Assembly: GCF_000979455.1 (NCBI RefSeq)
Contig: NZ_JJOY01000048.1
Span: 1-64,000, forward strand
Length of the DNA stretch: 64,000 nt
Origin: Methanosarcina sp. 2.H.T.1A.6
GTDB lineage: Archaea; Halobacteriota; Methanosarcinia; Methanosarcinales; Methanosarcinaceae
Direction: 5' to 3'
Shown: positions 1-64,000 of the stretch, piece after piece
Numbering within the stretch: the first letter of the stretch is position 1
Layout: every line of letters begins with the position of its first letter
Translations under genes and position numbers: made by a program
The notes under the pieces: model-generated
The model's input: the letters and a program-made list of their open reading frames with translations, nothing else
What the model was told of the DNA's origin: nothing
Database searches by the model: none

Positions 1-1
1 C

Positions 2-46
2 CAAAACTTCAACTGGTATACAGCTAAAGGTTTGGATGTCCTTTAA
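2..46 (+). CDS. C-terminal end of a protein cut by the window edge, possibly a GT4 glycosyltransferase
   Basis: Fourteen codons are open from the window edge to a TAA at 44-46. The reading NFNWYTAKGLDVL resembles the N-[FY]-[SN]-W stretch that closes many GT4 glycosyltransferases, including the one ending at 13564, which reads NYSWYSVAK. This is inference from a very short stretch. The rest of the gene lies outside the window, and chance reading cannot be excluded. Confidence 0.3.
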   Translation, partial: QNFNWYTAKGLDVL

Positions 47-260
47 GGAGGTAATCCGAAATTCTGGCTGCAGGATATGTTAATTTCCCAATGCCTGCTT
101 TTCGGAAAAACCCCCTTTTAAATTTGAGATATGCCCAACTTTTTAAGGGCAAATCTAACGTTTTTTTATAAGATGATGTGCTTTATGTAATGGCACTTTT
201 CACCTTTCTTTTTTTATTACTATGGGAGCGCAGAGGGTCACGACTACCCTGACCTTTAGA

Positions 261-396
261 GACTGTCCGACAATTCAATTTCAGGGCAAACATCTACAAA
301 AAAAGGTATTTAAAGCCTTTAAATCAAAATAGAATAACTTCGGTTATTACTGGGGGTAATTTTCTGGCAGCTTGTTTAGCCTGGGGGCAGTTCACA
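261..396 (+). repeat. MITE-like dispersed repeat, copy A
   Basis: About 110 bases align with a second copy at 34061-34195. Both start with CTGTCCGACAATTCAATTTC, share AAAGCCTTTAAATC and TTCGGTTATTACTGG, and are bordered by CCAGGCTAAA/TTTAGCCTGG-type inverted sequence, clearest at the right end here (377-388) and at the left end of the other copy. No open frame spans it. It is probably a non-autonomous element or the end of an insertion sequence. The right end runs into CAGTTCAC, like the IS200/IS605 ends elsewhere in the window. Confidence 0.55.
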
Positions 397-821
397 TGTC
401 CTATCCTGATTCTCTGTACGGTTTTCTTTAATTTTCATTCTATCTTTTTATACTTGCCAAATTCTCTTTTTGATGGTTTTGGTTGCCTGCATCCTACTTT
501 TGGTAGGTCTACATTACATTTTGGGATTGCTTAATGATGACGTTTTTCCTCTCTTATTTAAATATGAATTTGGTCTGAAGCTGGTTCACATATGCCCCAA
601 ATCTCACGATAAATATAAACAATGAACCATGTTCTGTATCAGGAATAATATGCTTTCCAGCAAAAACACTATCAATAAAAATATTATGAAAACAGTAGAT
701 TACATGCCGAAAGTAGGCTGATAATAAACTATTATAAAAATTTATTTAAACACAAAGGCTTTTATCCTTTGTAGAATTCTCTTCTTGGGGTGAGAAGGAG
801 CCCGATTTATTCAAAAGAAAA

Positions 822-1016
822 CGCCGTTTAAATAAATTGAAAGTTAACGGCGAGAATTCTTATCTATCTCCCGTTCTCGAATTCATGATTATTTCCGAAT
901 TAAAGGTGTTTCTATGAATCTAAATTATTGTGCCCTTATTATAAGAATAAAGTTAACGCTGAGAATAAATTTAAAATCTCCATACTTTCTCTTTGCAATT
1001 AAAGGTGTTTTTGATG
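822..1016 (+). pseudogene. Two decayed copies of the ATP-grasp gene leader
   Basis: The first copy (827-940) carries TTTAAATA, TTGAAAGTTAAC, then AATTAAAGGTG and an ATG at 914 whose first codons read M-N-L-N-Y-C-A-L-I-I. The intact gene that starts at 3946 on the other strand has the same order: TTTAAATA, TTGAAAGTTAAC, AATTAAAGGTG, then M-K-K-N-D-C-A-L-V-L. A second partial copy follows, with AAAGTTAACGCTGAGAAT at 949 and AATTAAAGGTG at 997. The first copy stays open for about 50 codons without resembling the rest of the ATP-grasp protein. The simplest reading is duplicated promoter plus gene start, since decayed. Confidence 0.5.
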
Positions 1017-1175
1017 ATAATAAACCAATTCGCTCCGGTTATCGAAAAACAATCAATATCCATGCTAAAACCTGAGTCGGATAATCAATGGCGGTCAAAA
1101 GGATTTATATGTCAAACATTAATTCGTGATCTGAATCGAGGCTACGAAAGAGATTTTCGCGCGACTATATCATAA
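1014..1175 (+). CDS. Small ORF behind a duplicated leader, doubtful
   Basis: A 53-codon frame begins with ATG at 1014, six bases after AAAGGTG. It encodes a charged peptide with no membrane segment or motif I recognise. It uses the ribosome site of the second decayed leader copy, so it may be translated by accident or be a remnant. The next real gene starts about 50 bases downstream. Confidence 0.2.
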   Translation: MIINQFAPVIEKQSISMLKPESDNQWRSKGFICQTLIRDLNRGYERDFRATIS

Positions 1176-1223
1176 GCTCCTTTAATTAAAAACGGAAAAA
1201 GAGATAGTTCTTTTTAAGGTGGT

Positions 1224-2696
1224 ATGATGTCATATCAAAAATTTGCAAGGGATGTTGGCTTTATTGGGATTGTTCAGATACTTACAAGCCTTAGTACCTT
1301 CTTTTTACTTCCCATTATTACAAAAACCCTTGGAGCATATGATTACGGACTCTGGGCACAGATCAATATTACAGTATCTTTAATCTCTTCTCTTGCACTG
1401 ATGGGGCTTTCGATGAGTTTCGTCAGATTTTTATCTTCCGAAACCGATACGAAAATAATAAGGGAAGCAGTATACTCAATCCTTTTTTTTGTTGCAGTAT
1501 CAGGTTGTCTGGCTTCATTCGTGTTATACGTATTTGCAGAACCACTTGCAACTTTCGGTTTTAATGACCCTGAAGCAACCTACTTTGTTCAGGCAGGTTC
1601 CCTTTTAATTCTACTGAACGTAATTGAGTCTATATCCCTTTTTTATTTCAGAGTTTTCAGGCAAATTAAAAAATTTTCTTACTTTACTCTTGTTGAAACC
1701 TTTGGAAAACTGTTACTTATACTGTTTTTCCTTAAAATGGGGTACGGGCTTCTTGGAGTAATAACCGCTACTTTAATGGTTCAGGGTCTGATTTTTTTAA
1801 TCACCCTTATTACCATAGTTTCACAGATAGGGTTTGTTATCCCGCGGTTCACTTACATCAGAGAGTACCTGCAGTTTTCTCTGCCGTTAACTCCAAACGC
1901 ACTTATCAGATGGGTTACGGAATCAAGTGACAGATATATGGTTACTTATTTTCTAGGCCTTGGCAGTGTAGGTGTCTATTCTGCAGCGTGTTCAATCGGG
2001 AACCTTATCCAGCTTTTTGTAAGCCCTCTTCAGCTTATTCTCCTTCCCGAGCTTTCAAAGCTGTTTGATGAGAATAAGATGGATGAGGTAAGAATCTACA
2101 TGTCTCATTCTCTGAGGTACTTCCTTATTATCTCCATCCCCGCAGTTTTTGGACTTTCAGCTCTTGCAAAGCCTTTGCTTGGGGTCCTTACCACTCAAGA
2201 TTTCATTTCTGGCTGGTTTGTAATCCCTATTATTGCTTTTGCAGGGCTTCTGGCAGGAATATTTCAGATTTTTGTCAATACAATATTCCTTATAAAAGAA
2301 ACGAAGTCTACTACCTATCTTAATATCATTGCTGCTGTCTCAAACGTTCTAATCAATCTTATTCTCATACCGTCAGTCGGCATTATCGGTGCTGCTATTT
2401 CAACTCTTGTTTCCTACTTTTTGATGGCTATGCTGTGCATGCGCATGTCCCTTAAACATTTTAAACTTGATTTTTATTTTATGGACATTGCAAAAAGTAT
2501 TTTGTCATCAATGGCTATGTACTTCTTTGTTTCCAGCTTCGCCATCTCAGGTATACTTGAGCTTTTCGAAGCAATGGGGGCAGGCACGTTTATTTATGTG
2601 GTTGTGATGTTGCTGGTGGGCGGCTTTACTGACCATGAAATGTCTTTAATAAAAAGATATTTATTCAGGTCAAAGGTGAGCCCAAACAGCAAATAA
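1224..2696 (+). CDS. Polysaccharide flippase, Wzx/MATE-like (MVF superfamily)
   Basis: The 490-residue protein is hydrophobic throughout, with about 12-14 predicted membrane spans and the N-terminal pattern seen in oligosaccharide flippases (span 1, then TLGAYDYGLWAQI near residue 38). Family members move lipid-linked glycans across the cytoplasmic membrane. Two ATGs stand in tandem. AGGTGG lies one base before the first and four before the second, so the start may be 1227. It converges on the ATP-grasp gene. A second flippase at 14817-16274 is only distantly similar. Its exact substrate is unknown; the surrounding sugar genes imply an exopolysaccharide or surface glycan. Confidence 0.88.
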   Translation: MMSYQKFARDVGFIGIVQILTSLSTFFLLPIITKTLGAYDYGLWAQINITVSLISSLALMGLSMSFVRFLSSETDTKIIREAVYSILFFVAVSGCLASFVLYVFAEPLATFGFNDPEATYFVQAGSLLILLNVIESISLFYFRVFRQIKKFSYFTLVETFGKLLLILFFLKMGYGLLGVITATLMVQGLIFLITLITIVSQIGFVIPRFTYIREYLQFSLPLTPNALIRWVTESSDRYMVTYFLGLGSVGVYSAACSIGNLIQLFVSPLQLILLPELSKLFDENKMDEVRIYMSHSLRYFLIISIPAVFGLSALAKPLLGVLTTQDFISGWFVIPIIAFAGLLAGIFQIFVNTIFLIKETKSTTYLNIIAAVSNVLINLILIPSVGIIGAAISTLVSYFLMAMLCMRMSLKHFKLDFYFMDIAKSILSSMAMYFFVSSFAISGILELFEAMGAGTFIYVVVMLLVGGFTDHEMSLIKRYLFRSKVSPNSK

Positions 2697-2764
2697 TCTG
2701 TCCTGTATTCTCGGTATCGAGTAAATATGGATTAGCTGGTTAGTCTCAGCTTTTGAATAACTCA

Positions 2765-3946
2765 TCAGCCTGTTATTCCCAGTACTCGCAGGAACTTTTT
2801 GATAGCTCCGCTCACTATATCCGTGCTGTCCTTTAAAAATGGCTTTATATCTTTTCTATCAAATACAGCAAAATGGGTTTCATCTGACTCTATAATATTC
2901 TTTAAAAAAGTCCTGAGGTATTTCTTCTGCATTATCAGATTTTTTATTTCATGTTTCATATAGAGAAAATGGATATTCTTGTTTTTCACCTGCACCTGGG
3001 GGCTTACTTTTTTTCCCAGTGCATCCATGTACTGGGAGTACTGCAGGTTAACCCCGGATAGGTTACCTACCCTATGCCACATCATTGAACGAAGGTTTAT
3101 CTCCATAAGCTTGTATTTTTTGTCCCTGCAATCGTATTTAAACTCAGGTTGTGCGATTCCTTTTATATCCATACTATTCAGGAGGGTTCTTCCCTGTACG
3201 AGCACTTCTTCAGGTGCCTCATTTGAAGCGGCTGAAAATACTCCGAAATTATCAGGGTATTGAGATAATTTTTTTCCGGTCCATTCGTTAAGGGTCCTTC
3301 CTTTCTGGTCTCTGTACCCTACATAAGCATATATACAGTTCCCATTTCCCGGAATTATTTCTGAAGCCAGGAACTTGATTCCAGTATCCAGATAATTTTC
3401 GATTTCCTTCTGTACTTTCTTCATATCTTCAGTATTATCTATCTTCAGGTTTCTGAAGACCTTTCTTCTCAGGTCTTCCCTTTTGTTTGGCTTCAGGAGA
3501 ACAGGAAACTGGATAGTTTTGATATTTTCCAGATCATCTTTTTTCTGAAGAAGTATTGTTTTAGGATATGGAACACCAAGCTTTTCACAGTAAGAGTACT
3601 GGATATATTTGTCCAGGCAGGTTAGCAGGTTTTCAGGATTAAAGGGCAAAAAACAGAAGGAATGGATTTCAGGATAAATGGTATGCAAATTTTCAAGCTG
3701 CAGGTCATTAGTGGGAAATACAATTATTTTTTCATACTCCTGATGGAGCTTTTCAATCTCTCTGCGCAGGCTATCCGGGGTATTATCAATAAGCACAAAC
3801 TTCTTTATTTTATTACTGTATGAGGCAAGTTCTCTGAAACACCCGAAAAGAACTATTTCTTCTATCTTTTTCTCGTACAACTCCTTAATTATCGAATATC
3901 CGTTGACGTATCCCCCCAGAACAAGCGCACAGTCATTTTTCTTCAT
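2765..3946 (-). CDS. ATP-grasp family ligase, carbamoyl-phosphate-synthase-like
   Basis: The protein has 393 residues. An N-terminal Rossmann-like part begins CALVLGGYVNGYS. It is followed by the ATP-grasp core, with FPVLLKP as nucleotide-binding lysine strand and EINLRSMMWH as metal-binding Glu/Asn strand. Such proteins join a carboxylate to an amine or thiol through an acyl-phosphate; several family members sit in surface-polysaccharide clusters. I chose the ATG at 3946 because AAAGGTG precedes it by a good distance; an upstream in-frame start would add 23 unlikely residues. The leader is duplicated at 822-1016. The substrate cannot be read from the sequence. Confidence 0.8.
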   Translation of the reverse strand: MKKNDCALVLGGYVNGYSIIKELYEKKIEEIVLFGCFRELASYSNKIKKFVLIDNTPDSLRREIEKLHQEYEKIIVFPTNDLQLENLHTIYPEIHSFCFLPFNPENLLTCLDKYIQYSYCEKLGVPYPKTILLQKKDDLENIKTIQFPVLLKPNKREDLRRKVFRNLKIDNTEDMKKVQKEIENYLDTGIKFLASEIIPGNGNCIYAYVGYRDQKGRTLNEWTGKKLSQYPDNFGVFSAASNEAPEEVLVQGRTLLNSMDIKGIAQPEFKYDCRDKKYKLMEINLRSMMWHRVGNLSGVNLQYSQYMDALGKKVSPQVQVKNKNIHFLYMKHEIKNLIMQKKYLRTFLKNIIESDETHFAVFDRKDIKPFLKDSTDIVSGAIKKFLRVLGITG

Positions 3947-4227
3947 ATCACATACACCTTTAATTCTGAGTTGGGAACTTTGAAGTCCTCCCCGCTTTTC
4001 AGTGTTAACTTTCAACTTATTTAAATACTGTAGTTAACAATGTTAACCTTGCGTTTATCTGGCTCTTTTTCTTCAAATTGAACCAGTTCTATCCTGTTTT
4101 CTCGGAATCTATAACTTTGTACCCTCAATTGCGGTTACAGACTCGGAATAAGGTATTAAGGCGACGAGAATCGGAAAAGTTAGCTATCCTTTGAAATTTG
4201 AGGTTTAATTGTATGTACTGAGGTTTC

Positions 4228-4345
4228 ATGTGGACCGCCCGCTAAATCTAAAGATTTAACAGGCTTCCTGTTTCACAGATTACCTTCGGAATCTCCACAT
4301 GCTTGAAATAGGGTAGTTTCTGCCTTATTGTGTCTTATACCCCCG
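4228..4345 (-). mobile_element. IS200/IS605 relic: TnpB 3' end and right-end hairpin
   Basis: On the minus strand a short frame reads ETTLFQACGDSEGNL and stops at 4275-4273. QACGDS is the C-terminal signature of TnpB proteins. The stop is followed by the near-palindrome CTGTTAAATCTTTAGATTTAG and by GCGGGCGGTCCAC. The same arrangement occurs at 33741-33893. No TnpA or TnpB body is present. Confidence 0.6.
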
Positions 4346-4386
4346 GGTTAAAGACCAATGAGTTTTACGCTTCTTCCTATAAATTC

Positions 4387-5337
4387 TCAGTTTCCTGAAA
4401 GCAGTTCCCTGGCCGTTTCTCGTACACTGCGCTCCGATGTATAGGCCGGTCTCCATCCCATAGCTTTTAATTTCTCAATCCCGAGTCTCATCCTTGGTAC
4501 ATCGCCTTTCCAGCCTCTGCTCCCTCCGGTATATGTGAAATCTACGTCAGAAAGCCCCATCTCTTCCACAATGACTTTTCCTATCCCTGTAGCACTGATA
4601 GTGTCTTCGGATCCGATATTGAAGATATTTACTTCTTCTTTGCTTTTCTCTATTGCAAAAAGGATCGCATGAACACATTCCGATACATGGAGGTAGGATT
4701 TTTCCTGCTTTCCGTCCCCGAGAATCTCGAGTCCGCAGGGATTTTCCTTCAGTTTCCTTATGAAATCTACAGTAATTCCATGAGTGCTGCGGGGTCCGAC
4801 GATGTTTGCGAACCTGAAGATCCAGGCCTGCATATCAAAGGTATGGGAATATGAAGTAATGAGGGCTTCACAGGCGAGTTTGGAGGCACCATAAAGGGAT
4901 ATGGGGATAAGGGGGCCGTAACTTTCGGGTGTGGGCATAACACTTGCTTCCCCGTAGACTGTGGATGTTGAAGTAAATACAATCTTTTTAACACCGTTTT
5001 TCCTCATTGCTTCCAGCAGGTTATAGGTGGCCAGGATGTTCTGGTCGAAATGGACTTTCGTATCTGAAGCCCCCAGCTTGACATCCGGGTTTGCAGCCAC
5101 ATGGAAGACGAAGTCGATACCTTTACAGGCGCTTTCGATTGCTTCCTGGTCGAGCAGGTCTCCTTTCATCAGGGTGAACTCAGGATTTTCAAGGTGGTGC
5201 TCTATAAATTCCATCTGCCCGGAACTCAGGTTGTCAAAAACAAGGACTCTGTTTCCTTTTTCCATCAGACGGTCTACAAGGTTGCTTCCTATGAAGCCAG
5301 CTCCGCCTGTTACCAGTATTTTCTTTTTTAGGGACAT
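4387..5337 (-). CDS. NAD-dependent epimerase/dehydratase, UDP-glucose 4-epimerase-like
   Basis: This 316-residue short-chain dehydrogenase (extended SDR) starts with the NAD-binding motif GGAGFIGSN at residues 11-19. It has the catalytic YGASK (Y-x3-K) in mid-protein, preceded by the Ser/Thr-rich strand FTSTSTVYGE. GalE-type enzymes interconvert UDP-Glc and UDP-Gal, or the N-acetyl forms. A supply of UDP-GalNAc would fit methanochondroitin, a GalNAc/glucuronate polymer; that link is inference. It is divergent from galU. Related SDRs (TDP-glucose dehydratase, UDP-glucuronate epimerase) remain possible. Confidence 0.85.
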   Translation of the reverse strand: MSLKKKILVTGGAGFIGSNLVDRLMEKGNRVLVFDNLSSGQMEFIEHHLENPEFTLMKGDLLDQEAIESACKGIDFVFHVAANPDVKLGASDTKVHFDQNILATYNLLEAMRKNGVKKIVFTSTSTVYGEASVMPTPESYGPLIPISLYGASKLACEALITSYSHTFDMQAWIFRFANIVGPRSTHGITVDFIRKLKENPCGLEILGDGKQEKSYLHVSECVHAILFAIEKSKEEVNIFNIGSEDTISATGIGKVIVEEMGLSDVDFTYTGGSRGWKGDVPRMRLGIEKLKAMGWRPAYTSERSVRETARELLSGN

Positions 5338-5844
5338 AAGAAATCTTCCACTAATCTCCCTTTAACTTATAAATATCTTTATTTATGTTTGTCCAGAGCA
5401 AACATTTTTCCTTTCTCTACTTCCCCTTCCATGATACAAAAGGCAAGTGTAAGCTCACTCAAGCGCTCTTCTAAAAAATAAATAAAAATGGGAGTACTGC
5501 CTGACAGCACTCCACTATCCTTCTTAACCCACTCTCAAATTCTTCTTCATTGGTCATCGATTAAGAAATTTTCTTGTCTGAAGGCTATCGATTTTGTACC
5601 CGAAGTCTGCATCACATTTTGCCCTATTTACCTGAAATCGATGCTCTGCTCCACCCCCAACTCGGCTAAATTTTTAAATAACTGTTGTATAAATGGATGC
5701 AATTATCATGATTCCGAACTTAACCGAAGACTCATGAACCTCTCCCAGGAGAGGGAAAAATTAATGATAATTGTAGTGCAAGGTAAACAACACATATCTG
5801 AAATTGCTCAAATGAAATTTTTCCCTTCTTCTGGAGTGTCCATC
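5338..5844. other. Intergenic region upstream of galU and the epimerase
   Basis: About 500 bases separate two divergent starts. The frame leading into galU stays open through part of this stretch, but its translation resembles no protein. An AT-rich TTTTTAAATAAC near 5672 could be a TATA box for galU with a long leader. I see no RNA gene or repeat. Confidence 0.4.
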
Positions 5845-6738
5845 TTGAAAGTAAAAAAAGCAGTTATCCCGGCAGCAGGTCTCGGAACCCGTTTCCTGCC
5901 TGCCACCAAGTCCATGCCAAAGGAAATGCTCCCAATCATCGATACGCCCGTCATCCAGTATGTCGTGGAGGAGGCCATAGCCTCGGGGATCGAGGATATA
6001 ATTATCATCACGGGAAGAGGCAAGAGGGCCATTGAAGACTACTTCGACGATTCCCCTGAACTGGAGATGCACCTTGCGAAAAAACACCAGACCGACATGC
6101 TGAAGCTGGTGAGGAACATCTCCTCCCTTGTGGATATCCACTACATCCGCCAGAAAGAGCCAAATGGTCTGGGAGATGCGGTTCTAAGGGCAGAAAACCA
6201 TATCGGAGATGAGCCTTTTGCAGTGCTTCTCGGAGACGATATCATAGTCAACGACAAACCCTGCACTGCCCAGCTTATCGAGAACTTTGAAAAATACGGA
6301 CGGTCAACCATCGCAGTCGAAGAGGTGCCTTACGAAAAACTGAGCAGCTACGGGATTATAAAGGGCAAGCCTATTGATGATTCCCTGTACGTGCTTGAGG
6401 ATATTGTGGAAAAACCCTCTCCTGAAGCTGCTCCTTCCAATGTAGGGGCAATCGGACGCTATGTCTTTACTCCTGAAATTTTTGACTGTATAAAGGAAGC
6501 TGGAACCGGTGTAGGAAGTGAGATCCAGCTCACGGACGGCATCAGGCTCCTGAACAGGTCTCAGATGATCTACGCCTGCAGGTTCAAAGGAAAAAGGTTT
6601 GACACCGGAGACCGGCTTGGGTATGTAAAGTCCATAGTGGATTTTGCCCTTAAGAATGAAAGCCTTAGAGATGATGTACTTGAGTACCTGCGCGAAATCC
6701 TGGCAGTTGAAAAGGTTCCGACAGAAAAGAAAAAGTAA
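5845..6738 (+). CDS. galU: UTP--glucose-1-phosphate uridylyltransferase
   Basis: GalU makes UDP-glucose from UTP and glucose-1-phosphate, the precursor for the epimerase and dehydrogenase on either side. The protein shows the nucleotidyltransferase signature AAGLGTRFLPATK near the N-terminus, KEMLPI, then GDD and EKP motifs. The TTG at 5845 gives 297 residues, the usual length, and has GGAG nine bases before it. Starting at 5488 would add about 119 residues of non-conserved sequence. The gene converges on the UDP-glucose dehydrogenase gene. Confidence 0.93.
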   Translation: MKVKKAVIPAAGLGTRFLPATKSMPKEMLPIIDTPVIQYVVEEAIASGIEDIIIITGRGKRAIEDYFDDSPELEMHLAKKHQTDMLKLVRNISSLVDIHYIRQKEPNGLGDAVLRAENHIGDEPFAVLLGDDIIVNDKPCTAQLIENFEKYGRSTIAVEEVPYEKLSSYGIIKGKPIDDSLYVLEDIVEKPSPEAAPSNVGAIGRYVFTPEIFDCIKEAGTGVGSEIQLTDGIRLLNRSQMIYACRFKGKRFDTGDRLGYVKSIVDFALKNESLRDDVLEYLREILAVEKVPTEKKK

Positions 6739-6793
6739 AGATAATAACAATCCAGATAATAATAGAAGCATCAAGTAAGATCTATTTAAAAAA

Positions 6794-6813
6794 AGATAGT
6801 CAAAAGACTATCT
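6794..6813. terminator. Bidirectional hairpin between galU and ugd
   Basis: AGATAGTC and GACTATCT form an eight-base stem around a four-A loop in the 117-base gap between two convergent genes. It is a plausible shared transcription end. Confidence 0.5.
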
Positions 6814-6855
6814 AATAAATAGGTAATAAATGGGGGCGATAATTTCTGCTGATTT

Positions 6856-8139
6856 TCACCAGCAGAGTCCCTCATAATCCACATTTTTCGCTTTAATTAC
6901 CCGCCTTCCGTCAATAACTATCTTTCCTTTCATGCCCTGGAATTCGGAATCGAGATTCTTGAATTCCTCCCATTCAGTCATCACAAGACAGGCATCTGCA
7001 TCTTTAAGGGCATCTGAGGCCTTATCAAGGTATTCGATTGTGGGAAAGACGCGCTTCATGTTGTCTGTTGCCATCGGGTCATAAGCCGAAACTCTGGCTC
7101 CAAGCCTGAGGAGTTCAGCAATCACAGGAATTGCTCTGGATTCTCTTATGTCATCTGTTTCATTTTTGAAGGCAAGTCCAAGGACTGCGATCTTTTTGCC
7201 TGCTGGGTCCCCGATTTTCATCTGGAGAATTTCAGTCATAAGAATGGGCTGCCTTTCATTTACAGCTATCACGGACTCAAGGAGCACAGGAGCGTATCCT
7301 ATTGCTTTTGCTTTTCCTATAAGCGCTTTTACGTCCTTCGGGAAACATGATCCCCCAAAGCCTGCTCCGGAATTTAAAAACTTTGAAGAAATCCTAAAGT
7401 CCTTCCCTACAGCTTCCATGACCTCATAGGTATCAATCCCCAGCTTTTTGCAAATATTTCCTATTTCGTTGGCAAAGGAGATCTTGGTTGCAAGCAGGGA
7501 GTTATTCGCATATTTGATCATTTCCGCGGTTGCCGGACTTGTACGCGTGATCTCACATTCAAAGGTCCTGTAGAGTTCGGAAACCAGATCTCCTGAGCGT
7601 CTGTCGATCGCCCCAACAACTATTTTGTCAGGGTGCATGAAATCCTGGACGGCTTTTCCTTCCCTGAGGAATTCTGGATTCATTGCGACACCGAAATCTT
7701 TTCCGGCTGTCTTTCCTGATGCTTCTTCAAGGACCGGGAGGACAAATTTTTCTGTCGTTTCGGGTACTACTGTGCTTTTTACTACAACTACATGGTAGCC
7801 TTCTTTCTTTGCCAGGGCTGCACCGATACTTTCTGCTGCTGCCCGGACAATTGAAAGGTCTATACTCCCATCTTCGGCTGAAGGTGTTCCTACACAGATA
7901 AAGGAAATATCCGTTTCATTGACCGCAAATTCATAATCAGTAGTTGCTATGAGTTTTTTTCCTGCATATTTTTGCAAAAGCTCTCCGAGCCCCTCTTCAT
8001 AGATGGGGGGAATGCCTGCGTTTATCTGCTCCGTTTTTTTCCTGTCAATATCTACACAGATGATTTCGTGTCCGACCTCTGCAAAACAGGCTGCAGTGAC
8101 TGAACCCACATACCCTGAACCTATAACCGAAACTTTCAT
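6856..8139 (-). CDS. ugd: UDP-glucose 6-dehydrogenase (UDP-glucose/GDP-mannose dehydrogenase family)
   Basis: The enzyme oxidises UDP-glucose to UDP-glucuronate with NAD+. The 427-residue protein has the Rossmann motif GSGYVG at 7-12, the central-domain MNPEFLREG near 153-161, and the catalytic cysteine in GFGGSCFPKD (C265), followed by a C-terminal UDP-binding domain. The ATG at 8139 is preceded by GAGGT; the longer frame from 8184 adds 15 non-conserved residues. With galU and the epimerase it completes the nucleotide sugars expected for a glucuronate-containing polymer. A UDP-ManNAc dehydrogenase (WecC type) is the main alternative. Confidence 0.9.
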   Translation of the reverse strand: MKVSVIGSGYVGSVTAACFAEVGHEIICVDIDRKKTEQINAGIPPIYEEGLGELLQKYAGKKLIATTDYEFAVNETDISFICVGTPSAEDGSIDLSIVRAAAESIGAALAKKEGYHVVVVKSTVVPETTEKFVLPVLEEASGKTAGKDFGVAMNPEFLREGKAVQDFMHPDKIVVGAIDRRSGDLVSELYRTFECEITRTSPATAEMIKYANNSLLATKISFANEIGNICKKLGIDTYEVMEAVGKDFRISSKFLNSGAGFGGSCFPKDVKALIGKAKAIGYAPVLLESVIAVNERQPILMTEILQMKIGDPAGKKIAVLGLAFKNETDDIRESRAIPVIAELLRLGARVSAYDPMATDNMKRVFPTIEYLDKASDALKDADACLVMTEWEEFKNLDSEFQGMKGKIVIDGRRVIKAKNVDYEGLCW

Positions 8140-8288
8140 AATCTGAACCTCTTTCTCGGGAATTGAAGAGGTAATCGATCCCAATTCTTATTTATTTTTT
8201 GATAGGCTGTATCTCTTTGCAATTCCTGGTTTTTGAAGGTTCTCGTTTTCAGGCTTTCATATACTTATCTTTTTCGTACCGGTTTGAA

Positions 8289-8301
8289 TATTTATATAGT
8301 T
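8289..8301 (+). promoter_or_regulatory. TATA-box candidate for the 8381 gene
   Basis: TATTTATATAGTT lies about 80-90 bases before the GTG at 8381, in the AT-rich gap between this gene and divergent ugd. Confidence 0.4.
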
Positions 8302-8380
8302 TGACAGTTTATAGGTTTCTATAGTTAGAATTTAGTACATGTTCTTACAATACCGTTAATGATAAGTTGGGGGATTTATA

Positions 8381-8671
8381 GTGCTTTCAATGCTGATCCT
8401 GGGTACCGAAAATCTTGCTCTGGGAAATCATTTTCCCGGTTCAGGCATCTGTTTTGTTTACACGGACTTTGGAGTTCCTGAATTTTACAGGATAACGGTT
8501 CTGGGACTAATCGTTCTTGTGGGGATGAAGGAAATGCTTCTGGTTTCCCTGAAAGAAGACTCTTTTTCAATAGATTCTATTGATATGGGGATATACCCTC
8601 TGTTGATATGTTTTGTTACCAATTTCCTCTTTGCATGCTTGGAAATGATTTTTACAGGGTTAACCCCCTAA
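8381..8671 (+). CDS. Small hypothetical membrane protein
   Basis: The 96-residue protein starts at GTG behind a GGGGGAT ribosome site. Residues 37-57 and about 70-92 are hydrophobic enough to span the membrane, joined by an acidic loop containing KEDSFSIDSIDMG. I recognise no family. It stands alone, with a TATA candidate upstream and about 600 non-coding bases downstream. Confidence 0.5.
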   Translation: MLSMLILGTENLALGNHFPGSGICFVYTDFGVPEFYRITVLGLIVLVGMKEMLLVSLKEDSFSIDSIDMGIYPLLICFVTNFLFACLEMIFTGLTP

Positions 8672-8750
8672 ACACTTTAATTTTTTTACGTTTTAGGGAT
8701 TTTCTTCGTTCTTCCGGAGGTGGTCGTCCCGCTGAAATATTACCGAGTAA

Positions 8751-8780
8751 TAATAGGTTATAATAGGTTATAATAGGTTA
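8751..8780. repeat. Three tandem copies of a 10-base unit
   Basis: TAATAGGTTA is repeated three times without a mismatch, followed by a run of eight T. It lies in the 600-base gap before the DUF354 gene. Confidence 0.8.
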
Positions 8781-9272
8781 TTTTTTTTCGTTTGTGAAGC
8801 TAAAAAAATTGGAATTATCCGTGGGTTTTAATTTATACTTATCTTAGTTCAGTATCTTAGTTTCCATAACTATTTATTCCTGAACTATTTATCTTCTAAG
8901 CATAATAGTATTTGTTAGTGATCCTATCAGTATCAAATATTTAAGTTCAAGGAGGCGCTGTAATTGGGTGGGCTATAGCCGGGGGGCCGGGTTGCCATCA
9001 TCCTGTTGTCAGCTCAGGGGAAATCTAAGGGACTTTAAATCAAATCAAGGTTCGGAAAAAAGGAACTTAAGAAGAACCAGGGTTCAACTGACTGCTTCTC
9101 TAATAGATGAAGTAGAATGACTTCCTGATTTATCTAAAGCATCTTGCCTTATCTGTTTCCGGATTTGGCATTTAAATTCGTTTCTTACTTTCCTTTATAC
9201 CGTTGCCTTCTCGTAAGAAAAACTGTCCTTTTCCTCAATTAATGGAATTATGATTGGGGGATCAGTTCGGGA
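8781..9272. other. Intergenic region with a GC-rich island
   Basis: No gene is visible. A GC-rich patch at about 8950-9030, including GGGCTATAGCCGGGGGGCCGG, stands out from AT-rich surroundings and could fold. It is not a tRNA and matches no RNA family that I know. Confidence 0.3.
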
Positions 9273-10355
9273 GTGAAAATCTTGAGGGTCATTGTTGATA
9301 TAGGGCATCCAGCCCACGTTCATTTTTTTAAAAACACTATTTGGAATCTTGAAAAAAAAGGACACCAGGTTATGGTTGTCTCAAGGGATAAAGATGTTGT
9401 AATAGAGTTATTAGATGCCTATAAAATCCCGCATAAAGTTTTAAGTAAGGTCAAACAGGGTAAGATTCACCTGTTTGAAGAGTTGTTCATAAGAGAGTCT
9501 AAACTTTATAATATAGCCCGCCAGTTTAATCCAGACCTCATTATGGGCATTCTTTCCCCTCCTGTTGCCCATGTTGCGTGGGCACTGGGGAAAAAATCCA
9601 TAATTTTTAATGACACTGAACATGCAGTAATAGCCCAGAAAGTTACCTATCCTTTCTGTGATGTTATATGCACGCCCACATCCTTTAAAAAAGATGCAGG
9701 AAAAAAGCAGATCAAGTACAGCGGCTATCATGAATTGGCATATCTTCATCCAGCTTATTTCTCCCCGAATCCTGAGGTTTTACGGGAACTCGGTATGGAG
9801 GTAGGCGAACCGTTCGTAATTCTGCGCTTTATTTCATGGGGTGCACACCATGATGTGGGACAGCATGGAATCGATAATAAGATCGCACTTATTAAAGAAC
9901 TCGAAAAATTCGGTAAGGTTTTCATTTCTTCAGAAGGAAAACTGGCAGAAGAATTTGACCGATACAGAATCCGGATACCCTCCGAAAAAATCCATGACCT
10001 TCTTTATTATGCTACACTCTGTGTGGGTGAGGGAGCAACCATGGCTGTTGAAAGCGCAATTCTTGGAACTCCGGCTATCTATGTTTCCTCCCTTGCGGGA
10101 ACGATGGGAAACTTTTCGGAACTCGAGGAGAAATACGGTTTGCTCTTCAATTACAGTGATTCGGAATCTGCCCTGAAAAAGGCTGTGGAACTTCTTAAGG
10201 ACCCTGAACTCAAGAAGACCTGGGGCCTTAAGAGAGCTACTCTACTCAGGGATAAAATTAACGTAACCGAATTCATGGTAGAACTCATAGAGGGCCTTCC
10301 TGGTAAAAAGTCCGGAGGTTCCGTATCTGCGGTTTCGGATGAGAGCTATGCATGA
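9273..10355 (+). CDS. DUF354 family protein, GT-B-like glycosyltransferase
   Basis: The 360-residue protein has the DUF354 opening VDIGHPAHVHFFKN and the C-terminal nucleotide-sugar-type loop GEGATMAVESAILGTPAI, which resembles UDP-GlcNAc 2-epimerases and GT-B transferases. Its activity is not established. It is the first of five co-directional genes to 14649, overlapping the next by 17 bases. GTG at 9273 has GGGGGAT ten bases upstream; a TTG at 9282 with GGGAG is an alternative. It probably acts on surface-glycan precursors. Confidence 0.82.
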   Translation: MKILRVIVDIGHPAHVHFFKNTIWNLEKKGHQVMVVSRDKDVVIELLDAYKIPHKVLSKVKQGKIHLFEELFIRESKLYNIARQFNPDLIMGILSPPVAHVAWALGKKSIIFNDTEHAVIAQKVTYPFCDVICTPTSFKKDAGKKQIKYSGYHELAYLHPAYFSPNPEVLRELGMEVGEPFVILRFISWGAHHDVGQHGIDNKIALIKELEKFGKVFISSEGKLAEEFDRYRIRIPSEKIHDLLYYATLCVGEGATMAVESAILGTPAIYVSSLAGTMGNFSELEEKYGLLFNYSDSESALKKAVELLKDPELKKTWGLKRATLLRDKINVTEFMVELIEGLPGKKSGGSVSAVSDESYA

Positions 10356-11388
10356 TTTACTAAAGCAAAACGCAAAAATCTGGGACATTTTTTCCCGAAA
10401 AGAAGAGTATTTATCCGAAAAGCTCGATGAGCACGGGCGTTTTCTTTTTGCTGAGAAAGACCTCAGAAACGCCTCTGAGCCTGAGGCATCCAGATACCTG
10501 GTAGAGCACGGGATGAAAGTTGAATTTCCGGAAAACAAAACCTTTGCTGTATGTTTGACTCATGACATGGATGATATTTATCCTCCTCTTTCCCACAGCC
10601 TTCTGTCCTCAGCCCACTGCCTGAAAGATCTGGATTTCCGGAGTTTGGCAGCTCAGTTCCTCTGGAAATCCCGAGGGCCTGAGCACTCGCCTTATCTTAA
10701 CTTTTCAGAAATCATGGATCTAGAGGCCGGTTTTGGGGCAAAGTCCTCATTTTACTTCATTGCTAGCAGAGAGGACCCCAAAAGGTTCAGATATGATATA
10801 GAGGATGTAGAAAGCTATCTGGGAGAAATTTCCGATAGAGGGTGGGAAGCTGGTCTGCATGGTGGATATTATTCATATAACAACCTTGAAGCGCTAAAAA
10901 GTGAAAAAAAAAGGCTGGAAAACGTTTTGGGTAAAAAAGTCCTCGGTTTCCGCAACCATTATCTCAGGTTCAAAACTCCGGAAACCTGGGAACTGCTGGC
11001 AGATGCCGGTTTTAGCTATGATTCAACTTTCGGATACAGTGATTCAGTTGGCTTCAGGAACGGCATGTGCCACCCTTTCAGACCATATAATCTGAATGAA
11101 GACCGGGAGATAGGCATCCTGGAAATCCCGCTTACTGTAATGGATGTAGCTCTTTTCAAAGATTCCAGATCTTTTGAGGAAGCCTGGAGATGCACAAAGG
11201 ACCTGATAGATACAACAGCAAGGTTCAATGGGGTCATTACCCTGCTGTGGCATAACTTCGTTTTCGGGTGCAGTTTCAGAAAAGACTGGATCAAACTCTA
11301 TAAAATGGCTCTGCAGTACTGCTCTGAAAAAGGGGCATGGATGACAAGCGGAGAAGAGATTTACAGGTGGTGGGAGAATGAATTCTGA
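10339..11388 (+). CDS. Polysaccharide-deacetylase-fold protein
   Basis: Of 349 residues, 74-79 read THDMDD, the metal-binding motif 1 of NodB-type deacetylases. LHGGYYSY and GFRNHYLRF follow at the places of motifs 2 and 3, and LLWHNFVF near the end fits the last histidine motif. Family enzymes remove N-acetyl groups from amino-sugar polymers or lipid-linked sugars. It overlaps its upstream neighbour by 17 bases and the downstream GT2 by 11, so the three are translationally coupled. The start may be the ATG at 10348. Substrate unknown. Confidence 0.72.
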   Translation: MRAMHDLLKQNAKIWDIFSRKEEYLSEKLDEHGRFLFAEKDLRNASEPEASRYLVEHGMKVEFPENKTFAVCLTHDMDDIYPPLSHSLLSSAHCLKDLDFRSLAAQFLWKSRGPEHSPYLNFSEIMDLEAGFGAKSSFYFIASREDPKRFRYDIEDVESYLGEISDRGWEAGLHGGYYSYNNLEALKSEKKRLENVLGKKVLGFRNHYLRFKTPETWELLADAGFSYDSTFGYSDSVGFRNGMCHPFRPYNLNEDREIGILEIPLTVMDVALFKDSRSFEEAWRCTKDLIDTTARFNGVITLLWHNFVFGCSFRKDWIKLYKMALQYCSEKGAWMTSGEEIYRWWENEF

Positions 11389-12304
11389 TTCTAATGGGAA
11401 GTATCTGCTGATTACACCTGCAAGGAATGAAGAGGAAAACCTTCCTGATGTTTCTAAGTCTGTAACAGGGCAGAAAGTAACACCTGCACTATGGATCATA
11501 GTGGATGATGGGAGTACGGATGAGACTCCCCGCATTCTCGAAGGGCTGAAGGCAAGATACTCCTGGATTCAGAGCATAAGGCTCCCTCCAAGGCCAAGAG
11601 ATATAACCTTTCACTATAGCTACGTCTGCAAACAGGGATTTGATCATGCACTGGATTACTGCAGGGAAAATGGCATTGAGTATGATTACATAGGTCTTCT
11701 TGACGCCGATACCGTACTCGATGAAAACTATTTTATAAAGTTACTGGGCGAATTTGAAAAAGATTCATCTCTTGGGATTGCAAGTGGAGGGGTTTACTAT
11801 GACGTTGGTGGCAAACTTTCACGAGAAGTCTCAGATAAAAATCTGCCCCGCGGCACAGGAAGGCTCTGGAGAAAATCCTGTTTCCTCGAGACTGAAGGTT
11901 ATCTGGTAGAACCATCTCCTGATTCCATTTCCAATATTAAAGCCCTTCTTCGGGGCTGGCAACTCAGGCAGTACGCAGATGTAGTTGAAATCCAGAAACG
12001 AAAGACGAGTGCAGGGGAGGGACTCTGGAAAGGATATGTAAAAAATGGCTGGATGGCTTATTATGTGGATAAAAATTTGCCTGTGGTTCTGTTAAATACG
12101 CTTTATTATACTCTGAAGTCTCCCTATTACACAGGAATTGCATACCTCTATGGATACCTCAATTCAACCCTTAAGAGGGAGAAAAAGATCAAGGACATGG
12201 AAATAAGGGCTTACTACAGAAGTTTAAACATCAGGCTGTTGTTTTCCAGAATCTCGGGGGCTTTAAGCCGTAACTCTACAGATGCCCAGCAGGGAGAACG
12301 GTGA
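11378..12304 (+). CDS. Glycosyltransferase family 2
   Basis: The 308-residue protein has a GT-A fold: PARNEEENL at the N-terminus, IIVDDGSTDETP for nucleotide binding, and LLDADT as the D-x-D-type metal site. It would transfer a sugar from a nucleotide donor on the cytoplasmic side. No membrane span is obvious. A strong GGTGGTGGGAG precedes the ATG inside the end of the upstream gene. Confidence 0.9.
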   Translation: MNSDSNGKYLLITPARNEEENLPDVSKSVTGQKVTPALWIIVDDGSTDETPRILEGLKARYSWIQSIRLPPRPRDITFHYSYVCKQGFDHALDYCRENGIEYDYIGLLDADTVLDENYFIKLLGEFEKDSSLGIASGGVYYDVGGKLSREVSDKNLPRGTGRLWRKSCFLETEGYLVEPSPDSISNIKALLRGWQLRQYADVVEIQKRKTSAGEGLWKGYVKNGWMAYYVDKNLPVVLLNTLYYTLKSPYYTGIAYLYGYLNSTLKREKKIKDMEIRAYYRSLNIRLLFSRISGALSRNSTDAQQGER

Positions 12305-12349
12305 ACATTTTAAAATATTTTATAAGAGTTATGTATTGAAGGTGATAGT

Positions 12350-13564
12350 ATGAAGATGCTCTTTCTGGATATAGTATGGCCCCTTTACCTGGCTGATGGT
12401 TCGCTTATCCACAGGCATGAGCTTGTAAGCAACCTGGCGAAGCTGGGCAATGAAATCCATATCTTCACTACCGATAGTTCTACTCTTTCTAACCTGGACA
12501 ATATCCGCTGCCATTATATATGTCCTGGAAGCCTTCTGACCCTCACACTCAACTATTTCCGGAGCTCTGCAGGTCTGGTCGGTTCCGAAACTTTTGATGT
12601 GCTGTATACCAGAAATCCTAATTTCGGTTTTCTTGCCGGGTTCTTTTGCAAAAGCAGATGCAAAACTCTGGTTTATGAATTAAATGGAATCCCGGAGGAT
12701 GAAAGCAGCCTTATCAAATCCAGGTGCAGTGAGGAGAAGTCTTTGAAAGAGGAACAAATGGTAAATTTATCCCGGTATTTTTCTTCTGCAAAAGCCAGTT
12801 TAAAGGTTTCGGTTCTGAAAAAAGCTCTTGGGTTTTCAGATAAGGTAATCGCAGTAACTCCAGGAATAAAAGCGAATCTTGAGAGTTCTTACAACATTCC
12901 AGGAGAAAAAATAACTGTGGTATCCAACGGAGCAAACACTTCCCTGTTCAAACCTCTTGAGCAGGAGGCCTGCAGGAAAGAGCTTGGTCTGGACGCGGAA
13001 ACTCCTTATATATGTTTTGTGGGAAACCTTGCTCCCTGGCAGGGGGTAGAATATCTGGTAAAGGCAGCTTCTTCAATACTTTCCAGGTCTCCTGAGTGCC
13101 GTTTTCTTATTGTCGGCGATGGAGTTATGAAAGAGGAGTTGCTCAACCTCTCAAAGGAGCTCGGGGTTGCAGACAGGTTTGTTTTTACAGGTGTGGTTTC
13201 CTATGACCGCGTGCCTGTGTACATCAATGCAAGTGATATCTGCGCTGCTCCCTTTATCCTGGCCAGAAACGCAAAAATAGGGCTCTCCCCTCTGAAACTA
13301 TATGAGTATATGGCTTGCGGAAAGCCAGTTGTTGCGAGTGCGATCAGCGGGGTTGATGATGTCCTTAAGGCTTCAGAAGGAGGAATTCCTGTCCCTCCAG
13401 AAAACCCGGAAGCCCTTGCAGACGCTATCTCAAAGCTACTTGATAATCGGGAATTGAGGGCGAAACTGGGCTCAAAAGGTTTAAGTCATGTTACTGAAAA
13501 TTACAGCTGGTACAGTGTTGCGAAACAGGTAGACGGGGTCTGCAAATCGGGACTCAAAGGCTGA
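12350..13564 (+). CDS. Glycosyltransferase family 4
   Basis: This is a 404-residue GT-B protein. The N-terminal domain includes the YTRNPNFGFLAG acceptor region; the C-terminal donor domain has FVGNLAPWQG, FLIVGDG and the E-x7-E region, with KLYEYMACGKPVVAS. The ATG follows AAGGTGATA, 45 bases after the GT2 gene in the same direction, so one operon is likely. Donor and acceptor sugars cannot be told. Confidence 0.92.
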   Translation: MKMLFLDIVWPLYLADGSLIHRHELVSNLAKLGNEIHIFTTDSSTLSNLDNIRCHYICPGSLLTLTLNYFRSSAGLVGSETFDVLYTRNPNFGFLAGFFCKSRCKTLVYELNGIPEDESSLIKSRCSEEKSLKEEQMVNLSRYFSSAKASLKVSVLKKALGFSDKVIAVTPGIKANLESSYNIPGEKITVVSNGANTSLFKPLEQEACRKELGLDAETPYICFVGNLAPWQGVEYLVKAASSILSRSPECRFLIVGDGVMKEELLNLSKELGVADRFVFTGVVSYDRVPVYINASDICAAPFILARNAKIGLSPLKLYEYMACGKPVVASAISGVDDVLKASEGGIPVPPENPEALADAISKLLDNRELRAKLGSKGLSHVTENYSWYSVAKQVDGVCKSGLKG

Positions 13565-13641
13565 ACGCCCGGAATCCGTCTTTCTTATGTTATTATAACT
13601 TGTCAAAAATACAAATTATTGTCTTTCACACGGGGCTTAAA

Positions 13642-14649
13642 ATGGACGAAATTGAAGTCAGAGAATTATTACAGTCTGAATATAATGACTGGGATCTGCT
13701 TGTGGAAAAAGCTCAACCCGGTACGCTCTTTCACACAAGTGACTGGCTGGGAATCTGCAGAGATGTCCTTTCCAGAGACTTAAAGATTTATGGTTGTTTC
13801 AGAAACGGTGAGCTTGTGGGCGGATGTCCCATTTTCATTAAGAACATCAAAGGGATGCTGAAAGTAGCATCTTCGACCTGTAATATGACTGATTATTGCG
13901 GCCCCCTTATAAAAGAGGGAGCCAGCTCTAAAGCTAGCAAACGTATGCAGGACACACACGAGATCCTTGAAGCTCTTAGAGAATTCCTCTGCAATCAGGG
14001 ATTCGACAGCATTACCCTTACACTTGCTCCCGGGCTTGAAGACGTAAGACCTTTTACCTGGAAAGGATGGGAGTCGAGTGTGCATTATACTCATCATCTC
14101 GACCTTAAAGAAAATGTAGATAGTAATCTTTCGAGGAAAATCCGGAGAGAACTTAAGAGCGCAGAGGAAGCAGGGCTTAAAACGAGAGTCTCAAACGACC
14201 CTGAAACTTATTATCGCCTGCTTTCCCTTGTCTATGATAAACAAAATCTGGAACCTCCTGTGCCAAAGGAATTCTTTGAAAGGGTATTTAAGTTGATCCG
14301 GGAGAAAGATGTTGGCTATATGTTTGTCTCAGAGACTCTCGAAGGAGAAGTAATTGCGTCTCATCTGAACCTGTATGGTAAAAAATGCACGGTTACCTGG
14401 TCTTCAGCCCTTAATCCTGAATTCGGTAGAATGGGTCCAAATGCGCTTCTATATTATAATGAGTTTCTCGACCTGAAGTCCAGAAATTTTGAATATATGA
14501 ATGTAATGGCAGCAAACATCCCACGATTTACGGACTTTATTATGGGATTTTCCCCGAAGATTGTTCCTTATTATAGAGTAACCCTGCGCAGCAAAAAATA
14601 TTCCCTTATGAGGTTATTATACCAGGCTACGCATGAAGAATCAGAATGA
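13642..14649 (+). CDS. FemAB/GNAT-like acyl or aminoacyl transferase
   Basis: The 335-residue protein resembles the FemAB-like (COG2348) branch of the GNAT superfamily: FHTSDWL early, GGCPIFIKN, an LSRKIRRELKSAEEAGL helix, and MGPNALLYYNEFLDLKSRNFEYMNVMAANIP at the C-terminal acyl-binding region. Bacterial relatives add amino acids to peptidoglycan or act in exopolysaccharide export loci; archaea lack murein, so an acyl modification of the surface glycan is the likely role. ATG at 13642 with CGGGG is preferred over a TTG 42 bases upstream. It is the last gene of the 9273-14649 run. Confidence 0.7.
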   Translation: MDEIEVRELLQSEYNDWDLLVEKAQPGTLFHTSDWLGICRDVLSRDLKIYGCFRNGELVGGCPIFIKNIKGMLKVASSTCNMTDYCGPLIKEGASSKASKRMQDTHEILEALREFLCNQGFDSITLTLAPGLEDVRPFTWKGWESSVHYTHHLDLKENVDSNLSRKIRRELKSAEEAGLKTRVSNDPETYYRLLSLVYDKQNLEPPVPKEFFERVFKLIREKDVGYMFVSETLEGEVIASHLNLYGKKCTVTWSSALNPEFGRMGPNALLYYNEFLDLKSRNFEYMNVMAANIPRFTDFIMGFSPKIVPYYRVTLRSKKYSLMRLLYQATHEESE

Positions 14650-14816
14650 TTGGAGAAGCAGGAGAATTTTATTCTTGCTTTAAGGAATATTTTCCTCACT
14701 GAAAAGAATAATTCCTTACCGAAAGCCGGAATAAGCTAGAAAACCGAAATCAGGATATTTTTCCTGAAATCGTAATTTAATCATTTTTTTTCCTGGAAGG
14801 AGATTTAATCTCCTTC

Positions 14817-16274
14817 TCAGGTCCTATTTCTTACGTTCACAAGAAAAGTTGAGAACATTTTCCTGAATATAGGATCGTCGTGAAGGGTTATTGCGTAATA
14901 GATAACTGTTATGATGACGGCTGCAAATATTATTACGTAAAAGCTTGAGGAAATCATCTCTATTAGAATTAACGGGATCGAAACAACGAGGCCGATTGTC
15001 GTATATTTTATAAGGATTTCTATGCTTTCTTTCTTGCTAATTCCTGCAAGGCCCAGCAGGTATGCATTGTTCCATAACCAGAACACAATCCCTGTAAAGC
15101 TGTACAGGGCAAGAGCGAACTCAGGGGTTCCATAAGTTCCTCCAATGACCAGGGCTACTATCCTTGAGATCAGGAGAATTATACTGAAGGTAAGCCAGAC
15201 GGTCTGTTTCTCAAATACATTATAGAGAGTTGATATCGGTGAAGAAAGAAAGACCAGGAAGATCCAGGGCACAAGAATTTTTACATATGTGCCTGCAATG
15301 CCCCATTCCTCTCCGAAAGCAAATGTGAAGATCTGCTCTCCGAGAATCATCAGGAGTATCATAGGGAAGATTCCTATCGATATCAGCTTTTTATAAACCT
15401 CCCCAACTATAACCGTCATATCTCCTTTTCCGTTCCCGTTCTTAACCTCGCTTACTTTCTGGAAAAAAACCTGTCCTATAGCGCTGCCTACAATTCCCAT
15501 TGGAAGGTTTACAACCTGATTTGCAAGTGAAAAATGCCCTACAACTGATGTACTGTAAAAGTATGCGAGCAAAAAAGCAGGGACCTGTGGAGAAATAGTG
15601 TTTGCGATCGATGACCAGGAACTGAATAACGGAAATTTTTTGTATTGAATGGCCATTTCTTTCATTCTTTTTAATGAGATCTTTTTGAATACCTGAATAT
15701 CTTTTTTAATGCCCTTGAGCATGACAAGGTCTGCAAATGCATATCCTGCAATAAATCCGCCAACCAGGCCTAATGGGGTAACACTCCATTTCGCAAATCC
15801 TATTTGAAATGCCTTTGATGTTAAGGTGTTCGAAACTCTGGACCCTGCAATGACTCCAAACCGGGTTTTTCTTGAAAGCCAGTAATTTTGCACAAAAAAC
15901 ATACCGTTGAGGAATATTATTAGCGGAAGGAGAGGCAAATACCTTGAAATCCCCGGGGTATTGAAAAGATTAATATTATCCGGAATAAACAAAACCACTA
16001 TGCCTGTCAGTAAGGATATGAAAGTTACCAGTACGGTGCATACAGAGGCAACATTTGCAGCATCCTCCTCTGTTTTTGGCAGCATGATCGCAAATTGATA
16101 CGAAAAAGTAGAAACTATTACAAGTATGCCTGAGATTGACAGGAAAAGCTGAAAAATCCCAAAATCATCTGGGTTATAAATTCTTGTGATTATGGGTATA
16201 AGAAGTATACTCAGAAACTGTGCAGTAACACTTCCGGATATAAGCTTTAGTACGTTAGTGATAAAGTTCGACAT
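14817..16274 (-). CDS. Polysaccharide flippase, Wzx-like
   Basis: The 485-residue integral membrane protein has about 12-14 spans. It opens LKLISGSVTAQFLSILLIPIITRIYNPDDFGIFQ, the pattern of O-antigen/teichoic flippases. It would move a lipid-linked glycan outwards. I use the ATG at 16274; a longer frame from 16331 exists but its extra 19 residues look non-coding, and the ribosome site is weak in both cases. It converges on the FemAB-like gene and lies downstream of the GT-C-like gene in the same direction. Confidence 0.88.
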   Translation of the reverse strand: MSNFITNVLKLISGSVTAQFLSILLIPIITRIYNPDDFGIFQLFLSISGILVIVSTFSYQFAIMLPKTEEDAANVASVCTVLVTFISLLTGIVVLFIPDNINLFNTPGISRYLPLLPLIIFLNGMFFVQNYWLSRKTRFGVIAGSRVSNTLTSKAFQIGFAKWSVTPLGLVGGFIAGYAFADLVMLKGIKKDIQVFKKISLKRMKEMAIQYKKFPLFSSWSSIANTISPQVPAFLLAYFYSTSVVGHFSLANQVVNLPMGIVGSAIGQVFFQKVSEVKNGNGKGDMTVIVGEVYKKLISIGIFPMILLMILGEQIFTFAFGEEWGIAGTYVKILVPWIFLVFLSSPISTLYNVFEKQTVWLTFSIILLISRIVALVIGGTYGTPEFALALYSFTGIVFWLWNNAYLLGLAGISKKESIEILIKYTTIGLVVSIPLILIEMISSSFYVIIFAAVIITVIYYAITLHDDPIFRKMFSTFLVNVRNRT

Positions 16275-16377
16275 GGGGTTTCCAACTTCTAAATATATTA
16301 ATTCAGTTTCTCCGTAGATAGGGGGTTTCACTCAGGTGATTTATATAATAGTTTCCGATGAATTTTTATTTTTTTAC

Positions 16378-18303
16378 TTATTTGTTCTCTTTAAGGTAAG
16401 CAAGTACTTCTGCATTGTCATATACCAGTGCATATTCCGGAGCTTCGAAGCTGTTGAAGAATTCTACTGGTAATGGCTTGATTATGTTTATTCCGTATCT
16501 ATTCGGGTCATTTATGGATATTGGTTCCCCCAGGGATGATCTTCTCAGCAATACCATACGATCGCCGCTTATTTCTCTCGACTCGATCTGGTTTGTATTG
16601 AAGTATGTTGCGTTATTTGCATCATATCCCTGATCCCTGTAAAAAAGACAGCTGTCATAGGGAGCATCCATCAGAATGTTTCCTGAGTACACGGCAGATA
16701 ATGTTTTCACAGGCTGGATTTCAATGTTCTTGAACTGGTTTCTTACGGTTGTCTCTTTTCCTACAAGAGGATTGTCTTTATTAATACCTGGTGTGGTAAC
16801 CATTACGAATGAGAAGAACAACACTATGATGAAAATTGCAGAAATTTTTGCTTTTTTAGAGTTAAACAGGCTTGTTAGCTTCAATATATATGAGGCAGCT
16901 ACCAGGACCAGAAATACTGCTATTAGCGGGAACCACCTGCTTGTAAGGAAATTTCTCATACCCAGTAAAGGAATTCCGTAAGCAAAGCTATACAGAATTA
17001 CAACAACCAGAGCAATTGAGAACTTATCTCTTTTTTCGGCGTCCCTGCGGGAAAACCATGTCAGAACTCCTCCTATTGCAAAGAAAGGCAGGGCAAGGTA
17101 GCTTATGTGAAGTATCAGTACTTCCAGTGAGTCCGGATTGGTTGCAGTCCCCACGATAAGTTCCTCACTTGAGTAGCTGGATCCAACCTGAAGTACTTCC
17201 ATGAGAGGTTTGAAGATCATCTCAAAAAAGGAGGTCTCCGGAGTGACATATGTAAACATCCAGTAGGTTTGCAGGCTAATCACAAAAAATAGGAGGTAAT
17301 TAAAACTGGCTGCTGCAGTGGGTAAACTCTCATACAGGAGGTTGTGCAGGTATTTCCCTAATAAAATTGAAACTAAAGACAGAAAAACCACAAAAGTAGT
17401 TAACTGGTGGGTCAGCACCATCAGAACCGTAGCCAGGAGAAGAAGTCCTGTCTGCACCAGGCCCGGCTTTTCGCTAAAGATTGCATACAGGATAATTATA
17501 AAGTAGCAAAGAACCAGGGAACCCGGGGTTATATTTGTAATCCCGCTGACAATATTGTGATTATTCAAGTTTATTAATAAAGCTGCAAGCAAGCCCATCT
17601 GAGGGCCTTCGAGTTTCTTTCCTATAAGGTAAATCCCTGCCGTACTGAAAATATTGGCAAATCCTATAGAATAAAAGAATCCGTCCTTGATATCCAGTCC
17701 GCCCATAAGCTGGGTTATCGAGACAAAAATGTGGGCAAGAGGATAATATAAATATTTACTGCTGATCTCAATAGGGGGAATAGCCCCTGTTTCAGTAATC
17801 AGTTTTGCCATACCTGCATGAAAATAAGCGTCATAGCCCATGAGACTTGGGAAATTATAATAGATTCCGGCTCTTATAAGGATTGAAAGAAGGAATATCT
17901 GTAGTAATATTGAAGTTACCCTGTCTCCTTCTCTTACATACAGGATTTCCGAAGCTATGATTCCTGCGAGTATGCATATCAGTATGAAATAAGATATGGG
18001 CCTGTAATACAGGTTCATGCTATATACGAGCACACTTATCAGAAATACGAGATAAAAGGAAAGGTTGAGTACATTCTTTAACCTGTCTTTTCCTGAGGAA
18101 ATGGGGGACTCACTTTTAAATTTTTTTCTAAATATATAATAGATTAAGCAGGCAGAAAACACAGCAATTCCGATATCCTTCTGGTTTAAATTGATCAGGT
18201 AATATAACGAAACAATAAACACGCCTAAATTGAATCCCATTACACTGAGAATCGTGTCAAGATTTCCAGTAAATCTCTCTTTATACCTTTTTATAGTTTC
18301 CAT
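16378..18303 (-). CDS. Large multi-span membrane protein, GT-C glycosyltransferase-like
   Basis: The protein has 641 codons and about 12-14 spans. An acidic, aromatic loop reads MGYDAYFHAGMAKLI, followed by YYPLAHIF, the layout of the first external loop of lipid-sugar-dependent GT-C enzymes, where an Asp is catalytic. A soluble C-terminal part of about 110 residues follows the last span. The ATG at 18303 is preceded by GAGGG; upstream codons to 18381 are not convincing. It is followed 103 bases later by the flippase. An O-antigen-polymerase-like role is possible. Compare the other large membrane protein at 34525. Confidence 0.65.
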   Translation of the reverse strand: METIKRYKERFTGNLDTILSVMGFNLGVFIVSLYYLINLNQKDIGIAVFSACLIYYIFRKKFKSESPISSGKDRLKNVLNLSFYLVFLISVLVYSMNLYYRPISYFILICILAGIIASEILYVREGDRVTSILLQIFLLSILIRAGIYYNFPSLMGYDAYFHAGMAKLITETGAIPPIEISSKYLYYPLAHIFVSITQLMGGLDIKDGFFYSIGFANIFSTAGIYLIGKKLEGPQMGLLAALLINLNNHNIVSGITNITPGSLVLCYFIIILYAIFSEKPGLVQTGLLLLATVLMVLTHQLTTFVVFLSLVSILLGKYLHNLLYESLPTAAASFNYLLFFVISLQTYWMFTYVTPETSFFEMIFKPLMEVLQVGSSYSSEELIVGTATNPDSLEVLILHISYLALPFFAIGGVLTWFSRRDAEKRDKFSIALVVVILYSFAYGIPLLGMRNFLTSRWFPLIAVFLVLVAASYILKLTSLFNSKKAKISAIFIIVLFFSFVMVTTPGINKDNPLVGKETTVRNQFKNIEIQPVKTLSAVYSGNILMDAPYDSCLFYRDQGYDANNATYFNTNQIESREISGDRMVLLRRSSLGEPISINDPNRYGINIIKPLPVEFFNSFEAPEYALVYDNAEVLAYLKENK

Positions 18304-18385
18304 ACAACCCTCAACATAACAACTTTCTTTAGGATTATATAGTTTCCCGATGAAGCATTTTTCTTTTATAAGAAGAAGCATGAAA

Positions 18386-18418
18386 CCCCAGGGTTTTAGC
18401 CTGGGGATAGTTCACAAA
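18386..18418 (+). mobile_element. Solo IS200/IS605 right-end hairpin
   Basis: CCCCAGG-GTTTTAG-CCTGGGG forms a seven-base stem and is followed by ATAGTTCAC. Similar CCTGGGG/GCGGG hairpins followed by (A/C)GTTCAC or GTCCAC occur at 377-396, 4228 and 33741. There is no TnpA or TnpB here. In IS200/IS605 elements the right end with the preceding 3' gene end also forms the 3' part of the TnpB guide RNA. Confidence 0.45.
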
Positions 18419-18682
18419 TCCAAACTATCCTTTTTATCGGACTGTAATTTCTTTTAACCTTTCCTTTAAGCCTTGATATCTGTTTTTCTCCATTCTCTTC
18501 TAAACGAATTCTATTTTTTTAGTTGATATCTCTTTTACTTTTTTTTAAATTTCAGCATTGTCCTTAATGCCTTATTCTTTTTCCCACCAGTTACATATCT
18601 GAGCCCTGGGGACACTCCTACTCCTTTTAAAGAGTCAGTTTCATGAGTGAATTCAGATAGATTGCTTCACCCGGCTGCAGCT

Positions 18683-19618
18683 TCATATCTCAATCATTTT
18701 TTCTTCCCTGTATGACCGGATTGCAGCCAGTGCCACTTCCAGAGCATGTTTTCCTTCTTCTCCCGAGGGCATCGGGCAGGTTCCATCCTTTGCACAGCAG
18801 ATAAAATGGGAGAGTTCTTTTTGCAGAGGTTCGGCTTTTTCTACCCTGGCTTTCTGGATCCAGCCATCGTCGTGGAGCTCCACACTTTGATCAAGATAGT
18901 CCAGATATGCAACACCCTTCAGACCAACAGCCGTTAGCTTCCGGATTTTGTGGGGGGTAAGCCAGTTTGTCTCCACAAGCCCTGAGTATGCATGGTTCAG
19001 GCGGAGATGAATTGTCGCATGATCTTCAAAGGAATGAATGTCTGATCCTGCTACGGCATATACCTGGTTTATCTTCATTCCGTAGATACAGGAGATTATA
19101 TCTATGTCATGTACCCCAATATCCAGGATTACCCCCACATCCCTTATCCTGGGATTGTAAGGCCCGACTCTTCTGGTTGAAACTGAGACGATTTTTCCCA
19201 GAGTCCCTGAGTCAACGATTTCTTTTAATTTCAGGACCGCAGGATTAAACCTTTCTATGTGTCCTACCATCAGGTGCCTGTCCATCTCTTCAGCAGATTC
19301 GATCATTGCAGCTGCATTTTCCACACTGTCTGCAATAGGCTTTTCTACAAGCACGTCTGCCCCGGCTTCAAGTGCATCAAGCACTATGGGGCAATGAAGG
19401 GTAGTAGGAGCTGCGATACTTATTGCGTCAAGCTTTTTTTTCTCAAACATTTTTTTATGGTCTGCAAAAGGCAGTGTATTATATCTTGCTGCAAGCTCTT
19501 TTACCCTTGAAGTATTGGGATCGGAAATCCCTATCAGTTTAACGTCTTCCATTTCACTATAGATCCTGACATGGTTCTCCCCCATGTAACCGGTTCCAAC
19601 CACTCCTACGCGTATCAA
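18683..19618 (-). CDS. Gfo/Idh/MocA family NAD(P)-dependent oxidoreductase, possibly UDP-GlcNAc 3-dehydrogenase-like
   Basis: The 311-residue protein has VGVVGTGYMGENH as nucleotide-binding motif, the family's EKP (VLVEKPIADS) near residue 95, and VGHIERFNP in the C-terminal substrate domain, with DIGVHDIDI as the conserved histidine helix. Methanogen homologues oxidise UDP-GlcNAc at C3 in surface-sugar pathways; this assignment is by family. TTG at 19618 is chosen because GGGGGGT sits seven bases before it; a TTG at 19636 lacks such a site. It stands alone, with 1.3 kb of non-coding DNA upstream. Confidence 0.82.
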   Translation of the reverse strand: MIRVGVVGTGYMGENHVRIYSEMEDVKLIGISDPNTSRVKELAARYNTLPFADHKKMFEKKKLDAISIAAPTTLHCPIVLDALEAGADVLVEKPIADSVENAAAMIESAEEMDRHLMVGHIERFNPAVLKLKEIVDSGTLGKIVSVSTRRVGPYNPRIRDVGVILDIGVHDIDIISCIYGMKINQVYAVAGSDIHSFEDHATIHLRLNHAYSGLVETNWLTPHKIRKLTAVGLKGVAYLDYLDQSVELHDDGWIQKARVEKAEPLQKELSHFICCAKDGTCPMPSGEEGKHALEVALAAIRSYREEKMIEI

Positions 19619-19715
19619 TTCTTTTACCCCCCACAATAACTTTATCAGGCGCTTTTGATCCCGATTTGTTTGATCTCCTGCAAAAAAAGCAGGATATTTT
19701 ACATAGGTAGTATAG

Positions 19716-19756
19716 TATCAGTAAATAAGATCAACTCTATCGGTAAATAAGACCAA
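19716..19756. repeat. 19-base direct repeat, two copies
   Basis: Two copies of TATCRGTAAATAAGAYCAA begin at 19716 and 19738 and differ at two positions. They lie about 100-140 bases upstream of the Gfo/Idh/MocA gene start and could be regulator sites. Confidence 0.6.
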
Positions 19757-20870
19757 TTCGTACAAAGAAAGACCTTGAGTTCTTACTGCTTTTTCAGATC
19801 GGCTTCAATTCGGTTTTTCCGTCTTGTTCCTTTCATTGTATGGAAGCCTTCCAGAATACAGGTAAGTTAAATCTCAAACTCTTTTTCCCCAATTGACGGT
19901 ATATGCTTTCACCATTATGCCGTCTCCCTTTAAATTAATAAATATTCTTAGAATATAAGTTTTAGCCTTAGACGAATATTTTTCATCAGTATACGCTGGC
20001 TACTTGCATATATTGAACTCATCTGCCTTATTTTTTAAAGCCTATTGGCACTTTTCATATTTTGCTTGAATCCCTCTGAACTAAAGAATCCCCTAATTAC
20101 TTTATGCGCTCTCAAGGCATGGATATACAGGGGCGTTTTTTATACCACTTTACTCTATATTCCCGCGATAGTTCCTTTCCCCATTCACCTGATGGTTAAA
20201 TAAGCTCTCTGTGAATGTATTATTTTCAGTAACGGCTGCTGCCTGAAGTCCAGGGGGTTTTCCGGTGTTTATTTTTTCCCCTTTTTTCTTCCAGCAATAG
20301 CCACATCATTTTTCTCAATGTACTTTGCCTTTTTTGGTATTTTTTTTCTCTTGCCCGTTCGCACAGGCCTGTTAAGTTCTTTCATGCCCCGGTTCCCAAG
20401 AGTCATACTATGACATGTAACTGGGTCAGGGCATACAACTAAGGTTTACTATCCTGAATTTTAACTAATTTATCTATAATTTTTTCCCGGTTGCGGTGCC
20501 TTCATAATATTTAACTCTGGAGTAGCACATGTACATTTTTGCAGAATATAACGGCTTTTCCATTTGCTGTAGGAGCGTAAACTATAATCCAAATTCTACA
20601 TACTCATATATTTTGTGATGTATAAATGGGCTTCATGATTCTGTTTTCTTCCTAAAATCCAAAGTTCTATCTTGTATTTTTTAATTTTTCCTTTTTTTAT
20701 TTTTCGGACCCATTATGCCGCTAAAACGCGTTTTTTGTGAGAAAATTCTGTATTTTATGTTAGTAGAATCTACCAAACCTGGGCTATATACTATAACTCA
20801 CTATTCAATAAAGGAAGCATCCTTGTAAGTTATTAATTTTTTAACAGATTATTTTCAGTCGCATGTTAAC

Positions 20871-20880
20871 TTTATATATA
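20871..20880 (+). promoter_or_regulatory. TATA-box candidate for the double-GT2 gene
   Basis: TTTATATATA lies 104 bases before the TTG at 20984, in a non-coding stretch. Confidence 0.4.
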
Positions 20881-20983
20881 TTCTTTCTCAAATATCTTTT
20901 AAATGATAGCCTTTAATATTTTTGCATTTATACACATACAGGGGGTTATAGTATAATCTATATTCATAGGGGGTGGAGAGGGT

Positions 20984-22579
20984 TTGTATTCAGCCCTTAC
21001 ACTTTGTTTTAATTCTCTAATTTCCGATCCCATCAGTATAGTTTCATCGCCATCTCAACTTTCCGATAGGCCTCTTAGGCATGAGTTTACGGTCTTGATT
21101 CCAGCTCAAAACGAGGAGGCCTCCATAGGAAGCAAGGTCCTGCTTGCGGCGAGTTATGCAGACCGCGTACTTGTGCTTGACAAAGGTTCTACTGACCGAA
21201 CTATGGAAGTGGCAGCTCTGGGAGGGGCAAGAGTCGTCCCCCTGGCCGGAGGAGAGGAAGCATTGCTCAAAGTCCTTTATAGGGCATCCCTTGATTCAGA
21301 GCTTGTGGTTCTTATCTATCCTGATTGCATGCAGGATATAGATCTGCTGTCTCATGTTCTTGAGCCGCTCAGGCAGGGATTTGACCTGTCTGTAGGTTCC
21401 TGGCCCTGTCGGGTTTCCTGTGAACAGGAGACAGTCATGCTTCTGAACGGGAAAAGCACCTTCAAAGAAAAAATAGGCTTTTTTGCCTTAACCTCAAGAT
21501 CGCTTCAGAATATTAGCTCAGGCAAAGAGCATATATCTTTGAAATCTCTGCTTTCTGCTGCGAAAACTGAAAAACTTAAGGTTAACTACCTGAGCTTTGA
21601 CGTTGATCCTGCATTTCGGAAGCTTGAGAGCACCCGTATCGGAGTTGTAGTACCTGCCTATAATGAAGAACTGCTTATCGGCGAAACCCTGGGAGGGATT
21701 CCAGAGTATGTGGATCGGATTTATGTTATTGATGACTGTAGTACTGACCGGACCGGAGAAATTGTAAAAAAGTTCGGAGATCCGAGAATCGTTTATCTGC
21801 GCCACGAAGTAAACAAAGGCGTCGGAGCAGGAATAATTAACGGGTACAAGCTTGCTCTAAAAGATGAAATGGATATTGTAGCAGTTATGGCTGGGGATAA
21901 CCAGATGGATCCTACCCAGCTTCCGAGATTGATCTTTCCGATTATCGAGGGATGGGCTGATTATACAAAGGGTAACCGGCTTCTCTCCGACAATTTTATG
22001 ACCGGGATGAGCAGGTGGAGGTCTTTTGGAAACCTTCTGCTGAGTTTCCTTACTAAAATAGGGAGTGGATACTGGCATATCATGGATCCGCAGAACGGGT
22101 ATACAGCCATTTCCAGGCAGGCCCTTGAGGTTATCGATCTGGATTCTGTTTATCCTTACTACGGCTACTGTAATGACTTGCTGATCAAGCTTAACGCCTT
22201 TGGAATGAGGGTCATGGATGTAGTAATCCCTGCCCGTTATGGCAGAGAGAAGTCATCCATAAAGTACAGCAAGTATATCCGTAAGATTTCACCCATGCTT
22301 TTCAGGGGCTTTCTCTGGAGGCTAAGGATCAAATATACGGTTCTGGATTTCCATCCTCTGGTTCTGTTTTACTTCCTTGGGATGCTTGCCCTGCCTGTGA
22401 GTGTCCTCTTTGGTATCTGGGGACTTTTGCAGATATTGCTTCAAAACCCTCTACCGTCCTATTACCCACTGCTTGGTTTCCTCGTACTGGGTACTGGACT
22501 TCAGATGCTTCTGTTCGGAATGCTCTTTGATATGCAGGTTGAAAAGAAAAGGAATGAAAGGGTAGGACTTGCTCGCTGA
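20984..22579 (+). CDS. Glycosyltransferase with two tandem GT2-like domains
   Basis: The 531-residue protein contains two GT-A-like modules. The first (about 34-205) reads VLIPAQNEEASIG and LVLDKGSTDRT; its second acidic motif is poor and it is shorter than usual. The second (about 218-430) is complete: VVVPAYNEELLIG, VIDDCSTDRT, GDNQMDP as metal site, DPQNGY. Two spans follow (457-480 and 492-515). The second domain looks like a dolichyl-phosphate/polyprenyl glycosyltransferase. TTG at 20984 sits just after GGAGAGGG. The first domain may be regulatory or decayed. Confidence 0.85.
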   Translation: MYSALTLCFNSLISDPISIVSSPSQLSDRPLRHEFTVLIPAQNEEASIGSKVLLAASYADRVLVLDKGSTDRTMEVAALGGARVVPLAGGEEALLKVLYRASLDSELVVLIYPDCMQDIDLLSHVLEPLRQGFDLSVGSWPCRVSCEQETVMLLNGKSTFKEKIGFFALTSRSLQNISSGKEHISLKSLLSAAKTEKLKVNYLSFDVDPAFRKLESTRIGVVVPAYNEELLIGETLGGIPEYVDRIYVIDDCSTDRTGEIVKKFGDPRIVYLRHEVNKGVGAGIINGYKLALKDEMDIVAVMAGDNQMDPTQLPRLIFPIIEGWADYTKGNRLLSDNFMTGMSRWRSFGNLLLSFLTKIGSGYWHIMDPQNGYTAISRQALEVIDLDSVYPYYGYCNDLLIKLNAFGMRVMDVVIPARYGREKSSIKYSKYIRKISPMLFRGFLWRLRIKYTVLDFHPLVLFYFLGMLALPVSVLFGIWGLLQILLQNPLPSYYPLLGFLVLGTGLQMLLFGMLFDMQVEKKRNERVGLAR

Positions 22580-22582
22580 GGT

Positions 22583-22609
22583 CCGGAAGTTTTCCTTCCG
22601 GGCTTTTTC
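22583..22609 (+). terminator. Intrinsic-type terminator after the double-GT2 gene
   Basis: CCGGAAG-TTTTC-CTTCCGG forms a seven-base stem immediately after the stop codon and is followed by a T-rich run. Confidence 0.7.
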
Positions 22610-22640
22610 TTTTAATGTATTTTTTCTTGCAAAAACAATA

Positions 22641-22667
22641 AGAGCCCGCTTGTTTAATTCGGGCTCT
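22641..22667. terminator. Hairpin between convergent genes
   Basis: AGAGCCCG and CGGGCTCT form an eight-base stem with an 11-base loop, 30 bases before the end of the minus-strand gene at 22698. It may end transcription from that side. Confidence 0.55.
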
Positions 22668-22697
22668 TTAATCTGATTCTTTTTTAATCCGGATTTT

Positions 22698-23231
22698 CTA
22701 GTCAGAGCCATTTTGATTCAGTCTTTTTTTTATCCAGATTCCAGTAAAAATAACAATTATTCCTATTCCCATAATTTCTGCAATGTAAGTCTGGGAAAAT
22801 TCAGGTTTGAATGAGCCCTCAAGCATTTTTATTAAGTATTCAAAGCCTGTATAATCAATAGAATCTCTCGGGAAACTCCATCCAAGCAGGGGCCATAAAA
22901 AAGTTTGAGGCCGCTCCCACATCTGGTCTTCGAGGATATGGAAAAACGAACCCAAAGCAAGGGTAAATATTCTGGTATCCCTTCTTTTTTGATAAAGGTA
23001 GATACCGGCAAGAACAAGAAGGCAGCTGAACAACAGGGTATGACCTATCATACGCCCGTTTGCAAAGGTCGATGCGAATATTACTTTTCCTATTGGTTTA
23101 TCTATCAGGTCAGGTAAAAGGGCTCCAATAGCAAGATACCTTAAATCTATTACGGATTTTAAGCGAGGAATAAGTCGCCGAAGGCCGATAAATACCCCCA
23201 GTGTTATTCCCAGATGTCCGAAGAGAAGCAT
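22698..23231 (-). CDS. Small membrane protein, metal-dependent hydrolase-like (YdjM/DUF457-like)
   Basis: The protein has 177 residues and about four to five spans, with FGHLGITLG at the N-terminus (His), GALLPDLIDKP (Asp), GHTLLFS (His) and FFHILEDQMW (His/Asp). That set of His/Asp residues at membrane faces matches membrane-bound metal-dependent hydrolases of the YdjM type. It is a paralogue of 36752-37294, with all four motifs conserved. TATATAC near 23280 lies about 50 bases before the ATG, and no clear ribosome site is seen, so the mRNA may be short-leadered. Function unknown; both copies flank polysaccharide genes. Confidence 0.75.
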   Translation of the reverse strand: MLLFGHLGITLGVFIGLRRLIPRLKSVIDLRYLAIGALLPDLIDKPIGKVIFASTFANGRMIGHTLLFSCLLVLAGIYLYQKRRDTRIFTLALGSFFHILEDQMWERPQTFLWPLLGWSFPRDSIDYTGFEYLIKMLEGSFKPEFSQTYIAEIMGIGIIVIFTGIWIKKRLNQNGSD

Positions 23232-23275
23232 CGAAGGTTATAACGGCTCTTCATTTATATCTAAATATTGCCTGT

Positions 23276-23287
23276 GCTTTATATACT
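23276..23287 (-). promoter_or_regulatory. TATA-box candidate for the 22698-23231 gene
   Basis: On the minus strand GAGTATATAAAG lies about 45-55 bases before the ATG at 23231. Confidence 0.45.
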
Positions 23288-23314
23288 CTAATCTTTGCTT
23301 AATCTCAGATTGTA

Positions 23315-25411
23315 TTATTCGCCTGTATACTCTATAGTAAGTTTAGGTCTCTGAGCTTTGTTTTGCCACTCTGAACTGTATAAAGCAATATAGTTATTAT
23401 CTTCCAGTCTGGCTTTTATAAGGAAACCAGTATTTTCATATTTCCCGCTGGTATATTCCTGCACAAGCTCTGTTACGTCCAGTTCATAATACCTGTCGTC
23501 CGGAAGGGTACTGCCCTTAATAGTTATTGTTGCATATGGTGTGCTGCCCTGAGATACACCTTTTTTATCGTACCAGTCACCTCCCGGATTCTGCCAGAAA
23601 GTTCCTGTTTCTCTTGCTTCCCAGGTAACATGTTCCTCACACCATTTTTCCGGTCTGTATACTTCCAGAATAGTATCTTCCGGCCTGGATTCGTCAGGGT
23701 AATACCAGAACAAAGAGAGGGTTGCCTTTTCAATACTATCTGTTTGACCCAGCTGGTTCAATTCAAACAGTATGATATCCCTGTATTTTCCGCCCTCTGC
23801 TCTTTCACCCACATCCATATATTCGGTTTCCCTAAATGTCGTGTTAGGAGACTCTTCTTTCAGCCTGTTGTCTGAGACAACCGAAGGTAAGGCGATTTTT
23901 ATGTTTTCGTCCTCTGATTCTCCCGAAGTGAACCCCAAAAAGATATTTTTCACAAACCGTACCATTTTTGAGATCGCCCTTTTAATATCTGATCCAAGAC
24001 CTTCTTCCTGTCCCATATCGATGCCATTCTCATCTATCTCATAAGGCATTTCCTGTGGTCCTACTTTCATAGCGTCTGCACAGGGCAGGTTTTGCACTGA
24101 AGACCCATTTTTTTCCAGCTGTTCTATAAGTGCAGGGTCGGCTTGTACGTCCGATGTAGAGCTGGTATACATATAGTCCCCGCCTGCGTTATTTGATAGA
24201 CAGTTTTTTTGAAGGGCGAATGAGTGGGTATTTTCCAATTTATTATAAAATGCGTAACCTTCTCCGGCTGCAGGGCTTGATTTTGTATTTATTATTATAT
24301 TGTTCCGCGCAATGGTTGTATAACCTGTACCCGTGGATGTAAACTCTTCATCTACCTCTTTATGGGCAATTGCCGCCCCGTAGCATCCATCGAATAAGTT
24401 GTTTTCTATCAGGGTATCATAAAAACCATTGAGGACGATACCTCCTGCCCAGTCGGCACCGGGGTTAATACCAGTTTTGTAAAATTTATTGTTGTGAATG
24501 TATATATTTTTTGCAGAGTCTTTTGAATATGTGGACCCATAACCTGTAATCCAGATTCCTGCGGTATTTGTTTCATATAGCAAGTTGTTGTAGATTTCTA
24601 TATCATTCATTACTGTTGACGAACCCGCCTTCTGGATTTCAATTCCAGCTCCACCTTCCCCCTCTGAATTGATAATGTTGTTATAGAATTTAACCTGATT
24701 TCCATTATATACCCTGAGACCGCTGTTTGTTCTGCACGTTATTTTGTTGTTCCATGCTTTTACATTTGAAGAATATATAATATAAAGAGCGTCATGCCCG
24801 AGTTTATATATTGTATTGTTGTAAAACTGAATATTGGAACCTTTCACAACTTTCAGCCCATCTCCGTGGCTGTCATGCATATACATGTCATAAACCTGAA
24901 TATTTTTGCAGTTGAGGAAGTGGATCAGGTTGTAGTACCCCTTTCCCCTGCCTTTTTCTTTATTTCCGTCATGATTGCCGTCAATTTCAAAACCTCTTAT
25001 AGTAATATTCTGGTTTCCCGAGCTATCGATCTGGGTAATCAGGGGCTTATCCAATGGCCAGTCTGCTTTATCTTCAAGTTTTATCACAGCTGTAGAATCC
25101 CCTTCCAGGATCGAGTTGCTTCCAATGAAAATACTACCCGAGATAACGTATGTGTTAGGGCCTTTCAAATGAACGGTCGTAAGCTCCGGATGTTCTGCAA
25201 CGTATTCTAGAGCTTTATTGATCTCTACCTGGTCATCGGTCCCATCGCAGTTGAAATCTCCGCTTCCGTCGGTATTTACATAAACCGTCATTTCGGAAGG
25301 AGCAGTTGAGAGGGCAATAGTTACACTTGCGACCAGAGTAATAAGAAGTAAAATCAGGATTCCTTTTTTCTTTTTTTCTCCCTGTCTATATATCCACTGA
25401 GTTTCGTTCAT
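23315..25411 (-). CDS. Secreted beta-helix protein with C-terminal DNRLRE domain, disaggregatase-like
   Basis: The 698-residue protein has an N-terminal membrane/signal segment (about 17-36) after a basic stretch. A right-handed parallel beta-helix follows (about 45-430), rich in N-N-x-I/N-x-I-x-x-N turns such as YIHNNKFYKTG. After a linker, a DNRLKEESP domain covers about the last 180 residues. It contains SLFWYYPDESRPED and YRPEKW, shared with 28202-29959. Disaggregatases of Methanosarcina cleave the matrix polymer methanochondroitin; this is a relative, so activity is inferred. ATG at 25411 has GGGGGT just upstream. Its beta-helix is close to that of the next gene. Confidence 0.85.
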   Translation of the reverse strand: MNETQWIYRQGEKKKKGILILLLITLVASVTIALSTAPSEMTVYVNTDGSGDFNCDGTDDQVEINKALEYVAEHPELTTVHLKGPNTYVISGSIFIGSNSILEGDSTAVIKLEDKADWPLDKPLITQIDSSGNQNITIRGFEIDGNHDGNKEKGRGKGYYNLIHFLNCKNIQVYDMYMHDSHGDGLKVVKGSNIQFYNNTIYKLGHDALYIIYSSNVKAWNNKITCRTNSGLRVYNGNQVKFYNNIINSEGEGGAGIEIQKAGSSTVMNDIEIYNNLLYETNTAGIWITGYGSTYSKDSAKNIYIHNNKFYKTGINPGADWAGGIVLNGFYDTLIENNLFDGCYGAAIAHKEVDEEFTSTGTGYTTIARNNIIINTKSSPAAGEGYAFYNKLENTHSFALQKNCLSNNAGGDYMYTSSTSDVQADPALIEQLEKNGSSVQNLPCADAMKVGPQEMPYEIDENGIDMGQEEGLGSDIKRAISKMVRFVKNIFLGFTSGESEDENIKIALPSVVSDNRLKEESPNTTFRETEYMDVGERAEGGKYRDIILFELNQLGQTDSIEKATLSLFWYYPDESRPEDTILEVYRPEKWCEEHVTWEARETGTFWQNPGGDWYDKKGVSQGSTPYATITIKGSTLPDDRYYELDVTELVQEYTSGKYENTGFLIKARLEDNNYIALYSSEWQNKAQRPKLTIEYTGE

Positions 25412-25897
25412 TTTGTACCCCCAATACATTAACTATAACTCTCTAAGCTTAAAAAAAGTTATCTGTTGATGTCTGCAAAAAACTTTACAGGAAAGATTTG
25501 AATCCTTTTCATAGTCTGGTGTCCATAGAGCTTGATTGTTTAATGAAGCACCTTCCAGTCTCTTCAAAATTATTGGGATATAATATCTGGAAGTCGTGAA
25601 TCTTTGAGGTTAGTAGAAAAGCCTGTTCTGAACCTTGTCTTATATCTTCACCGCAGAAAGTTAAAGTTCCAGAGCACTTTATTTTCGTTTTTACCTTTTC
25701 TGATGTGACTGGTCAGGATTCAATCGTCAGGTGTGATAAAGATCTAGATTTATAAGCATTCACGTTAGGCTTACATGGATCCGGGGCAGATTTAACTCTA
25801 AAAGTTAAAAGCAAACCCCTGAAAGTTTAAGTTAAAATCTTCTTCCAGGGGGTGGATAAATTAATCTTTTTTAATTAGGGACGCACCTGAGAAAGCA
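25412..25897. other. Intergenic region between two beta-helix genes
   Basis: About 490 bases. I looked on the minus strand for a displaced DNRLRE domain belonging to the upstream gene and saw none. GGGGTTTGCTTTTAACTTTT near 25800 and the surrounding T-rich stretch may belong to transcript ends. Confidence 0.35.
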
Positions 25898-27508
25898 TTA
25901 AATCTGAATTTTAAAGCAGAATAGAAGGAAGGTCTTCAGGAGCATTCTGAACATCCTCCATTCAGGCGAAAATATCTGATGCCACCAGGCCACATATCCG
26001 GGCATTACCCCTGACTTTGATGCTTCTTCAGTGTTTCCGTACCTTCCTATATTGATCCGTTTTCCATTGTCTTCGGGTTCATTTGAGTAGTCTGAGGAGG
26101 AATAACCTGCATCAATGCACGGAGAGCTTTCAATATCCTTTATCCATGTTTCCCCATCCCATCTGCCGCCTGTCGATCTAAGATGGTAATCATTTTCTTT
26201 CTGATTTGTGAAAAGGGGGTTTAAATAAATATCACTTGTTGATGTTGCGTTTCTATAGTCTCCTGCAACATTATTGTAAAAGCAGTTGTTTTCCAGTACA
26301 AGGCTATGGGTTTCGGGGAGGTAATTGACAACACCAAATCCTGTTCCGCTTGACTCGCTCTTGCGACGTTCCGTATTTGTAATTATGTTATTACGGACAA
26401 TGGTCGTGTATCCCTTACCTTTAGGTGAGATGTCTATGGTGCGGTCTGTAGGGTACATCAGGACGATAGCAGCATGATATGTGCCGTCAAACACGTTATT
26501 CTCAATAAGGGTATTGTTAAACCCGCTGGTTACAATACCTCCTACCCAATCAATACTTGGGTTCGTGCCTGTGCTGTAGAATGTATTGTGATGAATATGG
26601 ACACTCTGCGCTTCTTTCAGAGGGTAGCTACCATAGCCCAACAGCCAGATGCCAGGTCCGTAAGTGTTGTGGATGGTATTGTTATATATTTCTATATCAT
26701 CCATGACGGCTGCAGATTTCTGGACCTGAATACCCGGACCACCTGCGCTCCAGTGATAAAAGGAATCAATAGTATTGTCATGGAATTTTACATGATTTGA
26801 GTCCCATACTCTAAGCCCGCTGTTAGTCCTGCAAGTTATCGTATTATTCCAGGCTTCCAGATATTGAGACTGGATCCCGTAAAGACCGTCGTGACCGAGC
26901 TTATATATTTTATTGTTGTAAAACTGAATATTGGAACTGTTTTCAACTTTCAATCCATCTCCATGACTGTCATGCATATACATATCATGAACCTGAATGT
27001 TTGTTGAGTTCATGAAATGGATAAGATTGTAGTATCCAGCGCCTTTCTTTTTATCTGTATTGGCGTCGTGATTTCCGTTTATCTCAAAACCCTTTATAGT
27101 AATATCCTGGTTTCCCTTTCTATCTCTCTGCGTAATCAGGGGCTTGGCAACTGGCCAGTTTGCTTTGTCTTTAAGTTTTATCACAGCTGTGGGGTCCCCT
27201 TCCAGAACGGTATTGTTCCCGACCAGAATACTGTCTGAGATAACGTATGTGTTAGGGCCTTTCAAATGAACGGTTGTAAACTCCTGGTGTTCTGCGACGT
27301 ATGCGAGGGCTTGATTGATCTCTACCTGGTCGTCAGTCCCATTACAGTTAAAGGTCCCACTCCCGTCTCCAGCCACATAAACTGTCATGCCTGATGGCGT
27401 GATCGAAAGGGCGGTTGTTACCATTACAATCAAGAACATGAAGACTGCAATGTAAAAACCCGTTTTTTTTCTGTTTCCCCATCTGTTTATAAGATCTTTT
27501 CCGTTCAT
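25898..27508 (-). CDS. Secreted beta-helix protein without DNRLRE domain
   Basis: The protein has 536 residues: a basic N-terminus, a membrane/signal segment (about 17-37), then a beta-helix whose sequence runs nearly parallel to that of 23315-25411 (both contain MTVYV, CDGTDDQVEIN/CNGTDDQVEIN, VHLKGPNTYVIS, MYMHDSHGDGLKV). The helix ends with a pectate-lyase-like CIDAGYSSSDY turn. The C-terminus differs: a short hydrophobic, aromatic tail replaces the DNRLRE part. It may be a matrix-bound lyase or adhesin. It could be a truncated relative, but nothing downstream looks like a broken domain. Confidence 0.82.
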   Translation of the reverse strand: MNGKDLINRWGNRKKTGFYIAVFMFLIVMVTTALSITPSGMTVYVAGDGSGTFNCNGTDDQVEINQALAYVAEHQEFTTVHLKGPNTYVISDSILVGNNTVLEGDPTAVIKLKDKANWPVAKPLITQRDRKGNQDITIKGFEINGNHDANTDKKKGAGYYNLIHFMNSTNIQVHDMYMHDSHGDGLKVENSSNIQFYNNKIYKLGHDGLYGIQSQYLEAWNNTITCRTNSGLRVWDSNHVKFHDNTIDSFYHWSAGGPGIQVQKSAAVMDDIEIYNNTIHNTYGPGIWLLGYGSYPLKEAQSVHIHHNTFYSTGTNPSIDWVGGIVTSGFNNTLIENNVFDGTYHAAIVLMYPTDRTIDISPKGKGYTTIVRNNIITNTERRKSESSGTGFGVVNYLPETHSLVLENNCFYNNVAGDYRNATSTSDIYLNPLFTNQKENDYHLRSTGGRWDGETWIKDIESSPCIDAGYSSSDYSNEPEDNGKRINIGRYGNTEEASKSGVMPGYVAWWHQIFSPEWRMFRMLLKTFLLFCFKIQI

Positions 27509-28201
27509 TTTTTATCCCTGCACCCTGAGATATAATTCCTCCAAACTTGAATAAAATTTATCGCTGGAAGGTACTGTCACTGGAGTTTTTTTAAAAAACC
27601 TGATGTCATCAGTGATCTCACGGGTTTAATCTTCACAACAGTTAAAAATAATTCTTTGCACGCTATCGGCTTTTCTCGAATCCATATGAGCTCTAACATA
27701 AAGATACTAATCATTGATTGCGGCAGTGTACAAAAAGCTTATGTGCTTAAAGTTATTCACATTGTTGGGGGGTATGTATTGAATAGACAACGTCTTATGA
27801 ATCAGAATAGCTCTATTTATATAATCCGATTTGAAAACAAATTTATGTACAGTTAGCTGATTTAAATTTTTAACAGCAACACACGAGTACTTTTTGAAAT
27901 ATATGTACTATTAAATTATTTATTTGCTCTGAGGGGAGTTAATATGTTCGATAAAACTTTATTCCTACTTCTGTATGAAATTGTCTACTCATTTTTTTCT
28001 AACCTGCAGACATTCCATCAGATCTCAATGAAATTCATATGAAAAGAAGATCAAAGGAAAAACTTTCCGCAGTTTTTAGCCTGAAAATTCTCCCTTATGA
28101 CTAAAATAAGTTGGAAGAACTCAAAGGTCTGGGTTACGGAGGTCTTTTTGTCATCTCCGCACTTCCCGCCTTTCAGAGGTCTCTTCCTGAAGTTAGGGCT
28201 G
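27509..28201. other. Intergenic region between beta-helix genes
   Basis: About 690 bases with no convincing gene. The plus-strand frame at 27656-27856 has 66 codons, no ribosome site and no recognisable motif. AT-rich stretches around 27820-27920 could hold a promoter for the minus-strand gene that starts at 27508, though they lie far upstream. Confidence 0.35.
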
Positions 28202-29959
28202 TTAAGCTACAGCTTTCTCTTCTATATTCAGTATTGGGCGCTGGTTTTCATCTTCGATTTCGCTGCTGTAGAATGCTACGTAATCCGCATTTTCGGTACG
28301 GGTTTTAATCAGGAACCCTGTGTTTTCGTACTCGCCGCTGACGTACTCTTTTACGAGATCAGTTACGTTCAGCTCATAGTACCTGTTGTCCGGTATATCG
28401 GTTCCGTTCAGGGTTATCGTAGCGTACGGTGCGTCTCCCTGAGAGACATTATTCATGTCTAACCAGTCTCCTCCGGGTTGTGTCCAGAGCACACCATTAT
28501 CCCTGCTGTTCCAGGTCACATTTTCAGGATTCCAGGTTGCAGCGGGTCTGTATATCTCTACAACCGCATCTTCTGGTCTTTCCCGTCTGTCAGGATAATA
28601 CCAGTAGAGGGAAAGGGTTGCATTGCTAATATTTTCAGCATCGTTGTAGTCACTCAGGTCAAACAGGAGCAGATCTCTGTACTTTCCTACTCCAGGCCTG
28701 CCTCCTATGTCAATATACGCTTTTTCCTGGTAGACGGTGTCAGGAGAAGCTTCCCTGAGACGGTTGTCTATAACAATGCTTGTTGCATTTTCCTCAGGTA
28801 ATGATACGGTATCAGTTCCAACTACCTGTTCAGGAGCGGTCTCTGTTACAGCAATTTCATTAGCTGTTGTCTGATTATTGGTCGTTGCAACTTCGGTTTC
28901 TTTTGTCTCTGTTACAGCGGTTTCATTAGCTGTTGTCTGGGCATCTGTTCCAGATGTTGGATTTTCAGCTGTTGTACTCTGTGAGCCTGACGCCTTGCCA
29001 ATAGAGCCGTATCCATACCCTTTCGCTACCCAATTATCAACGCTGTGATCGGATGGTCCTAATATGTTTGTGCCTGAGCCTACCTCAACGTAAGGAGACA
29101 CATTCCACATAACGTTATCACGAACGCTAATCGACCCTTTTGCATTCCAATTTCCAATGCCTGCACTGCTGCTTGATCCTTTGTAATCATGCATAATGTT
29201 GTGATGGACATCCACATTTGTCAGTGTATTTTCCAGCTCAACGCAGCACCATCCGGACCCTGCACTACCTGTGAAGGTATTATGATCCACTTCAATATTT
29301 GCACAGTTGTCTACCCTGACACCTGTGTTGGTCTGAACCTCAACGTAACAGTTATACATTCTGGAATCCTTAGTGCCGGACAAAAATGACACACCATCGT
29401 GTCCAGAGGACGTTATTCTGCAATTATATACCTCTATTCCAGAACTTTTACCGATTCTGACACCATCACCATACAGATAGCGATTGAATAAAATGTCATG
29501 TACTTTACTGTTAGTTACAGAGGTAAATTTTATGCAGTTACGGTAGTCTCCATGACCTCCATCTCCAGGTCCGGTTGCTGTACTCTGGAATTGAAGATTA
29601 GATACTTCAACGTTAGAAACACCTGATCCGTATACATACGCAGGTGATCCCGCGGAGTTACAAACTGAGCCAGTAGCAAAGATTATTGTACTGTCGCCCG
29701 CGCCTTTTAGTACTACATTAGATTTCAAAATTATAGGTGCACTTATCTTATAAGTGCCAGCACTAAGGAGAACATATCCCGGGTTACTTGATGTTGCTCC
29801 TGATGCTACGGAATTTATTGCATTATTAATTGCAGTCTGGGCATCTGATCCAGACGTTGCATTTACAGTTATCGTATTCTGTGCGCCTAACGCAGCGGGT
29901 ACGGTTGTTAAAATAAGGCATGTTACTAGGAATAGGGTTCCTATCTGTCTTTTTAGCAT
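28202..29959 (-). CDS. Disaggregatase-like secreted protein: beta-helix plus DNRLRE domain
   Basis: The 585-residue protein starts with a classic signal peptide (MLKRQIGTLFLVTCLILTT, cleavage after A-L-G-A). A beta-helix follows (about 30-320), including LLSAGTYKIS and GSGWCCVELENT. Next is a Thr/Glu-rich linker of about 70 residues with repeated TTANExAVTET, then the DNRLREASP domain to the end. This order fits Methanosarcina disaggregatase, which depolymerises methanochondroitin and frees single cells. ATG at 29959 follows AAAGGTGAT. The leader and signal-peptide region is repeated twice upstream. Substrate is inferred from the family. Confidence 0.87.
   Translation of the reverse strand: MLKRQIGTLFLVTCLILTTVPAALGAQNTITVNATSGSDAQTAINNAINSVASGATSSNPGYVLLSAGTYKISAPIILKSNVVLKGAGDSTIIFATGSVCNSAGSPAYVYGSGVSNVEVSNLQFQSTATGPGDGGHGDYRNCIKFTSVTNSKVHDILFNRYLYGDGVRIGKSSGIEVYNCRITSSGHDGVSFLSGTKDSRMYNCYVEVQTNTGVRVDNCANIEVDHNTFTGSAGSGWCCVELENTLTNVDVHHNIMHDYKGSSSSAGIGNWNAKGSISVRDNVMWNVSPYVEVGSGTNILGPSDHSVDNWVAKGYGYGSIGKASGSQSTTAENPTSGTDAQTTANETAVTETKETEVATTNNQTTANEIAVTETAPEQVVGTDTVSLPEENATSIVIDNRLREASPDTVYQEKAYIDIGGRPGVGKYRDLLLFDLSDYNDAENISNATLSLYWYYPDRRERPEDAVVEIYRPAATWNPENVTWNSRDNGVLWTQPGGDWLDMNNVSQGDAPYATITLNGTDIPDNRYYELNVTDLVKEYVSGEYENTGFLIKTRTENADYVAFYSSEIEDENQRPILNIEEKAVA
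28830..28945 (-). repeat. Internal repeat encoding the Thr/Glu linker
   Basis: TCTCTGTTACAGC followed by TTTCATTAGCTGTTGTCTG occurs twice, about 70 bases apart, within the linker of the disaggregatase-like gene. It encodes the duplicated TTANExAVTET segment. Confidence 0.6.
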
Positions 29960-30014
29960 CGTATCACCTTTGGGTTGGATTTGGAATTTGAGCAATATCA
30001 AAAAATTTGTAGGG

Positions 30015-30101
30015 TCATTGTATATTTTTTCCCAAAGCACATACGGCCGTTAAACTAAGATATGTTTTCAGGAATAGGGTTTCCTGTTTCATTTTTAGCA
30101 T
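30015..30101 (-). pseudogene. Truncated signal-peptide ORF, second leader copy
   Basis: Twenty-eight codons from the ATG at 30101, beginning MLKMKQETLFL and ending in a stop before the mature protein would start. It is a remnant of the tandem duplication, or possibly a translated leader peptide. Confidence 0.5.
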
Positions 30102-30138
30102 CGTATCGCCTCTGATTGGATTTAGAATTTGAGTAAAC

Positions 30139-30240
30139 TCAAAAAACTATTAAGCAGTTATATATTTCTCCAACAGTTGATACGGTTGTTAAAATAAGAC
30201 ATATTGTCAGGAATAGGGTTCCTTGATTCATTTTTAGCAT
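30139..30240 (-). pseudogene. Truncated signal-peptide ORF, third leader copy
   Basis: Thirty-three codons from the ATG at 30240. MLKMNQGTLFLTICLILTTV is almost the signal peptide of the full gene, and it ends in a stop after a short unrelated tail. The ribosome site (GAGGCGAT) and spacing are intact. Confidence 0.55.
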
Positions 30241-30332
30241 CGTATCGCCTCTGATTGGATTTAGAATTTGAGTAAACTCAAAAAATCCAGGATAATCGTA
30301 TACTTTTTCCCAGATATTTCTCAAAATTCCAT

Positions 30333-30446
30333 ATTACGTATTCGTAATGTTTTTCCGAACTATCTAATTAGACCGAGTTTATCTCAAATATCTAATTATG
30401 TCGGGTCTATGCGGTAATTCAAAAATTCTAATTACGTCTTCGTAAT
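30333..30446. promoter_or_regulatory. Pair of ATTACG palindromes upstream of the disaggregatase leaders
   Basis: ATTACGTATTCGTAAT (30333-30348) and ATTACGTCTTCGTAAT (30431-30446) share six-base arms and are followed by similar T-rich sequence. Two TCTAATTA sequences lie between them. The spacing of 98 bases and the location ahead of the tripled leader make them candidate operators. Confidence 0.45.
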
Positions 30447-32536
30447 ATTTTTGAACCTTTTCAATTCGGTTCTCTGCGTTTTTGTGGGGCGGACACGTTG
30501 CAGAGGATTTTCCACTCTTCATTTTCACTGTTATGAGTGGCTATTTTTTTGGAGGTGGCCGGACACGAGAAGCTCTGGTTCTGGATTTTTATTCAAAGTT
30601 TGTATAACGACAGGATATTTCTCCTTTTAGGACAATATTTCCTGTTCTTATCAACCATAGCTTTTAGCCCGGTCAACTCATCTGCGAAACTTTTGTTTAC
30701 TTATGTAATGTTGAGTTGACTTTGAAGTTTATGTGATTCTCATATATAACCTTTCCGTTACTTATTTAACTATCTTTGGATAGTCCGCGAGACATTTTAT
30801 ATTCTTGTACGCACCTCTTTATAAGTAAAAGCAGTTTCTGATATACAAAGTTACATAGATTTTCAGGACATAACTTATACTATTAATTCATATAGTAGCT
30901 TGCACATTGTGTTTTTCTATATTTATATACTTTTAAGGTGCACATCGATGTCTCTTTACAGCCCGCGAGGAACACTTTTTTCTAATTAACACTGTTTATT
31001 TTCTACTGAATTATTTGACAGCAGAGGTTGGGCTAAATTATATACAGTTTTTTCACTTTTTTCTTCTGTCAAAATAAAATGTGATTCTAATACCATTAAT
31101 TTTCACCCGGGTTGGATCTCTAAAACGCCTGTTTTCTGCCAGTCTCATACGCGGAGATCCATACATCGTATATTATTTTTGCTTTGATAATCCATTCTTT
31201 ATACTGTTCCCATTGTCACTGCGTGCAGTAAAAATCTTTTTATTAGAAATTCTTCAATAACTCTTTAAATAGAATGAGGGGTACTGAAATATAACTAATT
31301 CTAAAAGTGAATCCCTCTACTCCCCTTATCTATTATATGTTCTTTATCGAGTTTCTCTAATTAAGTCTGTATCTCTTATCAAACTGACCTTTCTACTGCT
31401 CTACTCAACCATATTTCTAAAGATCCCAAATCAAGATTATATTGATGCTTACATAATCATTTCTCGTAACTGAAAATCCCTTTTAAAAATTGTGAGAGCA
31501 TCTGCTAAAAGTAGTAATGTTTTTTCTGGAATTTTCATCAACCGCAGAATCCATCACAGAAGGTGCGATCCGCACAATAATACTTTTTCTCTCCACGGCA
31601 ATATAACTAATATTCAGGAGTCTGGAAGGCATTCTTTTTAGAGCCTTCCTTTTTCTCAAAGAGGCTCTGTTCTATTCAGTAATCTAAATATTTTAACAGT
31701 GATTTCGTTTTTTCAATTGGTTTACAACTCAAAAGTCGCTTTAGGTTTTCGCGGTTCCAATAACAGTTCTGAGTTCTACACCTTCAGGTATCATTCCGAA
31801 AAACCCGTTTGAAGCCTAATACCATTAGTTTTGAAGCCTAATACCATTAGTTTTGATCTGGAATTTTTTAGCCGTATTATCCGAAGGGATCGAAACCTGA
31901 AAAGTCTATACAGGGCAATTTATCTGATTTTCACTTTATATAATTAGTTAAAATAAGTCTCAGCTTCATGGAATTATTCCTATTTCTACCCTCAGACCGG
32001 GAGCAGAATTTTTTCCCAAGCACCTTTTCCATAAAACCAGCTTTCTTGCCGCCAGCCTTTTTATATCCAGTACTTAATATTATTTTATCATAGCTTTGTC
32101 TATGGAAAATTTCTCTAAAAAATATCATCCGAAAAAAGACTTCGATTTATTTGATTTCTTGGAAATCTGTACTTCGTTTTTCCAGGCAAATAATTGAACT
32201 GATGATTTTTGTTGCTTTGCTTAAAGCCCCACTCCCTCGACGAAGGGCAACTCAGACTATCTATGGTAAACATGCCATATTTATACTTATCACATCGGTA
32301 TAAGTTATTTATTTTGTTTTCGCCGTTACCGTATTTTTTTTTTAATTCAGTAAATCTTGGCTCCTTTCTTTCTTATGATATCTCACAAAATCTTTTATAC
32401 TCTTAAGGTGTTCGTTTAAATGGGGAGGCTTTCTAAGCCATTGGGGAATGCATAGTTGCTAATTCCCATTCTTAGTGAAACTTCCAGTCCAGTTTCACGA
32501 TATATGCAAATACGCTCTTAGTGAGGAGGGGATTTC
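30447..32536. other. Long gene-poor region, AT-rich
   Basis: About 2.1 kb with no convincing protein or RNA gene; the longest frames have 60-65 codons and lack ribosome sites. It contains a 22-base tandem repeat at 31809-31852. The region may be decayed DNA or very long untranslated sequence. Confidence 0.4.
31809..31852. repeat. 22-base tandem duplication
   Basis: TTGAAGCCTAATACCATTAG plus two T occurs twice in direct succession without mismatch. Confidence 0.8.
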
Positions 32537-33442
32537 ATGAACGGTAGTCTTTCGGTTACAGTAGATCTTGAAGATTGGTATCATATTCCTTCTGTCTGCA
32601 GTTCTCCGTTTTCGGTTTACAGGAATGTAGATGAATTCTTCAAGACGTGGAACGGCAGATATGATTTCTTGAGTGAGCCCACAAAAAGGGTGCTGGATAT
32701 TCTTGATGAGTTCAACATAAATGCTACTTTTTTTGTAGTTGCAGATACCATTGAACACTACCCTGGATTGGTAGAGTCAATTGTAGATAGGGGGCATGAG
32801 CTAGCCTGCCACGGGCTGAATCATGCCTGTAAAATCGACCCTGATACAAAAAAACAGTTAATGAGTGTGGAGGAGTTTGAGCAAAGGACCCTGGTTGCAA
32901 AGAAAATGCTCGAAAAAATCAGCGGCGAAAAGTTGGTCGGCTACAGGGCACCAAACGCCCTGGTAAGTGGGTGGATGGTTGATTCCCTCGAAAAACTGGG
33001 ATTTAAGTATGATTCATCTGTTTCAGTAAATTCCTTTTACAACAAAACTGATTCAGCCCTTAATACAGTTTCATCCTTCCCCTATTATCCGGAGGAGAGC
33101 GAACTTGAAGCAGGTAGTGACCGGAACTTTATTGAGTTTCCATGGGCTTATTGTCAACATGGATTAAAGTTCCCTGCATCAGGCGGCCCTATGCTTCGAT
33201 TCCTGGGTTCATCATTCATTCTGGACGGGCTTACGCAGAGTCTTAAAAGAGGGCACACCATTTTCTATTTCCATCCACTGGATATCTCCTGTACCAGATT
33301 CCCTTCTCTTGGAAATAAGAGGCCCTTTTACTGGTGCATAAAAGGGAAGCTTGTTGAACAGAGGGTCCGGCATATCCTGAGTAAACTGAGCGAAGTTGAT
33401 GTAATGTGCTTGAGGGATTATTCAGGAGTATCATGTGTTTGA
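32537..33442 (+). CDS. Polysaccharide deacetylase family protein
   Basis: The 301-residue NodB-type carbohydrate esterase 4 protein has DLEDWYH at 10-16 (metal-binding Asp), ATFFVVAD, the metal motif HGLNH (H-x3-H), GYRAPN as third motif and YFHPLD as the closing histidine motif. The family removes N-acetyl groups from amino sugars. This branch resembles the deacetylases of bacterial exopolysaccharide (XrtA-type) loci. ATG at 32537 follows GAGGGGAT. It is isolated between long non-coding stretches, so it likely has its own promoter. A deacetylation of the matrix amino sugar is an inference. Confidence 0.88.
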   Translation: MNGSLSVTVDLEDWYHIPSVCSSPFSVYRNVDEFFKTWNGRYDFLSEPTKRVLDILDEFNINATFFVVADTIEHYPGLVESIVDRGHELACHGLNHACKIDPDTKKQLMSVEEFEQRTLVAKKMLEKISGEKLVGYRAPNALVSGWMVDSLEKLGFKYDSSVSVNSFYNKTDSALNTVSSFPYYPEESELEAGSDRNFIEFPWAYCQHGLKFPASGGPMLRFLGSSFILDGLTQSLKRGHTIFYFHPLDISCTRFPSLGNKRPFYWCIKGKLVEQRVRHILSKLSEVDVMCLRDYSGVSCV

Positions 33443-33740
33443 AAGGGAACTTCCTTCTGCTCAAAGCAGAATGACCAGGCAGAGTTTGCCGTTTTCTGCT
33501 CTCTGAATATATCTATATTCTGAATATTTCATCATACAAAGGTACATAGCCAGGAAGTATAAAGGTGTCAGGATTCGTAAGGAAACCGAATTCCTGTCCC
33601 TTAAAATCTAATTTTCGGGCTCTGGCTTTCTGGATTTGCAGTCCGTCACTTATCTGTTTCAAGTAACGGAATGTCCATACTGTTCGAAAAGTCTGCCATA
33701 AAACAAAAGGATCTTCGGAGCTTCGATAGGTATACAGCTG

Positions 33741-33893
33741 GTGAACTTCCCGCTAAATCTAAAGATTTAACGGGTTTCCTAATTCATAGACTACCTTCTA
33801 GATTCTCTAAAGGCGTTAATTCTGGCATTCCCTGCCCTACTATGTCCCGCTCCGTCGCTTGTTTCGGCTTTACATGGTTACAAGCTATAGACT
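33741..33893 (-). mobile_element. IS200/IS605 relic: TnpB C-terminus and right-end palindrome
   Basis: About 35 codons on the minus strand read ACNHVKPKQ, then VGQGMPELTPLENLEGSL and a stop at 33786-33784. ACxxHVxP and the PELTPLE ending match the C-terminus of archaeal TnpB proteins. Upstream the frame is closed by stops. Downstream is the 26-base near-palindrome CCCGTTAAATC/GATTTAGCGGG (33749-33774), then AAGTTCAC. The rest of the element is gone. Confidence 0.65.
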
Positions 33894-34060
33894 ATGTATT
33901 TTTTTATGACCTGATGAGCCTGAAGGTTAACATCTATTGAATTGGCCACCTGGTTCTTGTAACCATTGCTTAATATTATATTGGCTTCGATGTATGTCAA
34001 GTCAAAGAATAACGAAACGAATATTGTAGAAGTTGACTCTTATATCCCCCAGGCTAAAGA

Positions 34061-34195
34061 GGCTGTCCGACAATTCAATTTCAGAGCAAAAACATGTAAA
34101 AAATAAGACGTATAAAGCCTTTAAATCGATAAAGAACAAATTCGGTTATTACTGGTAGTAATTGTAGGGCTGCCTGTAAAGACCTGGGGTTTTTC
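34061..34195 (+). repeat. MITE-like dispersed repeat, copy B
   Basis: It aligns with 261-396 over about 110 bases. The left border reads CCCCCAGGCTAAAG, the inverse of the right border of copy A (TTTAGCCTGGGGG). No frame spans it. Confidence 0.55.
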
Positions 34196-34524
34196 TGCTT
34201 CTTTTTATAAAAGCCCGAAAGTCTTTAATTCTTGAGGATTTTTATTTTATGAGGACATTAATTTTCTTGAGGAGCAGTATCTCAACCTGCGCATCGGGCA
34301 CAACAATTAATTATTTGTTGAGCGATTGGGTATACGAAACATAAAAAGGAGAACAAAGTAAACGAAGTATTTATATAGAAGGAAATTTTGAGCATGGAAG
34401 TTTACCTGCCGCGGGCTACCTGTGAAAGCAGACTCTATGGGAGTAGAGGTGCTGTCTCAGGAAAGTTCTTATATAAAGGTGCGGAAACTGGACTCTGTAA
34501 CTTTCCGGAAGGACGGGGGACATA

Positions 34525-36336
34525 TTGTCTAAACTCAACAATAAAATCTTAAATCTGATTCCAGCGGTTTCTCTGTTACTACTTGTTTACAGCCTCTTTG
34601 TTCTCAGGGAAATCCAGCCTGAAGGATATGCAGTTAATATCTATGAACAGCTTCCTTTCCATTTTTATCTGATCCTGCTCTTATGTTACCTTTCTGCCTG
34701 CTTTCTGCTTCTTGCATATCGAAAGATTAGTGCAGTCTTCACACTTCTACTTGTTCATATTATCGTATTGATAATCCCGTATATGCTTGGTTACGCTTCA
34801 GTAGGCAGGGGAGATGAATTCTCATACCTGATTCTGGCAGGAAATACAGGAGCTTTCGTTTCCTCAGGACTTTGTGTCTTTTCAGATCTCTCCCCTACCG
34901 GTCCTCTCCTGGTCTCAGCTCTGGCTCTGACCTCAGGAATGAATGCACGGGCACTATCATACTTTTTACCGATTTTATTTTCGATTATATTTATTGCCGG
35001 TATGTTTCTGTTCTACCGGGGCTTTATGAGCCGGGAAAAGCTGGTATCGGTAACTTTTCTCTGCTCGGTCATTCCATACTTCGGGCATTTCCAGGTATCA
35101 ACGGTCCCCTACTACCTTACTTTCTGTCTTGTTCCTATCTATCTTCTTTTGCTGTGGAATGCAATCTCCGATAAAAACAGGGCAGCGGGAGTAGTTTGTT
35201 TGCTCTTTATGATACCTTTGCTTCCGTTAGCTCATCCTTTTATCTTCATGTACCTGGTATGTTTCTCTCTGCTGCTTGCTTTTGCAGGTAAAGTCATGCA
35301 GTCAGGGCTCCTTAAAAAAATCCTTAGTCTTAAAAGCCTTGCTCGAGATCCCCTTTCCAGCTCTTCAGGAAAAATAGTTCCTCTATTTGTCCTCCTGTCA
35401 TTTATTTCGGGCGGTTTCTTGCTCTGCGCAAAGTACGCTTCAGGGTTTTTTGATATTTTCCTCCCGGCTCTTGCCTTGCGTATCAATTCTCTTGCTGCTG
35501 CGGGCTTTGCTACAATTCCAAGCATGGAACCAGGGATTTTCGAGTTCATACACCTTTTCAATCTCTATTACGGCAAGTACTATATCCCGTTAATTTTTGT
35601 TGTAATCAATACAGTAATCGTATGGCAGAATCGCAAACGCTTTTGTCACCACTTTGTCCGCAGATACCCCCGCTTTTTATTCCTGTATATAACTGCGTTC
35701 TTCCTTGAGCTTGGCTTTCTTTTAAACCCCTTCATCCCTTACCCACCAGATAGATTTGCAAACTTAAGTTTCATCATCTTTGCTCAGATCCCGCTTCTGG
35801 GGTACTCTCTCTATATTGTCCTTCTAAGGAAGGGGTATACAACCGGCCTTAGCGCTACAATCCTGGTTCTGGGTCTTCTCTGGACTTTAGGGTTTTTCAG
35901 CTGTTTCAGTTCCCCGTATGCCGGCGGAATCTCGGAAGCTATCACACAAAATGAGGTGGAAGGAATGCAGTGGTTAGTCGGATCAAAAGCAGCAGACCCG
36001 TATATTATGTCTTCTGGAGAAAAAGTGGGGTATACCTTTTCAGGAAATTCTACCGACAGTCCGGGACAATATGATTCATTTCCCGAGGTTTTTACCATAT
36101 CCGGGTCAGCCCCTGCAAACCGTCCCACGGATGTAAAGTCTTTGAATAATCCCGCCACGTTTGGACCTTTTTACCTCGTAGTAACAACTTTCTCAGAGGC
36201 TCTGAACCTGGAAAAATCAGGATCTGATAATCTGGGATATTCTTCAGCAGGAAACAGTTCCGAGACTCAGGACAATAAACCTCTGTACAAGATTTACGAC
36301 TCTCTTAACATAAAAATCTACAAGCATACTCCTTGA
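34525..36336 (+). CDS. Large multi-span membrane protein, GT-C/polymerase-like
   Basis: The 603-residue protein has about 12-13 spans and a soluble C-terminal part of roughly 130 residues. After the second or third span a loop reads GYASVGRGDEFSYLILAG, an acidic site like the catalytic loop of GT-C enzymes. TTG at 34525 follows GGGGGA by five bases. Like 16378-18303 it is probably a lipid-sugar-dependent transferase or glycan polymerase, though overall similarity between the two is low by eye. It is followed by a tandem repeat and the second small membrane hydrolase. Confidence 0.6.
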   Translation: MSKLNNKILNLIPAVSLLLLVYSLFVLREIQPEGYAVNIYEQLPFHFYLILLLCYLSACFLLLAYRKISAVFTLLLVHIIVLIIPYMLGYASVGRGDEFSYLILAGNTGAFVSSGLCVFSDLSPTGPLLVSALALTSGMNARALSYFLPILFSIIFIAGMFLFYRGFMSREKLVSVTFLCSVIPYFGHFQVSTVPYYLTFCLVPIYLLLLWNAISDKNRAAGVVCLLFMIPLLPLAHPFIFMYLVCFSLLLAFAGKVMQSGLLKKILSLKSLARDPLSSSSGKIVPLFVLLSFISGGFLLCAKYASGFFDIFLPALALRINSLAAAGFATIPSMEPGIFEFIHLFNLYYGKYYIPLIFVVINTVIVWQNRKRFCHHFVRRYPRFLFLYITAFFLELGFLLNPFIPYPPDRFANLSFIIFAQIPLLGYSLYIVLLRKGYTTGLSATILVLGLLWTLGFFSCFSSPYAGGISEAITQNEVEGMQWLVGSKAADPYIMSSGEKVGYTFSGNSTDSPGQYDSFPEVFTISGSAPANRPTDVKSLNNPATFGPFYLVVTTFSEALNLEKSGSDNLGYSSAGNSSETQDNKPLYKIYDSLNIKIYKHTP

Positions 36337-36350
36337 GCTGCTTTTTTCCC

Positions 36351-36406
36351 TAGTTGCGCCACCCTAGTTGCGCCACCCTAGTTGCGCCACCCGAATTGCG
36401 CCTCGG
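36351..36406. repeat. 14-base tandem repeat, three exact copies and one degenerate
   Basis: TAGTTGCGCCACCC occurs at 36351, 36365 and 36379, followed by GAATTGCGCCTCGG. It begins 14 bases after the stop codon of the membrane-protein gene. Confidence 0.85.
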
Positions 36407-36751
36407 GAGTACGCGGTCCTTTTCGCTGCGCTCAAGAGGACTAATTTTTGGGTTTTAGAAGTGAGCTTTGTTCAAGAGGTCTAATTTATGGATTCTGTCA
36501 CGTTCGATGCGGGAGAGCGGGCTTTCAGACCACAAAGAAGAGATAAGTCCAAAATAAAAGTGATAGATGATCGATAAAAATTAGAAATCGCAGAAAGACA
36601 CTGCGATTTTTTCTTACGTGGCTGGTGAGACGGCTTTAGCTCTGTAATGCGCAGAAGAGATTAAAAATATTTCAGCCTTTGATTCTGGAATCTATAAGCC
36701 AATTAATCAGATACTACATTTTTTATTAGTCCTGCTCTTTTGCTTTCTCTT
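36407..36751. other. Intergenic region between convergent genes
   Basis: About 345 bases without a gene. AAAATCGCAGTGTCTTTCTG-type inverted sequence around 36586-36612 (AATCGCAG...CTGCGATTTTTT on the plus strand) forms a terminator-like hairpin with a T run. Confidence 0.45.
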
Positions 36752-37294
36752 TCATTGTTTGAGGGCTGTATTTTTTTCTTCTATTTTTGTCCTGATATAA
36801 CTGCCCGCAAAAAGGAGAATAATGCCCAATCCTATTATTTCCGGGATAAATGCGCCTGAATACGCCGGATTGTATGAATTACTCAGGATTCTCATGAAGT
36901 ACTCAATAAAACCTCCGGAAAGCGTATCTTTTGGAAACTCCCATCCCAGAAGCGGCCAGAAAAGGACTTCAGGTGAATTCCATATCTGGTCCTCAAGCAG
37001 ATGACAGAACGAAGCACCCGCAACAATAAGGGGTATTATCCAGCCTTTTCGGTAGAAGGTGTAACCTGCAACCAGCCCTAACAGGACTCCGAAGAGAAGA
37101 GTATGGGCAAAAATTCTCCCGCTTCCTATAGTCTCAGTAAGAATTATCCTGCCAAGGGGTTTGTCTATAAAGTCCGGAAGGAGCGCCCCAAAAGCGATCC
37201 ATTTAAAGTCTACCGGAATGTTCTTTTTCGAAAATAAACGATTCAGGGAATAGAAGATCCCCAGAGTAATCCCTATATGCCCGAGAATAAACAT
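36752..37294 (-). CDS. Small membrane protein, metal-dependent hydrolase-like, paralogue of 22698-23231
   Basis: The 180-residue protein has four to five spans and the same motif order as its paralogue: LGHIGITLG, GALLPDFIDKP, AHTLLFG, FCHLLEDQIW. Family function is unsettled; YdjM-type proteins are called membrane-bound hydrolases on the basis of the His/Asp set. Both copies stand next to large polysaccharide genes, which hints at a lipid-glycan role. The C-terminus is charged (KIEEKNTALKQ), as in a cytoplasmic tail. Confidence 0.75.
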   Translation of the reverse strand: MFILGHIGITLGIFYSLNRLFSKKNIPVDFKWIAFGALLPDFIDKPLGRIILTETIGSGRIFAHTLLFGVLLGLVAGYTFYRKGWIIPLIVAGASFCHLLEDQIWNSPEVLFWPLLGWEFPKDTLSGGFIEYFMRILSNSYNPAYSGAFIPEIIGLGIILLFAGSYIRTKIEEKNTALKQ

Positions 37295-37393
37295 CAGATT
37301 AAAAAAGTTGATTGCGTATAATTATGTTTTGGCCGGCCGGCCTGAAAGGCAGGCCAGCAAAGGGTTCCGACGTTTTACTGATATACAAAATTT

Positions 37394-38098
37394 TCAGATC
37401 TGGCACTCAGATACGAGCTTTTCTACAAGTTCCTGCCGGATCGCAGTTCTTCGGTCTCCGCCGCAGACCATACCCCGGACGCCAATTATGTCGGGCCCTA
37501 TCCTTTCGAGTACCGGAAGGTCTTCGAATTTCAGGGAACCGGCAATTGCATTTTCAAGCCCGTGTTCATGAGCAAGGTCAGTAAACTCTGTCAGCTCTTT
37601 TTCATCCATGAATTCGAAGGTAGATTTCCCATCCTTGATGCCTGTATCTACCATGACCACATCTACTCCAGCCTCTGCGGCAACTGCGGGGAGTAAAATA
37701 GGAGAAATCGAATTAATACGTTTGTAGTCCGAATATCCTGAGGCAACAACCTTTTTTGATGGGTCATAGTCTTTTACGGCTCTTGTAATCTTTGTGAGCA
37801 GTTCAAGGGCCTGTGCTTCGGTTTGGATATCGTAAAGGCCTACTTTAATATAATCTGCTCCAGATGCTGCTGCTCCCAGAGCAGCAAGGGCAGCAGTTCC
37901 GGGTTTGTAGTTGAAATCTCCTATTGTTGCGCTTATCGGCTGCCTGCCGTTTACAACCTCTTTAACATCCCTTATCACCCAGGGGAAATTGGCTCCAAGA
38001 GAACCTTCTTTTGGGTTTTTGACATCTACAATGTCTGCGCCGCCTCTGGAAGCTATGATTGCTTCCTCTTTATTTATTGGACTTACAAGCAGTTTCAT
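37394..38098 (-). CDS. mfnB: (5-formylfuran-3-yl)methyl phosphate synthase, methanofuran biosynthesis
   Basis: MfnB (DUF556) makes 4-(hydroxymethyl)-2-furancarboxaldehyde phosphate from two glyceraldehyde-3-phosphates, the furan core of methanofuran, the C1 carrier of the first methanogenesis step. The 234 residues are the usual length. MKLLVSPINKEEA at the N-terminus, DIVDVKNPKEGSLGANFPW, and KVGLYD with its lysine are family hallmarks of this TIM barrel. ATG at 38098 follows GAGG. A HisA-like gene is divergent from it across 105 bases containing two TATA-like stretches. Confidence 0.93.
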   Translation of the reverse strand: MKLLVSPINKEEAIIASRGGADIVDVKNPKEGSLGANFPWVIRDVKEVVNGRQPISATIGDFNYKPGTAALAALGAAASGADYIKVGLYDIQTEAQALELLTKITRAVKDYDPSKKVVASGYSDYKRINSISPILLPAVAAEAGVDVVMVDTGIKDGKSTFEFMDEKELTEFTDLAHEHGLENAIAGSLKFEDLPVLERIGPDIIGVRGMVCGGDRRTAIRQELVEKLVSECQI

Positions 38099-38133
38099 AA
38101 AAAGCCTCTAATTAAGAATGAAGTTAAATCTTC

Positions 38134-38185
38134 AATGATATATATTGTTTATTTATATACAATCGATCTTATTTTATATTTTTTT
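38134..38185. promoter_or_regulatory. Divergent promoter region mfnB / HisA-like gene
   Basis: TGATATATATTG and TTTATATACAATC lie between the two divergent starts. One TATA box for each direction is plausible. Confidence 0.45.
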
Positions 38186-38203
38186 ATAGGATGATGCAGC
38201 TAT

Positions 38204-38950
38204 GTGATAAGTATGTTCCGAGTAATTTTTGTGATGGACATATTTAACCGTAACGTTGTTCTTGCAAAAGGCGGAGTAAGGGAAAATTACCGCCCGGTTT
38301 CGGATTCAAGTGTTATATGCAGCAGTTCGGACCCTGTGGATATACTCGAATCTGTGCACCCTCGCGAAGTCTACATTGCAGATCTTAATGTATTGCAGGG
38401 GAAAGGTCCCCTCGAGACTAATGCCAGCATTATCCGGGAAGTAAGTTTCAGAGCAGATACAATGCTTGATTTTGGAATCGCTTCTCCTGAAGATGTGGAC
38501 AAAGCGCTTTCTATCGCCCAAACGGCGGTCATAGGTACAGAGACAGGCACACTTGCAGTGATCAAAGACGCAGCTTTACGATACCCAGGAAGAATAAGTG
38601 TCAGCATTGATATTAAAAACGGAAAGCTTCTTAAACAGGACCCCGAGATCCCTCAAGATCCCTTCGAAATCGTAAAGCTGCTTAACGGAATCCCCTTAAA
38701 AGACCTTCTCTTCCTCGATCTTGACAGGGTTGGGACGGCTTCTGGCTTTGATTCTGAATTCCTTCGCAAACTGGCTGAAGCCTCTGAGCACAGTGTGCTG
38801 CTTGCTGGCGGGGTCAAGGGCATGGACGACCTTTTTGCCCTGGAGAGGCTCGGCGTAAGGGGTGCACTGGTAGCAACTGCAATCCACTCAGGCTCGGTCC
38901 CTCCGGAAGTGATGGATTTGGGACTTGAAATGATAAATAAAGGCAATTAA
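38204..38950 (+). CDS. HisA/HisF-family protein (archaeal HisA-like)
   Basis: This is a 248-residue TIM barrel of the HisA/HisF-related archaeal family, not the histidine enzyme itself. VMDIFNRNVVLAKGG replaces the HisA IDIxxGxxVRL start, and LLAGGVKGMDDL is the phosphate-binding loop. The family is mostly found in methanogens and its reaction is not known to me. Its divergence from mfnB suggests a role in methanofuran or a related cofactor. GTG at 38204 follows AGGATGAT; ATG at 38213 is an alternative. Confidence 0.8.
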   Translation: MISMFRVIFVMDIFNRNVVLAKGGVRENYRPVSDSSVICSSSDPVDILESVHPREVYIADLNVLQGKGPLETNASIIREVSFRADTMLDFGIASPEDVDKALSIAQTAVIGTETGTLAVIKDAALRYPGRISVSIDIKNGKLLKQDPEIPQDPFEIVKLLNGIPLKDLLFLDLDRVGTASGFDSEFLRKLAEASEHSVLLAGGVKGMDDLFALERLGVRGALVATAIHSGSVPPEVMDLGLEMINKGN

Positions 38951-39089
38951 TGAATTCCCGGGAAGGATTTATGCCCTGCCTTATGCCTCTGGTATATAAG
39001 GCATTGAGTATCTTTATAACCCAATTAGCAGATTTATATCCAGATCATTAGATTTCATCATCAAAACAAAGAGTTTACGAGGTTACAGC

Positions 39090-39362
39090 ATGGCAACAAG
39101 AAAGGTAACTGAGGAGAGTATTGAAGAGCCAGTAGAGGAGCGCACAGGAGAAAACAGTGGGGACGGGTACACGGAGATCAAGATGGGGGGAGGCTGGTAC
39201 ATGACCATCTCTCTGGCGCACAGCGACCGGTTTGAAAAGGAATATGTAGAGCTCGCAAAAGAGCGTGGAGGCGTGAAAAAATCCCGCTTCAATCTCAATC
39301 CTTCGCATGTCCGGATGCTGGCGGAAGCCCTGATCAAGTTTGCGGATGATAACAAGCTCTAA
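39090..39362 (+). CDS. Small acidic hypothetical protein
   Basis: The 90-residue protein has an acidic, probably unstructured first third (EESIEEPVEERTGE) and a more ordered remainder: GGGWYMTISLAHSD, then SRFNLNPSHVRMLAEALIKFADDNKL, a C-terminal helix. GAGGTTACAGC precedes the ATG. I recognise no family. A TATA-like stretch near 39028 (GATTTATATCC) lies upstream. Confidence 0.7.
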   Translation: MATRKVTEESIEEPVEERTGENSGDGYTEIKMGGGWYMTISLAHSDRFEKEYVELAKERGGVKKSRFNLNPSHVRMLAEALIKFADDNKL

Positions 39363-39515
39363 CCGGGCTTTCATTTCATCTCTTTTTCCCTTTTTATTTA
39401 TATCCAAGGTTTAATTTTTGAATTTAGTTGCCGGGATCAATCTTTGGTTTAATCTCCTGCCTCACTCTTTGATTTTACTTTAAGATTTAATCTTCATGCC
39501 CTGTCAATATCCAAT

Positions 39516-40133
39516 TCAATCCCTTTGAACAAACTCGAGAATTTTTTGGACAACTGTTTTTTCCACGTTTTCTGGAGAGCAGGACGCATCAACTACTATA
39601 AACCGCTCCGGCTCTTCTGAGGCAAGCCTGAGGAAATTCTCTCTGACTCCATGTAAAAATTCTATCTTTTCGAATTTGGTTTGTTCTCCCCGCTTCCCGC
39701 AGCGTTCAACTGCGATTTCAGGTTCAATATCAAAAAGAAAAGTAAGGTCCGGAACAACTGTCCAGCCTTTATGCAGGCCTCTTACCCATTCAAGTGGGTT
39801 TTCGATACGGTTTTTAAGAGTTATTCCCTGGTAAGCATAGCGGCTGTCGGAATAACGGTCAGAAATCACGGTTTTCCCGTTCTCAAGTGCAGGCTTTACA
39901 AGCTTTGCCAGATGCTCAGCATGGTCAGCTGTAAAAAGGAATAGTTCGGCAAGCTGGTCGGTATCCGACTGGATTGCTTTTTCGACAGCATTTCCAGTAA
40001 GGGTATCTCTTGTCGGCTCTCTGGTAAAGACCGGCTCAAAAGCACGAATTTCATGGTTTTCCTGAAGTTTTTTTGCAACCGTACTTTTGCCTGAACCATC
40101 AATACCCTCAAGTGTGATCAGTTTACCTCTCAT
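39516..40133 (-). CDS. tmk: Thymidylate kinase
   Basis: The enzyme phosphorylates dTMP to dTDP. The 205-residue P-loop kinase has LEGIDGSGKST at 8-18, TREPT as the dTMP-binding DR/E-P motif, DRYSDSRYAYQG (the D-R-Y motif) in the middle, and a lid region rich in arginine after FLFDIEPE. It is divergent from the DUF166 gene, which in some archaea is associated with thymidylate metabolism. Confidence 0.93.
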   Translation of the reverse strand: MRGKLITLEGIDGSGKSTVAKKLQENHEIRAFEPVFTREPTRDTLTGNAVEKAIQSDTDQLAELFLFTADHAEHLAKLVKPALENGKTVISDRYSDSRYAYQGITLKNRIENPLEWVRGLHKGWTVVPDLTFLFDIEPEIAVERCGKRGEQTKFEKIEFLHGVRENFLRLASEEPERFIVVDASCSPENVEKTVVQKILEFVQRD

Positions 40134-40293
40134 AAGGACCGCCTTTTTAATTTTCTTTCTTTACAGGTTTTCATTCAAATGCCCTGTCTGTATTTATACT
40201 CCATAGAGAGTCACACATAGCTGATAGGTCAGGTCAGCAGTTCCAGATAAAATGAGCATCTATTTATGCAAACATTAAAAATAACTTATATTA

Positions 40294-40956
40294 ATGACTG
40301 TAATAGGAGTTATCACACGGGGCAAGTACGGACACCGCCTTATTGAAATTGTAAAGGAACACAGTGATTTTTCAGTTGTAACTGCCGACCTGCCTGAGTT
40401 CGTGCCCATATTCATTGAGGAACCTGATGAGTTTCTGGAAAGACTGAATTTCGACCTACGTGTCTTTTCTGCCGAGATTGTAGTTACTTATTCCCTGCAT
40501 CCTGACCTTACCTCGGCAATTGCAAAACTTGCCGCAGAAGCTGGGGTGCGCTCTTTGATTATCCCTGGAGGACCTTCCAGAGCATCGGTTCCTGAACTTA
40601 AAAAGATTTCCGAAGCTTCCGGAATGGACATCGAGGTGGATGAAATTTGTTGTACCCTCGAACCCAACTCCTTCAACCGTCCGTTTGCTGATATTTTCGG
40701 GTCTCCCGTTTTGAAAGTCAAGACAGAGAACGGAAAAATAGCTAAAGTTGAGGTCATAAAAGGTGCCCCCTGCGGGAGTACATGGCATATGGCAAAGGAA
40801 ATTGTTGGAGTGCCAGTAGAAGATGCCCCCCCAAAAGCCGGGCTGCTGGTTCAGCAATATCCCTGCCGTGCGGTCAGGGGCGAAATGGGAGGGATTCACG
40901 AGTCCGGAGAACTGCACAAGCAGGCGCTCATAAAAGCGCTTGAGAATGAAGAGTGA
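40294..40956 (+). CDS. DUF166 family protein
   Basis: The 220-residue archaeal protein belongs to the DUF166/COG1810 family. GVITRGKYGHRL begins a Rossmann-like half. The second half is rich in conserved Cys and His: DEICCTLEPNS, GAPCGSTWH, YPCRAVRGEMGG, IHESGELH. These suggest a metal or FeS site. The family has at times been labelled thymidylate synthase without proof; its neighbour tmk keeps that idea open. The ATG has no clear ribosome site, and TTATATT just before it suggests a very short leader. Confidence 0.82.
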   Translation: MTVIGVITRGKYGHRLIEIVKEHSDFSVVTADLPEFVPIFIEEPDEFLERLNFDLRVFSAEIVVTYSLHPDLTSAIAKLAAEAGVRSLIIPGGPSRASVPELKKISEASGMDIEVDEICCTLEPNSFNRPFADIFGSPVLKVKTENGKIAKVEVIKGAPCGSTWHMAKEIVGVPVEDAPPKAGLLVQQYPCRAVRGEMGGIHESGELHKQALIKALENEE

Positions 40957-41079
40957 TTATATATTCTTTGGAAAAATATAATCTAAATATGGCGAAAAAA
41001 TGGGGCTCAGCTTTTAATTTCTGAAATTCCAGTTTTTTGCCTGTACCGGTTTCCAAGTACCTTTGGGGGTGAAAACATT

Positions 41080-41460
41080 ATTTCCCTATCTATATCAGAA
41101 GACTCAGGGCCTGAAGACCTTGAGCCAATAGCAGTCGCAGTTCATTCACTAATGGGACTCCCTACCACTATTCGAAGCCTCAAACGAAAAGGGCTTCGCC
41201 TGGAAAAGGGACAAATCCTTGACAGGGACTATACAGGACCTGTACTCGAAGAGGTGTTAAAGACCAACAAAATTGCCCATGAAGTTCCCGCAGAAGGCAT
41301 GTACCGTGGAAAACATGTGGTAGTTGTTCCCATCCGTTCAAAGGACGGGAAGGTTGTCGCGGCTCTCGGGATTGTGGACCTTCTGGCTACAATTGATCTT
41401 CCATCTGTCTTTCAGGAATATACTTCCGTGCTGGAAGAAGTCGAGGATGCAAAAAAATAA
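41080..41460 (+). CDS. DUF2111 family protein, probably with an ATT start
   Basis: About 126 residues: PIAVAVHSLMGLPTTIRSLKRKGLRLEKG, then VVPIRSKDGKVVAALGIVDL, a GAF/PAS-like sensor strand of the methanogen DUF2111 family. The first in-frame ATG (41152) would cut off conserved-looking codons (EDLEPIAVAVHSL). The frame is open upstream with no ATG, GTG or TTG. GGGGGTGA lies at 41065-41072, and the in-frame ATT codons at 41077 and 41080 are at the right distance. I therefore place the start at 41080. Function unknown; a regulatory small-molecule sensor is possible. Confidence 0.7.
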   Translation: MSLSISEDSGPEDLEPIAVAVHSLMGLPTTIRSLKRKGLRLEKGQILDRDYTGPVLEEVLKTNKIAHEVPAEGMYRGKHVVVVPIRSKDGKVVAALGIVDLLATIDLPSVFQEYTSVLEEVEDAKK

Positions 41461-41657
41461 AGTCAAAGCAGGTTACAAGCAGCATTCTAATAAAGAAAAG
41501 GAAATAACAAATTGCTTTTTAAAACGAATTGCTTTTTATTGGAGGATTTTGTCCCCCACCTCTTTTTCAAGGTTTGAGAGGGACATTTTTCCAATTCCTC
41601 CAGTCCTGAATGAAATACAGGGTCTGAGTTTTAAAACCGGGAAAAGTTTTCCGGTAT

Positions 41658-42488
41658 TTACTGTGGTTTTTCGTATAATTTGACCTTCTTCAACAGGGCA
41701 CCACTCTTTGCGTGGGGCTGTCTGAAGACTGTGTCGTTGGATTTTTCGATTTCCCTTGCCTGGGTTGCGAGTTGCGCTGCAGCTCCCATTATCTCGTGCC
41801 CGGCTGCGGCTGTGAGGCAGACCTGGTCGATTTCCTTTAACATAAAGCAAGCAGGGAAGTTAACCTGTGCAACTTTCTCAGCCATGTGAAGGGCGGCAAG
41901 AGCCTTTGCTTTTGCGTATGGGTTTGCAAATCCTGCGTGTTCTACACATTTCTCAGGTTTTGCGAAGATATGCGGGAGTTCAAGCTCCTTTCCTGACTTT
42001 CCGGAAGCAACCTGCTCGGTTACCCTGTCGAGCTCTTCCTGGATAAGTCTTACAACACCACAGACGGAAAGGACTTTCATAGCATCGGAATTGAAGGATG
42101 CCATCTCAACGGGGTCGAGGAACTCCCTCTTTGCTCCGATAAGGGGGTCTACCGGAAGGATAATGTATCCGAAACCGTCCTGCTCAAAAGCCTCACGGGC
42201 TTCCTTTTTTGTAGGACCGTCTGAAACTACGATACAGGGTACATCTTTCCAGAGTTCACGGGCTGCGGTAGGGCCTGGAGCTGCTGCATTCGGACTGATA
42301 ATTACCACGAAGTCAGCATTCCACTGCTTGAAGCTCTCAGTGTCCGCGGCATCGGCTGGGCCCATTTTGGCACCAGTACCACATACCCTTACAGTAATTC
42401 CTTCTCGCGCTGCAATTTCATCCTGGATCAGATTGATAACCTGGCTCATTCCCAGGTTGCCCATTTTTATAAAGCCTATGTTGACCAT
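41658..42488 (-). CDS. mtd: F420-dependent methylenetetrahydromethanopterin dehydrogenase
   Basis: Mtd interconverts methylene- and methenyl-tetrahydromethanopterin (sarcinapterin) using coenzyme F420, a central reaction of methanogenesis and methyl oxidation. The 276-residue protein carries the family opening VNIGFIKMGNLGMSQVI, then GTGAKMGP, VVISPNAAAPGP, VSDGPTKKE, and PDxxAGHE-like AAAGHEIMGAA near the C-terminus. ATG at 42488 is preferred to a TTG nine bases upstream. GATATATATAAAATAA about 100 bases upstream is a clear TATA candidate. Confidence 0.96.
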   Translation of the reverse strand: MVNIGFIKMGNLGMSQVINLIQDEIAAREGITVRVCGTGAKMGPADAADTESFKQWNADFVVIISPNAAAPGPTAARELWKDVPCIVVSDGPTKKEAREAFEQDGFGYIILPVDPLIGAKREFLDPVEMASFNSDAMKVLSVCGVVRLIQEELDRVTEQVASGKSGKELELPHIFAKPEKCVEHAGFANPYAKAKALAALHMAEKVAQVNFPACFMLKEIDQVCLTAAAGHEIMGAAAQLATQAREIEKSNDTVFRQPHAKSGALLKKVKLYEKPQ

Positions 42489-42581
42489 TTTTCTCAAAAT
42501 CCTATGTTGACCTTTTTCTTCAATAGTGGAATTCCTAAAGGGTTTATAATCCTTTTGGCAATCTCCTTTTCATATCCATCT

Positions 42582-42599
42582 TATTTTATATATATCTGC
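42582..42599 (-). promoter_or_regulatory. TATA box upstream of mtd
   Basis: On the minus strand AGATATATATAAAATAAG lies about 95-110 bases before the mtd ATG. It is the strongest TATA match in this gap. Confidence 0.55.
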
Positions 42600-42854
42600 T
42601 CTATTTATAATTATTATTCGGTACCTTTTGTTGCTCCTCCGAAAAGCTTAAAAGGGATGTGATTTATTTCACTCAAAAACGTTGACATCAATGCTGTTGT
42701 TTTGTGGTTTTGTTTTCGCGAAACCCGCATTATAATTTGAAGAACTTTATCCGTTGGTGGGCTTTTAATGTCAGGGCACATATATTCTATCAAGCTGCGG
42801 GGGTACCCTGAAAATGGTATTTCGTGCGGCATGCCCTTTTTCGGGAATTGTCCC

Positions 42855-42868
42855 GCTATATATATAGC
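42855..42868 (+). promoter_or_regulatory. TATA-box candidate for serB
   Basis: GCTATATATATAGC, itself a palindrome, lies 25-38 bases before the GTG start. That would give a very short leader if used. Confidence 0.45.
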
Positions 42869-42892
42869 TATTCAGGTCCAGGTTTTGATTGA

Positions 42893-43600
42893 GTGAACTG
42901 TCCTATACATAATTCTACTGAAAACAAACTTATTGTTTTTGATATGGATAGTACCCTTATAGACGCTGAGACCATCGATGAGCTCGCCAGGGCCGCAGGT
43001 GTTGTAAGCAAAGTAGAGGAGATTACGAAGAGAGCAATGTATGGAGACCTCGATTTCGAGCAAGCGCTTGCAGAAAGGGTCAGACTTCTTAAGGGACTAC
43101 CCCTTGATACTGCCCTTGATGCTGTAAATCAGATTAATCTTATGCCGGGAGCAGCCGAACTTGTCCTGTATGCTAAAAATCGGGGTTATAAGACTGCGAT
43201 GATTTCCGGTGGATTTACCATAGCTGCCGAGATGGTAGGTAAAGTGCTTGGTATTGATTTCGTCGTCTCTAACGAACTGCTTATGGAAGATGGCTGCCTC
43301 ACGGGCGAAGTTGTCGGTCCTGTCACACAAAGCGATTCCAAAGCAAAAGTGTTCGAGGAATTGGCTCGGTTTTACAATGTCAGGCCTGAGCAGTGTGTGG
43401 TTGTCGGGGACGGCGCAAACGATGCTTGCATTTTTGAGGTAGCAGGTTTTTCCATAGCTTTCAATCCAAAGCCCATACTTAGGGAATATGCGGACGTGGT
43501 CATAACAATAAAAGACCTGAGAGCCGTGATCCCTGTTCTTGACTCTCTTTCTTATCAATTTTGTAATCAGGCACAGCATGTCGACATCGAACACTACTAA
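42893..43600 (+). CDS. serB: Phosphoserine phosphatase (HAD superfamily)
   Basis: SerB releases phosphate from O-phosphoserine, the last step of serine synthesis. The 235-residue protein has the HAD nucleophile motif VFDMDSTL (D17, D19), MISGGF as motif 2, and KAKVFEEL plus VVGDGANDACIF as motifs 3 and 4. GTG at 42893 is used, with AGG about ten bases before. Its end overlaps the coiled-coil gene by 23 bases, a pairing that suggests coupled translation. Confidence 0.92.
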   Translation: MNCPIHNSTENKLIVFDMDSTLIDAETIDELARAAGVVSKVEEITKRAMYGDLDFEQALAERVRLLKGLPLDTALDAVNQINLMPGAAELVLYAKNRGYKTAMISGGFTIAAEMVGKVLGIDFVVSNELLMEDGCLTGEVVGPVTQSDSKAKVFEELARFYNVRPEQCVVVGDGANDACIFEVAGFSIAFNPKPILREYADVVITIKDLRAVIPVLDSLSYQFCNQAQHVDIEHY

Positions 43601-44498
43601 AATGCCAGCTTTTTTGCTGGACCGGGAGGCACAAAAAGAGATGCTAAAGGAATTACAGAAAAAAAGATCAGATTTGAAGGACATTTCTGAAGAATCCAAG
43701 GAAAAAAGGAATACTTTAAACGCTGAGGCCAGCGCTCTTGCCGCAAAGCGCAACGACCTGAACAAGAAGACAAAAGACCTTATCAACGAAGCCCAGGAAC
43801 TAAAAGTTCTCAGGGACGAGATCAACGAGAAGGTCAGTGAATACAAGAACAAGCGCGATGACACCAATGCCAAAGCAAATGATCTGTTTGCAAAGGCAGA
43901 TTCCATCAGGAAGCAGAACAACCTTGGCGGGCCCTCAATCAAAGCCTTAAGGAAAGACATCGATCGCCTTGAATTCACTCAGCAGACCGAAGTCCTGAGC
44001 ACAACCAAGGAAAGAGAACTCGTTAGCAAGATTGCAGAGCTTCAGAAACAATACCATGAAAAGAAAGTCCAGCTTGAGGGCAACCTCGAACTGAAAGATA
44101 TCCTGGATGAAGCCCAGCAAATCAGGGACGAAGCTTCGGAGTTCCACAACGAGCTTGCCGAATACGCCAGGCAGGCCCAGGAATACCACGAGAAGATGAT
44201 TAATGCCTTCAAGGAAGCTGACAGAACCAGGGCAGAGTCAGACATTGCACACCGGGATTTTGTAAAAGCCCAGGAAGCAGCTGACGAACAGCACAAGATT
44301 TTCATCAATGCCCAGAAGGAAATCAGGGATCTCGACAAAGAAGTCTTCAAGCTTAAGAAGAAAGACAAGGACGGAAAGTCCCGCGTCGTCAAGTCCGAAC
44401 TTCAGAAGGATGCCAAATCCATTTTCGATAAGTTCAAGGGCGGAGCTAAACTCACTACCGAAGACCTGATGACTCTTCAGCGGTCTGGTTTAGTCTAA
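43578..44498 (+). CDS. Coiled-coil protein (COG1340-like)
   Basis: The 306-residue protein is almost entirely charged heptads (for example LKELQKKRSDLKDISEESKE and NKKTKDLINEAQELK). It predicts a long antiparallel or extended coiled coil, with a short PSIKALRKDIDRLEF hinge near residue 115 and a compact KFKGGAKLTTEDLMTLQRSG end. Archaeal COG1340 proteins have this layout; their role is unsettled. The ATG at 43578 lies inside serB in another frame. The longer frame from 43539 would add hydrophobic residues that do not fit. Confidence 0.85.
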   Translation: MSTSNTTKMPAFLLDREAQKEMLKELQKKRSDLKDISEESKEKRNTLNAEASALAAKRNDLNKKTKDLINEAQELKVLRDEINEKVSEYKNKRDDTNAKANDLFAKADSIRKQNNLGGPSIKALRKDIDRLEFTQQTEVLSTTKERELVSKIAELQKQYHEKKVQLEGNLELKDILDEAQQIRDEASEFHNELAEYARQAQEYHEKMINAFKEADRTRAESDIAHRDFVKAQEAADEQHKIFINAQKEIRDLDKEVFKLKKKDKDGKSRVVKSELQKDAKSIFDKFKGGAKLTTEDLMTLQRSGLV

Positions 44499-44925
44499 TC
44501 AATCACATCGAATATATTTGCTCGCTAAATTTTTAATTTCCGTTGCAAGTAAAGGTCCCAAACCTTTACCTGCACTCATTTTTCTGTTCCCAGTTTATTT
44601 TTCCGTTCCCAGAGCAGTATTGCGCTGCTTGTTTAAAGTTGACTGTTTATTGCCTGTTTATATCCCCTGCTTACGCTGTCTCAGTTGTTTTTATCCCGGA
44701 ATATGCGGTTTTTCTAGAAGCTTTTTCTTTTCGTCGCTCCCTGGTTACGGTTGACGTTCTGTTTGTGTATTTTCGTGCAGTGTACTTTCGCACAGCTAGT
44801 GCTTTCGCTTTTGTCTGTTGTGAAGGCAAGCTCACCTCACAGAGCATGCGGAAAAAAAGAACTATTATGATTTTTAAGGTCTGCCTGCTTCAAAAATCTT
44901 AAAAATGCTTTAAAAAACCTGAAGC
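44499..44925. other. Intergenic region between convergent genes
   Basis: About 430 T-rich bases. The plus-strand frames of 78 and 119 codons lack ribosome sites and motifs. AAGGTCCCAAACCTTTACC near 44555 forms a hairpin (GTAAAGGT...ACCTTTAC) that may end the coiled-coil transcript. Confidence 0.4.
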
Positions 44926-44944
44926 TCACTCTAGAAGCTTCAGG
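44911..44944 (-). terminator. Terminator hairpin overlapping the radical SAM stop codon
   Basis: On the minus strand CCTGAAGCT...AGCTTCAGG forms a nine-base stem followed by six T. The stop codon of the radical SAM gene (44928-44926) falls inside the hairpin. Confidence 0.75.
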
Positions 44945-46065
44945 TATTTTTCCCTGAACTCGGGGTTTCTCATAAGGCAGCATTTTGCGTTATATGCCGG
45001 CTCGTTCCTGATTTTTTTCCAGACATCCTTTATTTTGTCCCTGTGGACATTTCCATAGGGAATAGGGATGCAGGCACAGGGGTGAATATTTCCTTCAGGC
45101 GTGATGTGCAGCCATTTTCTGCCTGCCATACAGCCCGTGGTCTTCATAACCTGTGGAATTGGAAAAACTCTGGGTCCTTCCTTTTCCCTGGTCTGGGACA
45201 CAAAATTGTCAAATTTCCTGAGGTCTTTTGGGGTCATGATCTCGGAAGCATGGTCCATCCACCTGCCTGTTGGCACTATCTCATAGAAAGAGAGTTCGTG
45301 GATTCCAAGATCCGTTGCAAGGGTATAGAGTTCATCAAGCTCATTGACATTGTCCCTTGAAAGCACCACATATATGTTTACAAGCAGCCCAGCCGCAAGT
45401 CCGTTTTTGACTGCTTCAACCGCGCTTTTGAAAACTCCTTTCCTGCCCCTCACATAATCGTGCTTTTCCTCATATGCGCTGTCAAAACTAACTGTAAGGG
45501 AATACAGCCCTGCAGCTTTAAGGCTCCGTGCGCGTTCTTCTGTTAGTCCGACTCCTGAGGTGAACATCCCGGTAATAGCTTTTTCAGGAGCAACGTAGCT
45601 TATCAGGGCTTCCAGACCAGGGTAGGTCAGGGGTTCTCCCCCATCAAAAATCACAAAGGTTGTGCCCATTTCGAGCACCTGGTCGATTACATCTTTAACG
45701 GTCTCGGGTGCAAGTTTTGCCCTGTTCTTTGTATCGGGGAGGGCACAGTGGATACAGTTGTTTGGGCAGTCCTCGGTAATTGAGATTGTTACCTGGTCAG
45801 GTATATTTTTTCCGAACATTGATGATAACTGGCTCTTCACAAGCCGGTCAAAGCCCGGACTTGGAATCGGAGGCATCCAGGTAGAATAGATCAGGCGGTC
45901 AGCTTCTACATTCGCAGGCTTTTCGCCGTCAAAGATCGAGATGTTTGCCGCAAGGGCTTTTTTCATGAGTGGAGAGGCTACTCCACCTGTTTTCATCTTC
46001 AAACACCCATCTTCAATTTCGGCATAAACCCTGAAAAGGGGATTTTTATAAAATTCGTACTGCAT
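44926..46065 (-). CDS. Radical SAM protein with SPASM-like C-terminus
   Basis: In the 379-residue protein, C100, C104 and C107 in EDCPNNCIHC bind the SAM-cleaving 4Fe-4S cluster. GGEPL follows as the SAM-binding glycine motif. The C-terminal part contains TTGCMAGRKWLHITPEGNIHPCACIP and CCLMRNPEF, cysteines that would hold an auxiliary FeS cluster. It lies downstream of the geranylgeranyl-reductase-like and UbiA genes in the same direction, about 150 T-rich bases away. The reaction is unknown; the neighbours suggest prenyl-quinone-like or phenazine chemistry. Heme-pathway AhbC/D relatives are an alternative. Confidence 0.85.
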   Translation of the reverse strand: MQYEFYKNPLFRVYAEIEDGCLKMKTGGVASPLMKKALAANISIFDGEKPANVEADRLIYSTWMPPIPSPGFDRLVKSQLSSMFGKNIPDQVTISITEDCPNNCIHCALPDTKNRAKLAPETVKDVIDQVLEMGTTFVIFDGGEPLTYPGLEALISYVAPEKAITGMFTSGVGLTEERARSLKAAGLYSLTVSFDSAYEEKHDYVRGRKGVFKSAVEAVKNGLAAGLLVNIYVVLSRDNVNELDELYTLATDLGIHELSFYEIVPTGRWMDHASEIMTPKDLRKFDNFVSQTREKEGPRVFPIPQVMKTTGCMAGRKWLHITPEGNIHPCACIPIPYGNVHRDKIKDVWKKIRNEPAYNAKCCLMRNPEFREKYLKLLE

Positions 46066-46215
46066 ATTTTCCCTGCATCTGGCTTTCTGGTAGTTTTTTC
46101 CTTTCTTTATTTTCCTTTCTTTACTTTCCGTTCTATTTTTTCTGGTTTTGTCTTTCTTTTTTATCTTATCCCTTTTTTCAGTCCTATTTTTTCCAGCTTG
46201 CCTTTCGTCTCCAGT

Positions 46216-47373
46216 TTACTTGTCCCTCAGGAATGCTCTGTATTTTAACATAGCTGAAGGTTTTTTCTTCAACGTGAAGATAAATACCTGCATAGCCTGT
46301 TCAAAGGCGCTGCCGTGGATAAAGGACAGGTCTTCTTTTTCAAACACCCTTACCATTTCATCTATTTCTCTGTCCGTCATCTTCCTGAGGGTCTCAAGCC
46401 CTATACGGCCCAGGTAATGCTCGACCTTAAACTCCTTTTCCCAGGTTTTCCGGTATTCCGAAAGAGCACTTTTTGAGACGTCTCCCTTTTTTACAGCATC
46501 TGCCGCCACGTCTCCACATATCTGGCCTGCTCTCATCGCATAGCCTATCCCGGACTGGCCTGCAGCTCCTCCAGCTACCATTATCCCATCAGTTATGTAC
46601 TCACCTGGGATAGTAACAATAGGGTCCCCCCCGGAAAGTTTTCTTACAACCTCAAGTTCTTCGAGCCCTTTAAGCTTTTTGAACCGCTCCACCCAGGCGT
46701 TCAGGTAAGGGGTAGCATCCTTCCCACATCTGCGCACATAAGCCCCAATCGCAGCATTATCGCCTCCTCTGGGTGCATATGTGGTCTTCCAGCCGGGAGC
46801 ATGGTTTCCTACATAGTACTCAAACATTTCCGGCTTCCCGAGACCAGGAGCCCTGACGTCCAGCTCAATTCCCCAGGCAATATCCTCGGGGTGTTTCATT
46901 GTTTTCAGACCTAGAAAGGATGCCATTTTTGAATTGATGCCGTCGGAAATTACTACAAGTCTCGACCTGAACACCCCTGCCGAAGTACTGATCGCAAATT
47001 CTCCCCCTTCCTTCCGGATACTGTTTACTCCTATCCCTGTTCTGAGATCAACACCGGTTTTTATTACCTTTTCAGCATAAAACCGGTCAAATCTCGTTTT
47101 ATCGATAGAATAGCCAGGTGTTTCTACTATAACTTCGCGTCCTTCCGGGGAGATGATCTTCATCCCCTTGAGGTAATGCACAACATAAGACGGGTCTACC
47201 TTTTCTCCGCACCTGTCAAGCATCCCCTTAAAAAAAGAGTTTGCAGGGTGTGGCGGATTCCCTATCTCTTCCTTTTTTTCCAGCAAAAGGACATCCGCAC
47301 CCTTTTCACAGGCATTTCTGGCAGCCATGAGCCCTGCAGGGGACGCCCCTATTACAATAATGTCCGCATCCAT
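46216..47373 (-). CDS. FAD-dependent oxidoreductase, geranylgeranyl reductase family
   Basis: The 385-residue flavoprotein has an FAD-binding opening IIVIGASPAGLMAARNA, VLLLEKKEEIG for the ribose, and the C-terminal FAD loop GIMVAGGAAGQSGIGYAMRAG. FEYYVGNHAPGWKTTYAPRGG sits where geranylgeranyl reductases keep their substrate motif. Family enzymes saturate isoprenoid double bonds in archaeal ether lipids or quinone side chains. It starts 17 bases after the UbiA-type gene. A side-chain reductase for methanophenazine, whose prenyl chain is partly saturated, is possible; membrane lipid saturation is the main alternative. Confidence 0.87.
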   Translation of the reverse strand: MDADIIVIGASPAGLMAARNACEKGADVLLLEKKEEIGNPPHPANSFFKGMLDRCGEKVDPSYVVHYLKGMKIISPEGREVIVETPGYSIDKTRFDRFYAEKVIKTGVDLRTGIGVNSIRKEGGEFAISTSAGVFRSRLVVISDGINSKMASFLGLKTMKHPEDIAWGIELDVRAPGLGKPEMFEYYVGNHAPGWKTTYAPRGGDNAAIGAYVRRCGKDATPYLNAWVERFKKLKGLEELEVVRKLSGGDPIVTIPGEYITDGIMVAGGAAGQSGIGYAMRAGQICGDVAADAVKKGDVSKSALSEYRKTWEKEFKVEHYLGRIGLETLRKMTDREIDEMVRVFEKEDLSFIHGSAFEQAMQVFIFTLKKKPSAMLKYRAFLRDK

Positions 47374-47390
47374 TTTTTTCTATCCTTTTT

Positions 47391-48341
47391 TCACCAGATA
47401 ATGGAGGTATAAGATCCAAGATATATACAGAGCACCACGTCCAGGATCATTGACCCGAACATTATTGCTCTGTAGTTTGAGCCGTTAAGGAAAAGCGCGC
47501 CGCCTCTCTCAGGAGTTGGATGTTTGATAAAATCAAAACACTGGGCAAGCATCCAGAGCCCTGAGGCAAGAGCGCCTGCAAAAAATACCGGGCCGAGTCT
47601 GGCTGACCAGCCTATTATAACTGAAGCAATAACTCCTACAATCCACCAGAATGTCACAAACCTGGCGGTAAAGGGAATTCCGAAGGTTACTGGCAGTGTA
47701 GGAGCCCCTTTTAGCCGGTCTCCTTCCACATCTCTGGCAACGCCTCCCAGAGTAAAAGCCCAGTCCGTAACGCACATCATGAGCCCGAAACAGATTGCCG
47801 GAAGGGGTAAAATCACTCCGTCGCTGCCTTTCAGGATTCCTGCGGGGTCAAATGCAAGCCATACCCCGATAGGTACGAGCCCGTAGGAGATGCCGACAGG
47901 CAGGAAGCTAAGGAAGGTGCTGCGCTTTGCAAAGATTGAGTAAATGGTGATAGTTGCAGCTGCGACAAATAGGACTGCAAGGGATTCCGGGTTCAGGTAC
48001 GTGGCTGCGGCACCTGCGATAAGTAAAAGCAAGAGAGCGTACATCATCGCCGCGTTCTTTGAGATCCTCGATGCAGGCAGGGGACGGTCCGGGATATTTA
48101 TGGTGTCAATATCGACATCGCAGCAGTCATTGAAAACATATGAACTGGTTATGGCCGCAAAGCCTCCTATCACGGCAATCAAGAAGGGGACAAGTAAGGG
48201 CAGCCCTCCGGTTGCCAGGTAGGAAGCAAGGATCGCGCTTGCGGCGGGGAGGGTCAGGTCCATGTAGTAGAGTTCGGGTCTCAGCAATCGGAGGTAGGGG
48301 CTGAGCTCCCCGATTCTTGCTGTAAGGGACAATCTTTTCAC
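47391..48341 (-). CDS. UbiA family prenyltransferase
   Basis: This is a 316-residue protein with eight to nine spans. The first Asp-rich motif NDCCDVDID (N71, D72, D75, D79) and the second, DVEGDRLKGAPT, bind the Mg-diphosphate of the prenyl donor. The family attaches prenyl chains to aromatic rings (quinones, hemes) or to glycerol phosphate in archaeal lipids. Directly downstream come a geranylgeranyl-reductase-like flavoprotein and a radical SAM protein. In Methanosarcina the aromatic prenyl product is methanophenazine, so this is a candidate for its assembly. DGGGP synthase is the main alternative. Confidence 0.87.
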   Translation of the reverse strand: MKRLSLTARIGELSPYLRLLRPELYYMDLTLPAASAILASYLATGGLPLLVPFLIAVIGGFAAITSSYVFNDCCDVDIDTINIPDRPLPASRISKNAAMMYALLLLLIAGAAATYLNPESLAVLFVAAATITIYSIFAKRSTFLSFLPVGISYGLVPIGVWLAFDPAGILKGSDGVILPLPAICFGLMMCVTDWAFTLGGVARDVEGDRLKGAPTLPVTFGIPFTARFVTFWWIVGVIASVIIGWSARLGPVFFAGALASGLWMLAQCFDFIKHPTPERGGALFLNGSNYRAIMFGSMILDVVLCIYLGSYTSIIW

Positions 48342-48562
48342 CTGTGCTTTTCTGGTTTGTATTGGGGGTTGGTTATATTTCGGGAATTGTCAGGTTTTTA
48401 GTGTTATCAGGGATTTTTACAGTTAGTCCTATAAACATTGGCATCTCAAAAAAGTTTCCTTTTTCTTTTTTTCAGGAAAATCCTGCCATGAAAAGGTAAC
48501 TGAGGGGTTTACGAGATGCATGAGAACCCCTGGAACAATTTAAGAATCCATGAAAAATCCAG

Positions 48563-48577
48563 GCCCCTTTAAGGGGC
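48563..48577. terminator. Hairpin between tgtA and the UbiA gene
   Basis: GCCCCTT-T-AAGGGGC lies just after the end of tgtA (minus strand). It is short but perfect. Confidence 0.45.
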
Positions 48578-48587
48578 TATGAAATGC

Positions 48588-50060
48588 TTATTCTTTTTTC
48601 CAGGCATCCCTGTAGACCAGTTCAGCCTTTTCTTTTATTTTTTCGAGTAAGGGATGCTCGAATTCCCTTTCACAGACAAAGGTAAACTTCGCTTTCGGGT
48701 TAAGCTCTATCAGTTTAAGGGTATTTGAAAGGGCGGTGCTGAGAGCTTCGTAATCCGGAAACTTTGAGACCTCGGCATTGAAGGGGTATACCTCTTCCAT
48801 TTCTGCAGGGAATGCCCCGAAAGGTGCTTTGAAGATAAGGAGCTGGTCATAGCTTCTTTCCCCTTTTACCGGAGTTGTGCGGATAATTGCCGAACCTTCA
48901 AGGCTGAACCTTTCAAGCCGCTTTCCGAAGCGCAGGACTTCTGGGCGGGAGGCGGATTCGGGTCCGCAGTAGAAATAGGTGCCTTTGGTAGCAGGGTCTA
49001 ACTGTTCCAGCCAGGGAGAATGGGTGTAGAGCTTTTTCAGCCCGTCAAGAAGTTTCGGGTGGGCACGGCAGCGTTGTTCAACAAGCTCGAGCAGTTTTCC
49101 GTCCTTTATGCACTGCTTGATCAGCCGGATTTCCGCAAAGGTCGCGTAGAGGTTGTGCCTTCCCAGGAGCTCGTCCCGGTTTTTGGCTTTTCTCAACTCA
49201 TCGGCAGTATATTTAGAACAGATAGGGCAGGAGCAGGGCAGGTAGTTCAGTTTTTCTATGTGATAAGTCCCGTTTACAGTAATATAACGCCCGTCCTTGG
49301 CATAGAGGGCATAAGCCGCCGAGTCAAAAAGGTCACAGCCAAGCGCGACTGCAAGAGCAAACATCATAGGGTGCCCTGCCCCGAAAAGGTGTACCGGTGA
49401 GGTCGGAGACAGACCTTTTTTGGCTGCGGCAATTACATCCGCAAGCTCTGCGTAACGATAGGATTCCATTAGCGGGACAACGGCTCCCAGGGGATAAACA
49501 TCAAAGTTCAGGTCTTTCAGGTGGGATGCAGCCTTTTCCCTGAGTTCGGGATAGGTCGATCCCTGGACCGGGCCTGCAAGGAGCTGTTCACCCTGAATGA
49601 ATTTGCGGGCAGCTTCCAGGCGTTCGGTAGTGATTACAAGTTCTTCTTCCGCCCTCCTGTAGTGAACGTCCGGAGGAGTCGGGATATCAAGTGGGACTAT
49701 AATGTCGCTCCCGATTTTCTGCTGGAACGCAAGGATCTCTTCGTTTGTAACTTCCACTGACCCGTATACTGAAAGTTGAAAAGAGCCCGAGTCTGTCATA
49801 ATTGGCCCGTCAAAGCCAAGGAGCCCGTGCAGCCCTTTTTCAAGGGCAGCACTTCGCAGTTCTTCCTTCCGGTAAATGATATAGGAATTGGTGATCAGAA
49901 TCTCTGCCCCGAAGCTTTTCATCTCTTTCGGGGAGATTAGCTGGATGTTCGGATTTACTACAGGCATGACAGTAGGTGTCTCAACAGTCCCGTGAGGGGT
50001 CTTGAGTTTACCTATCCTGCCGCCTGCGTCCTTGTCGAGAATTTCAAATGTCGCTGACAT
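48588..50060 (-). CDS. tgtA: Archaeosine tRNA-guanine(15) transglycosylase, catalytic subunit
   Basis: The enzyme exchanges guanine-15 in the tRNA D-loop for preQ0, the first step of archaeosine formation. The 490-residue protein has MTDSGSFQ (D90) for base recognition, LGAVVPLMES, the putative nucleophile Asp in CDLFDSA, and the zinc site C276-x-C278-x2-C281 with H302. Full-length archaeal enzymes carry a C-terminal PUA domain; at 490 residues this one seems to lack it, as known for split TgtA/ArcS systems. No ribosome site is seen before the ATG, and AAATATATC is about 35 bases upstream. Confidence 0.95.
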   Translation of the reverse strand: MSATFEILDKDAGGRIGKLKTPHGTVETPTVMPVVNPNIQLISPKEMKSFGAEILITNSYIIYRKEELRSAALEKGLHGLLGFDGPIMTDSGSFQLSVYGSVEVTNEEILAFQQKIGSDIIVPLDIPTPPDVHYRRAEEELVITTERLEAARKFIQGEQLLAGPVQGSTYPELREKAASHLKDLNFDVYPLGAVVPLMESYRYAELADVIAAAKKGLSPTSPVHLFGAGHPMMFALAVALGCDLFDSAAYALYAKDGRYITVNGTYHIEKLNYLPCSCPICSKYTADELRKAKNRDELLGRHNLYATFAEIRLIKQCIKDGKLLELVEQRCRAHPKLLDGLKKLYTHSPWLEQLDPATKGTYFYCGPESASRPEVLRFGKRLERFSLEGSAIIRTTPVKGERSYDQLLIFKAPFGAFPAEMEEVYPFNAEVSKFPDYEALSTALSNTLKLIELNPKAKFTFVCEREFEHPLLEKIKEKAELVYRDAWKKE

Positions 50061-50270
50061 GCCGGGGGTATAGATGCCTCTCAGATATATTTATCTTTGG
50101 GGGCTTGCAGGAGTCCGGGGTGGAGCGAATTTGACAGGATTTTTTTCAAAGGGGGCCCTGTACTTTTTTTCAGTTTTCCTCTTTGCCTTTAGTTTTTCCG
50201 GGATATTTTGGTTTCTTTTCGCATGAGATATTCTCTATTTTGGGTAGTTTTGTATCACTCATACACAACC

Positions 50271-50305
50271 GTTATATATCTCCAGAATTCATGGTTATAT
50301 ACAAG
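50271..50305 (+). promoter_or_regulatory. TATA-box candidates before the AhpD-like gene
   Basis: GTTATATATC (50271) and GGTTATATACAAG (50293) lie before the ATG at 50324. The first is the better-placed for a short leader. Confidence 0.4.
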
Positions 50306-50323
50306 ATACATACAGGTGATTAC

Positions 50324-50731
50324 ATGACTGAAGACCCGAAAAAATTGTTATTTGATTTTACGGCCGGACTTGGTGAGTTTGCTTCCGAAACCGAAGTTCA
50401 GGGAAAGCAAGCTGCAGCGTTTATAGGCATGGTCGGAGCAAGCTTTGAAACTTCGGTTCTTGACTTCAAAACCAAGGAATTGATTGCTATAGGTGTTGCC
50501 CTCTACCATCGCTGCCCTTACTGCATCTCTCTGCACGCCTTCAATGCCCTTGAGGCCGGAGCAACAAAAGAGGAGATTATGCAGGCTGCCATGGTTTCAG
50601 TTTCTTTTGGCGGCGGACCTTCGATGTCCTTTGCAGTGACTCTCCTGAAGAACGCGGTTGAGACCTTCCAGGGCGAGTCCTTCACCAAAGAAGACCGGAT
50701 GGAGATTCTCAAAAGGCTTGGGATGGCTTAA
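50324..50731 (+). CDS. Carboxymuconolactone decarboxylase / AhpD-like protein
   Basis: The 135-residue all-alpha protein has RCPYCISLH (C64, C67, H71), the AhpD-type thiol/proton-relay centre, followed by ALEAGATKEEI, the typical family helix. Members act as peroxidase partners or decarboxylases; the C-x2-C points to a redox role. The ATG at 50324 follows a perfect AGGTGAT; the longer frame from 50183 is not used. It stands alone between tgtA and a convergent gene. Confidence 0.88.
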   Translation: MTEDPKKLLFDFTAGLGEFASETEVQGKQAAAFIGMVGASFETSVLDFKTKELIAIGVALYHRCPYCISLHAFNALEAGATKEEIMQAAMVSVSFGGGPSMSFAVTLLKNAVETFQGESFTKEDRMEILKRLGMA

Positions 50732-50817
50732 TTTTTTCTAAAATAGAAATGGACTGGCTTTTTGAGGCCTGGGTCCATACTCTTTTTATTTTCTGTGCTC
50801 TTCTATTTCTTCTCTTT

Positions 50818-51405
50818 TCAGTCTTCTTTTGCTCTCGGCATTGCAATTATTTCCCTTACCTGAAGGGAGAAGAAATCATTGCTGTGAGCCGGCCTTAGTA
50901 CAAGAGCCACATCTGCACCCCACCTTGTGCCTCCTATGGCTATGATTTCAGTATCGTTTGAGACCGGGATATGGCCTGAGTCTGCTGCCATAATGGCAAC
51001 CTCTATCGCTACCTTGAAGCCTTTTCCGAAAAGGGAACGCAGGGTATCTGCAATTACTTCGATCCTTGAATAGCCTCCGAACTTCTTTGTGACCGAACGC
51101 TCTATTCCGGAAAACATATGTGACTGGGTAGTGATTACTGCTCCAAGTTCTTCTAGCTTCTTTTTGTATTCTTCTTCTACTTCCCACTCGCCTTTCTCTT
51201 TCTGCCCGTACTGGTGGCTTACTCCAATTACTTTTATGGCGCTGCCCTTTACTGCCTCTGCCATTTTAAGAGCAGTTTTTCCGCTGGTACTGGCAACTAC
51301 AATGTGGGATATTCCAAGTTCTGCTGCCCTTTTTGCTGCAGCTTCAATAACAGCTTCCGTGTTTGCTTCCCCTACGCTGTCCAGATAATGAATTGGTTTT
51401 TCCAT
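50818..51405 (-). CDS. Pyruvate kinase C-terminal-domain-like protein
   Basis: The 195-residue protein has the fold of the pyruvate kinase alpha/beta C-terminal domain only: AAKRAAELGISHIVVASTSGKTA at the N-terminal helix-loop and ALVLRPAHSND at the end. It lacks the catalytic barrel, so it is not a kinase. It may bind a phosphorylated effector. AGGAGGAAG precedes the ATG. It converges on the AhpD-like gene. Confidence 0.85.
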   Translation of the reverse strand: MEKPIHYLDSVGEANTEAVIEAAAKRAAELGISHIVVASTSGKTALKMAEAVKGSAIKVIGVSHQYGQKEKGEWEVEEEYKKKLEELGAVITTQSHMFSGIERSVTKKFGGYSRIEVIADTLRSLFGKGFKVAIEVAIMAADSGHIPVSNDTEIIAIGGTRWGADVALVLRPAHSNDFFSLQVREIIAMPRAKED

Positions 51406-51843
51406 AAATTACTTCCTCCTATGTTTGATTTTAATTTTCTTTTACGAACTTCTTTCATTAATTATTTTATCAACTTTTTAAGTTTATTTCCGTCAGCTTT
51501 TCCGTCTTTTTTCTGTTATCTTCTTTCTTTTCTATGAAACTTTTTTCCCTCTCCTTTTCTAGCCTTCCTCAACACAGTTTGCATTCAGCAAACATTTAGC
51601 GGAGAATGCATCGTAATTAGAATAAGCGCTTCTGATCTGAATTATTTTTTCTCTGTCATGAGAAAAGATATATATTAAAAGGATTCTCTTTTAATAAAAA
51701 AGAGGGTTATGGCATTCGGAATCCCGGATTCGTCGATATTTTTTTATTGATGTCTGTGCAGAAGGTCACGCAGATCCGGGCTGGCGAGAAACTTGTTTAT
51801 TTAGGATTAGCAGATATAATCATAGGGGTTTTATTTCATTGAG
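51406..51843. promoter_or_regulatory. Divergent intergenic region with TATA candidate
   Basis: AAAGATATATATTAAAAGG at about 51664-51682 is a strong TATA candidate for the plus-strand PAC2 gene, giving a leader of about 140 bases. No RNA gene is seen. Confidence 0.45.
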
Positions 51844-52602
51844 GTGGTTTTTCTGTCAACTACTACAGACTATGACAACAACGACGTGAAGATTATTACC
51901 AAACCTGTGCAGTCAAAAAACCCTGTTTTGATTGAAGGTTTTCCCGGAATCGGGCTTGTGGGGAATATAGCAAGTCAGCACATGATCGAAGAGATGAATA
52001 TGGAGTATATAGGCTCCATTGAGTCCAGGTATTTCCCTTCAATTGCGGTGCTTTATGAGGGGCTTATAAACATGCCTGTAAGGATCTACGAAAACGTGGA
52101 GCACAACCTCATTATAGTCATCTCCGATATTCCGATCAGTCACTCGGTATCCTACGATGTAAGCAATGCTCTAGTGGACTGGGCTGAGTCTATCAATGTT
52201 AGGGAGATCGCTTCCATTGCAGGAATTGCCATTATGGACGGGGGACATAAGGTTTTCGGGGCAGCTACCACATCGGAAATGCTGGATAAAATCAGGGACA
52301 AAGTAGAAATTTTCCAGATGGGGACTATTTCCGGGATTTCAGGCAGCGTAATGGCCGAATGCCTGTTGCGCGGGATTCCTGCAATTAGTCTGCTCGGGGC
52401 TACAAAAACCCAGAACCCTGATCCGAGAGCTGCTTCTGCCGTAATAGGAGTCCTTAATGAACTGTACGGGCTTTCGGTCAGCACTGATAGGCTTATAGAA
52501 CAGGCTGAGCGCATAGAAATCGAGCTCCATAAGCTTGCTGAAGACGTTCAGACCACCGAGCAGAAAGGAGAAGTAAAGAAGGAATTCCCAATGTACGGGT
52601 GA
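51844..52602 (+). CDS. PAC2 family protein, proteasome assembly chaperone-like
   Basis: The 252-residue archaeal PAC2 (PbaB/PbaA-like) protein shows PVLIEGFPGIGLVGNIASQH near residue 30, SDIPISH, and GTISGISGSVMAECLLRGIP, the core of the family. Relatives assist proteasome assembly or act as ATP-independent chaperones. The GTG at 51844 lies within the ribosome site GAGGTGG; a CTG at 51853, six bases behind it, may be the real start (giving STTTDYDN). The next gene begins four bases after the stop, so they form an operon. Confidence 0.85.
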   Translation: MVFLSTTTDYDNNDVKIITKPVQSKNPVLIEGFPGIGLVGNIASQHMIEEMNMEYIGSIESRYFPSIAVLYEGLINMPVRIYENVEHNLIIVISDIPISHSVSYDVSNALVDWAESINVREIASIAGIAIMDGGHKVFGAATTSEMLDKIRDKVEIFQMGTISGISGSVMAECLLRGIPAISLLGATKTQNPDPRAASAVIGVLNELYGLSVSTDRLIEQAERIEIELHKLAEDVQTTEQKGEVKKEFPMYG

Positions 52603-52606
52603 TTCC

Positions 52607-52996
52607 ATGGAGTACATCGCGTTAACAGGAATTGCTGATTCCGTGATCGAGGTCCTGAAAAAACACGAGCTCAGGACTCTTGAGATCCGGACTCCGCAGA
52701 ACTTCTTCGGAGTACTCGGGCTCAATGCAGGAGATAATGTTCTCCTTACTTCTGCGAGCCTTCAGGACCTTACAGATGGGACTTCAGCTCTTATAGCAAA
52801 GATTGTGCAGATGCAGATCTCTGTTCATTCTATTGTCAGCTCAAACGATATCTATTGTGAAGAGCGAGAAGCCATGTCAGCTCGTATTCAGCTTGAATGC
52901 AGGTGCATGGCACGGGTGAAAAGCGTCGTTTCAAACGAACTCGGAAAACCAGTGAGGGTAGACGCAAGAGAAATTTCCTGCTACGAAGCCAGGTAA
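52607..52996 (+). CDS. DUF473 family protein
   Basis: The 129-residue methanogen protein of DUF473 opens EYIALTGIADSVIEVLKKHELRTLEIRTP, with YCEEREAMSARIQL and CRCMARVKSV in the second half, the latter a compact beta unit. Function unknown. GGGTGATT before the ATG overlaps the end of the PAC2 gene, so the two are probably co-translated. Confidence 0.87.
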   Translation: MEYIALTGIADSVIEVLKKHELRTLEIRTPQNFFGVLGLNAGDNVLLTSASLQDLTDGTSALIAKIVQMQISVHSIVSSNDIYCEEREAMSARIQLECRCMARVKSVVSNELGKPVRVDAREISCYEAR

Positions 52997-53064
52997 TAAT
53001 TTTGTTAATTACGTTAATTACGTTAGTTATTTAAAAACGGCTTTTCTTATTCTCCTGGCATTCC

Positions 53065-53150
53065 AATGTCAGACGATACCCATGTCAGACGATGCCCATG
53101 TCAGACGATGCCCATGTCAGACGATACCCATGTCAGACGATACCCATGTG
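53065..53150. repeat. 16-base tandem repeat, five copies
   Basis: CATGTCAGACGATACC or ...GATGCC occurs five times head to tail; the first copy starts AATGTC. The only variation is A/G at one site. It lies about 70 bases after the DUF473 gene and is not spaced like a CRISPR. Confidence 0.9.
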
Positions 53151-53372
53151 TTTTAAAGAGAATATTATTTTCTGGCCTTTGATGCTTCTTTTATAAAAAA
53201 TGATTATTTTCCTCTGAAATAAATGCCACTGTTCTGAAAAATGTCACTGTTCTGAAAAATACTTCTACTTTGAAAAAAGACTCTTTTGAAAATTGGAAAA
53301 ACGAAAGGAAAAGAAAGGTTCCGGAAAGTTGGAATTCTCTCCGGTAACCCTGGATTCATATTTTTGAATTAT

Positions 53373-54998
53373 TTACATATCTTCCGGCATTTCGCCGCCC
53401 GGACCTGCGCCTGGGCCTGCTCTCATGCCTGAGGATGCGATTACGTCGTCAATCCTGAGGATCATGATTGCAGCTTCGGTAGCAGCATTGATTGCCTGGG
53501 TCTTGATCCTGAGAGGTTCGACAACGTTGTTTTCGAACATATCCTCGATCTTTCCGCTGTAGACGTTGAGCCCTGCACGCTTGTTGCCTTTCTCGTGCTG
53601 GGAGCGCATTTCCACGAGCATGTCGATTGGGTCAAGCCCTGCGTTTTCTGCAAGGGTTTTCGGAATGACTTCGAGAGCTTCGGCATAGACCTTAACTGCA
53701 AGCTGTTCTCTGCCTTTAAGGGTTGCTGCGTATTCCTGGAGTCTGAGGGATAATTCGATTTCAGGTGAGCCGCCGCCCACAACAATCTTCTGGTCTTCGA
53801 GAGCAACGCCCACAACTCTGAGGGCATCTTCAAGGGCTCTCTCAATTCCTTCAACTACATGCTCGGTTCCGCCGCGAAGCAGAATTGAGGTGGTCTTGCT
53901 GTCCTTGCAGCCTGTGACGAAGGTCATTCTGGAACCTGTGACGTCCTTCTCTTCCACAAGGCCTGCATAGCCGAGGTCGGACTCCTCGATTTCATCCATG
54001 CTTGTGATTACCTTTGCACCTGTTGCCCTGGAGAGTTTGTCCATGTCACTCTTCTTGATTCTGCGGATCGCGAAAATGCCTGCCTTTGTCATGTAGTACT
54101 GGGCAAGGTCGTCAATGCCCTTCTGGCAGAAGACTACATTTGCACCTGTCCTGATTACTTTTTCCACAATTTCCTTGAGCATGGCTTCTTCCTGGTCAAG
54201 GAAAAGCTGCATCTGGTCAGGGGCGGTGATCTTTATCTCGGCTTTTGTTTCGGTTTTCTTGAGTTCAATGGGCACGCTCAAGAGCAGGACTTTTGCATCT
54301 TTCACTATTTCCGGCATTCCGGTGTGGACACGTTCTTTATCAATGATTACGCCTTCGATAATCTCGGAGTCTTTGATGCTTCCGCCGGGCCTCTTTTCGA
54401 TCTTGATGTCCTCTATGTCCACTGTGATCTTCCCATCTTCACTTACCTCAACAACTGATTTAACGGCCTTGACTGCAAGTTTGGAAAGGTGATCCTTTTG
54501 AGCCTCTGCGCCTTTTCCTGTAATGGCTGTGCCTGCTATTTTCACAAGAGTCTCGGTGTCTTCCGGAGATGCACTGACAGTGATGGTCTCCAGGATCTTT
54601 GTAGCTTGGTCTGCTGCAAGCCTGTAGCCGCTTGCGATCACGGTGGGGTGAACGCCGCTTTCAAGCAGGTCTTCTGCCTTTGTCAGGAATTCTCCTGCGA
54701 GCACGGCTGCGGTGGTCGTCCCGTCGCCTACTTCGGCATCCTGGGTCTTGGCGACTTCTACGATCATCTTTGCACCTGGGTGCTCGATGTCCATTTCTTT
54801 GAGGATTGTTGCTCCGTCGTTGGTGATGACGACGTCTCCCATGGAGTCTACAAGCATCTTGTCCATACCCTTCGGTCCAAGAGTGGTCCTTACTGCCTCA
54901 GCTACTGCCTTTGCGGCCATGATGTTGTTGTGCTGGGCGTCGGAACCGTGGGTTCTCTTGCTGCCTTCTCTTAAAATAAAAATCGGTTGTGCTGCCAA
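53373..54998 (-). CDS. ths: Thermosome subunit (group II chaperonin)
   Basis: The ATP-driven protein-folding chaperonin forms two stacked rings. The 541 residues include GPKGMDKM (41-48) and [10 protein letters not shown] (91-100), the P-loop-equivalent and nucleotide-binding motifs, plus a VEGGGSPE-like [15 protein letters not shown] and the Gly-rich C-terminus [15 protein letters not shown] at 54998 follows AAAGGAG. ATTCTTATATAG about 110-120 bases upstream is a TATA candidate. Methanosarcina encode several subunits; this looks like an alpha-type one, but I cannot place it exactly. Confidence 0.96.
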
Positions 54999-55480
54999 AA
55001 TTTAATCTCCTTTATAATGATATGAATTTCTATGAATTTTTATCAGTAGTATTTCTGAGCACGTTATCTTTGTGCGTAATTTTTCATATTCTTAATGCAA
55101 GCACTTCTATATAAGAATTCCTCTGGATGTCAGGTTTTGAATCTTTAAAATGGGGTCTTCTGGTCCTTTTAATACCTTTTTTTTGGTTGGTTTTGAAGGT
55201 ATCTTAAATCCGGGTGTATTCCTCAGAGTATTTTATTTTCTTCAGGCTATCAAGGCTCTTTTACTATCATTCTTTGCTTTTTCTGGCTCAACTATTATTT
55301 TTTATTGAAAGAGCCTTCCCTGATGGAACCTATTCTTTTCTCTTCATTCTGATATTTTTTTAACTATTGGTTGGAAAACGAGTTTCTAGAAGCCAAGTTT
55401 ATAGGTATGAATTTTTTTCCCTTGCATGAGGACGTTTTTTATTGTATAAAATGCAGGGCGCTTTGTATTTTTCAAAAAAA

Positions 55481-55508
55481 GGCAGTATGCTAATGGCAGT
55501 ATGCTAAT
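55481..55508. repeat. 14-base direct tandem repeat
   Basis: GGCAGTATGCTAAT occurs twice without a gap or mismatch. Confidence 0.75.
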
Positions 55509-55529
55509 AATTCTCTGGAAAAAGGTTGG

Positions 55530-55560
55530 ATCGAAGGAATCCCGAAACTTTTCCTTCGAT
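55530..55560. terminator. Hairpin downstream of the FAD/FeS oxidase gene
   Basis: ATCGAAGGAA and TTCCTTCGAT form a ten-base stem, 54 bases past the gene's stop. A six-T run follows on the plus strand. Confidence 0.55.
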
Positions 55561-55613
55561 TTTTTGTGTACAGGGTTTTGTACGTTGAATTCTCACTGCT
55601 TTTTTGATGTTTT

Positions 55614-58600
55614 TTAATGCGTTTTTATATACTCAATCATCCGTGGGGTCAGCAGAGGGATGATTTCGGGCAGCATGTTCGGCATCAGGTTTTCCATGGC
55701 TTTTGGCATGAGGTCCGGGAGTTGCTCTCTCATGTAATCAGGCATCGGGACCCTTCTCTCAACAGCTTTGAGCATATCCGGCATGACCTTTGGCATGACA
55801 GAAGGCATGAGCATTGGCATCATAACCGGCATCATGGGCTTCATCATGGCGTCCATTCCGGGCACATACTTGACCATCTTCATCATGGCCTGAAGGGGAG
55901 CTGGCATTGCGGCCATCATCTGGGGCAGGAGTTCTACCATCAGGTCGGTCATGTTTTCGGGCTGCATGAGGGCGATCATCTTCTCAAAGGGCATCCATGA
56001 CTGCAGGGCGTAGTTTGTCGTGTCCGGGATGTCATAGCCGAGGCTTCTTGCCACAAGGGCGCCGAGGTCCTGGGATTCTATGTTCATGTTGTTTTTCTCG
56101 GCGGCGACACGGAACTGGACCGTACAGCAGGGACACAGGGCCGCAATGATGTCTGCGTTTACATCCACAGCTTCCTGAAGCCTCATGCCTCCAAGTTTAT
56201 ATGCAACCGGAGGTTCGGCAATAAGGCTCACCACCGATCCACAGCAGTGTGCCTGTTCCCTGTTGTGTTCAAGTTCTCTGAACTGGATGCCGGGGATGGC
56301 TTTCAAAAGTTCCCTCGGGGGTTCGTATACCTTGCCCCCGGCTCTTCCCAGGTGGCAGGAGTCATGCCAGGCAACCACTTTATTCAGAGGGTTCTTGAAT
56401 TTGGGCTTCAGCACGTCCAGACGCTCCACCAGGACTTCGGAATAGTGCTTTGTCTCAAGCCCGTATTCAATGCCCAGTTTTTCCGCCCACTGGGGATAGA
56501 CCGTGTGCCACATGAGCCAGCAGGCTGGGCAGGAAGTGATCACGGTTTTTACACCTTTCTTTTTCATGTTCGAGACGTTCATCCGCATGATCTTTTCAAA
56601 TACATCCCACTTCCCGGCAACGAGCATGGGAATTCCACAGCAGGCCTCTTTGTCTCCCAGCCCTGTAAACTCGATCCCCGCATCGTCGAGCATACGCACA
56701 GCCCCGACAGCCACGTCTTTTTCCACAAAGGACGCCGTACAGCCTGCAAAGTAGGCATACTCGGCTTTGTCTTTCATTTTTGCCCTGATGTCGTCAGGAA
56801 TCCATTTGTCCCTGTCTTTGCTGAAGTTTGCCCATATGTTCCTCTCCTTCAAGAGGCTTGCAGCCATGATTTCAAAGGGCGGGAAAGTCATCTTTTTCTC
56901 TTCATCAACCAGCTTTCCGCGCATTGTCATCCAGGCATGTTCGATTGGCATGTCCAGCTCACAACGGGCGTCGCACATCTGGCAGGTAGTGCAGGCAAGG
57001 AAGGTGTTCGTCTGCCTCTGGTCAAGTTTTTCCCGGCCTGCCAGGTATTCCTTGATGAAGAACCATTTTCCCCTGGGGGACTGGGACTCCCATCCCCTGC
57101 CGTAGTACTGGTCGCACTCGCTCACACAGTATCCGCACTGGGAACAGGAGTAGGCAAGTTCGACAATGTCTGCCGGGATGTCCTTTTCGTCTTTGAAGGA
57201 AACTTCTCCGATCCCTGACATATTTCCAACAAGCCTTCCCATGGGTTCGAAGGAAGAGCCGAGGGACACGGCGGTGTTCAGGAGCCCTTTTCCGTCCAGG
57301 GTCTCAGGGTTCATGATTCCGTTGGGGTCGAATTCTTTCCTGAGGGCTTCTATTTCCGAAAGCCGGTCTCCAAAGACGCTCTGTTTTTTCGAGGCAAAGA
57401 AGAGGCCTGAAGAATAGGCTCTGCCTTCGTTTTCTTCTGCAATTTTCAGGATGCTCAGGGAAAGGGCAAAGGCCGTATTGAAGAGTAAGGAGCGTTCGGA
57501 GTGGCGCATGAAGCAGAGAAGTACAACGTTTCCGTCACTGATAACCATCCCTTCGATGAGCACCGGGAGTTTTATCCTCTTTTCAATTTCTTCAAAAGCG
57601 CTATCCATCTTCTCAAGCGGCACGAGGATCTCAGCAGGGATAAAGGAGGGGCCTAGCCTTTTAACTTTCATGGACTTGAACCATTCCTCAGTCTCGTGCT
57701 TTGCAATCTCTTCGGGAAGGACCGTTCCACCTGCGTTCTTGATTGCTTCTTTTAGGCCGGAGACGTCCCTGGAGGCAGGGTACATGAAGGTACAGACGTA
57801 AGCAACAGGTAGCACTGGCCTTTGTTTGTCCACAATTTCTCCATAGTGGAGTTTCTGGGGTGATTTATTCTTCATGTCCGCCCATTCGGGGTTCAGGAAA
57901 GAGATGGACCAGAGGGGTATGTTCTTTTTCCTTATGGTTTCTACCGCTTTTTTCATGGCTGAAGCGTCGGGGAAGCTGGCGGAAACAGCTTTTCTCTCAT
58001 CGAGCTTCTGGACTTTCAGGGTAATTTCGGTGATAATACCCGTGGTCCCCATTGTCCCTATTAACTTCTTGAGTTCGGGGCCGGAAAAGTCCCTTATTTT
58101 TCCGTTGGGGAGGACAACCCGGGCTTTTTCCATGCTCTCATAGCCCCAGCCGAATTCATAACTTCCATATCCGGCTCCGCTCTGAGCCAGCCAGCCCCCT
58201 ACGGTCGAGGATGGAGCGCTTGAAGGGATTGCTCTGACAGAAAGCCCTTTCTCTTTCAGCTTCCTATCTAAATTTTCCCAGATGAGCCCGCTCTGCACCA
58301 CTGCTTTCTGCCCTTCTGGATCGATGCTTATGATCTTATTCAGTAATGTGACATCGGCAACTATGCCTCCCTTCGTAGGGATTACCCCGCCATACCCGGA
58401 GGAAGCCCCTGCACGGGGGACAACCGGAATCTGGTGCCTGTTTGCAAATTCCAGAAGTTTTACTGCATCTTCTTCCGTCCGGATTTTTACAACAGCTGCA
58501 GGGTCAGTGTTCCCTATTACTTTTTTGACAAGTGGGGGTAAGGCTCCTATATCGTGGTTATAATAGTGGCGATCGCGTTTGTCAAGATTGACGCATTCCC

Positions 58601-58664
58601 CGAAGAGTTCGGAGAGTTCTGTTTTTTGGGCTTCTGAAAGTTCCGGTACACTTCTTGCTGTCAT
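55614..58664 (-). CDS. FAD/FeS oxidase, GlcD-GlcF/D-lactate dehydrogenase-like fusion with a Met-rich tail
   Basis: The 1016-residue fusion has an FAD-binding domain (about 45-220; PRAGASSGYGGV, SSTVGGWLAQSGAGYGSYEFGWG) and an FAD-oxidase C domain (about 225-455, ending FDPNGIMNP). A 4Fe-4S pair follows (CSQCGYCVSECD at 507-518; CTTCQMCDARC at 558-568), then two CCG-type domains (ACCGIPM, HDSCHLGR...HCCGS, CPCC; about 635-855). Relatives oxidise glycolate or D-lactate. The last 125 residues contain about 30 methionines in MP/MMP repeats, unknown in such oxidases as far as I know. AGGAGGAG precedes the ATG. Substrate unknown. Confidence 0.88.
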   Translation of the reverse strand: MTARSVPELSEAQKTELSELFGECVNLDKRDRHYYNHDIGALPPLVKKVIGNTDPAAVVKIRTEEDAVKLLEFANRHQIPVVPRAGASSGYGGVIPTKGGIVADVTLLNKIISIDPEGQKAVVQSGLIWENLDRKLKEKGLSVRAIPSSAPSSTVGGWLAQSGAGYGSYEFGWGYESMEKARVVLPNGKIRDFSGPELKKLIGTMGTTGIITEITLKVQKLDERKAVSASFPDASAMKKAVETIRKKNIPLWSISFLNPEWADMKNKSPQKLHYGEIVDKQRPVLPVAYVCTFMYPASRDVSGLKEAIKNAGGTVLPEEIAKHETEEWFKSMKVKRLGPSFIPAEILVPLEKMDSAFEEIEKRIKLPVLIEGMVISDGNVVLLCFMRHSERSLLFNTAFALSLSILKIAEENEGRAYSSGLFFASKKQSVFGDRLSEIEALRKEFDPNGIMNPETLDGKGLLNTAVSLGSSFEPMGRLVGNMSGIGEVSFKDEKDIPADIVELAYSCSQCGYCVSECDQYYGRGWESQSPRGKWFFIKEYLAGREKLDQRQTNTFLACTTCQMCDARCELDMPIEHAWMTMRGKLVDEEKKMTFPPFEIMAASLLKERNIWANFSKDRDKWIPDDIRAKMKDKAEYAYFAGCTASFVEKDVAVGAVRMLDDAGIEFTGLGDKEACCGIPMLVAGKWDVFEKIMRMNVSNMKKKGVKTVITSCPACWLMWHTVYPQWAEKLGIEYGLETKHYSEVLVERLDVLKPKFKNPLNKVVAWHDSCHLGRAGGKVYEPPRELLKAIPGIQFRELEHNREQAHCCGSVVSLIAEPPVAYKLGGMRLQEAVDVNADIIAALCPCCTVQFRVAAEKNNMNIESQDLGALVARSLGYDIPDTTNYALQSWMPFEKMIALMQPENMTDLMVELLPQMMAAMPAPLQAMMKMVKYVPGMDAMMKPMMPVMMPMLMPSVMPKVMPDMLKAVERRVPMPDYMREQLPDLMPKAMENLMPNMLPEIIPLLTPRMIEYIKTH

Positions 58665-58962
58665 ATTCTTCTCCTCCTGAATTATGGCCTATTTGTGGAC
58701 ACTGATTTGTGGACACTTTACAGTATGCGCAGATGGTTGCATTAAAGCCAGATTCTGAAAATGTTTTTTGGTTCCCCTATAGTTTATATTATATAATTAT
58801 AAAATAAAAATATTCGTTTTGTGAGATATGCCGTTTTACCGTTTTTGAGGCATACAGTTGTTTTTGAGATTCAGTTTTCCTTTGAGGGTGTTTTCCTGTG
58901 AAACACCGTTCTAATTTTTGCGGAAAATAAAAAATAATAAACAAAAAAATAAAAAATATAAA
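58665..58962. promoter_or_regulatory. Upstream region of the FAD/FeS oxidase gene
   Basis: TTATATAATATAAAC on the minus strand near 58785-58800 is a TATA candidate about 125 bases before the start, so the gene may have its own promoter in addition to reading from the NapH-like gene. A run of A/T follows the NapH-like stop. Confidence 0.4.
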
Positions 58963-59580
58963 TCAGAACTTCAGGGCATCTTTGGGACAGACACTCACAC
59001 AACGCCCACATTTTATACAGTCGGGTTTTGTCTCGATCTGGCAGACCTTAAGCTGCATGGGGCACACTTTTTCGCACTTCTTGCAGCTTATGCATTTGTC
59101 TTTTTCAAGCTGAAGCTGGTACCTCTTCCCTCCGAGCAGGTTCTGTGCTGTTCCCATCGGGCAGAAAGAACACCAGGCCCTCGGGCTCAGGTAGCTGCCG
59201 AGAAGGATTGCAATTGCCGTTGTCACAAGGCATATGGTGACAAAGATCATCCCTATCTTTTCAAAGGTGTTCAGGGTTCCGATGACACTTGAAATCCTGT
59301 AGCCCATAACGCCCATCATCAGGAGAAAGATAGGTATGCGCACCCACAGGCTCCTTAAGATGCCCGGGATCTTCTTTTTCTTTGAAATTTTACTGATCCA
59401 GAAATCAGCAAGGCTTCCCCTCGGGCAGAGATTTCCGCAGAACCATCTGCCTCTGAAGGGGCTGATAAGGAAGATTGCTGCAAAAATAAGCAACACAAAG
59501 TACCCGAGTGCAGGGTACCAGAGCCCTCCTATGGAAACAATAAGTACAAGGATTCCCAGGTAGGGAGTGATTTTGAGCAT
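58963..59580 (-). CDS. NapH-like membrane ferredoxin
   Basis: The 205-residue protein has about four spans, two CxxxCP motifs facing the membrane (CGNLCPRG at 48-54, CSFCPMG at 137-143), and two C-terminal 4Fe-4S ferredoxin clusters (CISCKKCEKVCP, CIKCGRCVSVCP). NapH/YccM-type proteins pass electrons between the membrane and soluble redox partners. Its ribosome site (GGAGGTTAA) overlaps the stop codon of the HTH gene, so the two are co-transcribed. The FAD/FeS oxidase downstream may be its partner, by context only. Confidence 0.88.
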   Translation of the reverse strand: MLKITPYLGILVLIVSIGGLWYPALGYFVLLIFAAIFLISPFRGRWFCGNLCPRGSLADFWISKISKKKKIPGILRSLWVRIPIFLLMMGVMGYRISSVIGTLNTFEKIGMIFVTICLVTTAIAILLGSYLSPRAWCSFCPMGTAQNLLGGKRYQLQLEKDKCISCKKCEKVCPMQLKVCQIETKPDCIKCGRCVSVCPKDALKF

Positions 59581-59586
59581 TTTAAA

Positions 59587-59946
59587 TTAACCTCCGTTTT
59601 CCCATTGTTCAAGTTCCTGTCCGAGTCTGTCGGCCCAGGATTGTACAATTTTTAGAATGACATTTTTAATCTGGTTTCTTGAATGGATTTTATAAATGAA
59701 TACATAGCCTCCTCCGTCAAGGTTTTGCTGTGACCTCTGGAGGATCCCTTTTTCGTGCAGCTTTTTCACGGAACGCTGGACCGTAGAAATATCCAGATCC
59801 AGAGATCTGGAAAGGGTGTCAGTATCAACCCATTTTTCGGGTTCATTTAAGAAGTGCTTCATTACATTCAGATCAGCTTTTGTAAGACTGAGAGCGCACT
59901 TGATCACATCTTCTACTTTGAATTCCTTGCAGGCAAAGTCTATTAT
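59587..59946 (-). CDS. Winged-helix transcriptional regulator (TrmB/MarR-like)
   Basis: The compact DNA-binding protein has a winged-helix core: LTKADLNVMKHFLNEPEKWVDTDTLSRSLDLDISTVQRSVKKLHEKGILQR, then a wing (NLDGGGYVFIYKI) and a helical dimerisation tail. GTG at 59907 gives 106 residues. However, the frame stays open and coding-like upstream (DFACKEFKVED), and AGGAGG at 59959-59954 points to an in-frame ATA at 59946. I list the longer form. A perfect palindrome, TACAGTACTGTA, lies between its TATA box and start, suggesting autoregulation. It leads the NapH-like gene. Confidence 0.8.
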   Translation of the reverse strand: MIDFACKEFKVEDVIKCALSLTKADLNVMKHFLNEPEKWVDTDTLSRSLDLDISTVQRSVKKLHEKGILQRSQQNLDGGGYVFIYKIHSRNQIKNVILKIVQSWADRLGQELEQWENGG

Positions 59947-59965
59947 TCCAATCCCTCCTCTCTTC

Positions 59966-59977
59966 TACAGTACTGTA
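59966..59977. promoter_or_regulatory. Palindromic operator candidate before the HTH gene
   Basis: TACAGTACTGTA is a perfect 12-base palindrome, 13-24 bases downstream of the TATA-like GTATATAAATAC (about 59991-60002, minus strand). It would overlap the expected transcription start. Confidence 0.6.
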
Positions 59978-59990
59978 ATATTATATCCGG

Positions 59991-60002
59991 AGTATTTATA
60001 TA
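59991..60002 (-). promoter_or_regulatory. TATA box for the HTH-NapH operon
   Basis: On the minus strand GTATATAAATAC lies about 45-55 bases before the proposed start, correctly placed ahead of the palindrome. Confidence 0.55.
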
Positions 60003-60453
60003 CTGGCAAGTACGGCATACTAAAGGCAAAAATTCGAAGTACCGGAATTTCTTTGATCTATTCGCTCTTTTTCAGAGGTTTCCAGTCAATTAAGCTTATG
60101 TTCCCCGCATAAGCCATATGCTTTAAATAAAACAAATTTACCTGATTAAAAATAATCCTATTTCTATTTCATTTCTGGTTGTGTTTAGAGAACATTCCTT
60201 TCATATAATATTCCGCTTTCCAGAACATTTCTGTTTTTTCCTTTTTGTAGAATTTTCTCTTTTTTTCCAGGGTATTTTCTCTAATTTGCCTGGTAATGTG
60301 TCCGCCTACTGTCCTATAGAGATAGATTTTTATACTCCTTTTACAATCTGCAAATTACGGTTTAATGAGCTTGTTTGATTTGAGGTTTTTTTTCCACAAA
60401 GAAATCCGGTCTAAAATATGTTTTCTGCTCATTAATATCCACATATACTCCAC

Positions 60454-60488
60454 AAAAAACCGGCAGGTTTCTCCTTTTATCCTGCCGG
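60454..60488 (-). terminator. Terminator-like hairpin downstream of sufB
   Basis: CCGGCAGG and CCTGCCGG make an eight-base stem. On the minus strand it is followed by six T, as for an intrinsic terminator. Confidence 0.65.
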
Positions 60489-60611
60489 ATACAAACACCT
60501 CTTTTAATTAAAGTATACTTGATTCGGAAAAATTTGTATTCTTCTCCATACTTTTTCCACAGGCTCCCTACTTTTCCTTCTGCATGCAGATCCTTTCCTG
60601 ATCAGTTTACA

Positions 60612-60633
60612 GGGGAAACTCGGGAGTTTCCCC
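60612..60633. terminator. Perfect palindrome just after sufB
   Basis: GGGGAAACTC-GG-GAGTTTCCCC has ten-base arms and a two-base loop, 13 bases after the sufB stop. It may stabilise the mRNA 3' end or aid termination. Confidence 0.6.
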
Positions 60634-60645
60634 GACTGCCAGCAC

Positions 60646-61869
60646 TTACATCCCAAGAGCCGTCTGTGTAATCGTATTTTCTATTTCGTTCTTCAGTTCT
60701 TCCGGGATTCCCCTTATACCAACATCCAGGAAGCCCCTTATGATCATTCCAATGGCTTCTTCTTCGGTAAGCCCTCTTGCCATCAGGTACTCTACCTGGT
60801 CTTTGGCAATTTTCCCCACGGCTGCCTCATGAGTAAGCTCTATATCATCTACATTTGCCTCAAGGATGGGGATTGCAAGCTGACTTCCTTTGTCGGTAAG
60901 GACAAGCCCTTTGCATTCCAGGTGCCCTTTTGCACCCTTTGCATTGCCTATCATTTCTCCCCGTGCAATAAGTCTCCCGCCGATTGTGATTGTTCTCGAT
61001 ATCAGCTCCGCTCTCGTATTCGGGGCGTTGAAAATTGCCCTGCTTCCAAGGTCAAGTTCGGAACCCAGGTGGGCAATTGCTATGGTGTTGAGCCTTGTCA
61101 CCGCTCCTTTCCCTTCGAGCATTACAGTTGGGTAGGTCTGTACGGAACGTACGGGTTTCAGGCAAATGTAATTGCTTATATAAGTCCCACCTTCTTCTAC
61201 GTGCACAACAGTTCTCGGGCGGACTCCTATCTGTTCAGCCCAGTTGTGGATCATTGTGAAATTCAGAGTGGCACCTTTTTTTACATACATCTCGGATATT
61301 CCAAGGTGCAGGCCTTCTTCAACTCCCTTTTTGGCGGTACAGCCTGTGATAATATCAAGACTTGCTCCTTCCTCGACGACTATGATATTATGCACTGTCT
61401 GGGATACCTTTTTGCTTCCCAGCATAAGGCAGGTCTGGACAGGCATGGAAGATTTCTTTCCTGCAGGCGCACGGATAAAGTAACCGTCCGCATTTTCAAG
61501 GTAGGTTTTTGCCGTGTACTTGTCAGCATCCACCTGTACGAGTTTCCAGGAGTAATCTTTGAGCCATTCATACTTTTCAAGGGCTTCATGCGTGGACATT
61601 AGTTCCACATTCTCATCTTTCAGAGATGAGTGTGAGACTGCATTATCCAGTACCAGAAAACTGCCTGATCTGCCTTCTTCGCTTGGGATTACCCCTACCT
61701 GAAGCAGGGTTCTTTTGCTTTCCTCGTCAAGAGTTTGAAGATCTTCAATAGGCTTGCTGACCTTAGAGCCGTCCTCATATTTTGCCAGTTCAAAATCCTC
61801 TCCAAAAGTCGCCTTTTTCTCAGTTGCGCTCTCAGCTCTCTTTTTCAGGCTCACTTCATCAGTCTGCAT
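60646..61869 (-). CDS. sufB: SufB/SufD-type FeS cluster scaffold protein
   Basis: The scaffold of the SUF iron-sulfur assembly system works with the SufC ATPase. The 407-residue protein has the beta-helix core of SufB/D (VEEGASLDIITGCT, VKKGATLNFTMIHNW, IGGRLIARGEMIGNAKGAKGHLECKGLVL) and the C-terminal helical end EEAIGMIIRGFLDVGI. It is shorter than E. coli SufB (495), as for the minimal archaeal SufCB (SmsCB) system. ATG at 61869 follows AGGAGTG and lies within the end of sufC, overlapping by 19 bases, so translation is coupled. Confidence 0.92.
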   Translation of the reverse strand: MQTDEVSLKKRAESATEKKATFGEDFELAKYEDGSKVSKPIEDLQTLDEESKRTLLQVGVIPSEEGRSGSFLVLDNAVSHSSLKDENVELMSTHEALEKYEWLKDYSWKLVQVDADKYTAKTYLENADGYFIRAPAGKKSSMPVQTCLMLGSKKVSQTVHNIIVVEEGASLDIITGCTAKKGVEEGLHLGISEMYVKKGATLNFTMIHNWAEQIGVRPRTVVHVEEGGTYISNYICLKPVRSVQTYPTVMLEGKGAVTRLNTIAIAHLGSELDLGSRAIFNAPNTRAELISRTITIGGRLIARGEMIGNAKGAKGHLECKGLVLTDKGSQLAIPILEANVDDIELTHEAAVGKIAKDQVEYLMARGLTEEEAIGMIIRGFLDVGIRGIPEELKNEIENTITQTALGM

Positions 61870-62594
61870 GTTATACACTCCTGATACCCTTTGTTTTTTA
61901 TTTCTTCCAGCATTTTCAGGGGATTTCCTGAACACATGACCGTTCCATTACAGAGAATATACCCTTTGTCTGCCTGCACATAATCCAGAACCTGGCCTGT
62001 ATGAGTAATGATAAGGGCGGATTTTCCCTTTTTGCATCTCTTACCCGGGCAGTCCATACCTTCTTCGAGAAGTCCTTTTATTGTCATTCCGACCTGTTCG
62101 ATGCTTACAAGATCCACCCCGGACTCAGGCTCGTCCAGAAGGTAGAGGCTCGGATTCTGGGCTGCAAGCTGCAGAAGCTCAGAGCGTTTGATCTCTCCGC
62201 CTGAAAAACCCACATTTACATCCCTGTCCAGAAAGCGCTTCATATCAAGGTTTTCTGCAAGTTTTTCAGGATCCTTTTTTCCTTTCGATGCTACTTTTAC
62301 AAGGTCCCTCAGTTTAATTCCTGACATATCCGGAGGACGCTGCATCATGATACCCAGTCCGCGGCGGGCTCTTTCATCCACTGGAAGATTGGTAATATCT
62401 TCTCCATTGAACAGTATCCTGCCTTTCACAATCCTGTACTCGCTAAAGCCCATGATTGTCCTCATAAGGGCTGACTTTCCGGCTCCGTTTGGTCCGAAAA
62501 GTACATTTGTATACCCTTTTTCAACCTCGAGGTTCACGTCATGAAGCAAAATTTTTCCGTTGACCTCTACAGTCAGGTCTTCTATTTTCAGCAT
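61851..62594 (-). CDS. sufC: SufC-type ABC ATPase for FeS assembly
   Basis: The 247-residue ABC ATPase has the Walker A motif GPNGAGKS (34-41), a Q-loop with GIMMQRPPDMSG typical of SufC, the signature FSGGEIKRSE, Walker B LYLLDEPESGVD, and the switch His in IITHTG. It powers cluster assembly with SufB. The ATG at 62594 follows GGGAGA; the 26 extra residues of a longer frame are not conserved. A CxxC ends the protein region (YQECITCRL). It is the first gene of the sufCB operon. Confidence 0.94.
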   Translation of the reverse strand: MLKIEDLTVEVNGKILLHDVNLEVEKGYTNVLFGPNGAGKSALMRTIMGFSEYRIVKGRILFNGEDITNLPVDERARRGLGIMMQRPPDMSGIKLRDLVKVASKGKKDPEKLAENLDMKRFLDRDVNVGFSGGEIKRSELLQLAAQNPSLYLLDEPESGVDLVSIEQVGMTIKGLLEEGMDCPGKRCKKGKSALIITHTGQVLDYVQADKGYILCNGTVMCSGNPLKMLEEIKNKGYQECITCRLMK

Positions 62595-63164
62595 CGATGT
62601 TTCTCCCTTAATCTCATTTTTGATACGGTTTCCCCGATTCCTTTTTCCGTATCTCAAGAAGTAGCCGTTCAAAGTGCGTTTATTTGAATTATATTATGTA
62701 TGGCAGAAATAACGATAAAATCAGATTGTTCTGGCAGTCCTATCTGATTTCCAGTTCTCTGCATAAAGTCCTTTATTCCTGTTGGAGGACATTGTATTTC
62801 TAACCATATGTTTTCTCAGTTTCTCCTTAACCTATTTTTTAATTAAAGTGCTAAGGTTAGGGGGCGTGGGGTTCAGTCACTGAAACATCGCAAGCAAGGG
62901 GGGCGGTTCTCAAATCTGGACAAAGACGGTAGATGTTTCCGTTTTTCCAGATTTAATCAATAACTCACGGACACTGCCAGTTAGGGATCATGTAATAAAT
63001 TGAGATTACTATAGGATTAAAACGAAAGTAATTTCTCTTAAGCAGAAATGGTTTTTTGAAAAGAAAGTAATTGTTTGAAAAGAAAGTAATTGTTTGAAAA
63101 GAAAGTAATTGTTTGAAAAGAAAGTAATTGTTTGAAAAGAAAGTATGTTCCTTTTAATTCGCAT
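62595..63164. other. Intergenic region between sufC and the metallo-hydrolase
   Basis: About 570 bases. A TATA-like stretch (ATAATATAATTC on the minus strand, near 62690) could serve sufC. A tandem repeat occupies 63058-63146. A G-rich patch near 62860-62910 stands out. No gene is seen. Confidence 0.45.
63058..63146. repeat. 19-base tandem repeat, four full and one partial copy
   Basis: GAAAAGAAAGTAATTGTTT repeats head to tail with no mismatch. It ends 19 bases before the stop codon of the metallo-hydrolase gene (minus strand). Confidence 0.9.
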
Positions 63165-63827
63165 TTACTGAAGTTCAAAGCGCATGCCAGCTCGAGTTTC
63201 CATATATTTTGAGGGGAAAGTATCTTTTATTTTTCCCTTATGGGTTGTGCAGTGCCCTGCTGCTATCAATTCCATCTCTTTAAGCCTCTCGAACCTATCG
63301 CTATCATGCAGCCCTCCAATAATTCCTTTAATATCCCCATAATAAAGAGCAGCATCCATAATTGCATCAATTCCCGGATGAGCACAGCCTGTAAGTACAT
63401 AGGAACCGTTTTCTGTACCCAGAACAAGGGACTGTTCTTTGATTTTATCTCCCAGTTCTCCTGTGCTCCAGACCCCATTAGATATCTCTAAGGCTTCCTT
63501 TACCTCTACAAGGTCAGCCCTTTTCTTTATTTCCCTTTTGAGTTTCTCTGAAAAAGATGAAGGTACATAAACAGTGAGTCCGGGATTTGCGTGAAGGATC
63601 TCGGGCAGACCTCCGATATGGTCCCAGTGTTGATGGGAAAGGACCAGTTTACTTATACAGGCAGGACTGATGCCAATTTTCTCCATATGCTTGAGAAGCA
63701 GAGTTCCATCCCATCCAGTATCGAAAAGGAGGATTTCTCTGCCTGTTTCAAGTAGAGCCGAAAATCCCCAGCTTCCTGTAAAACCTGGGTATGCTTCATT
63801 ATCATACAGCACTGTTAGCCTGAGCAT
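63165..63827 (-). CDS. Metallo-beta-lactamase-fold hydrolase, COG1237-like
   Basis: The 220-residue protein has the metal site SHQHWDHIGG (H65, H67, D69, H70), LFDTGWDG before it, GCAHPG as third ligand, and AAGHCTTHKG at the end. This is the pattern of the COG1237 branch, whose members include a beta-ribofuranosylaminobenzene phosphate-related pterin synthase of methanopterin synthesis. Function here is by family only. GAGG precedes the ATG. A tandem repeat follows the gene. Confidence 0.85.
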   Translation of the reverse strand: MLRLTVLYDNEAYPGFTGSWGFSALLETGREILLFDTGWDGTLLLKHMEKIGISPACISKLVLSHQHWDHIGGLPEILHANPGLTVYVPSSFSEKLKREIKKRADLVEVKEALEISNGVWSTGELGDKIKEQSLVLGTENGSYVLTGCAHPGIDAIMDAALYYGDIKGIIGGLHDSDRFERLKEMELIAAGHCTTHKGKIKDTFPSKYMETRAGMRFELQ

Positions 63828-63881
63828 CTGCCTGCCTCAAATTTTGAATATTCTTATTATTATGTTTCTAAACGTATCCGG

Positions 63882-64000
63882 TCATATTTCTGACATTGTT
63901 CGGTAATCCAGTACAGTGGAAATCGGGTTTGTTTCAATTTCAATTCCCGTTTCCTCAAGGGCACAGATCCCGTTAATTCCTCCCACTACTGCAACCCCGA
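63882..64000 (-). CDS. C-terminal end of an NrpR-like (DUF128) regulator, cut by the window edge
   Basis: About 38 codons are open from the right edge to a TGA at 63884-63882. The peptide GVAVVGGINGICALEETG followed by IEIETNPISTVLDYRTMSEI resembles the effector domain repeat of NrpR, the archaeal repressor of nif and glnA genes controlled by 2-oxoglutarate. The assignment rests on this short stretch and memory of the domain; the rest of the gene is outside the window. Confidence 0.5.
   Translation of the reverse strand, partial: GVAVVGGINGICALEETGIEIETNPISTVLDYRTMSEI

Follow-up and report, generated by a model that had tools for sequence, protein, structure and literature searches.

We identified three head-to-tail units of about 140 nt on the minus strand of the 64,000-nt window (the whole stretch of Methanosarcina sp. 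2.H.T.1A.6 DNA analysed here), at positions 29880–30318, each consisting of a hairpin, a Shine-Dalgarno (SD) sequence, an ATG and a signal-peptide-like ORF. The array reads most plausibly, if not overwhelmingly so, as tandem upstream ORFs (uORFs) in a long leader that would control in cis how a secreted protein is translated, the duplicated gene start having probably been retained as a regulatory element. An initial annotation had proposed that the short ORFs were silent remnants, that the array was a cassette for changing the promoter-to-gene distance by recombination, or that upstream peptides tuned translation. The last of these ideas is the best supported by sequence comparison, since a single predicted transcript has all units within its long conserved leader, and one of the uORFs shows coding selection.

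The unit ATGs are located at 29959 (unit A), 30101 (unit B) and 30240 (unit C), with start-to-start distances of 142 and 139 nt, and each is preceded by a hairpin-like sequence of the TTGAGTnnACTCAA type, an SD motif (GGTGAT or GGCGAT) and ACG. The initiation regions, all on the minus strand, occupy 30241–30284 in unit C (hairpin-like repeat and SD, AGAGGCGAT), 30102–30145 in unit B and 29960–30003 in unit A, where GGTGATACG runs into the ATG of the real gene; anti-SD duplex energies, averaged over loci, were −7.6 kcal/mol for C, −9.1 kcal/mol for B and −9.5 kcal/mol for A. Only unit A is joined to a mature protein, its ORF starting MLKRQIGTLFLVTCLILTTVPAALGA and continuing through a 585-aa gene (28202–29959, minus strand), while unit B encodes the 28-aa MLKMKQETLFLKTYLSLTAVCALGKNIQ (uORF B, 30015–30101) and unit C the 33-aa MLKMNQGTLFLTICLILTTVSTVGEIYNCLIVF (uORF C, 30139–30240), each followed by a stop codon. 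Repeat detection returned three copies of 121 nt; relative to the middle copy, the two flanking ones have identities of 88% and 62%. Together with the ORFs, this bears out the initial description of three ATGs with a repeated start region, one of them joined to a mature protein. The further description of the signal peptides as near-identical did not hold for the peptides, since over the first 25 residues (counted by hand) the peptide of A is matched at about 60% of positions by that of C and at about 52% by that of B, although the DNA of the initiation regions is much more alike. Neither chance nor an assembly error explains the array: the copies have diverged by 12–38%, which makes a sequencing or assembly duplication very unlikely, and the same array is present in many related genomes, including several assembled as one contig.

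The 585-aa product is a secreted pectate-lyase-like, right-handed beta-helix protein with a C-terminal Disaggr_repeat domain (Pfam PF12708, PF13229 and PF06848), features that fit a disaggregatase-related protein; the PF08480 domain found by Pfam in two neighbouring genes is absent from it. According to a review (PMC12369344), disaggregatase is the enzyme that degrades methanochondroitin, and M. mazei is the only species in which it has been characterised; the domain content suggests that the 585-aa gene may encode such an enzyme. Three consecutive secreted beta-helix genes, of 704, 536 and 585 aa, with PF08480 and/or PF06848, lie at 23315–30040 on the minus strand, and among them the leader and array occur only at the 585-aa gene.

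In a DNA search, 29 of the 31 Methanosarcina genomes gave a match to the unit, and a first search of 11 genomes of other genera returned no match. We retrieved 79 loci and counted the units in each; one genome was sampled per species and the loci are related, so that the counts are not independent. Of 28 DAG-type loci (mature start AQNTITV), 19 carried three units, eight carried two and one carried a single unit, which disposes of the possibility, raised in the initial annotation, that the unit is single-copy in all relatives. Spacing in the DAG arrays was 133–149 nt, with one exception of 172 nt in a contig containing a run of N (L058), and an intact upstream signal-peptide-like ORF was kept in every two-unit DAG locus. 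The GDG paralogues, of about 298 aa, mostly have one unit, some two, and one has three. Their upstream units are often broken; the leader is common to these paralogues and a uORF is usually absent, indicating that the leader can work without uORFs.

The units cluster by position across species, with bootstrap values of 100 for clade A and 99 for clade B (C was unresolved as a single clade), indicating that the array is ancient and that the triplication is older than the sampled species. Identity was 84–88% between units of the same position in different loci, and 67–73% between different positions within one locus, no higher than between loci, which rules out gene conversion as a process keeping the copies alike. 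The two-unit arrays are recombinants, with a C leader and B tail in L052, L054 and L109 and a B leader and A tail in L053, L100 and L106, and unit number thus appears to change slowly, via recombination between units. We found no sign of frequent unit-number switching in the loci of the 31 genomes, one per species, and in the same sample the copies differed from phase-variable or contingency repeats in being 12–38% diverged, in forming position-specific clades and in lacking homogenisation. The idea of a distance-changing cassette therefore stands only in that recombination shrinks arrays over evolution; position clades, the lack of homogenisation and a single promoter box about 490 nt above all units speak against the remainder.

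Fifteen three-unit loci with complete flanking sequence served to measure conservation within the array. The hairpin and SD had identities to the consensus of 0.91 in unit C, 0.93 in B and 0.93 in A, and conservation within the array was lowest in the spacers preceding A and B (0.75–0.81). The uORFs of three-unit loci have their own ATG and SD, and for uORF B the start, SD and frame were kept in 19 of 19 such loci, one of them with a GTG start. Codon-position conservation was 0.919/0.928/0.844 in uORF B and 0.931/0.962/0.848 in the mature gene, and the parsimony changes in uORF B, at 28/27/54 by codon position, were in excess at third positions (permutation p 0.006–0.008). Using fixed gene trees and likelihoods compared on a parameter grid, we obtained an omega of 0.62 for uORF B (2dlnL 5.2 versus neutrality) and of 0.6 for the real signal peptide. 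These tests on B, which cover 24–25 codons in 18 related loci, indicate modest purifying, coding-type selection on uORF B. No coding selection was detected on uORF C, which was flat by codon position (0.878/0.861/0.897), had an omega of about 1 and was frame-disrupted or frame-scrambled in four of 19 copies. In L113 uORF C has an early stop; in L060, L082 and L103, which form one clade, an early frameshift was later undone and the C-terminal frame restored. A conserved reading frame or peptide was accordingly found for uORF B and not for uORF C, and unit C seems to be retained for its initiation site rather than for its peptide.

The strongest rival to regulation by tandem uORFs is that C and B are decaying duplicates, roleless leftovers of the old triplication that persist near other conserved sequence. 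The broken upstream units of the 298-aa paralogues, and the unconstrained and in a few species disrupted frame of uORF C, are what such decay would leave. It does not account for the frame and coding-type substitution of uORF B at all three-unit loci, nor for hairpin and SD sequences in C and B that are as conserved as those of the real gene while the spacers drift, and we consider it unlikely. The initial suggestion of silent remnants thus fails for B and may be correct for the peptide of C, with the reservation that the hairpin and SD of unit C are still as conserved as those of the real gene.

Across the signal-peptide coding part of the real gene (29885–29959, minus strand), codon-position identity was 0.947/0.961/0.956, so that third positions differ little in conservation from first and second ones, whereas third positions in the mature part reach 0.848; this suggests that the start region is constrained as RNA. 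Such conservation beyond coding need, and the sharing of the start region by the paralogues, would be expected if a small RNA acting in trans, or an RNA-binding protein, bound the repeated start regions, which would then titrate or multiply this regulator irrespective of translation. Such target or decoy sites would leave the coding selection on uORF B unexplained, and uORF B is no more constrained at third positions than the mature gene is; we regard this explanation as very unlikely.

No conserved coupling geometry was found between successive ORFs: uORF stop positions vary, and the distance from stop to next start is mostly 35–60 nt, with some overlapping. Fused or read-through products were not supported, the spacings modulo 3 being mixed (0:15, 1:11, 2:20), and an attenuator-like conserved U-tract and stop geometry was likewise unsupported, as the positions vary.

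Upstream of the array, we identified a box, CAAAAATATTTTATAATA, in 52 of 57 loci, mostly 485–520 nt upstream of the first unit ATG, a distance that is similar for arrays of one, two or three units. The first arm of a hairpin, GTCAACTCA, usually begins 19–21 nt 3' of the box. The window's own copy has diverged to GGTTATATATGAG (30739–30751, minus strand) and is a predicted archaeal TATA box, assigned from its homologous position to the genus-wide box. Both the promoter box and the structured leader are upstream of every unit, and all units are predicted to lie within one 5' leader of about 760 nt on one mRNA.

A conserved promoter box before the units themselves was found in none of the 57, and this single box above all units argues that the units are upstream ORFs and not movable promoters. 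Were each unit to bring its own promoter, the array could multiply or space transcription starts, with recombination tuning the distance, and the spacers are indeed AT-rich, with a TATA-like hexamer before B in four of 19 loci (including AAATATATAA in the window) and before A in one of 19. These hexamers are nonetheless missing at most loci, and the spacers that would hold the promoters are those least conserved in the array, making tandem promoters highly improbable. The notion that the tails of B (and C) are released by signal-peptide cleavage and act as signals outside the cell, coupling disaggregation to cell density, is barely credible, since the tails, while many copies share a short KNRL or KNxQ behind the signal-peptide-like core of uORF B, vary in length and sequence by species (KNRL, KKYTLTR, NYTRTPEIS, KIY).

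The region between box and units folds with a z-score of −4.1, and none of 100 shuffles was equally stable. In the window, this structured leader RNA spans 30320–30720 (minus strand) with a predicted start near 30720, and fold z-score and alignments place in it the hairpins GUCAACUC/GAGUUGAC, CUCUGC/GCAGAG, GAACC/GGUUC and others. Fold stability gave no strand signal (z-scores of −4.13 and −4.15); an excess of G-U cells (about 56) over A-C cells (about 7) in the leader alignments, counted by hand, favours an RNA transcribed from the gene strand. The H5–H7 leader alignment yielded no useful consensus fold, apparently because of two misaligned sequence classes, and element A3 was used instead.

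Adjacent to the array lies leader element R1 (30321–30453, minus strand), in which two AUUACG-N4-CGUAAU hairpins flank a CCGA/UCGG and UAAUUAGA/UCUAAUUA stem. Over 46 sequences, 98.2% of R1 cells were paired and 28 cells were double changes, against 9.6 in shuffles, a control that retains the relatedness of the loci, so that the covariation is support rather than proof. One inner pair was UA (30 sequences) or CG (16 sequences), and a second was AU (22) or GU (21). The R1 model gave 58 matches, in 28 of 31 Methanosarcina genomes, and none among 155 further genomes of the order. The leader matches no Rfam family. By coordinate comparison, the R1 matches coincide with unit-bearing loci except for one at a contig end (G009:C34:110-228, minus strand), where the sequence shows no downstream gene. 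The two R1 hairpins (ATTACG-N4-CGTAAT in DNA) can pair locally or with each other, and the leader might possibly act as a two-state switch through this alternative pairing. In L056 the segment between the two R1 dyads is deleted, and in L044 and L116 a gene family of 348–353 aa has a unit and the upper part of the leader (CACCTCC...GGAG hairpin) without R1.

For regulation by tandem uORFs, we infer from these data a transcription start, translation of the uORFs, and a direction and mechanism of effect. Transcription would begin from a single promoter near 30745 and pass through about 400 nt of structured leader, followed by uORF C, uORF B and the real gene. C and B are old tandem duplicates of the start of the gene itself, comprising hairpin, SD, ATG and signal peptide, and ribosomes would initiate at both besides A. 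The uORFs, chiefly B, would set the output of the secreted protein by capturing ribosomes or by keeping the long leader occupied. As the chain encoded by B is still signal-peptide-like and under selection, it could also bring the mRNA to the secretion machinery or sense that machinery. A bolder version, in our judgement quite doubtful, makes uORF B, a duplicate of the enzyme's own signal peptide, a regulatory nascent chain in an archaeon: during its synthesis it would tether the mRNA to the membrane or signal the available secretion capacity, and jointly with R1 as a two-state leader RNA it would set the amount of matrix-degrading enzyme released.

The array resembles prokaryotic regulatory uORFs and leader peptides (trp leader peptides; uORF4u, PMC10219788) in its short, SD-preceded ORFs, its long predicted 5' leader, its association with one gene family and the coding selection on one of its ORFs. 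It differs in being a tandem pair, both members of which copy the start and signal peptide of the main gene, in being archaeal and in accompanying a structured leader RNA. With the secretion-monitoring arrest peptides SecM, MifM, VemP and their relatives (bacterial surveys PMC7897499, PMC10987492), it shares an export-signal ORF upstream of an export-tied gene; the surveys cover bacteria, the ORFs here are mostly of 26–48 codons, and the downstream gene is an exported beta-helix protein and not a Sec component. Neither did we find a SecM-type conserved C-terminal arrest motif, as uORF C-termini and stops vary between species, and with motif and target gene both lacking we do not assign the array to this type. 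A Ribo-seq study of M. mazei (PMC11456600) reports that 10% of the small ORFs it newly identified as translated lie within 5' UTRs of annotated genes, which shows that uORF translation does occur in Methanosarcina; disaggregatase is not mentioned in the main text of that study.

Riboswitch-like leaders in Rfam similarly have conserved structure upstream of a gene family and two possible alternative pairings; the present leader differs in matching no family and in having been found only in Methanosarcina. Leader peptides and structured leaders are known kinds of element; what is new is that a tandem array of uORFs derived from the gene itself follows a genus-specific leader RNA without an Rfam entry.

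To our knowledge, the post-transcriptional control of secreted proteins in archaea is poorly known. Disaggregatase disperses Methanosarcina aggregates, and the leader and its self-derived tandem uORFs stand upstream of genes related to this enzyme. They offer, in methanogens amenable to genetics, a locus at which uORF control, mRNA targeting guided by a signal peptide and switching of a leader RNA can be tested directly.
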